Positions 1 to 64,000 of a stretch of DNA of 64,000 nucleotides are shown piece after piece; the stretch's first letter is position 1; the number at the start of each line of letters is the position of its first letter. Below the pieces are notes generated by a model. The model did no database searches and had not been told where the DNA came from. It worked only from the letters and a program-made list of their open reading frames with translations. Source of the DNA: Plotosus lineatus (taxonomy: Eukaryota > Chordata > Actinopteri > Siluriformes > Plotosidae); contig CM045750.1 in NCBI GenBank assembly GCA_024760905.1, forward strand, positions 11,978,419-12,042,418. Direction: 5' to 3'. Made by a program: the position numbers and the translations under genes.

Positions 1-175
1 CCCCATGGGCGGAGACGGTGGCTCTTTCTACGAGTACAGAGACATTTTTGAATTAATAGAAGACATCAACAACCATGACGTGATGGACAGCATTGAGGAC
101 CTGAATTCTTCCCTCGATCATAATCTTGATGAACTTGAAAATATTATTAACAGCCTTTTGAATTCCAAGACGTGA
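1..175 (+). CDS. sox30: SOX30-like gene copy 0, 3' end of last exon (cut by window edge)
   Basis: This is the last 58 codons of exon 5, identical to 5869-6043 of copy 1 and ending at TGA 173-175. It encodes the acidic, Asp/Asn/Leu-rich C-terminus ([25 protein letters not shown]), which looks like a short helical or transactivation-type tail. Position 1 falls on the third base of a His codon. The rest of the gene lies left of the window, so its integrity cannot be judged. Confidence 0.85.
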   Translation, partial: PMGGDGGSFYEYRDIFELIEDINNHDVMDSIEDLNSSLDHNLDELENIINSLLNSKT

Positions 176-871
176 GAACACAATATATATCATTTCACTT
201 CAAAATGTTTTATCTTTTGCATACTAAAAATGTTTTTATCGAAAATTTTACTTTTCATTAAAAAGGTTTTAAAAGTTAACATGTGTATTTATTATAACCA
301 CAAATTCATTTTATTCAAAAGAATTTTTATTTAAAACACTGAAATCATCTTTAATCGCCCACTCATTTGCTGATCCACTGAATGCTACCAACATCACAAG
401 AACCCTATCAAAGCCAAGGTTGGGAGGATGGGCGGTCACCACCTGAACAACTTGCTCACCCCCTCAAACACAAACACACACACACACACACATTCACACT
501 CCTCGAGAATTATAGGAGACATTTGCAGCACTTGGTTCGCTGAATGTGTTTGAGGACACCAGACTACATGAAGAAAAATACATATAAGCACAAAGAGATC
601 ATTCAAACTCCACACAGTAACACCCACACCGAGCTCAGGAGATTCACTCATTATTTCAGTTTTTATGGGATATCACAGAATTTGGAATCATGTTCAAATC
701 TTCATGGTGAGATTACGGATATAAACTTCCATAAAAATTTATAAATGCATCCTTATCTATTGTATTAATCCCACAAAGTCAATTATTTCCTCTGCATTTA
801 ACCCACCCAAAGTGAAAACCCAAACACACAAGGAACAGTGGGCTGTCACACACCTTGGGGGGGCTCGGGGA

Positions 872-1736
872 TTCAAATAGAAGATATTTATTTCATTCTA
901 CTGCGTTTACAACATCACATACATAATATAGCATGATATATGAAAAAAATTCCCAATTAATCCCAATAACAACCATATAACCCTGTCCACCTGATCATCT
1001 AATCATCTGAAGAAATTGTGCACGGTATATTTTCTGGGCTCACCATCGAGAGGTTGTGGGTCGTGATATAAAAAGAAAATTATATTGTTTCAGATGTTTT
1101 CTTTTGCATAGTCTTCTCACATGAGCAGTGAGATAATTCATATCACTGTTTCTTTTTAGGTACTGATTCAAACCCACAACCTCTCGATGGTGAGCCCAGA
1201 AAATATACCGTGCACAACTTCTTCAGATGATTAGGTGATCAGGTGGACAGGGTTATATGGTTATGATGGGGTTTTCAGGAAGATTGATCTCCAGGAAGAG
1301 GGACACCTTACTCCACCAATACCTGAAGAGATTGTTGCAGCAGAGATTTTGACCAAACGGTTCGAAAAGTACAGATTTTAAGTAATTAACACCACCTTTA
1401 CACTGAATTTCGTATTAAATGTCACACTCTGCAAAATCAGAGAAATTAAACGACTTCTGTTCAACACCACAGCGCACGACTCAGCTTCACACAGAAATTA
1501 CAAAAATTCCACATCTTTAAGGTTCCTATTCGGTTCCCAAGGATATTAATGCCAGGCTTAAACAATTCTTTGTTAGCAAGAACATGATTTAAAAAGATTC
1601 ACCAGGGAGGGACGAAAAAAGTTTTGCATGTGCAGGCCACTCGGGATTCGCCAGGAAATTTTTTTCATATATCATGCTATATTATGTATGTGATGTTGTA
1701 AACACAGTAGAATGAAATAAATATCTTCTATTTGAA
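872..1736. repeat. Nested inverted repeat enclosing a copy of the gene's intron 3 / exon 4 acceptor
   Basis: The outer arms 872-953 and 1654-1736 are reverse complements apart from one mismatch and one indel. Inside them, 971-1060 and 1173-1262 are 90-nt arms matching at 88 positions. The 112-nt loop (1061-1172) matches the end of Sox intron 3, including the acceptor and the first bases of exon 4 (compare about 11296-11380). The same structure recurs at about 6740-7605. The equivalent stretch beside degenerate copy 3 (about 14110-14880) has only the right-hand side, so the left arms probably arose by inverted duplication in the lineage of the intact units. Confidence 0.85.
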
Positions 1737-1835
1737 ATCAACATCCCGAATATCAAAGTTTATTATTTTAATATTGTGATCAACAGAGTATCAAGGTTTC
1801 TTCATCATATCACAGTTCATGTCACATCAGAGTCA

Positions 1836-2208
1836 CGAGGGCAGTGGTGGCCTGGTGGTATGGGTTCATTGGATCGCTGATCTGAAGGTTGGGGGTTCGA
1901 GTCCCACTCTCCACAAGGTTGTCACTGTGCCCCCCTCCAGTGCAGCGAACTGGGTTATCAAAGGCCGGCCATGTCTCTCACTGTCTATGGTGTGAGGCAT
2001 GTAAAAAAATAAATAAATAAATAAATCAAAAAACATTGCTGACTTTCATAAAAAGCAGCTCTAAAGCCGCCAGCGTGTTTCTGTCCCTTGTGAAAAAGTT
2101 GTGTCAGGAAGGACATCCGACATAAAAACCTACGCCAAATCAAAAGTGCGAAACATTCGCTATGGCGACTCCTGATAAAGAGAAAAAGCCAAAAAGAAAT
2201 CTCATCAT
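1836..2208 (+). mobile_element. tRNA-derived SINE (family A) with target-site duplication
   Basis: The tRNA-like head has an A-box-like segment (tggcctggtgg) and a B box GGTTCGAGTCC at 1894-1904. A family-specific body follows (ccactctccacaaggttgtcac). The 3' end (gctatggcgactcctgataaa, then agaaaaagcc) resembles the 3' end of the RTE LINE in this window. The element is flanked by a 16-bp direct repeat, 1820-1835 and 2209-2224, with one mismatch. It is a Pol III-transcribed, non-autonomous retroposon, not a tRNA gene. Confidence 0.85.
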
Positions 2209-2490
2209 GTTACATCAGAGTCAGCCATATCCCCTGGAAATTTTTACAAGACTCAAGACCTCTTTTACAGGGTTCACAGCCCAGGCCTGATAAATTTCAA
2301 ACACTTTTTACGGACTTTTCAATGACAAATATTACATTTTCAAGGAATACTTTCATCAACGTGCATGCAATATCAATACAAACAAGATGTTGGTAAGGAT
2401 AGCGAACACATAATTCATGACATTTAAACAAAAATACTGAGAAACTGTATGTTAAATGTCATATTTAATCAGATTCAAGCCGATAACCTG

Positions 2491-2491
2491 A

Positions 2492-2540
<49 letters not shown>

Positions 2541-2541
2541 A
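2491..2541. repeat. (CT)n(CA)n compound microsatellite
   Basis: About 12 CT units run straight into about 12 CA units. It sits about 500 bp upstream of the TATA box of copy 1. The copy 2 equivalent at 8357-8409 differs in repeat number, so it can distinguish the units. Confidence 0.95.
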
Positions 2542-2778
2542 GTACAGAGACGAGCCGTGCACGCGTGCGCACACACGCACACCCCACGGTTTTTCAACAC
2601 AACCGACCGTATATATTTATTTTTAGCCTGTGAAAGCTCAGTCGGGGTTTTTCTGTATAATTTAGTCCCAATCGGCCGTGTTCCCGCCGACAAATATATT
2701 TTTAAGGCTGGACTAAATAAAGATGGAATAATACAGTGGAATTTCTTCAAAATAAAATGGAAAAGTTATTCCACGGGT

Positions 2779-3045
2779 CACGTGGTTTTGTTATTGCCAT
2801 TTGAAAAAGAGACAGTTCCAAAACAAAATGGAAAAAAACCCCACTAAATTGGTTTTGACGCTGATTGGTTGTACCATGCAGTTGAAAAGGATGCACAACG
2901 ACGTGGATTGGCTATTATACCGGGATGCAAATTAGATATGTGCGTCGACTGCAACGTCACTCATGACGCGGCAACTCGTTCGATTTTCGTCAAAAACGTT
3001 CCATTTTATGTGTATAAATACCGAGCATCCACTCAGTCAGTCTCA
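2779..3045 (+). promoter_or_regulatory. TATA promoter of SOX30-like copy 1
   Basis: A TATAAATA box lies at 3013-3020, with an initiator-like pyrimidine/CAGT context near 3035-3043 and the start codon at 3111. Upstream are an E-box CACGTG (2779-2784), inverted CCAAT boxes ATTGG (2864-2868 and 2907-2911) and CRE-like half sites (ACGTCA near 2954, TGACG near 2964). The block is conserved in copy 2 and, more diverged, at 14880-15045 and 21.39-21.65 kb, so it belongs to the unit. CRE-like sites would suit a germ-cell promoter, but that is inference. Confidence 0.65.
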
Positions 3046-3110
3046 ATTTGCTCTCGACCCCCATAACGAACACATCGCGTCTTCTCCTGCTCCAGTAATT
3101 TATTCTCCAC

Positions 3111-6043
3111 ATGGAAACTATGAGCGATCTCGCTGCACCTTCTCGTTCTCAACCCTCTTCAGTGAGTCCTTTCACGACATTGGACGTCGAGATGTTCACG
3201 TTCGGCACCGCCCTTCCCGACCAGCCAACCACCGTCGGAGCGGCTCCCGGAGGCGGGATCTTCACGCGGCTCCCTTCAGCAGGAGGTCGGTTTCCCACCT
3301 GAAAACAGTCATTCTCGGTGGATAAACACACCCCAAGTGATTATCACATCTTTTACATTTACATACTCGGATTCATCTTTCGACTCTCAGGCTTTCGGGT
3401 TGTGGTTTCTTTTCAAATGTAATTATATTGAATATCTCGGAGAACATTCATTCATTTTCTGAACCGAATTCGAGTTTCGGGAAGCGAGTGCCCATTTCAG
3501 CCGGCGTCGGGCGATGGCAGGGTACACCCTGAACAGCTCGCCACACCGCCGGCAGCCCAGGAGCCTCTTTCCCATCGACAGCAACCTTTCCATCCCCAGA
3601 GATCCCGGACTTCCGCTACTTTTCCAGCCAAAGTGTTTTTAATCTTGTTTTTCCCTTCAAAACTTGTTTTGTTAAAAAATAAGAAGAGCGGATAAGTTCT
3701 CATTCAATGTTGTGTTGAGCGAGGTGTTGCTCGAGTTGTGTTTTGGAGAAGAGAAAACAATATGGCGGCGCGGGCTCCAGACAAACTCCCGCTCGCGCTT
3801 TGCTCTCTAATGCATTGAACTTTCTCATCAACTTAACTTGAATATTTAGTGGGGGAAAAACATCCTCCATAAAATAGACAGCAGAACAGTGTCGGGGTTG
3901 GAGAGCATTAAATACCGTCGCCACTCTCGGTGTTCATTTTTCAAGATCAACATCCGGGGAATGCACTTTGGAGTCTTTGCGACGGTGAAGTGATTGACTA
4001 TGCGGGGGCGGGGCTTTCGCTGAAAAAGCTTTGCGAGGGAAACAAATATGGCGCGAGAAAAGACAGAAAACAAAACTACATGAGTTATTTTGATCATAAA
4101 ATCATAAAGTGTTGCATGTATTATATTATGCTTATGTTTTTGATTGTTATTTCCCACTTTGTTTTATGTTATGTCTGACAAAAAAAAATTTAAATTGTGA
4201 AGAAGAATTTAAAAAGAAATCTTTCAAACACTATTCATGATATGCTGGATAAATTATTTATTAGAATATGAACCTTCCCACCCCGCCCAGATACGAAGTA
4301 CTACATCAACTTTCCATCAAATGTCTTCACTATTTACTTTCCATAGTACTGTGTCTACATCTTCAATATGACTGAATCACTGACTTCTGCATATTTTCAT
4401 GATTTTATGAAGAATGAACATTGTTTATATCAGATAACATTTTTCTGAAAACTAAAAACTGAGATGAACTATGATTTCATAAAACAAAATTGGTGGAATA
4501 CTTAGGCAAGTATATTCTTCAGAGGTACATTTTGATGTAATTTTATTATGATTCAACTATTATTTCTACCAATTATGTTCTAGATTTCAAAATATGACCT
4601 CAAATGTGTTCTGTAGTATTTGTAAATGTTAAAATGTCAAACACTTGATGGTGCTTCGTCCCCTGAAACCTCACAAGAGACCTGCTCCCCCTTGCAAACA
4701 AAAAAAGAGCTTCAAGACTTTTGCACAGTCTCCCTCTGTTCTGTTCAGGGTTTGATCTAGAACTCTCTTAACTTGATTTATAATGTTCATTTCTCGCCCA
4801 CAGATGAAGCAAAAATGACCCAGTGGAAGGGGAAGAAAGGCCGCATCAAGAGACCCATGAACGCCTTTCTAATCTGGTCGAGGATTCACAGGCCCATCCT
4901 GGCAAAGGCGAACCCGACGGCAAAGAGCTCCGATATCAGTGTGGAGCTGGGGAACGAGTGGAGGAAACTCACTGAAGACCAGAAGGAGCCCTATTACAAA
5001 GACGCCAAGAGGCTTGAAATCCTCCACAGAGAGACGTTTCCTGGTAAGGAACACAGAATTCACAGATCATGAGGAAATTCTAGAGACTAACAGATCCACC
5101 CTCAGACGGTTTGTGGTTGTTCAGTGTGTTGTTGAATTCACCTGTGAACCTTTCTTTCCTGTGATGTAGAATACAGCTACAATCCACGTGCAGAGAAAAG
5201 GAAGCACTCTGATGGAGAGACACTTCAGGCCTCCACTGCCTCATCAGCTGTCGTGCAGAGAACCCAAAGGAGGTCTGCACCTTATAAGATCCCTGCAGCA
5301 CCGCTGAGATCCTCCATCTCACAGGACTCTGCAGGACATGCCGGTCATACATCCTCCGGTACACAGCACTTTCATTCTTCTGCCTCTGTTCTTTTTCATC
5401 TTACTCATAAGAATAGCCTTTATTTTAATTATTATTTTATTATCTAAAAAGAAAATTATATTGTTTCAGATGTCTTCTCACATGAGCAGTGAAATAATTC
5501 ATATCACTGTTTCTTTTTAGGTACTTTACAGTGTGGCGCCTACCAGTGGACTCCAGTCCTACAGGCACACCACCCTGTGATGATGGACGGGTCAGGAGGA
5601 GTTAGACTGGTGTCTGAACCTCTTGGCCAATTCTTTGGCGACGAGATCCTCTCACCTCAGCTCGTTTCTGGGATAACAACGGCTCCAGTCCACCAGATCC
5701 GGTGAGTAATCTGCACTGGGTTGACTTCAGGAGATCAGCGATTCCAATAAAGTGTTTCTGCAGCGTCTCAGGTAGTCGCTGTAATAGACATCCGATTGCT
5801 TTTTCTTATGGATGCAAATTTCTGTTTTATAGCCCCTTGAGTTCTGACCAGCTGAGCAGTGTGGCTCACCCCATGGGCGGAGACGGTGGCTCTTTCTACG
5901 AGTACAGAGACATTTTTGAATTAATAGAAGACATCAACAACCATGACGTGATGGACAGCATTGAGGACCTGAATTCTTCCCTCGATCATAATCTTGATGA
6001 ACTTGAAAATATTATTAACAGCCTTTTGAATTCCAAGACGTGA
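3111..6043 (+). CDS. sox30: SOX30-like HMG-box transcription factor, copy 1 (intact, 5 exons)
   Basis: Exons: 3111-3285, 4804-5043, 5170-5358, 5521-5701 and 5833-6043. All introns are GT-AG, with phases 1, 1, 1 and 2. They join to 996 nt, 331 residues, ending at TGA 6041-6043. Exon 1 encodes 58 residues of Ser/Pro/Gly-rich leader. Exon 2 encodes the HMG box (about 72-140) with RPMNAFLIW, where canonical Sox has RPMNAFMVW, followed by [12 protein letters not shown]. Exon 3 opens with [10 protein letters not shown], a basic segment like that after the SOX30 box. The rest is a divergent C-terminus ending in an acidic [11 protein letters not shown] helix. SOX proteins bend DNA at ACAA-type sites, and SOX30 is a testis/spermatid regulator in mammals. 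The protein is shorter than mammalian SOX30, and only the box and basic tail support the assignment. The start was chosen for its position after the TATA box; a second ATG lies 9 nt downstream. Confidence 0.85.
3286..4803 (+). other. Intron 1 of copy 1, with a dispersed-repeat tail
   Basis: The donor follows GGAG at 3285 and the acceptor is CAG 4801-4803. About 3450-3560 matches the tail of the dispersed repeat family D (gggtacaccctg, gctcgcc). A GC-rich stretch at 3740-4060 contains short reading frames on both strands without recognisable domains. The rest is AT-rich. The copy 2 equivalent is 9153-10670. Confidence 0.7.
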
Positions 6044-8357
6044 GAACACAATATATATCATTTCACTTCAAAATGTTTTATCTTTTGCATACTAAAAATG
6101 TTTTTATCGAAAATTTTACTTTTCATTAAAAAAGGTTTTAAAAGTTAACATGTGTATTTATTATAACCACAAATTCATTTTTATTCAAAAGAATTTTTAT
6201 TTAAAACACTGAAATCATCTTTAATCGCCCACTCATTTGCTGATCCACTGAATGCTACCAACATCACAAGAACCCTATCAAAGCCAAGGTTGGGAGGATG
6301 GGCGGTCACCACCTGAACAACTTGCTCACCCCCTCAAACACAAACACACACACACACACACATTCACACTCCTCGAGAATTATAGGAGACATTTGCAGCA
6401 CTTGGTTCGCTGAATGTGTTTGAGGACACCAGACTACATGAAGAAAAATACATATAAGCACAAAGAGATCATTCAAACTCCACACAGTAACACCCACACC
6501 GAGCTCAGGAGATTCACTCATTATTTCAGTTTTTATGGGATATCACAGAATTTGGAATCATGTTCAAATCTTCATGGTGAGATTACGGATATAAACTTCC
6601 ATAAAAATTTATAAATGCATCCTTATCTATTGTATTAATCCCACAAAGTCAATTATTTCCTCTGCATTTAACTCCACCCAAAGTGAAAACCCAAACACAC
6701 AAGGAACAGTGGGCTGTCACACACCTTGGGGGCTCGGGATTCAAATAGAAGATATTTATTTCATTCTACTGCGTTTACAACATCACATACATAATATAGC
6801 ATGATATATGAAAAAAATTCCCAATTAATCCCAATAACAACCATATAACCCTGTCCACCTGATCATCTAATCATCTGAAGAAATTGTGCACGGTATATTT
6901 TCTGGGCTCACCATCGAGAGGTTGTGGGTCGTGATATAAAAAGAAAATTATATTGTTTCAGATGTTTTCTTTTGCATAGTCTTCTCACATGAGCAGTGAG
7001 ATAATTCATATCACTGTTTCTTTTTAGGTACTGATTCAAACCCACAACCTCTCGATGGTGAGCCCAGAAAATATACCGTGCACAACTTCTTCAGATGATT
7101 AGGTGATCAGGTGGACAGGGTTATATGGTTATGATGGGGTTTTCAGGAAGATTGATCTCCAGGAAGAGGGACACCTTACTCCACCAATACCTGAAGAGAT
7201 TGTTGCAGCAGAGATTTTGACCAAACGGTTCGAAAAGTACAGATTTTAAGTAATTAACACCACCTTTACACTGAATTTCGTATTAAATGTCACACTCTGC
7301 AAAATCAGAGAAATTAAACGACTTCTGTTCAACACCACAGCGCACGACTCAGCTTCACACAGAAATTACAAAAATTCCACATCTTTAAGGTTCCTATTCG
7401 GTTCCCAAGGATATTAATGCCAGGCTTAAACAATTCTTTGTTAGCAAGAACATGATTTAAAAAGATTCACCAGGGAGGGACGAAAAAAGTTTTGCATGTG
7501 CAGGCCACTCGGGATTCGCCAGGAAATTTTTTTCATATATCATGCTATATTATGTATGTGATGTTGTAAACACAGTAGAATGAAATAAATATCTTCTATT
7601 TGAAATCAACATCCCGAATATCAAAGTTTATTATTTTAATATTGTGATCAACAGAGTATCAAGGTTTCTTCATCATATCACAGTTCATGTCACATCAGAG
7701 TCACGAGGGCAGTGGTGGCCTGGTGGTATGGGTTCATTGGATCGCTGATCTGAAGGTTGGGGGTTCGAGTCCCACTCTCCACAAGGTTGTCACTGTGCCC
7801 CCCTCCAGTGCAGCGAACTGGGTTATCAAAGGCCGCCATGTCTCTCACTGTCTATGGTGTGAGGCATGTAAAAAAATAAATAAATAAATAAATCAAAAAC
7901 ATTGCTGACTTTCATAAAAGCAGCTCTAAGGCCGCCCGCTTGTTTCTGTCCCTTGTGAAAAAGTTGTGTCAGGAAGGACATCCGACATAAAAACCTACGC
8001 CAAATCAAAAGTGCGAAACATTCGCTATGGCGACTCCTGATAAAGAGAAAAAGCCAAAAAGAAATCTCATCATGTTACATCAGAGTCAGCCATATCCCCT
8101 GGAAATTTTTACAAGACTCAAGACCTCTTTTACAGGGTTCACAGCCCAGGCCTGATAAATTTCAAACACTTTTTACGGACTTTTCAATGACAAATATTAC
8201 ATTTTCAAGGAATACTTTCATCAACGTGCATGCAATATCAATACAAACAAGATGTTGGTAAGGATAGCGAACACATAATTCATGACATTTAAACAAAAAT
8301 ACTGAGAAACTGTATGTTAAATGTCATATTTAATCAGATTCAAGCCGATAACCTGAC

Positions 8358-8411
<54 letters not shown>

Positions 8412-8977
8412 CAGAGACGAGCCGTGCACGCATGCGCACACACGCACACCCCACGGTTTTTCAACACAACCGACCGTATATATTTATTTTTAGCCTGTGA
8501 AAGCTCAGTCGGGGTTTTTCTGTATAATTTAGTCCCAATCGGCCGTGTTCCCGCCGACAAATATATTTTTAAGGCTGGACTAAATAAAGATGGAATAATA
8601 CAGTGGAATTTCTTCAAAATAAAATGGAAAAGTTATTCCACGGGTCACGTGGTTTTGTTATTGCCATTTGAAAAAGAGACAGTTCCAAAACAAAATGGAA
8701 AAAAACCCCACTAAATTGGTTTTGACGCTGATTGGTTGTACCATGCAGTTGAAAAGGATGCACAACGACGTGGATTGGCTATTATACCGGGATGCAAATT
8801 AGATATGTGCGTCGACTGCAACGTCACTCATGACGCGGCAACTCGTTCGATTTTCGTCAAAAACGTTCCATTTTATGTGTATAAATACCGAGCATCCACT
8901 CAGTCAGTCTCAATTTGCTCTCGACCCCCATAACGAACACATCGCGTCTTCTCCTGCTCCAGTAATTTATTCTCCAC
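6044..8977. other. Intergenic spacer and promoter of unit 2
   Basis: This is a near-identical repeat of 176-3110. A weak polyadenylation-type ATTAAA lies at 6125-6130 after copy 1. It holds the nested inverted repeat (about 6740-7605), SINE A (about 7704-8072), the CT/CA microsatellite (8357-8409) and the promoter, with TATAAATA at 8880-8887 and the E-box and CCAAT boxes at matching offsets. No independent gene is seen. Confidence 0.8.
7704..8072 (+). mobile_element. SINE family A, unit 2 copy
   Basis: This is the duplicate of 1836-2208, with the same flanking direct repeats (about 7688-7703 and 8073-8088). It was inserted before the unit duplicated, so it is one insertion event seen twice. 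Confidence 0.8.
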
Positions 8978-11898
8978 ATGGAAACTATGAGCGATCTCGC
9001 TGCACCTTCTCGTTCTCAACCCTCTTCAGTGAGTCCTTTCACGACATTGGACGTCGAGATGTTCACGTTCGGCACCGCCCTTCCCGACCAGCCAACCACC
9101 GTCGGAGCGGCTCCCGGAGGCGGGATCTTCACGCGGCTCCCTTCAGCAGGAGGTCGGTTTCCCACCTGAAAACAGTCATTCTCGGTGGATAAACACACCC
9201 CAAGTGATTATCACATCTTTTACATTTACATACTCGGATTCATCTTTCGACTCTCAGGCTTTCGGGTTGTGGTTTCTTTTCAAATGTAATTATATTGAAT
9301 ATCTCGGAGAACATTCATTCATTTTCTGAACCGAATTCGAGTTTCGGGAAGCGAGTGCCCATTTCAGCCGGCGTCGGGCGATGGCAGGGTACACCCTGAA
9401 CAGCTCGCCACACCGCCGGCAGCCCAGGAGCCTCTTTCCCATCGACAGCAACCTTTCCATCCCCAGAGATCCCGGACTTCCGCTACTTTTCCAGCCAAAG
9501 TGTTTTTAATCTTGTTTTTCCCTTCAAAACTTGTTTTGTTAAAAATAAGAAGAGCGGATAAGTTCTCATTCAATGTTGTGTTGAGCGAGGTGTTGCTCGA
9601 GTTGTGTTTTGGAGAAGAGAAAACAATATGGCGGCGCGGGCTCCAGACAAACTCCCGCTCGCGCTTTGCTCTCTAATGCATTGAACTTTCTCATCAACTT
9701 AACTTGAATATTTAGTGGGGGAAAAACATCCTCCATAAAATAGACAGCAGAACAGTGTCGGGGTTGGAGAGCATTAAATACCGTCGCCACTCTCGGTGTT
9801 CATTTTTCAAGATCAACATCCGGGGAATGCACTTTGGAGTCTTTGCGACGGTGAAGTGATTGACTATGCGGGGGCGGGGCTTTCGCTGAAAAAGCTTTGC
9901 GAGGGAAACAAATATGGCGCGAGAAAAGACAGAAAACAAAACTACATGAGTTATTTTGATCATAAAATCATAAAGTGTTGCATGTATTATATTATGCTTA
10001 TGTTTTTGATTGTTATTTCCCACTTTGTTTTATGTTATGTCTGACAAAAAAAAATTTAAATTGTGAAGAAGAATTTAAAAAGAAATCTTTCAAACACTAT
10101 TCATGATATGCTGGATAAATTATTTATTAGAATATGAACCTTCCCACCCCGCCCAGATAATGAAGTACTACATCAACTTTCCATCAAATGTCTTCACTAT
10201 TTACTTTCCATAGTACTGTGTCTACATCTTCAATATGACTGAATCACTGACTTCTGCATATTTTCATGATTTTATGAAGAATGAACATTGTTTATATCAG
10301 ATAACATTTTTCTGAAAACTAAAAACTGAGATGAACTATGATTTCATAAAACAAAATTGGTGGAATACTTAGGCAAGTATATTCTTCAGAGGTACATTTT
10401 GATGTAATTTTATTATGATTCAACTATTATTTCTACCAATTATGTTCTAGATTTCAAAATATGACCTCAAATGTGTTCTGTAGTATTTGTAAATGTTAAA
10501 ATGTCAAACACTTGATGGTGCTTCGTCCCCTGAAACCTCACAAGAGACCTGCTCCCCCTTGCAAACAAAAAAAGAGCTTCAAGACTTTTGCACAGTCTCC
10601 CTCTGTTCTGTTCAGGGTTTGATCTAGAACTCTCTTAACTTGATTTATAATGTTCATTTCTCGCCCACAGATGAAGCAAAAATGACCCAGTGGAAGGGGA
10701 AGAAAGGCCGCATCAAGAGACCCATGAACGCCTTTCTAATCTGGTCGAGGATTCACAGGCCCATCTTGGCAAAGGCGAATCCGACGGCAAAGAGCTCCGA
10801 CATCAGTGTGGAGCTGGGGAACGAGTGGAGGAAACTCGCTGAAGACCAGAAGGAGCCCTATTACAAAGACGCCAAGAGGCTTGAAATCCTCCACAGAGAG
10901 ACGTTTCCTGGTAAGGAACACAGAATTCACAGATCATGAGGAAATTCTAGAGACTAACAGATCCACCCTCAGACGGTTTGTGGTTGTTCAGTGTGTTGTT
11001 GAATTCACCTGTGAACCTTTCTTTCCTGTGATGTAGAATACAGCTACAATCCACGTGCAGAGAAAAGGAAGCACTCTGATGGAGAGACACTTCAGGCCTC
11101 CACTGCCTCACCAGCTGTCGTGCAGAGAACCCAAAGGAGGTCTGCACCTTATAAGATCCCTGCAGCACCGCTGAGATCCTCCATCTCACAGGACTCTGCA
11201 GGACATGCCGGTCATACATCCTCTGGTACACAGCACTTTCATTCTTCTGCCTCTGTTCTTTTTCATCTGACACCAAAGAATAGTCCTTATTTTATGATAT
11301 AAAAAGAAAATTATATTGTCTCAGATGTTTTCTCACATGAGCAGTGAGATAATTCATATCACTGTTTCTTTTTAGGTACTTTACAGTGTGGCGCCTACCA
11401 GTGGACTCCAGTCCTACAGGCACACCACCCTGTGATGATGGACGGGTCAGGAGGAGTTAGACTGGTGTCTGAACCTCTTGGCCAATTCTTTGGCTACGAG
11501 ATCCTCTCACCTCAGCTCGTTTCTGAGATAACAACGGCTCCAGTCCACCAGATCCGGTGAGTAATCTGCACTGGGTTGACTTCAGGAGATCAGCGATTCC
11601 AATAAAGTGTTTCTGCAGCGTCTCAGGTAGTCGCTGTAATAGACATCCGATTGCTTTTTCTGATGGATGCAAATTTCTGTTTTATAGCCCCTTGAGTTCT
11701 GACCAGCTGAGCAGTGTGGCTCACCCCATGGGCGGAGACGGTGGCTCTTTCTACGAGTACAGGGAACTTTATGAATTAATAGAAGACATCAACAACAATG
11801 ACGAGATGGACAGCATTGAGGACCTGAATTTTTCCCTCGATCATAATCTTGATGAACTTGAAAATATTATTAACAGCCTTTTGAATTCCATGACGTGA
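8978..11898 (+). CDS. sox30: SOX30-like HMG-box transcription factor, copy 2 (intact, 5 exons)
   Basis: Exons: 8978-9152, 10671-10910, 11037-11225, 11376-11556 and 11688-11898. Splice sites and phases match copy 1, again giving 331 residues. Exon 1 is identical at the protein level. By my hand comparison the two proteins differ at 11 residues (T to A in the HMG box; S to P; D to Y; G to E; D to E, I to L, F to Y, H to N, V to E, S to F and K to M towards the C-terminus), against about five silent changes. Five of the last seven replacements fall in a 20-residue acidic segment of exon 5. Spacer and promoter are almost unchanged from copy 1, so divergence is concentrated in exons 2-5. Function is inferred as for copy 1: nuclear DNA binding through the HMG box. 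Confidence 0.85.
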
Positions 11899-11984
11899 GA
11901 ACACTATATGCATAATTTCACTTCAAAATGTTTTCTTTTGCATGCTTAAAATGTTTTTATCGAAAATTTTCCTATTCATTAAAA

Positions 11985-12000
11985 AAGGTTTTAGGTGTTC
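11985..12000. other. Deletion junction between copy 2 and copy 3
   Basis: The 3' flank of copy 2 (aaaaaaggtttta) runs straight into the sequence found about 200 bp before exon 2 in the other units (gtgttctgtagtatttg, as at about 10473). About 4.3 kb of unit is missing: the spacer, SINE, promoter, exon 1 and most of intron 1. Copy 3 therefore has no promoter of its own. Confidence 0.85.
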
Positions 12001-12206
12001 TGTAGTATTTGTAAATGTTAAAATGTCAATAACTTGATGGTGCCTCGTCCCCTGAAACCTCACAAGAGACCTGCTCCCCCTTGCAAACAAAAAAGAGCTG
12101 CAAGACTTTTGCACAGTCTCCCTCTGTTCTGTTCAGGGTTTGATCTCGAACCCTCTTTGAGAGTAATTTTTGAACTTGATTTATAATGTTCATTTCTCGC
12201 CCACAG

Positions 12207-13400
12207 ATGAAGCAAAAATGACCCAGTGGAAGGGGAAGAAAGGCCGCATCAAGAGACCCATGAACGCCTTTCTAATCTGGTCGAGGATTCACAGGCCCAT
12301 CCTGGCAAAGGCGAACCCGACGGCAAAGAGCTCCGACATCAGTGTGGAGCTGGGGAACGAGTGGAGGAAACTCACTGAAGACCAGAAGGAGCCCTATTAC
12401 AAAGACGCCAAGAGGCTTGAAATCCTCCACAGAGAGACGTTTCCTGGTAAGGAACACAGAATTGACAGATCATGAGGAAATTATAGAGACTAACAGATCC
12501 ACCCTCAGACGGTTTGTGGTTGTTCAGTGTGTTGTTGAATTCACCTGTGAACCTTTCTTTTCTGTGATGTAGAATACAGCTACAATCCACGTGCAGAGAA
12601 AAGGAAGCACTCTGATGGAGAGACACTTCAGGCCTCCACTGCCTCACCAGCTGTCGTGCAGAGAACCCAAAGGAGGTCTGCACCTTATAAGATCCCTGCA
12701 GCACCGCTGAGATCCTCCATCTCACAGGACTCTGCAGGACATGCCGGTCATACATCCTCCGGTACACAGCACTTTCATTCATCTGATGCCAAAGAATCGT
12801 CCTTATTTATTATTTTGTTTGAAAAGAAAGTTATATTGTCTCAGATGTTTTCTTTTGCCTAGTCTTTTCACATGAGCAGTGAAATAATTCATATCACTGT
12901 TTCTTTTTCGGTACTTTACAGTGTGGCACCTACCAGTGGACTCCAGTCCTACAGGCTCACCACCCTGTGATGATGGACGGGTCAGGAGGAGTTAGACTGG
13001 TGTCTGAACCTCTTGGCCAATTCTTTGGCTTCGAGATCCTCTCACCTCAGCTCGTTTCTGGGATATTAACGGCTCCAGTCGACCAGATCCGGTGAGTAAT
13101 CTGCACTGGGTTGACTTCAGAAGATCAGTGATTCCAATCAAGTGTTTATTACAGCGACTAAATGAGACGCTGCAGAGACAGTCAATTGCTTTTTCTTATG
13201 GATGCAAATTTCTGTTTTATAGCCCCTTGAGTTTTGACCAGCTGAGCCGTGTGGCTCTTTCTACGAGGACAGAGACATTTACGAATTAATAGAAGTAATC
13301 AACAACAATGACGTGATGGACAGCATTGAGGACCTGAATTCTTCCCTCGATCATAATCTTGAACTTAAATATTCTAAACAGCCTTTTGAATGCCAAGACA
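12207..13400 (+). pseudogene. SOX30-like copy 3, promoterless and disrupted
   Basis: Recognisable exons: exon 2 12207-12446 (240 nt, HMG box intact), exon 3 12573-12761, exon 4 12911-13091 and exon 5 from 13223. Three defects are visible. Exon 1 and the promoter are deleted. The exon 4 acceptor AG is CG (12909-12910). Exon 5 lacks 25 nt between two GTGGCT motifs, which shifts the frame and ends it early at about 13289. The HMG box is unbroken, so a read-through or chimeric transcript from copy 2 could in principle include it, but a normal protein is not encoded. Confidence 0.9.
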
Positions 13401-13859
13401 TGAGAACACTATATGTATAATTTCACTTCAAAATGTTTTCTTTTGCATACTTCATGTTTTTATAGAAAATTTTACTATTCATTTAAAAAAGGTTTTAAAA
13501 GTTAACATGTGTGTTTATTACAACTACAAATTTGTTTTTAATCAGAAGAAAGGAGCAGATTTGACTGATTTTCTTTAAAACACTGAAATCACATCACTCA
13601 CTCATTTGCTGAACCACTTATTGTTACCAACATCACAAGGACCCTATCAAAGCCAACGTTGGGAGAAGGGGGGAGTCACCCCTGAACAGCTTGCTCACCC
13701 ACACCCCAGACACACAGAATTATAGGACACCCTCACCGAACTCAGATTCACTCATTATTTCAGGTTTTTATGAGATATCATAATTTGGAATACATTCATG
13801 ATAAAATCAGCATGGTGAGAATCCGAATAGAAATTTGTTAAAATGCATGCATATTTTTT

Positions 13860-14112
13860 ATTTACTGTACGAATCGTACAAAGTAAATTATCTCACACAA
13901 ACAAACAGGGAATAGTGGGCTGCCACACACTTTGAGGGGCCCGGAGAGCAGTTGTGGGTTTCAGTGCCTTGCTCAAGGACACTTGGATGAAAAGATGCAG
14001 TTCACTCCCACCCCACACAAAACACACACATTCCTTCTGGTTCGGGAATCAAACCCGCAACGTTTTGGTACCGAAGTCACTTCTTTAACAATCAGGCTAC
14101 AGCTACCTATTT
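13860..14112 (-). mobile_element. tRNA-related SINE-like repeat (family C)
   Basis: On the minus strand the head contains a B-box-like element (complement of gggaatcaaacccgcaacg), followed by the body with cagtgccttgctcaaggaca and agtgggctgccacacac. The same family is at 16755-17100. A truncated piece at about 780-870 and in unit 2 stops exactly where the nested inverted repeat starts. Confidence 0.6.
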
Positions 14113-14239
14113 AAAAAGATTATGCATAAAGTGAATTGTTTGTTTATGATTTACACACACACACAAATACACAGACAAGAAAAAAAAAATAAAACCTTAA
14201 ACAACTATAATTCTATTGACTTAATCAATTCACATTTCA

Positions 14240-14345
14240 TTTTCAATTTCTGGAACCGCTTAATCCTAATTAGTCACGGGGAGGTTGGCACCCATCACAG
14301 CTGACTCGAGGTGAGGGCAGAGTACACCCTGGACAGCTTGCCAGG
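14240..14345 (-). mobile_element. Tail fragment of dispersed repeat family D
   Basis: It contains tggaaccgcttaatcctaat and gcagagtacaccctggacag, the reverse complement of the conserved 3' tail of the widespread teleost family D repeat. It is a truncated copy only. Confidence 0.6.
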
Positions 14346-14879
14346 CCTCATTTTCCATTCTCGTTGAGTTAATGGATTTCTACTTTACACACAAACCCCA
14401 TTTTACTGTTAGTTCCAGGTTTGACTGGACTTCAGTGGTGCCCATCCCTGTTCGTGGAGATCCACATTCCTGAAGACTTCAACTCTAACTTGGCCCACCA
14501 GAGGATCTTAACATCAAGTCTCTTGGGCTTTTTCTACCTGGGCCGAATGGCGATTAAATTTGCATGATTAAAATGATCAGATGGACCGGGTTGTACGGTT
14601 GTAAAAAAAAAAAGTTTTCAGGAAGATTGAGCTCCACGAAGAGGGACACCTTACTTCCCCAATACACCTGAAGAGATTGTTGCAGCAGAGATTTTGATCA
14701 AAACCTTTCCAAAAGTACAGGCTTTAAATAAATAACACCTTTACACTGAATTTTGTATTAAATGTCACACTCTGCAAAAACAGAGAAATTAAAATACAGT
14801 ATTTCTTCAACACCATAGTGCACTGCTCAGCATCACACAAAAATTCACATCTTTAAGGTTCCTAATCCGTTCCCAGAGA

Positions 14880-15045
14880 TATTAAATAATGATGAATTAC
14901 AGTGGAATTTCTTAGAAATAAAATGGAAAAGTAATTCCTCAGGTCACGTGGTCTTATTTGATACAGATCGAGGACCAATACAAGATGAAAAACTAAAAGC
15001 GCTAATGACTATTGATTGGCTGTTATGTTCCTCGACATGGATTGG
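14880..15045 (+). pseudogene. Promoter remnant of a further SOX30-like unit
   Basis: It matches 2725-2910: acagtggaatttctt, then ggtcacgtggt (E-box), then the two inverted CCAAT motifs with cgacatggattggc. It lacks the TATA box and exon 1, because an RTE LINE fragment follows directly. It is the decayed start of another unit. Confidence 0.7.
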
Positions 15046-15165
15046 CGGTGAAGGAAGACATGAAAGTCGTTGGAGTCAGAAAAGAAGATGCGGAGGACAG
15101 GGTGAGGTGGATGATTTGCTGTGGCGACCCCTGAAGGGAGCAGCCGAAAGTAAAAGAAGACACAG
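15046..15165 (+). mobile_element. RTE-type LINE, 3'-terminal fragment
   Basis: It matches the 3' end of the element at 40117-41622: the last codons (aagaagatgcggaggacag) and then gctgtggcgacccctgaag and agcagccgaaag. It is severely 5'-truncated and has landed in the Sox promoter remnant. Confidence 0.8.
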
Positions 15166-15832
15166 TGGTCATTTAGATACAGTATTGTATGTAACAGGTG
15201 TCACCTGATGACATGAATATGAAAACCTATCAATGTTTTGGTGGTTTGAGTTAAAGCAGACACTGGTTTTTCCATCTGTGTGATTTTAACAAAGCTCAGA
15301 TCACATTTGGTGATTTTATGCAGAAATTCCCAAAGGCTCAGATACTTTTCATACCACTGTACTTGCTGTGGGTTATACCAACTTCCGGTCTTTCAAGTGC
15401 ACAAGGGTGCCATTCAACTGTTTAGAACAGCCTACACTGATGCAGTCTCCTCGCAAAGTGGCGATTTTTCTTGTGTAAGTAAACTTTATTCAAGAGATGC
15501 ATACAAAGAACAAGTACAAATCCTAATAAATATTTTTATATTAAGTATACACTCTTCGGATTCTGCTAAAAAGATAATGATCGGAGCAGATAGTTAATTC
15601 ATCTCTGTGTATGAGACTTGCACCTATAATAGTAGGCTTACATTTGACCAACCATATTTGCTTAGGGTTACAAAAGTACACCAAAAAAAAAAAAAAAAAG
15701 TGTAAACACAAAGATCACAGAGACAAGGTCTTAACACCAGGGTAACAGTCTGTAGTTTGTAAACAATATACCAGACAAGTTTCTAATTTTTGGGTTTCTA
15801 AAATGGCATTAAAAAAAACAAAACCCACCAAG
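15166..15832. other. Unassigned stretch
   Basis: Near 15330-15362 a short segment resembles a Tc1-type terminus (cagatacttttcataccact). The rest is AT-rich with an A-run near 15680. No gene is recognised. Confidence 0.5.
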
Positions 15833-15985
15833 ACAGGGATCCCTCACTTTCCATGCTTAATTGCAATCATCAAAATCCACCAAGGAGGATCACCCCCACA
15901 TGCGTGCGTGTATATATATATATCAATAAATACATATTCAATGCTATAAATGCTTGCAACAATTAAACATTGGGAAGAAAAAAAA

Positions 15986-16017
<32 letters not shown>

Positions 16018-16348
16018 AGACACTCTCCAACATTCATTTGGCAAAACATCCAAAGATACCAAGCTGTCCAAGGTCGTAAGTGAAATTGAAGTAGAAATGG
16101 AATAAAAGCGACAGAAAGATGGCTCATAAATCCAAGTATGAAATATGATTAAACATTATCCTGAGGTACACTTACTGCTCGGCTCTGGCAGAGAGGGGCG
16201 TGGTTATCAGTACACAAGCGCAACAGGTTTTGATGGGAGATTTTGGGTGGTTTTTTGTTGGTTTAGGATTTTTTGCATAATTTGCCTTGTGTTCATTTTC
16301 CTCAACCTTTCCACCCATTCTTCCTTATTTTTTTTTTTAACTCCATGA

Positions 16349-16380
<32 letters not shown>

Positions 16381-16435
16381 CCGCGATGCACTGAAGCCGC
16401 ATGAATTGAAGCGCCAAGTAGCGAGGGATCCCTGT
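15833..16435. mobile_element. MITE with terminal inverted repeats
   Basis: It begins acagggatccctcactttcc and ends with gagggatccctgt, an inverted repeat of about 13 bp with weaker similarity beyond. It contains two long A-runs (about 15969-16018 and 16353-16380) and an AT run at 15911-15922. No transposase is present. It resembles the element at 25322-26074 at its ends (atccct-cac-t). Confidence 0.65.
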
Positions 16436-16754
16436 ATATTCCTAATAAAGTAAACTGAAATTTGCATTACGTACTGATCCGTATTCAAGTGCAGAAGACC
16501 AACTAAAATATAAATAATCAGACTAGATAAAAAGTATATTCAAGTCAAACAAATGTAAACTAAAAATAACCCAGCTTAGTGTTGTTGAAATCAAGGATAG
16601 CCTATCAGGTTTGGTAAAACTCATTTCTAGCAGGGTCCTTCCAATTACCAAAAAAATAAAAATAATTTCAGTGCAGGATAGTATCCTAAAGTACTGGTAA
16701 ATACAAAGTTACATGATAGTAACTTATTCAATTATGGAAATATAAAAACTGAAA

Positions 16755-17100
16755 TATTCTGTGAGATCCCAGAATTTGGAAGCGTTACAATCAGCATGGT
16801 AAAATTGAATATAAACCTTCATAAAACTGCATCCTTATTGTATTAATCCTCCAAGGCAAGTAATTTCCTCTGCATTTAACCCACTCCGAGTGCACACAGA
16901 CACACAGCAGTGGGCTGCCACACACCATGGGGGGGGGGGGGGGGGCACAATTTGTTGGTTTGTGCCTTGTTCAAGGACACATGGATGAAGGTGGAATAAG
17001 GGAATGTGTAGTTCACCCCCCCCCCCCAACACATTTTTTCTGGTTCAGGAATTAAACCAGCGACTTTAGTCCCAAAGCCACCTCTATCCATCAGACTACA
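16755..17100 (-). mobile_element. tRNA-related SINE-like repeat (family C), second copy
   Basis: It shares the cctctgcatttaaccca and agtgggctgccacacacc segments with 13860-14112, and the B-box-like complement near 17045-17065. Its left part also matches the unit spacer near 660-870, which is itself a truncated member. It carries G and C homopolymer runs. Confidence 0.6.
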
Positions 17101-18467
17101 GTCAGATGTGTGAACAGGTTGGGTAGTCTACCTCACAATCACTCCCTTCCTGCGATCTTTCATGGTGAGATTAAATGTTTTGTCAGTTTTAATTTACAAA
17201 AACGTTATCAACACAAAGTACATTTGTTGTATTGACTTGTTTTAAGAAGGAGCCTGCTCAACATTTTTAAATAATGCTTTATACTGCACTGACCAACCCG
17301 TTCTCAGAGTGACGAAAGAACCAGACCCAGCGTTTTATTTTGTGACGAGGAGTTATTTAATTCAGAGATTGCTGTGCACAAACCGTCTTTCTTTAGATGT
17401 GATTTCCGTTCCTGGATTACAAACCCTGGGGGTTGGGGGGGGGGGAGAAGACACCTCGTTCGCTGCTGCAGGAATGGCGAGAACATTCCTTGCCATGAGC
17501 ACAGGGGTTTGGAAATACTGTGGTATGCTCCCTACACCAACACAGCAGATCAGAAACAGACTCTCAATGTAGCTGATTAATATAATGATCGCCATGTCCA
17601 CAAGAACACACCCCCCCAAAAAAAAACCCTGCTTGCACCAAATAAATATCCGCCTGCACCATGAAATTTTCAACCCGAAAAAGAACATTTTTTCCAAGGT
17701 TATCCGCTGGGTACCTAACCTGCCGTAGGCAGATTCTCATTCAGGTGAAAACTGGTTTCACTCCCTACTCCCGAGAGCGCTTCCGGTGTGCAAGTAAGCA
17801 GAATTTTCGTATTTGAAGCATGTTTGGACCCGTCATCCACCATAAAGTACACATTCATCATTTTGAACAGCCACAGAGCCACACCAGAGAGGTGAAAGCT
17901 GTGGGTTGCCGACCCCTGGCATTGGCAGAACCAGTGTAATCTAATGCAAGTACACAGGGAACATATTACACAATTTCAAGATGGTCCAGACTGCCACCTC
18001 TGGCATGAACTCTGGAGGGTGGGCTGTACTGTCCACTTCAGGCACCACCATGTTGCCCCCTGACGAGAATGCTGAGGAGGAGGCCACCCTGTTGGCCTCA
18101 GCTGAGGGCACTCAAGTGGAACCAACACTGTACACATCATAGTCAGAGAAAGTTTTCAGAAACTCCTGGATATCATCCCCTCTGCATGGTCACCCATGCC
18201 CATCTACAATGAACTCTCGGAAGCTGGGCATCAAAATGGTGCCTGGAGAACAAGGCATGTTCCACACTGAGGAGACATTTACACAGGCATGGCAGAAAAT
18301 AGGTGAGGCTCTGCAGACAGTCATCAGGGACATGAAACACAAGGTTCTGAGAGATGGAAAATGTCAATGTCCGAAGGGATGAGCATTGGGTTGAAGTCCC
18401 CCTTGTGGCCTTCCTCGGCTGCTCAGGCATCCCTGAAAAAAACAAAAAAAAAACCCCATCACATCCC
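17101..18467. other. Unassigned stretch with a coding-like relic
   Basis: No gene is recognised. About 17980-18440 has coding-like composition on the plus strand with stops, which may be a decayed retroposed or transposon reading frame. I cannot name a family. Confidence 0.4.
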
Positions 18468-18790
18468 GATCAACCATCATACCATGAGCCACTAGGCTTG
18501 GGTGTAAAAAGCCCAACAGACTTTACCCACTGGTTGCCAGCATGGAGCTTGAAGTTGGACCAGGAAAGGCCTTTAGCACTGGTGTAGACAGAGCCAGCAT
18601 AGGACTCCGCATACAAGTCGGAGCACTCGACAGAGAATTTGGCATTGAAGACTAATCTGGCCCTGAAATCCACAGGCACAGAACAACCAGAGTGAGCTCC
18701 TGCACTGAAAGACAGACAAGTCTCTGAATCATACCAACATACTGTTATTCCTGCAGAAAAAACCTGCACGGTCACTATACAATCTAACAT
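18468..18790 (-). other. Minus-strand open frame overlapping a SINE fragment
   Basis: An open frame of 106 codons runs on the minus strand across 18470-18790. Its C-terminal quarter is the tail of SINE family B (18468-18530, gccactaggcttgggtgtaa), so it cannot be a conserved gene as it stands. The N-terminal part (about 18560-18790) has balanced, protein-like composition with no recognised domain. Confidence 0.35.
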
Positions 18791-19542
18791 GAGACAGCAA
18801 CACTACATCACAGAAGGTGGTAGAAAATATACCGAATATGTATTCAATGTAATAAGCGTCCTGCTCCAAAAAGGCCCCCCAGTGTTTTTGCTCTTACATC
18901 TCATAACCGCCCATGTGTTCAGGGAGCAAATTGTACACCAAACTTGGCAATTTTATTCGATCAGACCAACCGTAAAATGAGGCGTTCACTGCCTGTAAAA
19001 CAGTTCTCACAGGATTTCAAGACCCCCTGCCACTGGGGAAATGTCTAAATGTTCATCAGTAACACTTGATTGTTCCGCCATGCCTTAAAAACAGGAAAAT
19101 ATTTTGCCGTGTTCTCTTGGTATCATGTCCAACCACCAATGAACTATTAGAAATTGCTACAGCAAAACTATCAGATGCTCTGAATGAGTGGAGCGATAAA
19201 CCAGACATGAACCCATCAGAAAGTGATGAGTAAATTTGAAGTTAGTGAACAGGAGAATCGGGTGAAAAATAAAGATGTTCCTGGCCATGTGCTAAAGGTT
19301 TGTTAGTGTTGATTGGTTCAATGTGCTAAAGTTGACATTTGTGTCGATCGGCTAAATTTTACTTGAAGGAACAGCACTGTCATATGGCACTTTGAATTGG
19401 TTTAGCCTTTCTAAAATATCGTTATGTCACTTGTCTTCGTACAACTTCAAGTAATTCCAAATGTACGAGAACTACAAATTAGAAAGTCAATTTTGCGTTT
19501 CAGATTTACACACGCGCAATATATTATATATATGAATATGAC
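18791..19542. other. Unassigned stretch
   Basis: AT-rich. A short plus-strand stretch near 19130-19210 reads as a plausible polypeptide end (ELLEIATAKLSDALNEW, then a stop), possibly the C-terminus of an old transposase. No domain is recognised. Confidence 0.35.
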
Positions 19543-20107
19543 ACAGTCGGCACCCAACTTACGATATTAATTCGTTCCAGAGCCCTTTTCGTATAGTGGG
19601 GATTTCGTCAGTAAGGGTCGCATCTTACATGTTAAACGCCTAATTCATTCCAAGGCTCCAGTCTTTGGACTGGGTAAACCCCGTAAACCCTTTAAAAATG
19701 ATAAGTACACCAATTTTGGATGAAATGTTTTAAAAGTACTAAAATTTATTAAACAGTTATTAATCCACCTCTCACGCTGCAGACCATGCCCACAAGACGT
19801 GGAATTCAAAGCGCATTCCCTGCTTGACAAACTCAACTTTAATTTGATTCCTTGAGGGAATGCGCCCACATTTATGAAAAAATGTAAAAAAACTAAAAAC
19901 TAAAGAGTGAAGTTTTTGTCTCTATCTGGGAGGCCAGCAGGGTGGGATGTTGAGACCGCCAATGAGAGAGCAACTCGCACGGAAAGTGAAATTTTGATTG
20001 GCGCGTTTGAATTTTTCGTATCTCAGGGACAGAAACTCGGGGAAAATGGTTTTTCATAACCCAGGGATTTTGTACACAGGGGTCTTCGTAAGTTGGGGGT
20101 CGACTGT
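19543..20107. mobile_element. MITE, ~565 bp, imperfect TIRs
   Basis: The left end acagtcggcacccaacttac and the right end (cgtaagttgggggtcgactgt) are near-perfect inverted repeats, and the insertion lies in TA-rich DNA. A related copy in the opposite orientation lies at about 35080-35420 (shared cccacaagacgtg and agcgcattccctgcttgaca). No transposase is encoded. Confidence 0.7.
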
Positions 20108-20347
20108 ATATATAAAAACACATGCATACACCGTGGCACCTTGACTTACGAGTGTAATGAATTTTCAGTGATGAAAGCTTCAATCCCACCAAAAATCTGC
20201 CCCATCCAACAAGCAAAATTTTGATTTACAAGCGCTGCTGTGAAATGGCTTTTCCAGGCCAATTAGCCTCGTATTCTCCCGCATGCCGAGAACTCCTTGT
20301 GCAGTGCTCCTCAGTCATTTTCTGTGATGCCCCCTATAAAAGGGGAG

Positions 20348-20387
<40 letters not shown>

Positions 20388-20741
20388 GCTCTTCTCTACT
20401 AAATGAGGAATTTTTAAGACCAGAACCACAAAACACACCATTCATATTTACCTAAACATTCAACAATGTGCTAAAGACTTGTTTTCTGTAAATGAAACAT
20501 GTTGCCAATTTAAAAACATTCATAACAAGGATTCACTGATTCTAAGACCAAACAAACCTCAGCCTGGTTGGAATGGTTGCTGCTGATGTTGCACTGTGCT
20601 GAAGCGCCGATGACCGGGTAGGAAGTGATCTGCTGCCACAGACTGCTGTACATGTCACTGTATCAGAATACACCAGAAAGCTGGCAAACCCGTACCCAGC
20701 CACCACCAGCACAAACCCTTCATTCTGCAAAACACTAAAAC

Positions 20742-20985
20742 ACCACCACAGTGTTATGTGCATGCTGATTAACACATCCACCTCAAACTTCCTGGGTTCA
20801 AATCCCAGTCTGAACCATGTGTGTGAACTTCGCACAGTCTCCCAATGCATGTATGGGTTTCCTCCGGGTACTCCGGTTTCCTCCCACTTTCCAAAATCAT
20901 GCATAAAAGGCAACTGACTGACTGTTTGAAACTGTCCTTGGGTGTGAATGTGCGGGTCAATGATGTGTTGTCCCAGTGAGTTGTT
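20742..20985 (+). mobile_element. Dispersed repeat family D
   Basis: It has the tRNA-like head (ctgggttcaaatcccagtct) and the conserved body (gggtttcctccgggtactcc, then ggtttcctcccac and tccaaaatcatgc), as in other copies in the window. Members are widespread in teleost genomes. Confidence 0.65.
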
Positions 20986-21229
20986 TATAATGTATGTACC
21001 CTGCAATAAACTAGTGTTGGCTGAGAAAGATCCCATGACCCAAAAAGGATTCAGCCTGTGAGTGACTTATTTCTATAATGTTCTGTATTTACCCAGAGTG
21101 CAGAAGCCAGAGCTGCAGAGTCGCTCTCAAATCCTGTGGTGGTGAATTAACAGATTTAATCCCATAAATCGGCAAACTATTTATCGTACACAAGAACAGA
21201 GATTACCTCCAAATTCCTTTACAGTAAAC

Positions 21230-21850
21230 ACAGGCGATGGCAGACATCTGGAACAAACTCCTGAACGCTGGCGTGAACTCCTGGAGAACTCCTCCTGTTT
21301 TGGTCTCGTTCTGGCATCTGATTGGATAACTCCCTTAGATCCACCCACAGTCAGAGTCTGAATCTGACCACCGAAACCAGTTGTGACTCTACCTGGCTGT
21401 TATGTACCACGACGTGGATTGGCTTGAATACAGTGATGCAAATGAAGTGGGCATCACCAGACAACAGTCGTTTAGGACGCTGAAACTATTTAATGTCTAA
21501 ATATACTATGAATATCTATTTAAAATCCACAATGTTCCATCTTATTCCTAAACATACTGAGCATCAACTCCATCTTGATCACAATTTGTTCTCGAGCCAC
21601 CATAACGAACACCTCGCATCCTCTCCTGCGACAGTCATTTATTCTCCACATGGAAACTGGGCGATCTCGCTGCATCTTCTTGTGCTCAACCCTCTCCAGC
21701 GAGTTCTTTCAACTACAGTGAATGTCGAGATGTTCACGTGCAGCACTGCCCTTCCTTACCAGCGTCGGAGTGGTTAACGGGCAGGGGGGGGGCTTCACGC
21801 AGCTCCCTTCAGCACAAGGTAGATTTCCCACCTGAAAACCGTTAGTCATT
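21230..21850 (+). pseudogene. SOX30-like promoter and exon 1 relic
   Basis: It aligns with 2868-3300: cgacgtggattggct, then ataacgaacac-tcgc and attctccacatggaaact, then gtcgagatgttcacg. The start codon is at 21650-21652, but a 2-nt loss right after the third codon shifts the frame compared with exon 1 at 3111. No HMG exon follows for 8.3 kb. It may be the 5' half of the copy whose exons 2-5 lie at 30194-31352, split by transposon insertions. Confidence 0.8.
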
Positions 21851-22079
21851 CTCTGTGGATCAACACAACCCAAGAAACCCCTTTTACACTTACAAACTAA
21901 TTTCTTTGAACTTTTAAGCAGCATTGAGAGTCGCCTGACAGAAATCCTCGTTTATACAATTATCCACTGCATTAATTTGATTTTGTGAATCTAGAGGATC
22001 ATTTATCTGGAAATCACTTCACTAATAAAACAGGAAATATTTATACATTAAAAATCTCAATATTATTACACTGAACTAC

Positions 22080-22559
22080 AGACGGTCCTCACTTAACGAT
22101 GGGGTTATGTTCTGTAGACCCCACCATTAAGTGATGGTCGTTAAACGAACCCCGCTTTAGTGGACATTTTGCTTGGTTTGTATTTGTACAGGAGGCTACG
22201 GTATTGCATATGTATAGACCATTGAATGTGAGAAGCCATAACTGGAGGAGGGGGGGGAGGAGAACAAAAAAAAAAAAAAAAAAAAAAAAAAACCCTTGAA
22301 CTCTTACCAAACAGTGTGGTGAACTTCTGACTGAGTAGTGAAGGAGTATGTGCATGCACACGTGTCCGTGTGTGTTTGAGGAGGGAGACAGGATGGGAAA
22401 TACTGCCAAAACTGGGTATGCACAAACATGTGCACACAGCTGCTTCGTTTCTGCTGTGACTCGTTAACAGTAAAAATATACTTGATAATTTTCTCATCAA
22501 GTCATCGTAACACTGAATTGTCGTTAACGAACCAGTCATGAAGTGAGGACCACGTACTG
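22080..22559. mobile_element. MITE with inverted ends
   Basis: The left end gacggtcctcacttaacgat and the right end (tgaagtgaggaccacgta) are inverted repeats with mismatches. Subterminal sequences also pair (tggtcgttaaacga and tcgttaacga). It contains an A-run at 22266-22291. No transposase is encoded. Confidence 0.65.
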
Positions 22560-22944
22560 ACAGGCTTGAGATTTTTCCACTTTAGTGGAAATCTGCCCCC
22601 CCCTGTGAAAGTTTGGGAGATTGATGCAGGTATTTAATTTATATAAAAAAAATTAAAAAAAAAGTCAGATGGGACTGGCTCAACAGGAAAGTTGAGATAC
22701 ATATTGGCAAGGGAGAACCGATCTGTCGTTGTCGGGGACTTGGTTAAGAAAGTAGACGTCCCAGGAAAGGTAATTAGTACAAGCTGATGACTTGATTCAC
22801 CCCAGGGATGGAGAGCACTTGAAAGTCATACCAACAGTGTGAAACATCAAAAGCAAGTCGATTTGAAAAAGACCAACTATTCTCAATCGACAGCATTCGA
22901 ACTGGGGCGCCAGCTAACCCAAGCCTGACAACGTCCGTTTCACC

Positions 22945-23042
22945 ATGGTGCATGTTCTCGCGAGTAAAATGATTGCAATAGACTAATCCTATACATGTGA
23001 CTAGTCTATTGCAATCATTTTACTCGCGAGAACATGCACCAT
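22945..23042. repeat. Perfect 41-bp inverted repeat with 16-nt loop
   Basis: The left arm 22945-22985 (starting atggtgcatgttctcgcgag) is exactly the reverse complement of the right arm 23002-23042. The loop is 22986-23001. The arms carry the smaller palindrome ctcgcgag. No further terminal repeats or target duplications are seen, and the pairing stops at once outside the arms. An RNA copy would form a 41-bp hairpin. Confidence 0.95.
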
Positions 23043-23840
23043 TTCAAAAAGGTGTTTGCCTCATTCCTATTGCTTCATGGGCACTGCCATATTGTAAACA
23101 AAGTCAGATATACAGTACTGTAGAATAATTTTCTTCCAAGACTCATTCAACTACGAAAGCACCTTGCGTGCATCATGAGTGATTGTATTTGTGTGACAGC
23201 AGAGAGCTAAAAAGTAGGCAACAGCAGCCCTCCTGTCACACAAAGATTACGCTCAAGTAGCAAAAACAAGATTTGTACACAGTATAAATATTGAACATAG
23301 AAATTAGTGTAAATAAACCGTTTTTCCTCAAAGGCAAATTTTAAAAAGTAGTCCCTTCATCTTGAAAGTTTAGAAGGCAAGATGACTGAACCAACCTCTC
23401 TTCAGGTGATTACACAAGAATGTTTAAAATGTACTGGGGCGGTGCTACGTCAATAAGCATGGCCTCCCATAGGTGGCGTGATAACAGTGCAGTCCAGGGT
23501 AAATTCACATAAATATTGGGTATTGAACATTGGCATTGATGTACAATTATAGTTACAAATTGATATAATTAAGGAGGTGTTGCATAATGCTTTTTTGAGT
23601 TCATTGTTTTATTTAATAAATACAGTTGGGATCGGTACATGAGGAACTTCTGAGGCATAGATTACATCTTTGCTTAAGCTATTTGTATGTCAAGTATGAT
23701 AGAATTTTCCATGAAAAATGTGGTAATTGATGTTCATGTCTCTTTGAGGGTCCAGATATGTTGCCGAGTTCGGTAGAGTGTCTGTCTTAAAGATTGAAAA
23801 GTAAGAAATCAAGTCAGACTTCATACAAGGAAAAGCACAA
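23043..23840. other. Unassigned stretch inside the LINE relic
   Basis: No coding signal is seen. It may be an insertion that split the LINE relic. AT-rich, with no clear termini. Confidence 0.4.
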
Positions 23841-24700
23841 AATATGAAAAAAAGCTAGTTTTAAAAATCAAGGATAATCCAAAATGTTTTTGGAAATATG
23901 TACACAGTAAAGTTAAGTCGAGTAAGAAAATCCCAGACTTGTATGTAGATGACAATCAGTCAAAACCAGCAGTGATGAAGCAGAAGTCTCCTCAGTGTTC
24001 ACGGAGGAAGATGGTAAACTGATAACGACAGTGTGACGGGTATAGACCATTTTATCATAACTCAATCTAGTACTAAAGAAACTGGAAAATCTCAAATCTC
24101 CAAGGCTGGATGGTATTCACCCTAGAGAGCTAAAAGAGACTGCTACAATTATGTGAACCATCAATTATCTTTAAGTCATTCACAACAGGTAAAATTCCAG
24201 ATGACTGGAAATGTGCAAATATTACAGCGTTATATAAGGCAGTAGGAAACTATAGACCTGTTAGGCTCACAAGTATTATATGCAAGACTATGGAACAATT
24301 AATTCAAGAGAAAATAATGAGTTCCATGAAAGGACATGAGATGTTTAGTGATAAACAATTTGGCTTTATAAGTGACAGATCAACAGTATTACAATTAATA
24401 CAAGTTCTGGATCATTGGACAGAAATCTTCGATCAGAGAGGATGCATTGATGCAGTTTACTGCAATTTTATGAAGGCCTTTTGACAAGGTTCCTGATAGA
24501 AGGCTCATTTACAAACTTGAGTGGTATGGAATTAATTGAAGATTTAAAAGATGGATAGAATTCTTAGAAAACAGAAGGCAAAGAGTCAACAAGTAACTAG
24601 TGGCATTCCGCAAGGTTCTGTCCTCAGACAGTTATTATTATTAATATATATAGGGAAGTGAGGGTTACCTTTTCGCAGATACAAAAATTTATAAAACAAT

Positions 24701-25321
24701 ATACAAGGATGAAGATTGCGAAAGACTACAAAAGACATTCACCAATAAGATGGTCAGAAAAATGGCTGTTAACATTATCTGGATTATATATATATTATAT
24801 ACACACACAAGAATTATAGAGCAGGGGATTCAAGTGCTGTTGCAGTATAGGTATTCGAAGGCCTCAGTGTCAAGGAATTTAACTCGAAACGTTCCCTGGG
24901 TAGACTAATGGCTGATTCATGTATTTGAAGCGAAATGCAGTTTTCAGTTATTCCGAGGTTTTTGTCCCCCCCCTACTGTGAACCTGCTGATATGTGCGCT
25001 CAAAGTTGAGTTTGCGTTTGAAGCCGAGGAATTAATTCTTCATTGGACTCAAGGTTCGATGTAAAAAGCAAGTGACGAGTGCTATTTCCATAAAAAAAAA
25101 ATAGCACATGGTCAAATCTTTTGTTCTTTTCCTTAATTGTTTGTGCTTTCGATTACAAAACATTCATGGAGGTTTCACGTGGTTGACACCGACAATGCTT
25201 AGAGCTTTGGTTGTGGAAAGGAGTTTCCACTGTGACTGTTTATTTCTGGTTCTAAGCTGGAGGAAATATTGACTTCATTTCCATCACTCAGGTTCACTAA
25301 TGTGATTGAAAATATGGTATA
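24701..25321. other. Unassigned AT-rich stretch
   Basis: It holds TA and CA runs near 24785-24810. No gene or named repeat is recognised. Confidence 0.5.
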
Positions 25322-26074
25322 TACAGTCATCCCTTGCCACTTGGCGACTTTAATTTTGCGGCCTCGGTGCATTGCGGTATTTTCCATAAGTATCCAAAAT
25401 CAAGAAATATTCATAAAATTCAAAATTTGCACTGAAACTCGCACGACTCAAGCAGAAGGCAGGGACCCAAGGCAGGCTGCGTCCATTGTTTACAAACGAC
25501 AGACATTTCGTCCTTCATCCTTCAGTCCAAGTAGGGACCACCAACTCAACCTCGCAAGCTGATTGGCTTAGACACATGACGCTGAAGCCTCACACATTCC
25601 TGTGGGAATTTGTGTGATCGTCATGTTTGTGACACTTGAAAATGCCTCCTAAAATGTCCTGCACCATCTCAGGCATTCAATGAGCTGAAGAAAGTGAAAT
25701 ATGATGACTGCCCCAAAAAGTGAAGTTGTTAGATATGCTGACGGTGAGCAATATGTATGCCCATGTAGCACGCCATTACTGAATCTACTGTGTGTTACAG
25801 CAAAAACAAAAAAAAAAAAAAAAAAAAAACCCCCCCAAGATCAAGTGGAGAAGCACTATTGTCAGGTGGATACAGGACTCAAAGTATTTATGTATCAATA
25901 TTTAAATACAATATTTACATATGCATATAATTAACATTTAGACACTTAATATTGTATGGACACGAAAACATACGCATGATAGAAACAAGAGGGGTGATCC
26001 TACTTTGTGTTTTCGCGATTATCGTGACCAGGTCTGGTCCACATTATCCGCAAAATTCAAGGGATGACTATGTA
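25322..26074. mobile_element. MITE, ~750 bp, TA-flanked
   Basis: It begins tacagtcatcccttgccact and ends aagggatgactatgta, an inverted repeat of about 14 bp with one extra base. Internal subterminal blocks (ttttgcggcctcgg and tatccgcaaaattc) are typical of non-autonomous DNA transposons. It contains an A-run at 25808-25829. Confidence 0.65.
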
Positions 26075-26447
26075 GTGCGTCCAAGTACAGGCAGTCCGTG
26101 TGGGCAATGCCTTCCAGGTGTTTCACTTCTTTTTTTGTTGTAATCGTGTGTGAATGGAGTGTTTGTGTTCTCACTGTGTACAAAATATTCAAACGGCGAA
26201 CAAGGTCTCCTGCGCAACCCTGAAAGCTGCCTCGAGTCGAAGCCCAAGCTTGTGCAGGCGAGCAGCAGTGTTTGAGGCTCTATATTTTTTGCCAATTTGT
26301 CATTTAAACCTGTCTCCTTTTCACAAAATTTAGACATGCGAATTATAGTTTGCTGGAACTTGACAAATTATTCAGTTTCGATTTTTCTGGATAAAATTAG
26401 ATTGATTTCATTTGGTAGTTTTCTGGATTGTTGAAGGGAGAGATTTT

Positions 26448-26535
26448 GAACAGTGACAACCATGTGGAGAGTGGGTCTTGAACCCCCAACCTTTGGATCA
26501 GCGATCCAGCACCCTATACCACCACTGCCCCATGT
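26448..26535 (-). mobile_element. SINE family A, head fragment
   Basis: Reverse complement of the tRNA-like head: tggagagtgggtcttgaacc, then atcagcgatccagcacc and accaccactgcccc. Confidence 0.75.
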
Positions 26536-27436
26536 GTCTATGTATTTGTTTTATTTACATCTTGCGTATTATTTTTGAATGTTTAATCATAACTATTTAT
26601 AGTATTGAATATTTATATTCTATTTACATATACACATCAGTCAGCACAGGGTTGATCCTACTTTGCAAATCATGCAGATAGGACGCCGACTAATATCACG
26701 TTCCATTATATATGTGAATCCATGTTGTACATATTCGGCCGACCACTTTTACTCAACATTGTATGGATTAAAACATTAAGAAAAATCACGACGTACCATC
26801 AGTCACAATTCTACTACTGAGCACACAATTTCCTGCAGCACAGATTGCTTGGCCAAGCAATGTAGTGTGACCACCTGCAGCCAATGATAGCCAAGCGGGG
26901 CGTGTCATGAAGCCGAGTCAGGTGTGTCTTGACCCCCAGCGAACCCCTGAGACCGACTCACCGAACCCAGGTTAGGAACCACTGACCTACAGAGTGCAAG
27001 ACTTCAAACCAAAATATCACTGGATATGTACAACCCAGGCTGTGGAGACATCTAAACCAACTTGGAATTACCAGTGGACCTTGTACTAAACGCGGATCAA
27101 GAGGGGGTAAACATGAACGTTATCCTAAACTCGACACCAACAAGAGGTCTGGATCACAAACTTAACATTTCCCTTTTGAACGCACAAAGGCATTGACGTT
27201 ACATGACGACCTTTGTAATCATCGAGACGTGGCTTAAAGACAGTTGTCAGTCATAGCTGAGCTTCTCCCAGGTGGCTATGGCATTTTAAGCCAACAGACC
27301 TCTTAGAAAAGGGGGAGGTGTTGCTACCATATTCAAGCAACCTCTTAAATCTACCATTGTTGATGGTATGTCGAGCAAATCCTTCGACTTTTCATGGAAC
27401 TTTTAATTTGAAAACTAGCATTTTGCGACTGGTTCG
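26536..27436. other. Unassigned stretch
   Basis: Near 26930-26985 a short segment (gaacccctgagaccgac, then ggttaggaaccactgacc) resembles the end of a hAT-type MITE. No gene is recognised in the rest. Confidence 0.45.
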
Positions 27437-28699
27437 TACAGGTCCTTCTCAAAAAATCACCACATCATGTTCAGGTAGTCTAAACAAGCTATTAACCTCA
27501 TCTGAATCAACCAATTAATTGTAAACACCTGCAAAAGATTCCTGAGGCTTTTAAAAACTCCCATCTTGGTTCATTACTCAAAACCGCAATCATGGGTAAG
27601 ACTGCTGACCTGACTGCTGTCCAGAAGGCCATCATTGACACCCTCAAGCCAAAGGGTAAGACAAATCTGAGTGAATAGGCTGTTCCCAGAGTGCTGCACC
27701 TCAGTGGGACGTCTGTGGGAAGGAAAAAGTGAAAGAAGGGCCGATTCCAGACCTTGGGGGACCTGTGGAAGAAGTGGACCGAGTCTGGAGTAGAAACATC
27801 CAGAGCCACCGTGCACAGGAAATGGGCTACAGGTGACTCATTCCCCAGGTCAAGCCCCTTTTGAACCAGAAACAGCAGCAGAAGCGCCTTTTTTCGGATG
27901 AAAGCAAATTTTGCATGTCATTCAGAAAATCAAGGTGCCAGAGTCTGGAGGAAGACTGGGGAGAAGGAAATGCCAAGATGCCTGAAGTCCAGTGTCAAGT
28001 ACCCACAGTCAGTGATGGTCTGGGGTGCCGTGTCAGCTGCTGGTGTTTTTATCAAGGGCAGGGGCAATGCAGCTAGCTATCAGGAGATTTGGGAGCACTA
28101 CATGCTTCCATCTGCTGAAAAGCTTTATGGAGATAAATTTCATTTTTCAGCACGACCTGGCACCTGCTCACAGTGCCAAAACCACTGCTAAATGGTTTAC
28201 TGACCATAGTATTACTGTGCTCAATTGGCCTGCCAACTCTCCTGACCTGAACCCCATAGAGACTCTGTGGGATATTGTGAAGAGAAAGTTGAGAGACACC
28301 AGACCCAACACTGTGGATGAGCTTAAGGCCCCTATCGAAGCATCCTGGGCGTCCATAACACCTCAGCAGTGCCACAGGCCGATTGCCTCCATGCCACGCC
28401 CGCATTGAAGCAGTCATTTCTGCAAAAGGATTCCGGATCAAGTATTGACTGCATAACGAAAATAATTTGAAGGTTGACACGTATTAAAAGCACTTTTATT
28501 GGTCGGATGAAATATGCTGATTTTTTTTGAGGGATTTTTGGTTTCACTTTTTTTTTGCCAAAAATCAATATTAAAACAATAAAAAGCTTGAACTACTTGT
28601 TGTGTGCAATGAATCTAAAATATGAAAGTCTAATGTTTCAGTACATTACAGAAAATAATGAACTATCACAATATGCTAATTTTTTGAGAAGGACCAGTA
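27437..28699 (+). mobile_element. Tc1-family transposon with disrupted transposase
   Basis: Terminal inverted repeats start tacaggtccttctcaaaaaa (27437) and end ttttttgagaaggaccagta (28699). The transposase relic starts at ATG 27592 (MGKTADLTAVQKAII) and is broken by stops and frameshifts. It keeps the DDE core: QHDLAPAHSA and SPDLNPIETLWD with 34 residues between the Asp and Glu (DD34E, Tc1 type) around 28150-28270. The region between the DNA-binding part and the catalytic part is shortened. It cannot make an active enzyme. Confidence 0.9.
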
Positions 28700-28711
28700 T
28701 ATCAGTCTAGT

Positions 28712-29050
28712 GGGCTCGGGTGCTGGATCGCTGAGCCATCAGGTTGGGGGCTCGAGTCCCACTCTCCACAAGGTTGTCACTGCCCCCCCCCCCCAGTGCA
28801 GCTAACTGACAGAGACATGGCCTGTCTTTGATAAGCCACCGTCTATGGTGAGAGGCATGTAAAAGAACCATTGCTGACTTTCATAAAGAGTAGGCTGCAA
28901 AAGTTGTCAGCGTGTTTGTCCCTTGCTATAAAGGGTTGTGACAGGAAGGGCATCGGACCACAAAAAAAAACCTGCCAAATCAAAACGTGCGAATCATGAG
29001 TCGCTGTGGTGACTCCCGAGTAAAAGGGAAAAAGCCCAAGACAGACAGTA
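28712..29050 (+). mobile_element. SINE family A, near full length
   Basis: The head has gtgctggatcgctga and B box GGCTCGAGTCC. The body has ccactctccacaaggttgtc, then gaccattgctgactttcata in variant form. The tail gtcgctgtggtgactcccga and aaagggaaaaagccc again resembles the LINE 3' end. A C-run lies at 28784-28794. Confidence 0.85.
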
Positions 29051-29194
29051 TATTGGTATTAAACAAACTGTTTGACATAGGGCCTTATAGACCCTTTTCA
29101 CTCTTTTGCAGTAACCTGGATGAAAATCAGCACGTCCACCATTTTTTGGGTCAAGTAAATAAAAGCCACCGTGTCAGGCCATTGTCATTCAGTC

Positions 29195-29850
29195 AGTCAT
29201 CGCATGCGTGAACATGACCTCACTTACCAAGGCGAAGACGAACTCCAGAGACACTGGATTGTGTTTCTCGAGAGAGGTACGATGAAAAGTTGCTGTCCAT
29301 CAGCGGAAGAGACCTGTACGAAGAGATACGAGCACAAGCAGCGCAAGAGTGGACGAAAGACAGATACTTTCCCTGATGTCACCTACATCGGCATTATAAA
29401 TGACCTGGTGAACGGAACCTGCGTCTACACTCAAAGAATTAAAGGCGCACAAATCCTGAGAGGCATACAACCAGTTCGTCTGTGGTTGGGTGACAGACGT
29501 GTGCCATACAAATAACGATCTACTACTGGCAAGAGCAAGTACACATGATCTTTTCTCAACTTGCCTACCCTGTTTTAAATAAAACGTGATGAGTATAAAA
29601 AAGGATCTGTTTGAGGGAAGCCATACGAAATTACTAGTTTCTCACTTTCATTTTGTTGCTGTTGCATGTATATCCGATAACTGCATTTGTTTCACTGAGA
29701 AAAGGTGCAACATTGAGAGATTGAATGATCCACCTCTGAAACCATGGGTTATTGCCAGCAAGGAAGGGATCATTCTTGCAGCACACTGCAACTGCATGGC
29801 TGGTCTGGGAGAGGCACGCAGTCACATTGGAGCCTTAATCTTCTGAAATT
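29195..29850 (+). pseudogene. Relic of a multicopy SWIM-finger (YqaJ-type) protein family
   Basis: Three blocks are visible in different frames. The first is KLLSISGRDLYEEIRAQ, running into KDRYFP. After a frameshift comes FPDVTYIGIIN. Another frame gives EAYNQFVCGWVTDVCHTNND near 29457-29516. At 29730-29850 a block reads PWVIASKEGIILAAHCNC, continuing into MAGLGEARSHIGAL. That last part is a SWIM zinc finger (C-x-C...C-x-H) in which the third Cys has become Arg. Such proteins are repeated in fish genomes, often with a YqaJ-like nuclease domain, which is not seen here. Family naming is from memory of the motif pattern. Confidence 0.6.
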
Positions 29851-30193
29851 TTCCTGCTTGATTTCCTGATTACAACAGGTGTGAGCCATTGTCCGTTGAT
29901 ATTTCGAACAAAAGATCAAAAAGCTTTCCCCAGGCAATTTTCGCCATGATGCAACTGACTATCGTTCACCTCAGCTTGACCCAACAAAAATGGCAGCTGT
30001 CCAGCGACACCCAGATGTGCGACATGTGAAAAAGGGTCAAAACTACCCTGGGTGAGGGTCCATTGGATGCAACAGGGTTTCAGTAATGAAATTCAAAAAA
30101 AAAAAATAAAAGCCAATGTGTCTCTAGATTACATCAAAACACAATTTCCAATTAACAGATAAGGAAGAATTAAGTTAGAGAAAATGGATGACA

Positions 30194-31352
30194 TTTTCTA
30201 ATCTGGTTGAGCATTCACAGGCCCATCCTGGCAAAGGCGAACCTGACGGCAAAGAGCTCCGACATCAGTGTGGAGCTGGGGAACGAGTGGAGGAAACTCA
30301 CTGAAGACCAGAAGGAGCCCAATTACAAAGACGCCAAGAGGCTTGAAATCCTCCACAGAGAGAAGTTTCCTGGTAAGGAACACAGAATTCACAGATCATG
30401 AGGAAATTATAGACACTAACAGATCCACCCTCAGACGGTTTGTGGTTGTTCAGTGTGTTGTTGAATTCACCTGTGAACCTTTCTTTCCTGTGATGTAGAA
30501 TACAGCTTCAATCCACGTGGAGAGAAAAGGAAGCACTCTGATGGAGAGACACTTCAGGCCTCCACTGCCTCACCAGCTGTCGTGCAGAGAACCCAAAGGA
30601 GGTCTGCACCTTATAAGATCCCTGCAGCACCGCTGAGATCCTCCGTCTCACAGGACTCTGCAGGACATGCCGGTCTTGCATCCTCTGGTACACAGCACTT
30701 TCATTCTTCTGCCGCCGTTCTTTTTCATCTGACACCAAAGAATAGTCCTTATTTTATGATATAAAAAGAAAATTATATTGTTTCAGATGTCTTCTCACAT
30801 GAGCAGTGAGATAATTCATATCACTGTTTCTTTTTAGGTACTTTACAGTGTGGTGCCTACCAGTGGACTCCAGTCCTACAGGCTCACCACCCTGTGATGA
30901 TGGACGGGTCAGGAGGAGTTAGACTGGTGTCTGAACCTCTTGGCCAATTCTTTGGCTACGAGATCCTCTCACCTCAGCTCGTTTCTGGGATAACAACGGC
31001 TCCAGTCCACCAGATCCGGTGAGTAATCTGCACTGGGTTGACTTCAGGAGATCAGTGATTCCAATGAAGTGTTTCTGCAGCGTCTCAGGTAGTCGCTGTA
31101 ATAGACATCCGATTGCTTTTTCTTATGGATGCAAATTTCTGTTTTATAGCCCCTTGAGTTCTGACCAGCTGAGCAGTGTGGCTCACCCCATGGGCGGGGA
31201 TGATGGCTTTTCCACGAGTACAGAGACCTTTACGAATTAATAGAAGAAAACCACCATGACATGATGGACAGCATAGAGCACCTGAATTCTTCCCGCGATC
31301 ATAATCTTGAACTTGAAAATATTATAAACAGCCTTTTGAATGCCAAGACATG
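30194..31352 (+). pseudogene. SOX30-like copy 4, 5'-truncated and frameshifted
   Basis: Homology starts inside the HMG box at 30194 (ttctaatctggt), losing its first 20 or so residues including the RPMNAF motif. Exon 2 remainder 30194-30372, exon 3 30499-30687 (189 nt), exon 4 30838-31018 (181 nt) and exon 5 from 31150 keep correct GT-AG sites. Exon 5 has a 1-nt deletion near 31210 that shifts the frame into TAA at 31238-31240. Its intron 3 is closer to copy 2 than to copy 1. Confidence 0.9.
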
Positions 31353-31387
31353 AGAACACTATGTATTATCTAATAAATACATTTTAT

Positions 31388-31627
31388 ATTCACATCAAAA
31401 GTTCTGACCAACCAAGCAGTATGGATCACCCCATGGACAGGTACGGTGGTTGTTTCCATGATGATGGTGAAATTTCCAAGTCCGTAACAGAAATAAACCA
31501 TCATGACGCGATCCACAGCATAGAGGACCAGAATTCTTCAACCAGTCTGAATCTATATGTACTTAAAAATATGATCAACCACCTTTTGAATAGAAGTTAC
31601 ACACACAGCATATTAGCTCAGTGCTAG
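31388..31627 (+). pseudogene. Second, divergent SOX30-like exon 5
   Basis: It encodes, without a stop for about 66 codons, SSDQPSSMDHPMDRYGG, then HHDAIHSIEDQNSS and LKNMINHLLNRS, clearly homologous to the exon 5 C-terminus of copies 1-2 ([36 protein letters not shown]) but about half the residues differ. The stop is at 31625-31627. No HMG exon of matching divergence is next to it. It is either an alternative last exon for copy 4 or a leftover of a much older duplication. Confidence 0.75.
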
Positions 31628-32560
31628 CCACACCCCGGCTAACAAGAAGCCCAGTTGAGCGTGCTTAGTTATACACGCGCGAAGATACTCCAATCTTATA
31701 GCTGTAGTCAGCCAGTCGTAGACTAGCATAGTTCAAAACATGAACAAAAACAATTTGACCGAGAACTCCGCGACGTCACCCTCTGGGCAGCACCATCTTG
31801 GAGACATCACTCCAAGTCCAATGTAAAAGGACATGAGTACTGTAATAAAGTTTATCCTTTTGGTATCGTTTGTTAAACATGCTACAGAAAATCTCACGCA
31901 TAAACATGAACTTGGGTATTGTACTGGAATAATTCAAAAAAGATTAACAGTTCTGAAGAAATAAGACTTTCTTGAGAAATGACTTTTCTCTGAAGAGACA
32001 TGCAGCGTTTATCGCTTAGCCAGAGAAGCTGCATGTGTTTGAGTGGTATCGGAGCTTAACTTGTAATTAAAAAACACTGGGGGGGGGGGGGGGGTTTGGC
32101 TCATTGACAACTTCTGCGTGAATGACAAAAGATGCAGGACATCAGCTCAACCAATCAGGAGAAAGGGAGGACAGCCATTGGCTGAATTTGAATCATGTGC
32201 CAGTTGCTCAGCAGTCAGCTAATACTAAAACCGTGGGTGCAAAACCACAAATTAGTTCAGGGGCTACTGTAATTTCTGTGCAGACTTTGAATGCAATTTA
32301 TACTAAATTGCACTCCCCTCCACGAACCCGTGTCAAATGGGATTATAATGGTCAGATTGGACTTGGATAATTGATTGACAGCCGGATAAAAGTATTTCTT
32401 CGAGTATGACCGTGAAGAACGCCCACCGAGTTTGCTACCTCAGCATGATCCCCCATTTTGCTTATACGTTACAGCTGGTGGTTAAAGATGGCATGAAAGC
32501 TACTGGTCCCTTGCGCCACGGACTCCGTTAAACAGCAGCAATTGTAGCACACCAAGAAAT
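31628..32560. other. Unassigned stretch
   Basis: Near 31770-31815 the phrase gacgtcaccctctgggcagc and caccatcttggagacatc resembles the start of the SWIM-family element at 36360. A G-run lies at 32080-32095. No gene is recognised. Confidence 0.45.
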
Positions 32561-33430
32561 CCAGCAATGTCATCGACCTGCTACAGAATGAAAAGAGGCT
32601 GCAGACAGAACTCCGTTGATATGCTCAATCCTCAAATGTACAAAAAGAGACACGATCAGCTCGAAACAGCAAAACCGACAGCTTATGACAGAAGTCTTCT
32701 ACAAGATCTCTGCAACATTCTTACCCCATTTGAAGAGGTAACAGATCCAACTCAAGGACACAAATGTCACTTCCAGCATTGTGGTACAATCAATTATTGG
32801 ACTGAAAACAGAACTGGCTACTATGCAGTGTAGGTACAATTGCAAGCTTGTTGAAGCACTGCGAAAGTCTGTCGAAAAAAAAAGCACCTTACATTCTCTG
32901 AAAGCCGTGACGTTTGTCTTGCTGCAGTGCTTGATCCACGTTTTAAGCTACAGGGGTGCCCTGCACAAGAGTCAGGTACGAGTACATCTCTTTGTAAAAC
33001 GTTATACATGCTGCAGAACACATCCACATCACCTAGTGTTGAACACCTGAGTGAAGCACCTCCACACAAAAGGGCAAAAGATATTTGGCTTCATGAACAA
33101 TTACAGTGAAGTCCAGACACCAGATGCTTCAACTGATGAGAAGCTGGGGGAGCACCTGCTCACTCCATGCATTTCAGATGACGGCAATCCTCTGGAGTAT
33201 TGGAAGACAAACTAGTAGCAGTATCCTGAAGTCTCAAAACTGTATTTCAGCATTCCTGCAACCTCTGCCTCGGCTGAGCGACTATTTAGTGTAGCTGGAA
33301 AAGTTTTGAGACCCGAGAGTTGCCAACTTTCAGACAGTTCCTTTGAAAATGTCCTGTTCATTCAAATGAACAACAATTTGTATCGTAACAATTTAGGTAA
33401 TGCTGCAACACTACAGAACAGGCTGTAAAA
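32560..33430 (+). pseudogene. hAT-type (ZBED-like) transposase relic
   Basis: Plus-strand pieces with stops and frameshifts: AVLDPRFKLQGCPAQES near 32922-32970, and the hAT C-terminal dimerisation block YPEVSKLYFSIPATSASAER, then LFSVAGKVLRPE, near 33220-33320. The block ends FENVLFIQMNNNLY. The catalytic core is not intact. It is a decayed transposase or retroposed ZBED-type gene. Confidence 0.75.
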
Positions 33431-33593
33431 CAAGTTGTGCAGCAAAAATGACAATGGACACGAATTTATATGAACTTCTATTTGTAAGGTGATACAAATA
33501 CAAACTATGTTTGACATCTTTCGAAGTTCTCAAAGTTTTTTTTAACATGTATGTAATTGTGTTATGCCATAAATACTTAAAGCTTTCTCTTGA

Positions 33594-34140
33594 TTAGTGG
33601 TTTTCAAAGTGGGCGGCACCACCACCCCAGGAATTGGGGGGATATGAACTTTCGAAGGGGCGCGGGCGAGTAAACAGTCGGATGGGGGCGTTGGAGCAAT
33701 TGCAATAAAATGTGACATTGGTGTGATCAAGCCGTTTAGTGCACCCAGCACAGAGGTGCCAACCTATCTAGAAGAGGAACTTGTTTGAAAAATGACAAGG
33801 ATCTGAACCCAAAGTTCAAAACCTCTTCAAGCCTTTTGGATGCAAACCGCGATCCCAAAACGCTACAAACCTGTGGAAAGACATCAAGTTGTTCTTCATT
33901 GCTTTGCCAACTTCCTACCTGGTTGAGAGGGGATTCAGCACCATGTCAAGGCTCCTCACCAAACAAGGAAACAACTCCAACTTAAGAGCGTGGTGATCCG
34001 AGACTGCTCCTGACAAACCTTCATCTCTATGTTGACAGTTTGATTGCAATGCACCAAGTGCACCCATTTAACATTACCATCATTCTGGTGTTTGTTGAAG
34101 GGGCGGTGGCAAAAAAAAAATAAAAAATTGAAAACCACTG
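33594..34140 (+). mobile_element. Short hAT element with transposase C-terminus
   Basis: The ends agtggttttcaa (33596-33607) and ttgaaaaccact (34128-34139) are perfect 12-bp inverted repeats. Inside, about 33860-33990 reads LWKDIKLFFIALPTSYLVER, then GFSTMSRLLTKQGNNSNLRA, the C-terminus of ZBED5-like hAT transposases. Most of the gene is deleted, so it is non-autonomous. No clear 8-bp target duplication is seen. Confidence 0.75.
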
Positions 34141-34281
34141 GGCGAGACCAACTACCAGGCTACCCCAGCCAGACCCAAATCAGCGACACTTTACTCCTTT
34201 GAACTACTCATTCACACTTCTACAAGAAAAGCATTTGCTGAAAACCCCACCAAGACCACTCTTATCGTTTTGTTGATCTTG

Positions 34282-34620
34282 TGGAGGTTGTGGAGCTGTA
34301 CAACGACACCTGGATGATACGGCAGTGGCTTGAGCAATCCAGCTCCTTGAAGATGGTGCAAGGCAGGTTGAAGTGGCCAGGAGGTTTAGTGTAAGCCAGA
34401 GTGTTGCGTCAGGTTTGGATCAACACTTCCAGGATGGTCATGACAGACCACATTCAGGGCATCCCCGTGCCTTAACTGAAGGTCAGGATAGTCATGGGAG
34501 GATAAATGCTAGATGAGACCGATTGACTTCACAAGAACTATGAGAAACAATCTTCAAAATGCCACCCGTGTTCCATGTCCATGTCCCTACTGTAAGGAAC
34601 CGACTGCATGCATAAAATAG
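34282..34620 (+). pseudogene. Tc1-like transposase N-terminal fragment
   Basis: It reads LEDGARQVEVARRFSVSQSV, then HDRPHSGHPRALTEGQD, the paired helix-turn-helix DNA-binding region of a Tc1-like transposase. Stops follow and the catalytic region is absent. It is a different family from 27437-28699. Confidence 0.65.
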
Positions 34621-35075
34621 TAATTCGGCAATATCGAAATAAAGGAGAAGAGGTAGCAAGAGTAGGCCAAACTGTACAATGTATTTACATAATGATTACT
34701 TAGATCTGTATGTAGGTCGAATCTCGAATACGAAAAAATTCAGATAGAGGAAATTTCACGTCTCACAGATCCTAATTTAACCATGGTTTTTGAAAATAAC
34801 CTGGATTTGTATTCCTCTAAACTGGCAAACAAAAAGGGAATCAAGGGAAGTGAAAAATGAGGGATTCACTTCGTGTCCAAATCGGAGAAGTGTTAGGGTT
34901 TGTTTACCGTTTTCTTGTAACTTCTATATTGTGGCACAGTTAAGTGTTCTTGTTTGCATGCGTCCTTGACGCATGAAAATCTGTGGGGACGCATAGTAGC
35001 GGCCAGATTCATTAATAATAAATCCATTTATGTAATATTGCCCCAAAACAAAAATCTGCCAAAAACATTTGAAAT
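34621..35075. other. Unassigned stretch
   Basis: AT-rich, with no gene. Part of 34700-34870 has MITE-like character (gtcgaatctcgaatacg) without resolvable ends. Confidence 0.4.
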
Positions 35076-35079
35076 CGAT

Positions 35080-35420
35080 CGATGCTTTGACAAGGCCGCC
35101 ATTTTGTTTAATTCAGTAAATGGTCAAGCAGGGAATGCACATCTTGTGGGTATGGCCCACAGCACACGCGAGAGACAGAGAACAACACTTTTTTAATTCA
35201 GTAAATGTTTAATAAATGTGGGTGCATTTGAGCACATCTGGAATTCTGATCCATCAAGGAATCAAATTTAAGTGGAGTTTGTCAAGCAGAGAATGCGCTT
35301 TGAATCAACGTCTTGTGGGCATGGCCCACCCATATTCGTTTACCTCTCGTGCGCTTTCGTACAGTCTGCTCGGGAGACTTTGTTCATTTCCAATCAGCTG
35401 CTGAGAGTAAACAACGTTAA
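35080..35420 (-). mobile_element. MITE related to 19543-20107, rearranged
   Basis: Two copies of the shared internal segment occur in the opposite orientation (tcaagcagggaatgca near 35125; gtttgtcaagcagagaatgc near 35276; cttgtgggcatggccca near 35311). An internal duplication is therefore present. An A-run follows at 35467-35490. Confidence 0.55.
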
Positions 35421-35539
35421 AAGTCTAAGAGCTCTTGCAACATGCCTCCGAGAGAGAGAGAGAGAGAAAAAAAAAAAAAAAAAAAAAAAAGTCTAAGTTG
35501 ATGAAAATCAGTATACACTTAGTAATTTCTTCTCACTGA

Positions 35540-35900
35540 ACAAGATGATTCTTCACATCACAAAACTACAGCCACTCCCAAGATTATTCCTTCTGCGACG
35601 GGAAAATGGTCCCTGCTGAAGAAAGTGGCAAATGCTCAGCAAGATCCTCAAACCAGCATGACCTCTCTTTGGCAGATGATCACCACATACCACAAGGAGG
35701 ATTTCCCCAACCTGCTTTACCTTGCCCAGTTGGCAAGGACATCTGCTTTCCATACAGCAGGATGCGAGCGGGGATTTCAGTGCAAAACAAAATCCTGACC
35801 AAGAAGCGGAATAGGCTCAATGTCAGCATGCAGGACAAGCTCATGAAGGTTTTGATCATTTCTCAATCGAGTTACTTCCGATATCCCATGATGCACTATG
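35540..35900 (+). pseudogene. hAT C-terminal domain relic (ZNF862-like)
   Basis: It reads LLKKVANAQQDPQTSMTSLW, then DFPNLLYLAQLARTSAFHTA and GCERGFQCKTKS followed by a stop. This is the dimerisation region of ZNF862-type hAT-derived proteins, with mutations. No upstream core is seen. Confidence 0.65.
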
Positions 35901-36359
35901 CTACCTCATTCAAAAGTGTGGCGCTTTTTATATACATGCCACCATTTGCCTGTTTTCCCGTAGATTTAGATTGTGACGGGTCATACAAACCCGGGTAAAA
36001 TATAGTCCAAACTGATGCGAGTCATACCGACAAGCATGACGCCGAAGCGAAGTAGATCGAAACAAGCGACTCAAGACTGATGATTCCACTCTTTCGGAAA
36101 CAGCTGTATCTCATGAAATAGGTAAAAAGTTTTATGTCACGTCTACTCTAAAACTGAATGAATACCCTGCATTACATACATGTACATAATCCAGTGGCCA
36201 GTTGAGGGGTCGAAAGATGCAACAGCAACATTTTGCATGCTGGTGAGCAACTGCTCAGAACCGGACTATGAATCTCAGCAGGAACTGGTGTTAAGCTGGG
36301 TACTTTTGAAGAACTGCAGAAGTGCCAGTCGGCCCTAGAGAAGTAAGAGGGTATTCAGT
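35901..36359. other. Unassigned stretch
   Basis: No gene or named repeat is recognised. Confidence 0.4.
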
Positions 36360-37300
36360 ATTTGCAGTCACGTGACCCCCAATACCTTCATGCGCCATCT
36401 TGGATGTCAAGCGTGATCCAGAACACACCCGATTCACCAAGCATGGCTCCAACAATCACCAATAATGACAACGAAAGCAAAATATGAGCGTGTCAAAGGC
36501 AATGACATAATATTGTCAGACGTTGTCAATCATCTGACAGAACACCAGAGGGCGAGGTATCCGAGTACAATAAAGCAGCTGGGGATTGCCCATCCATATC
36601 TAAAGTGGCAGTCAATGTTTACGAATGTGTTAGAATGCAACTATTCTTCCCTTCCTGCTTTTGCCTACTTGGATCTTTGTACACATCTTGTCCACGGCCC
36701 ATCTCCATTTACTGGCAAACAGTACAAAGCTTACAAATCAATGGAAGCTTACAAGTATTTTGTTGTCAGATTTATAAGCTGTATGCAACAACAGGAGCCA
36801 GAAACCGGGGAAGAGAGACGACCACCTCATAACGGCTAAGGTATGTGTTCTATCCCCAAATAGAGCTACACAAGCAAGCGCTTATGCAATAAATTAAAAT
36901 GCTCAGTGCTTATAATGGTTGTATAAATTCACATTTTATTTATATACAAGCCTATACAGTGTACATACATAAAAATTAAAAAAGTGTGTATATAGGATCA
37001 ATTTTATTTTTACCAGATGCTACCTCGATGACAATAGCCACCCCAATATAATGTATATTTACCTGAAACAACTTTGCAGAGGCAGCAATGTGGATACCAA
37101 AGGAGAAAGTCCGATGTCGGACCAAAGCATACAATGTGTGCCAATTGGTGGACTACAGGATAACAAGGCTAAAAGCACTACTACGAGCAGAAACTAATCG
37201 ATGTTGCAAACCACCGCCTGTCTGGGAATATGATGAGACCAAGGTTCTTTCCGAGTGGCAACACCATCATACTGGACGATATATTGAAATATAATGCAAA
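36360..37300 (+). pseudogene. Second relic of the SWIM/YqaJ-type multicopy family (N-terminal part)
   Basis: An open frame of 124 codons (36465-36839) ends in GPSPFTGKQYKAYKSMEAYK, then YFVVRFISCM, which corresponds to the EAYNQFVCGWV block at 29457 and is a conserved block of this family. A second short frame at 37088-37294 (WIPKEKVRCRTKAYN) may be a following exon. The start is preceded by a cgccatcttgga motif also seen near 31790. No intact full-length gene is visible. Confidence 0.5.
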
Positions 37301-37540
37301 TCAGTATGTAAATATACTAGTTATTTATATTTTGTTAATTCTTAGATTAGCCAAATAAGTTTCTGAAATGACAATTTAATACTACTATCTGTTTTTAGGA
37401 ATTTTAAATCGAAATACTCCCCAAATTGCACCATTTCAAACCTAAAAATTGCAAAAGTTCCGACCTCCCCCATCCTCAGGCACCCTTGTTCATGGGTGCT
37501 TTGCACCCACATGGGGATTCACTTATTTGCTTGCCATGTG
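37301..37540. other. Unassigned AT-rich stretch
   Basis: Nothing recognisable apart from simple AT-rich sequence. Confidence 0.4.
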
Positions 37541-38515
37541 TTACTGACACGAGTGCTTCCCAAATTGCACCACTTCACAGACTTTCCCCAAACAGAAAAC
37601 AAGACCCTGGACCCTTGAGCACATCAACCATGTCACAGTGACGCTGATCCCAGTGTATAAACCTCTGATATGCAGGACTAAACCCACCATCAGAAATGTG
37701 ACGATCTGGACTAAGGAAGCTTCATCAGCACGACAAGACTGCTTCGAGTACTCAGACTGGAATGCAGTCAAACAGGGCACGGATCTGGAGAAACACACAG
37801 CTGTTCCATCATGCATTCATTTGTGCAATGAGACTGGCTTCCCACAAAGTCCATCATAGCTTTTCACAACCAGAAGCCATGGATGGACGGCACACTGTAG
37901 CTGCTGCTTAAAGCCCGAGCTGCATCCTTCAGAGCAAGCGACACGCCGACTTATAACAAGGCCAGAAATAACGGAAAAAGGGCAGCCAACTAGAAAAACC
38001 TAGATACAAACAGCATATAATGGGACCCTAAATCAACCAACACAACATGTGGAAATGTATAAAGAACTACATACATGAAGTCCAGAAGGTCAGCCATGAC
38101 CCTACCTTGCTCGACACCCTGAACAGCTTCTTTGCAAAATTTCAAATCGTCGAGCAGCAGGGAGTGTGTATGTTTTTTCCCCCCACCAGAAGAGGAGCAG
38201 CAGCAACCAGTGTATAATATGCTGAGGAAGAGCAACATCAACAGGGCTGCAGGACCAGGTAAGATGTCGGGCCGAACCATAAAATCATGCACCACCTGGC
38301 AGTTTTCACAGACATTTCTACCATTCACTGCAGCTTACTGTGGTCCCCCCTCTGCCTTGCACCCAAAAATTCAGCTGCCCACAGCCGCATTGGCAACAGG
38401 CCAGTTGCCCCGACCTTGGTAATCATGAAGTGCCTCAAAAAAAGGACCCTCCTTCACCACATCAAGGATGCTCTCCCTCCAGGGCTACACAACCTTCTGT
38501 TCACCTACAGCAGCA
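37540..38515 (+). mobile_element. Degenerate non-LTR retrotransposon (common teleost LINE)
   Basis: Ordered plus-strand pieces: YKPLICRTKPTIRNVTIWTK, then LNSFFAKFQ near 38115, INRAAGPGKMSGRTIK near 38233, and RPVAPTLVIMKCLKK then HHIKDALPPGLHNLLF near 38399-38490. This is the linker and early RT of a LINE ORF2 with frameshifts. The 3' half is missing. Confidence 0.75.
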
Positions 38516-38517
38516 GG

Positions 38518-38786
38518 GCGTCAGACTCGTGCCACAAAAGGGCCATGTGGCTGCAGGTTTTTAGATTCAACCAAGCAGCAGCACACCAGACATGGCTCAT
38601 TTAAAATCAACCATTCGAGTCATCAAGCAGTTGATTGGTCAATCTCTTAACAAATCACACAGATTGACCAATGAACTGCCTGAAGACGCAAACGTTTATT
38701 AAAATGAGCAAAGTCAGGTGTGCTGCTGCTGCTTGGTTAAAACAAAAACCTGCAGCCACATGCCCTTTGTGGGTGGCACGAGTTTG
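38518..38786. mobile_element. Fold-back repeat, two ~130-bp inverted arms
   Basis: 38518-38642 pairs with 38657-38786: actcgtgccac, then catgtggctgcaggttttt, accaagcagcagc and attggtcaatct are matched by their complements on the right. The arms are diverged by substitutions and small indels. The centre is near 38650. It resembles the ends of a non-autonomous DNA element brought together. Confidence 0.75.
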
Positions 38787-40101
38787 ACCCCCCCGCAGTC
38801 GGTCCCATTTGAAATAAACTGTTAGTACGTGTAGTTCATGGCAATGATCAGCAGGCGGCGCAAGTGCCCAACTTGGCTTATAGTATTTCATGGGTTTTGG
38901 ATCACTCTGCCGGCAAATCACGAGTTGTTTAAAAAAAAAAAAAAAAAGTTCGACTCAAAGTTCAAGACTCAAAGATCTGTCCTTTTCCAAGTCGTGTTAT
39001 GTGAACGTTCTGAGATTAAACGTCAACCGGTAAAACCCAATATTAAATTTGCAACATGCCCATTAGTGGGTGTGAACCAATAAACGCAAGAGTTGTGCAA
39101 TTTCCTAACTCTTACCGAGTTTAATTTCCCACAAGTAATATTTTTTCCCCGATGCTTTCTATGGCCGGCCTCTCCGGAGCGCAGAGAAAGGTAATGTTTT
39201 CTACCTGGTGCTGAAGGGGGGGGCGCCATTCCGACGCTGCTCGCGCTGGTTTCCAGGTGGAGAATAAATTATTAGATTCAGAACAGATTGAGATCAGGGT
39301 TGTTGTTTGTTTTGAGTTCATCTTTAAAATAAGATAAAATAAAAATAAAAAAAAAAGGGGAAAAAAAAAAACCCAGACCGTTTTAGTTTCCGCATCCAAA
39401 CAACCATCTTCAAGCAACTCAGCGGCGTCGAACACCTAAATAGCGTCACAATCCACACCAGCCAATCAGCGTCACGATTCATTTCCCGCTCATTTATTTC
39501 GTCAGCAATCCAACTGTAATTAGTGCCTCAATAATTAACTGACTTTATGAGGTTCAGATAGGACAAAAGGAGACTGACAGGTGAGTCGATTGAGGTGATT
39601 TTAGTGAGTCGTATCACTAAAATGACTGAATCCAGCTTGTCGATGGTCAGGGTAATTCTCCGGGCTCAAGGTCCCAGATTGCCCCGAGACGTGAAATGGT
39701 TGCGTGTGTGAAACATTGGTATTACAGTATTCCCAGGGCTGTCAACTTGTAGGAATTTATCCGTATTCATACGAAAAATAACTTAAAATACGGCATTCAC
39801 GAAAGAAAATATGCTCCTTTCTATTTTCTGTGACAATATTTTATCAATAATTCGGATGTATTGCATCAATTTGATCCGCGTTTACATGTTTCCCTTCCTG
39901 GCAAAGCCAAGTCTCGCGATAGTCTCACGGGATGTTACTGTTGTAGTTTACCACGTGATTCGTTAATCGGCAGCAAGGTAGGTCGATTTCCACCAATCAG
40001 CGGCAATTTTACGCACACTCAGTGGTAACCAAAACCAATCGTTGAACGGTTGCAGGAACCCCAAAATGGCGACGAAAAAAGCAAGAACTTATCCGTTTAC
40101 A
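38787..40101. other. Unassigned stretch with CCAAT-type motifs and a coding-like start
   Basis: No gene is confirmed. A short plus-strand frame from ATG 39162 (MAGLSGAQRK) is followed exactly by a GTAATG donor-like site. CCAAT motifs occur near 39462 and 39995. At 40064 a frame starts MATKKARTYPF and reads towards the LINE insertion site. Together these may be pieces of an old hAT-like element. Confidence 0.35.
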
Positions 40102-41637
40102 GTATGAAGAAGCAAGGAAGGTGAGCAGGAAGTAGCAAAGATTAGTAAGGGTGAAGTGAGGAGGGCATTGAAGAGGATGAAGAGTGGAAAGGCAGTTGGC
40201 ACTGATGACATACCAGTTGAGGTATGGAAGTGTCTAGGGGAGGTAGCAGTAGATTTTCTGACAAGAATATTCAACAAGGTCTTAGAAAGTGAGCAGATGC
40301 CAGAGGAATGGAGGAGAAGTGTGCTTGTGCCCATTTTTAAGAACAAGGGAGATGTACAGAGTTGTGGCAACTACAGAGGGATAAAGTTGATGAGCCATAC
40401 AATGAAGCTATGGGAAAGAATAGTGGAAGCAAGACTAAGGGCAGAGGTCAGCATTTGTGAACAACAGTTTGGTTTCATGCCAAGAAAGAGCACCACAGAT
40501 GCAGTGTTTGCTTTGAGGATGTTAATAGAGAAGTACAGAGAAGGTCAGAAGGAGCTGCATTGTGCCTTTGTGGATCTGGAGAAAGCATATGACAGGGTGC
40601 CGAGAGAAGAACTGTGGTATTGTATGAGGAAGTCTGGAGTGACAGAGAAGTATGTTAGAGTGGTGCAGGACATGTATGAGAGATGTAAGACAGTGGTGAG
40701 GTGTGCTGTCGGTGTGACAGAAGAGTTCAAGGTGGAGGTGGGACTGCATCAAGGGTCAGCTCTCAGCCCCTTCTTGTTTGCAATGGTGATGGACAGGCTA
40801 ACAGACGAGGTTAGACAAGAATCTCCATAGACTATGATGTTTGCAGATGACATCGTGATCTGTAGTGAGAGCAGAGACCAAGTGGAGGAAAATCTAGAGA
40901 GGTGGAGGTATGCCCTGGAAAGGAGGGGATTGAAGGTTAGTCTTAGTAAGACAGAATACATGTGTGTGAACGACAAGGACCCAAGAGGAACTTTGAGGTT
41001 ACAGGGGGCAGAGATAAAGAAGGTGGAGGATTTTAAGTACTTAGGCTCAACAATCCAGAGCAATGGAGAGTGTGGAAAAGAGGTGAAGAAGCGCGTGCAG
41101 GCAGGTTGGAATAGATGGAGAAAAGTGTCCGGTGTGATGTGTGATAGGAGAGTATCGGCAAGAATGAAGGGAAAAGTGTACAAGACGGTGATGAGGCCAG
41201 CAATGTTGTATGGTTTAGAGACAGTGGCCCTGGGGAAAAGACAGGAGGCAGAGTTGGAGGTAGCAGAGATGAAAATGTTGAGGTTCTCTTTGGGAGTAAC
41301 GAGGATGGATAGGATCAGAAATGAGTCCATCAGAGGGACAGCACATGTTAGATGTTTTGGAGACAAAGCCAGAGAGGCTAGATTGAGATGGTTTGGACAT
41401 GTACAGAGGAGGGATAGTGAGTATATTGGTCGTAGGATGCTGAGGTTGGAACTACCAGGCAAAAGGCCCAGAGGAAGACCAAAGAGAAGATTTATGGATG
41501 CGGTGAAGGCGGACATGAAGGTCGTTCGAGTAAGAGTAGAAGATGCAGAGGATAGGGAGAGATGGAGGCAGATCATTTGCTGTGGCGACCCCTGAAGGGA
41601 ACAGCCGAAAGGAAAAGAAGAAGTATGAAGAAGCAAG
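40102..41637 (+). repeat. 15-bp target-site duplication flanking the RTE LINE
   Basis: gtatgaagaagcaag occurs at 40102-40116 and again at 41623-41637, exactly bounding the element between them. It is identical on both sides, which indicates a recent insertion by target-primed reverse transcription. Confidence 0.9.
40117..41622 (+). mobile_element. RTE-clade-like LINE, 5'-truncated, one internal stop
   Basis: One frame runs 40117-41595 with a single TAG at 40828-40830. RT motifs in order: NYRGIKLMSHTMKLWERIVE, QFGFMPRKSTTDAVF, FVDLEKAYDRVPREELW (motif A), GLHQGSALSPFLF (motif B) and FADDIVICSE (motif C, catalytic DD). A C-terminal region follows with MLYGLETVAL, RLRWFGHVQRR and RPRGRPKRRFMD. 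The N-terminal endonuclease is missing through 5' truncation. The 3' UTR is very short (gctgtggcgacccctgaagg and onward). The enzyme copies its own RNA at a nicked target; this copy is dead from truncation and the stop. Confidence 0.9.
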
Positions 41638-42105
41638 ACACTGCCTTTTGCACAACATGCAATGCAAAATTTAGCATTTCACCTTCGGGCGTTTTTTTTT
41701 TATATTAAAACGCATATATATAAAGGTACAGCTGTCAACCCCTAAGATTAATAAAATTTTGGTTTTCAGGGTTTTTAAGAGTGATTTAGCCATTTCGTGC
41801 AAGTTTTATATGTAATGAAAAAACACAGACATAGGGGGAAAATACAAAATTACAGCACACACGTTTTTAAGATTTAATAATGTAATGTAAATGAAATCTT
41901 CAATGAAAGAACTAATGAAATATGAAGTGTAAACTAATAACATTTTTCAAAAATAAGGTTGGCTAAAGTAAAGTATTAATTGTAACATTTCTCCTTTTTT
42001 GAAGTTTTATCCAAATAATGCTCATGTGACATTACAACATTGTTAAAATATTTAGGATATTGATCGAAAATGTTTTGTAAGAAATGCGAAGATCATTTTC
42101 AGTGT
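41638..42105. other. Right half of the sequence split by the LINE
   Basis: Directly after the target duplication, a frame reads DTAFCTTCNAKFSISPSG, a Cys-x2-Cys zinc-finger-like segment seen in some hAT-type proteins. The rest is AT-rich with no gene. Confidence 0.4.
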
Positions 42106-42476
42106 CATGTGGTGTGTGTACTGGTTCCGGTGCTGAGAACATGATCGGGTGGTTGTGAGTTCAAATCCCACTGAGACCCTCACTGTGCTTAGACCCCTGG
42201 GCAAGATCGCAACCACAAGTGTGCCTCTGTTCACCCAGCAGTATAAATGGGTACCAGTAAAATATACTGGGAAGGTAACCTGCGATGGACTAGCATCCAG
42301 TGAATTTCTCCATTGTGAGATTAATAAAGCTGTATCTTATCTTATCTTATCTTATCCCATCCAGGAGGAGTTGAACTCCTGGTCGCTTCACGCTATGGAA
42401 ACCGGGGATAAGCACCGGCCTGATGAGCCACGAGGCTCGGGTGTAAAAACCCAACAGACTTTACCTTTACCTTGAT
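42106..42476 (+). mobile_element. tRNA-derived SINE family B
   Basis: The head has gttgtgagttcaaatcccac (B box). The body has gacccctgggcaagatcgca, then cccagcagtataaatgggta and tgggaaggtaacctgcgatg. The tail has gaaaccggggataagcaccg. A (TTATC)n insertion lies at 42333-42355. Same family as 48957-49268, 53275-53582 and the fragment at 18468-18530. Confidence 0.85.
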
Positions 42477-42551
42477 ACCGCTGAGAATATGTTCAGAAAA
42501 AGATTACAAATCAAAATGTCAACTGTACTACTGTATCATTATTAGGGAATC

Positions 42552-42738
42552 AGTAAATTACGAAAGTCAGCAATGATTCTTTTACATGCCTCTCACCATA
42601 GACAGTGAGAGACATGGCCTGCCTTTGATAACCCAGTTAGCTGCACTGGGGGACAGTGACAACCTTGTGGGGACTTGAACCCCAAACCTTAGGATCAGCG
42701 ATCCAGTGCCTTGTACCACTAGACCACCACTGCCCCAT
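42552..42738 (-). mobile_element. SINE family A, head and body
   Basis: Reverse complement orientation: aaagtcagcaatgattcttt, then gacagtgagagacatggcct, ggacttgaaccccaaacctt and atcagcgatccag. The 3' LINE-like tail is missing. Confidence 0.8.
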
Positions 42739-42774
42739 GTATGTTCAGCAGACTATACCCGTATAACCCTCACC

Positions 42775-43047
42775 CAGTGCTTCTCCACTCCACTAGTTGG
42801 CAGTGGTGCTCTCATTGTCACGCTATGGTGTAGCGGTTTTTCGCACGATCAAACGATACGGAGTGCAGTAAATAACCTCTCAAGAAACCACACAGAAAAA
42901 AATTCAAACAGGACTGAAGAGAAAGGTGGAGAGAGATGGAGATATTAAGACAAATAATACTATGTATCGTCTCCCGTGGGTGAGGGGGTGTTAAATGTTT
43001 TTTTTCTTCCAAGAGGGGGCGCCACAGAAAATAATTGAGAAGCACTG
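42775..43047. mobile_element. hAT-type MITE, 273 bp
   Basis: It starts cagtgcttctc and ends gagaagcactg, an exact 11-bp inverted repeat. The 8 bases outside (ccctcacc and ccctaact) agree at 6 of 8 positions, as expected for an aged hAT 8-bp target duplication. No coding region. Confidence 0.75.
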
Positions 43048-43349
43048 CCCTAACTCTCGCCCCGAATCCTCACCCTGATGAAAATTTATCCCCGACATGG
43101 AACGCATGTTCTTACGTCACCATTCGAACCACGTAACTGACGTCAGCTCGCGCATGTGCGAAATCTGGTTTTTCGAGATGCCGTACAAATAGCAAAATTT
43201 CGTAGGAATACATTACCGTACAGGTAGTCACACCGTTTCTCAAATACTGTATGCTGTTGTCAATTCAAAATGCGGTAAAATTTGACAAAGATAGCCGGTA
43301 TTTTCATAATTATGTAATTTTGTGGACTCCTTATTTGAGTACTCGTCTT

Positions 43350-43866
43350 CTTTTCCTTTCGGCTGTTCCCTTCAGGGGTCACCATAGTGAATCATCTGCC
43401 TTCATCTCACCCTATCCTCTGCAACAACTCTTACTCCAACTACCTTCATGTCCTTCTTCACCACATCCATAAATCTCCTCTTGGGTCTTCCTCTAGGCCT
43501 TCTGACTGGTAGTGCCAACCTCAGCATCCTACTACCAATATACTTGCTATCCCTCCTCTGTACATGTCCAAACCATCTCAATCTAGCCTCTCTGACTTTG
43601 TCTTCAAAACCTCTTACATGTGCTGTCCCTCTGATGTACTCATTTCTCTTCTGTCATACCAACAGCACACCACACCACTGTCTTACATCTCTCATACATG
43701 TCCTGCACCACTGTAACATACTTCTCTGCCACTCCAGACTTCCTCATGCAATACCACAGTTCCTCTCTCGGCACCCTGTCATATGCTTTCTCAAGATCCA
43801 TTAAGGCACAATGTCGCTCCCTCTGATCTTCTCTGTACAGGGATCCTTGAGGAACAGCATTGTGCA
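43350..43866 (-). mobile_element. RTE-like LINE with internal deletion
   Basis: The minus strand encodes LEKAYDRVPREELWYCMRKS, then YVTVVQDMYERCKTVVW, and jumps near 43650 to the C-terminal region ending in the ctgttcccttcaggggtc 3' tail. About 0.6 kb of RT (motifs B and C) is missing relative to 40117-41622. Confidence 0.85.
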
Positions 43867-43985
43867 TGCTTCACCGCTTAATCCTCATTCAAGCCGCATG
43901 TAGGCTTGGGCCCATCCTAGCCAACTCCGGGCGAGAACAGGGTACACCCTGGACAGCTCACCAGACCATCGCAGGGCAGAAACAC
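43867..43985 (-). mobile_element. Tail fragment of dispersed repeat family D
   Basis: It contains ttcaccgcttaatcctcatt and gaacagggtacaccctggac, the reverse complement of the conserved tail. Confidence 0.65.
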
Positions 43986-44009
43986 ACTGATGGCTATGCA
44001 GCCTATTGT

Positions 44010-44190
44010 TGTCGAAAGTAAGCAATGGTTCTTTTACATGAACCTCTCACCATAGACAGTGAGAGACATGGCCGGCGATTGACAACCCAGTTCGCTGCAC
44101 TGGGGGGGACGGTGACAACCCATTGAGAGTGGGGCTTGAACTTCGGGATCGGTGATCCAGCACCTTTCCCACCACTGCTCTCCATCATTT
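44010..44190 (-). mobile_element. SINE family A, minus-strand copy
   Basis: agtaagcaatggttctttta, then atagacagtgagagacatgg and agagtggggcttgaact, with the complement of the tRNA-like head to about 44185. Confidence 0.75.
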
Positions 44191-44194
44191 ATCC

Positions 44195-44490
44195 ATTCAT
44201 TTGCCAAGCTGCTTACTCCTACCCTGGTCACAGGGAGGCTGCTTTTTCAGCCTACACAAGGTGAAGGAGGGTAGAGTAGCAGGGCCAGAACACATAAGCA
44301 CTTGTTAGCCTGACACCTAGGGGCAATTTGAAACAGCCTAATGAGCAGACAGTATCTTTGAACTGTGGGAGAAAACGGGAATACCCGGAGGAAACACGCA
44401 AAAGGAGAAAGATGGGAGAACATGCACCGTCCAACGTGAATGCAGGGACCTTCTTGCCATGAGGTGGATGAGATTATCACCACACCACCG
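44195..44490 (-). mobile_element. Dispersed repeat family D, minus strand
   Basis: ggggcaatttgaaacagcct, then aactgtgggagaaaacggga, acccggaggaaacacgc and gggagaacatgcaccgtcc are the complement of the family body. Confidence 0.7.
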
Positions 44491-44559
44491 TATTTTATGT
44501 GTGTATTTGTGCAAAAGGCATAAGCAATTAGGTGAGTCGGCTCTCAGTTCATCTAAAAG

Positions 44560-44658
44560 AACCGATTCAAAGAACCGACTCCTCCTCAAGCAACACTTCA
44601 TTAGCTGTCACTGACCGGACACGATTTTTGGAGCGGGTGGTGATAACAACCCTGACAG
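44560..44658 (+). other. Candidate 5' non-coding exon of synj1
   Basis: Somewhat GC-richer sequence ends with CTGACAG followed by GTAAAAG at 44659, a good donor. The first coding exon has an acceptor TTTCAG at 47371-47376, which implies a separate upstream leader exon. Position and donor fit, but there is no direct support and the upstream border is arbitrary. Confidence 0.3.
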
Positions 44659-45954
44659 GTAAAAGCTGTGCTCGGTATATGCCATGTTTTAATGCATTGA
44701 TTGTGAAAGGTGTGAGTGTCGAAGGTGTTATAAATTTTGATAGTTGTTGATAATTGGGACTGACACTTTAAAGCCCTGTTCTGTTGGAGTAAAGCTGGGG
44801 GAATCAGTCGGGCTGATGCTTGACGTCGATCTGAAGGGTTCAGGGCTGTTTTCAGGATAAACTAGCTTTTATTTCTGTCTCAGTTGATAACACCACTGAA
44901 GAAATGTACTCATTTAACAGTAGCCCATTTTATAGCCGCTGACTTCTCAAGATAGCCTGATAATTCGGTTGGTGATAATCTAACCGGAAGCTAACATATT
45001 AGCAAAGAAAATGAGCTTGGCTATTCTCTTATATGTATTTTATAAATGTTGGTATAAATAATTAGAATAGAAACCTAGCTACATTTGGACGACGGTCTCT
45101 GTCAATTAAAATGAACACCAAAGATAAAGGTTACTGCTAATAAAACGGCTAAATGTGGCTATGCTAAGCTAATCTCACTTCCTAGCCTACTGCCTTCTAT
45201 GTGGCTAGCATGTAGCTTAGCTGTTAGCTTTTACGGTTTATTTATTTCTCCAGTCATGCTAATTTTGTACTGTAATGCTGATACAGGCTTGAACTTCATT
45301 TACACTTGGTCAGGATTTCATTGACTTGTTTTTATCTGTCTTTTGTATTCCCTTATGTGAAATGGGAATTCTTGGCTTGCTTGCAAAAGCAGAAATCCTT
45401 GTGTGTTTATAAATATAGTGTGTGTGTATAAATATTTAATTCAAGTTGTAATCATTAATTATGCTGTGAATCAGAGCACAGACGACACTGAATATTAATG
45501 GAGACAGTTTATGTTCTGTCACGATTCACACCAACTTGATCTGTTATTTTTGAGCTGATAAATGGATCATGAGGAAATGTCCCTGATATCTAGCTGCAGT
45601 AAATAGTAGCTGTCTGTCTGTCTGTGTGGACCTGCTGAGTGTCTGAAGGGCTCCAGTGGTCATCAGGCCCAGTAACATGGGTACTGACTCAGTTTCAGCT
45701 TTGTTGTGATTTCATAAATTACCAACACTCTTACAACAAAATATAGTTGAATTTCAAAGTACCATCGTGGTAAAATGTTAGTACCTATGTCAAAAGAAAG
45801 GTGGGGTTTGTTCAGTGCACTGACAATAGAAAGTATAGTTGTATTATTTAGTCAGTAGTTCTCCTTGTCACTGCGCGTGACAGGAAATGTCCATTTTACA
45901 GCTTTACTGTTTATTATAACAGGGGTTGTATGATAGCAAAACAGTAAGGTCCTT

Positions 45955-46235
45955 GGTTCAAGTGTCAGGATCAAGTGTCAGGAGTGTTTTCCTGTGTGGA
46001 ATTTGCATGTACTGTACTGCCCTTGCATGGGCTTCCTCTGGGGAACCAAGTTTCCTCAGTGTAAAGACATGTACATTAGGCTGATTGTCTGTTTAAAATT
46101 GCCACTAGAAGGATATAGGATTCTGTGTGTTTGTGTATTGGCCCCGTGTTGGACCAGCAAACTGTACAGGGTGTAACCTGCCTTTCACCAGAGTTGGCTT
46201 AAGTGGTTTGAAGGAAGGAAGGATGGATGGATGCA
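45955..46235 (+). mobile_element. Dispersed repeat family D
   Basis: gtgtggaatttgcatgtact, then gggcttcctctggggaacc, tttcctcagtgtaaagacatg and tgtacagggtgtaacctgcc, ending in ggaaggaaggatggatggat. This is a diverged full-length member. Confidence 0.7.
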
Positions 46236-46974
46236 TTAAATGAAAAGATATATGGATATTATAAATATGAATGGAAAGGTAAAAAGATAAATGTTCAGAT
46301 AAATAATATGTCAAATATAAAGCGTATAACCAGTTTTAGTTAAGATTAAAGATAATTTTCTCAAAAAATACAATGGCATACTGTACAACATTTCCTGTGG
46401 CAACACAACCAGCCCAAATTATATCTCCACCACCCTTCTTGACAATGGCTACAAGGATTTTGTGGTGAAATGCTATGATTGCTTTTTATGCTGGGCATCA
46501 TGATCAAAATCACCTCCTTGGATCCTCAGCTCTAGATGAATTGGTTAACGAACATTTGTGGTATAAGATGCGTTTTTGCAAACCTATGTAATCATGTTGC
46601 CCTGTACTATTTGGAGTGCAGTGGCTTTTCCTGATCAACCATTCAAATGTTGCTCGACGTTAGTTCCATCAGGTACAACTCTATTATTAAGAACATTATA
46701 AATAATGTATACGCTCTCTAAATCCCCTCGTACTATCTGCTCAGTGGGCTCCAAAACTGCAGATGTTCTGCTTTTGTATCCTGCTGGACAATCTACTGGA
46801 CAAAAATACAAAGTTGGGAAGTGTGTTTCAGGATATTATGGAGCTAAACAAGAAGAAAAGGACCATATAACTGTTATATAGTGGTACTGTTAGCGAGAAG
46901 TTGCAGTGCAGCAGGCCTTGTCTCAGGTTGACGAGAGTGTGCAAAGAGCTGTCTGGGAAAAACTTGGCACAGAG

Positions 46975-47055
46975 TATCTGTGTGTGTGTGTGTATAATAT
47001 ATAATATGTGTATATAATATATATAAATATAGCTTGTGTGTATATAGATAGATGT
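46975..47055. repeat. TG/TA microsatellite
   Basis: Alternating (TG)n and (TA)n tracts upstream of the first coding exon of synj1. Confidence 0.9.
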
Positions 47056-47429
47056 GTATGATCACGAAACTGGTACATTTTCCAACTACCCAACTTCAGA
47101 CTTGAATAAATTTTCCATGTCCAAGTTTATTTGTGAGTCAGTACATCAAAATCTTTTGTACACGCCTGGGAAATAAAATCATATCAAAATATGTACATAT
47201 GGTAAACACAGTTTTTGAAATAATTGAAATACTTCCTAAGTTTACACCATTTTATATATTAAAAATTTAAAAACATTTAAAAACTTTTTTATATAATATA
47301 TGATTTCATTTAAAGTACAGTTGTGTGAGAAATTTAAGTCAGATATTTTAATAAAATTTCATCAATTCTATTTCAGATATCACCGGCTCTCATTAACTGG
47401 TTTTAATCCAGTTGCGTCGATCATCAGCC

Positions 47430-63961
<16,532 letters not shown>

Positions 63962-64000
63962 GTATGTACTTGAAACTTCAGAAATGTAGTAGGTCAACAT

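Follow-up and report, generated by a model that had tools for sequence, protein, structure and literature searches.

SOX30-type HMG-box genes in a tandem array and at dispersed sites in the genome of the catfish Plotosus lineatus

The presence of near-identical SOX30-like genes, head to tail, at one end of a 64-kb stretch of Plotosus lineatus DNA raises the question of whether a Sox gene has been amplified here, what kind of gene it is, and what may have kept the copies open. The sections of PMC5524304 available assign a single gene to group H in each vertebrate genome and describe small-scale duplicates of Sox genes as rare in teleosts. The window, by which is meant the whole stretch of 64,000 nucleotides analysed, corresponds to C23:11978419-12042418 (C23 being contig CM045750.1, 28.5 Mb) in a 1.334-Gb assembly of 30 contigs. 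Its features are listed in Table 1.

Window positions 1-6140 and 5869-11993 are 98.9% identical across 6,146 aligned columns at an offset of 5,868 bp, which bears out the near-identical, head-to-tail 5.87-kb units reported by a first-pass annotation of this DNA. The two intact 331-codon genes that it described are likewise present: g1 (3111-6043) and g2 (8978-11898) each have five exons (175, 240, 189, 181 and 211 bp), gt/ag splice sites and an open frame of 331 aa. What was read as a third gene ending at the window edge is instead a body, E', in which exons 2-5 are present and an own exon 1 is missing. The copy described as promoterless (g3) does lack a promoter, but it is also broken and is a pseudogene. 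Three pieces further to the right had been missed, namely g4, a second decayed copy of exon 5, and an exon-1 relic. The gene at the right end of the window, which might be a synaptojanin, gave no match among solved structures that would support this identity.

Table 1. Features of the SOX30-type units in the window (positions counted from the first nucleotide of the window).
Feature	Position	Strand	Evidence or remark
E', promoterless body, most of last exon	1..175	+	exons 2-4 left of window
g1, upstream stretch taken as promoter	2661..3110	+	aligned in 6/6 complete array copies
g1 exon 1	3111..3285	+	begins METMSDL
g1 exon 2, HMG box	4804..5043	+	240 bp, phase 1/1
g1 exon 3, basic segment after box	5170..5358	+	gene model, alignment with catfish SOX30
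g1 exon 4	5521..5701	+	gene model, alignment with catfish SOX30
g1 exon 5, acidic C-terminus and stop	5833..6043	+	gene model, exon-5 comparison
g2, upstream stretch taken as promoter	8528..8977	+	TATAAA at 8880
g2 exon 1	8978..9152	+	gene model
g2 exon 2, HMG box	10671..10910	+	gene model, HMG-box tree
g2 exon 3	11037..11225	+	gene model
g2 exon 4	11376..11556	+	gene model
g2 exon 5	11688..11898	+	gene model, exon-5 comparison
Junction of g2 3' end to intron 1 of next body	11980..12010	+	same join in 4/4 double bodies
g3, promoterless pseudogene, exons 2-5	12207..13403	+	intron-3 acceptor CG not AG; last exon frameshifted
Relic of exon 1 with upstream stretch	21650..21814	+	78% identical
g4, copy truncated 5', inside HMG box	30195..31353	+	last exon frameshifted
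Second decayed copy of exon 5	31400..31591	+	73%

Residues 73-141 of the predicted protein match the Pfam HMG_box (PF00505, E 5.4e-21), and this match, together with the kilobase-scale repeats, excludes a chance resemblance. The best match among solved structures is human SOX30 (7jjk, 107 bits), while the best chain with a single SRY box alone scored 81. Over 67 positions, the box is identical to human SOX30 at 41 and to Pangasius likewise at 41, compared with 32 for SRY, 33 for a SOX2-like box, 26 for SOX4, 28 for SOX5, 26 for SOX9 and 27 for SOX17. In an HMG-box tree of 51 rows, all 26 rows from this genome (11 array, 15 dispersed) fell in the SOX30 clade, apart from the boxes of groups A, B, C, D, E and F, with a support of 100/100 that was also obtained in a 54-row tree, both trees having only 68 columns. 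Both were built without g4 and a partial exon at C7:56.817; the 54-row tree dropped eight near-identical array rows and used 11 of 41 newly gathered proteins. The box thus falls inside group H, and its SOX30-type character, first recognized from the RIHRP and LAKANP words and the following basic segment, is upheld.

These words and the basic tail are shared with vertebrate SOX30 (human 7jjk, tilapia sox30), as are the length and phases of the HMG exon. Tilapia sox30 has exons of 193, 135, 240, 253 and 241 bp (PMC3004900, in part), so that the 240-bp HMG exon has the same length in both, and the phases derived from the reported lengths (phase 1 on both sides of the HMG exon, phase 2 at the start of the last exon) agree. 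The same lengths imply that, compared with tilapia, the window gene lacks one coding exon ahead of the HMG exon and has an extra intron behind it. Similarity is not confined to the box: the protein can be aligned along its length, including the pre-box and C-terminal segments, with SOX30 of Pangasius, Hemibagrus, Neoarius and Ictalurus at 37-41% identity (Hemibagrus P0001 40%, Pangasius P0007 41%), and with Pangasianodon P0008 at 39%. The earlier impression that the rest of the protein is unlike mammalian SOX30 fits the N-terminus, as the protein begins with METMSDL and the long SOX30 N-terminus is absent; with catfish SOX30, however, the protein does align. A motif search of the fetched loci and the window did not find a conventional SOX30 with the long N-terminus seen in P0008, P0007 and P0001. 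Judged by sequence, the window gene is a shortened SOX30 co-ortholog.

In two respects that are usual, though not defining, for SOX30 the present genes differ. Thg1l and Adam19 are conserved neighbours of SOX30, a linkage described in human, mouse, chicken, anole and frog. Of the two, THG1L was looked for here and lies at C15:30.17 Mb, and no SOX30-type hits were found on C15, where an HMG-box match of 42 bits, its class not assigned, lies 3.8 Mb from THG1L. The second respect is the single gene per genome, in place of which there are 30 SOX30-type HMG exons, fragments included.

The array was mapped from the window plus 40 kb of C23 to its left. It spans approximately C23:11.949-12.010 Mb, with window 1-13.5 kb as its right part, and contains 12 SOX30-type HMG exons and six complete, open, five-exon genes, two of them within the window. 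Leftmost is gene A; B2 (exons 2-3) and B1 (exons 2-5) come next and form an inverted pair, and to their right follow genes C and D, D', E, E', g1, g2, g3, the exon-1 relic and g4. All six complete genes (A, C, D, E, g1 and g2) are open, as are three of the four bodies that have exons 2-5 but lack exon 1 (B1, D', E' and g3), although the openness of these bodies alone says little, as they are young. Four pieces of the array (B2, g3, g4 and the relic exon 1) are broken or partial. The double bodies D/D', E/E', g2/g3 and B1/B2 all have one and the same join between a 3' end and intron 1 (4/4), so it most probably has a single origin and spread by copying.

Identity between units is uneven. Copies C, D, D', E, E', g1 and g2 show a silent divergence of 0-0.036 from one another and of 0.083-0.093 from copy A. 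Intron 1 is 99.93% identical between g1 and g2, and the 2 kb upstream 99.75%, whereas intron 3 reaches only 92.7%; body E' differs from g1 by a single coding base. Exon 5 occurs in two main types, the first ([13 protein letters not shown]) in copies C, D', E' and g1, and the second (ELYELIE or DLYELIE forms) in B1, D, E and g2. Such a patchwork probably represents the trace left by unequal crossing-over and gene conversion. Retroposition was considered as a copying route and ruled out: the introns are kept, and copying was therefore DNA-based.

The observation is real and larger than first noted, the array being one part of a genome-wide radiation. Of 72 HMG-box matches in the genome, 12 are array exons and 16 are dispersed SOX30-type exons: six on C7 (one partial), two on C3, one on C24, four on C23 outside the array and three on C1. 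Two decayed copies on C16 bring the dispersed set to 18 and the total to 30. Eight SOX loci (L001-L008) together with L024, L025 and L028 were classed as not SOX30; the loci looked at one by one thus cover all but 31 of the 72 matches. The count leaves out stray exon pieces on C17 and C24 and a weak match of 34 residues at C7:56808453. An orphan exon 1 lies on C17. Stretches of N occur inside L026 and L027. A full-length open HMG exon is present in 15 of the 16 dispersed copies examined, and in 13 of these 15 it measures exactly 240 bp between AG and GT. A complete open gene could be modelled for one of the 15, at C7:56.86 Mb (beginning METVTDL, HMG exon 237 bp), and exon 1 was identified in few others. 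The copy on C24 is the closest to the array; its body is open, but in its exon 1 GTG replaces ATG and the frame is apparently shifted.

The 54-row tree unites the 18 rows from this genome (3 array, 15 dispersed) in a single clade (94/94), nested in a group with 10 of the 11 other catfish rows; Bagarius is a weak sister (90/76), the Ictalurus and Ameiurus copies form a separate clade, and Trichomycterus lies outside that group. Several of the genome's own rows were left in an unresolved fork in the 51-row tree, and with only 68 columns the single origin of these copies and its date are loose. Proteins annotated as Sox-19a-like, Sox-3-like and SOX-2-like (P0025, P0031 and P0042) fall inside the SOX30 clade, so some of the apparent absence of SOX30 may be a matter of naming. 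This qualifies the earlier remark that SOX30 has been lost in several fish lineages, which otherwise agrees with what PMC5524304 states in the parts available.

A TATAAA at -98 or -99 and ATTGG boxes (inverted CCAAT) are found upstream of all six complete array copies (in g1, TATAAA at 3013 with the ATTGG boxes further upstream), consistent with the repeated promoter proposed at first reading, a putative one recognized from its sequence. The C24 relative has TATAAA at -102, while at C7:56.86 there are two ATTGG or CCAAT words and no TATAAA. The Dmrt1-like core word ACA[AT]TGT does not occur in the 450 bp upstream of any of the six complete array copies. In tilapia, sox30 is highly expressed in testis and driven by Dmrt1, according to the abstract of PMC6862701, and channel catfish SOX30 ESTs came from gonads (PMC3004900, in part). 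Sox30 transcripts were at a low level in striped catfish testis (sections of PMC6173838). The reported zebrafish Sox30 is Sox21 in the available text of PMC3004900, so the zebrafish gene in the table of PMC6173838 may be sox21.

The explanation that best fits these data, and which we regard as probable, is a tandem and dispersed expansion of SOX30 by unequal exchange and birth-and-death, with a presumed function in the germ line. One SOX30 gene would have been copied repeatedly with its introns, both locally and between chromosomes, and on C23 unequal crossing-over would have multiplied the copy in units of ~5.7-5.9 kb where they hold one body and ~7.4 kb where they hold two, the array units also exchanging sequence in patches. 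Each complete unit has its own TATA/CCAAT-type upstream region and encodes a 331-aa HMG-box transcription factor. Like SOX30, these proteins may recognize SOX-type DNA sites in male germ cells, with the acidic C-terminus acting on transcription, and the copies could raise the dosage of SOX30 or divide up its role. The exon-1-less bodies may serve as alternative 3' exons of the upstream unit or may be unused. The germ-line function of SOX30 would most likely be carried by several genes. Counted against this explanation are the weak constraint in the young array, the pairs without significance in the Fisher tests described below, the frequent broken copies, the lack of a Dmrt1-like word, the position of THG1L on C15, the low Sox30 level in striped catfish testis (PMC6173838, in part), the few dispersed first exons and the fork in the 51-row tree.

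Its main rival, which we consider unlikely, is neutral amplification, under which SOX30 would be redundant, the array copies hardly transcribed or without selected function, and their intactness a matter of youth. The estimates of constraint bear on this directly. Among the 15 dispersed copies and g1, the median dN/dS of the HMG exon is 0.24 (115 usable of 120 pairs), and across nine pairs it is 0.13-0.49 in the HMG exon versus 0.46-0.74 in exons 3-5. By Fisher tests, three of the nine pairs are not significant for the HMG exon, every one of them involving copy A, and five of nine are not significant for exons 3-5. DNA binding thus appears to be guarded, while the remainder of the protein probably drifts or adapts, its C-terminal part changing fast. 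Within the young array constraint is weak: dN/dS of array coding sequences against copy A is 0.41-0.83, single pairs exceeding 1 with very few changes, as neutral amplification would have it. Also in its favour, when the two exon-5 types are set against each other, the 16 pairs show 6-9 replacement versus 0-2 silent differences, near the 4:1 ratio of sites (~167 vs ~40) but in small numbers, and the four broken or partial array pieces are joined by the two decayed copies on C16. For exon 5, positive selection was weighed and is not claimed, as the difference counts are too small against ~167:40 sites. Neutrality is harder to reconcile with the HMG-exon dN/dS of array copies, which is 0.24-0.49 relative to copy A or the C24 copy (two of five pairs significant), with the TATAAA and ATTGG boxes kept in every complete copy, and with the open frames of all six.

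The wider idea that a siluroid catfish lineage replaced a single-copy SOX30 by a fast-turnover germ-line family, the C23 cluster being dosage-sensitive and perhaps sex-linked or driving, would go beyond the expansion favoured here and strikes us as distinctly speculative. Slightly less probable still is an ampliconic, sex-linked or meiotically selfish cluster, in which dosage conflict or male-specific selection keeps the copy number of a spermatogenic factor high. The testis-type gene, its high local copy number, the exchange between units and the fast C-terminus would all suit such a cluster. Chromosome 4 is the sex chromosome of the channel catfish. In the part available of PMC6173838, a paper on the striped catfish genome, sox30 of channel catfish is tabulated on chromosome 4 and said to be up-regulated in males of that fish, which also suits it, but the SOX30-type HMG exons of P. 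lineatus are spread over six contigs (C1, C3, C7, C16, C23 and C24).

An assembly artefact, a false tandem array made from haplotypes that were duplicated or wrongly joined, is highly improbable. The near-identity of g1 and g2 upstream and in intron 1, and of E' and g1 in their coding bases, is of the kind that such an error would produce; other bodies, however, are up to 3.6% apart at silent sites and differ in exon-5 type, unit lengths, joins and orientation vary, and divergence is greater for copy A and the C24 relative. As far as the assembly itself tells, the copies lie on a single contig, differ from one another and have distinct flanks, and a simple assembly duplication, which the first-pass annotation had named as the danger, is therefore unlikely. 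That the genes belong to a different SOX group or form a new HMG family can be dismissed almost outright, for although only 41 of 67 box positions match human SOX30, Pangasius SOX30 matches no better, the six other boxes reach only 26-33, and the clade has full support.

In teleost sox17/sox32, too, a Sox gene was duplicated on a small scale within one chromosome; this is one ancient pair and, according to the sections of PMC5524304 available, the sole example of its kind among the teleosts examined there. The present case differs in being a group H array, apparently still turning over. A full-text literature search (titles and the starts of abstracts) found no report of multi-copy sox30 among the matches listed. 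The kind of gene is already known, and what is new is the scale, the array and the double-body units. With 30 SOX30-type HMG exons, among them 15 dispersed full-length open exons and those of a young array, the multiplication of a spermatogenesis regulator becomes testable, and re-annotation of the presence and copy number of SOX30 in fish is suggested, several relatives bearing other Sox names. Four SOX30-like proteins of Ictalurus furcatus (P0012, P0013, P0014 and P0016), for each of which the contig is given as 25,248,234 bp, perhaps also belong to a local multi-copy family, although some may be isoforms. P0012 and P0013 form a clade with Ameiurus, apart from the P. lineatus copies, which suggests an independent expansion.

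Three pieces of an older unit lie in the window in their original order with other DNA intervening, and these share about 79–96% identity with the young units, the near-identical SOX30 array repeats of about 5.7–5.9 kb. Perhaps they are a single ancient unit that was split by insertions and partly overwritten.

Long, imperfectly matching arms (78% over about 310 bp) form a hairpin in the array unit and again in the next unit; the central part of this hairpin shares 83% identity with the end of intron 3 and the start of exon 4 of the five-exon SOX30 gene. Its appearance is that of a small inverted-repeat element carrying a captured gene fragment. Part of the C24 locus, the dispersed SOX30-type copy nearest to the array, matches a segment of this region at 94.7% identity.

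Positions of features in the window
Feature	Position
Hairpin	962-1271
Segment matched by the C24 locus	1070-1163
Short repeat	1839-2198
Older-unit pieces	13241-14885, 21531-21874, 30195-31362
Reverse-transcriptase-like frames	40108-41592, 43405-43870 (opposite strand)
Exons at right end	61940-64000

The short repeat has whole or partial matches in all 20 fetched loci compared (L013-L028 and L032-L035), a SINE-like distribution. The reverse-transcriptase-like frames were recognized only by reading the translation. The exons at the right end resemble those of a synaptojanin-type SAC domain gene and may belong to one, and comparison of this gene with solved structures gave no match.

On C16, two decayed SOX30-type copies, L032 (2.09 Mb) and L033 (1.89 Mb), point in opposite directions, are separated by about 207 kb and have similar flanking sequences, an arrangement like that of a large inverted duplication.
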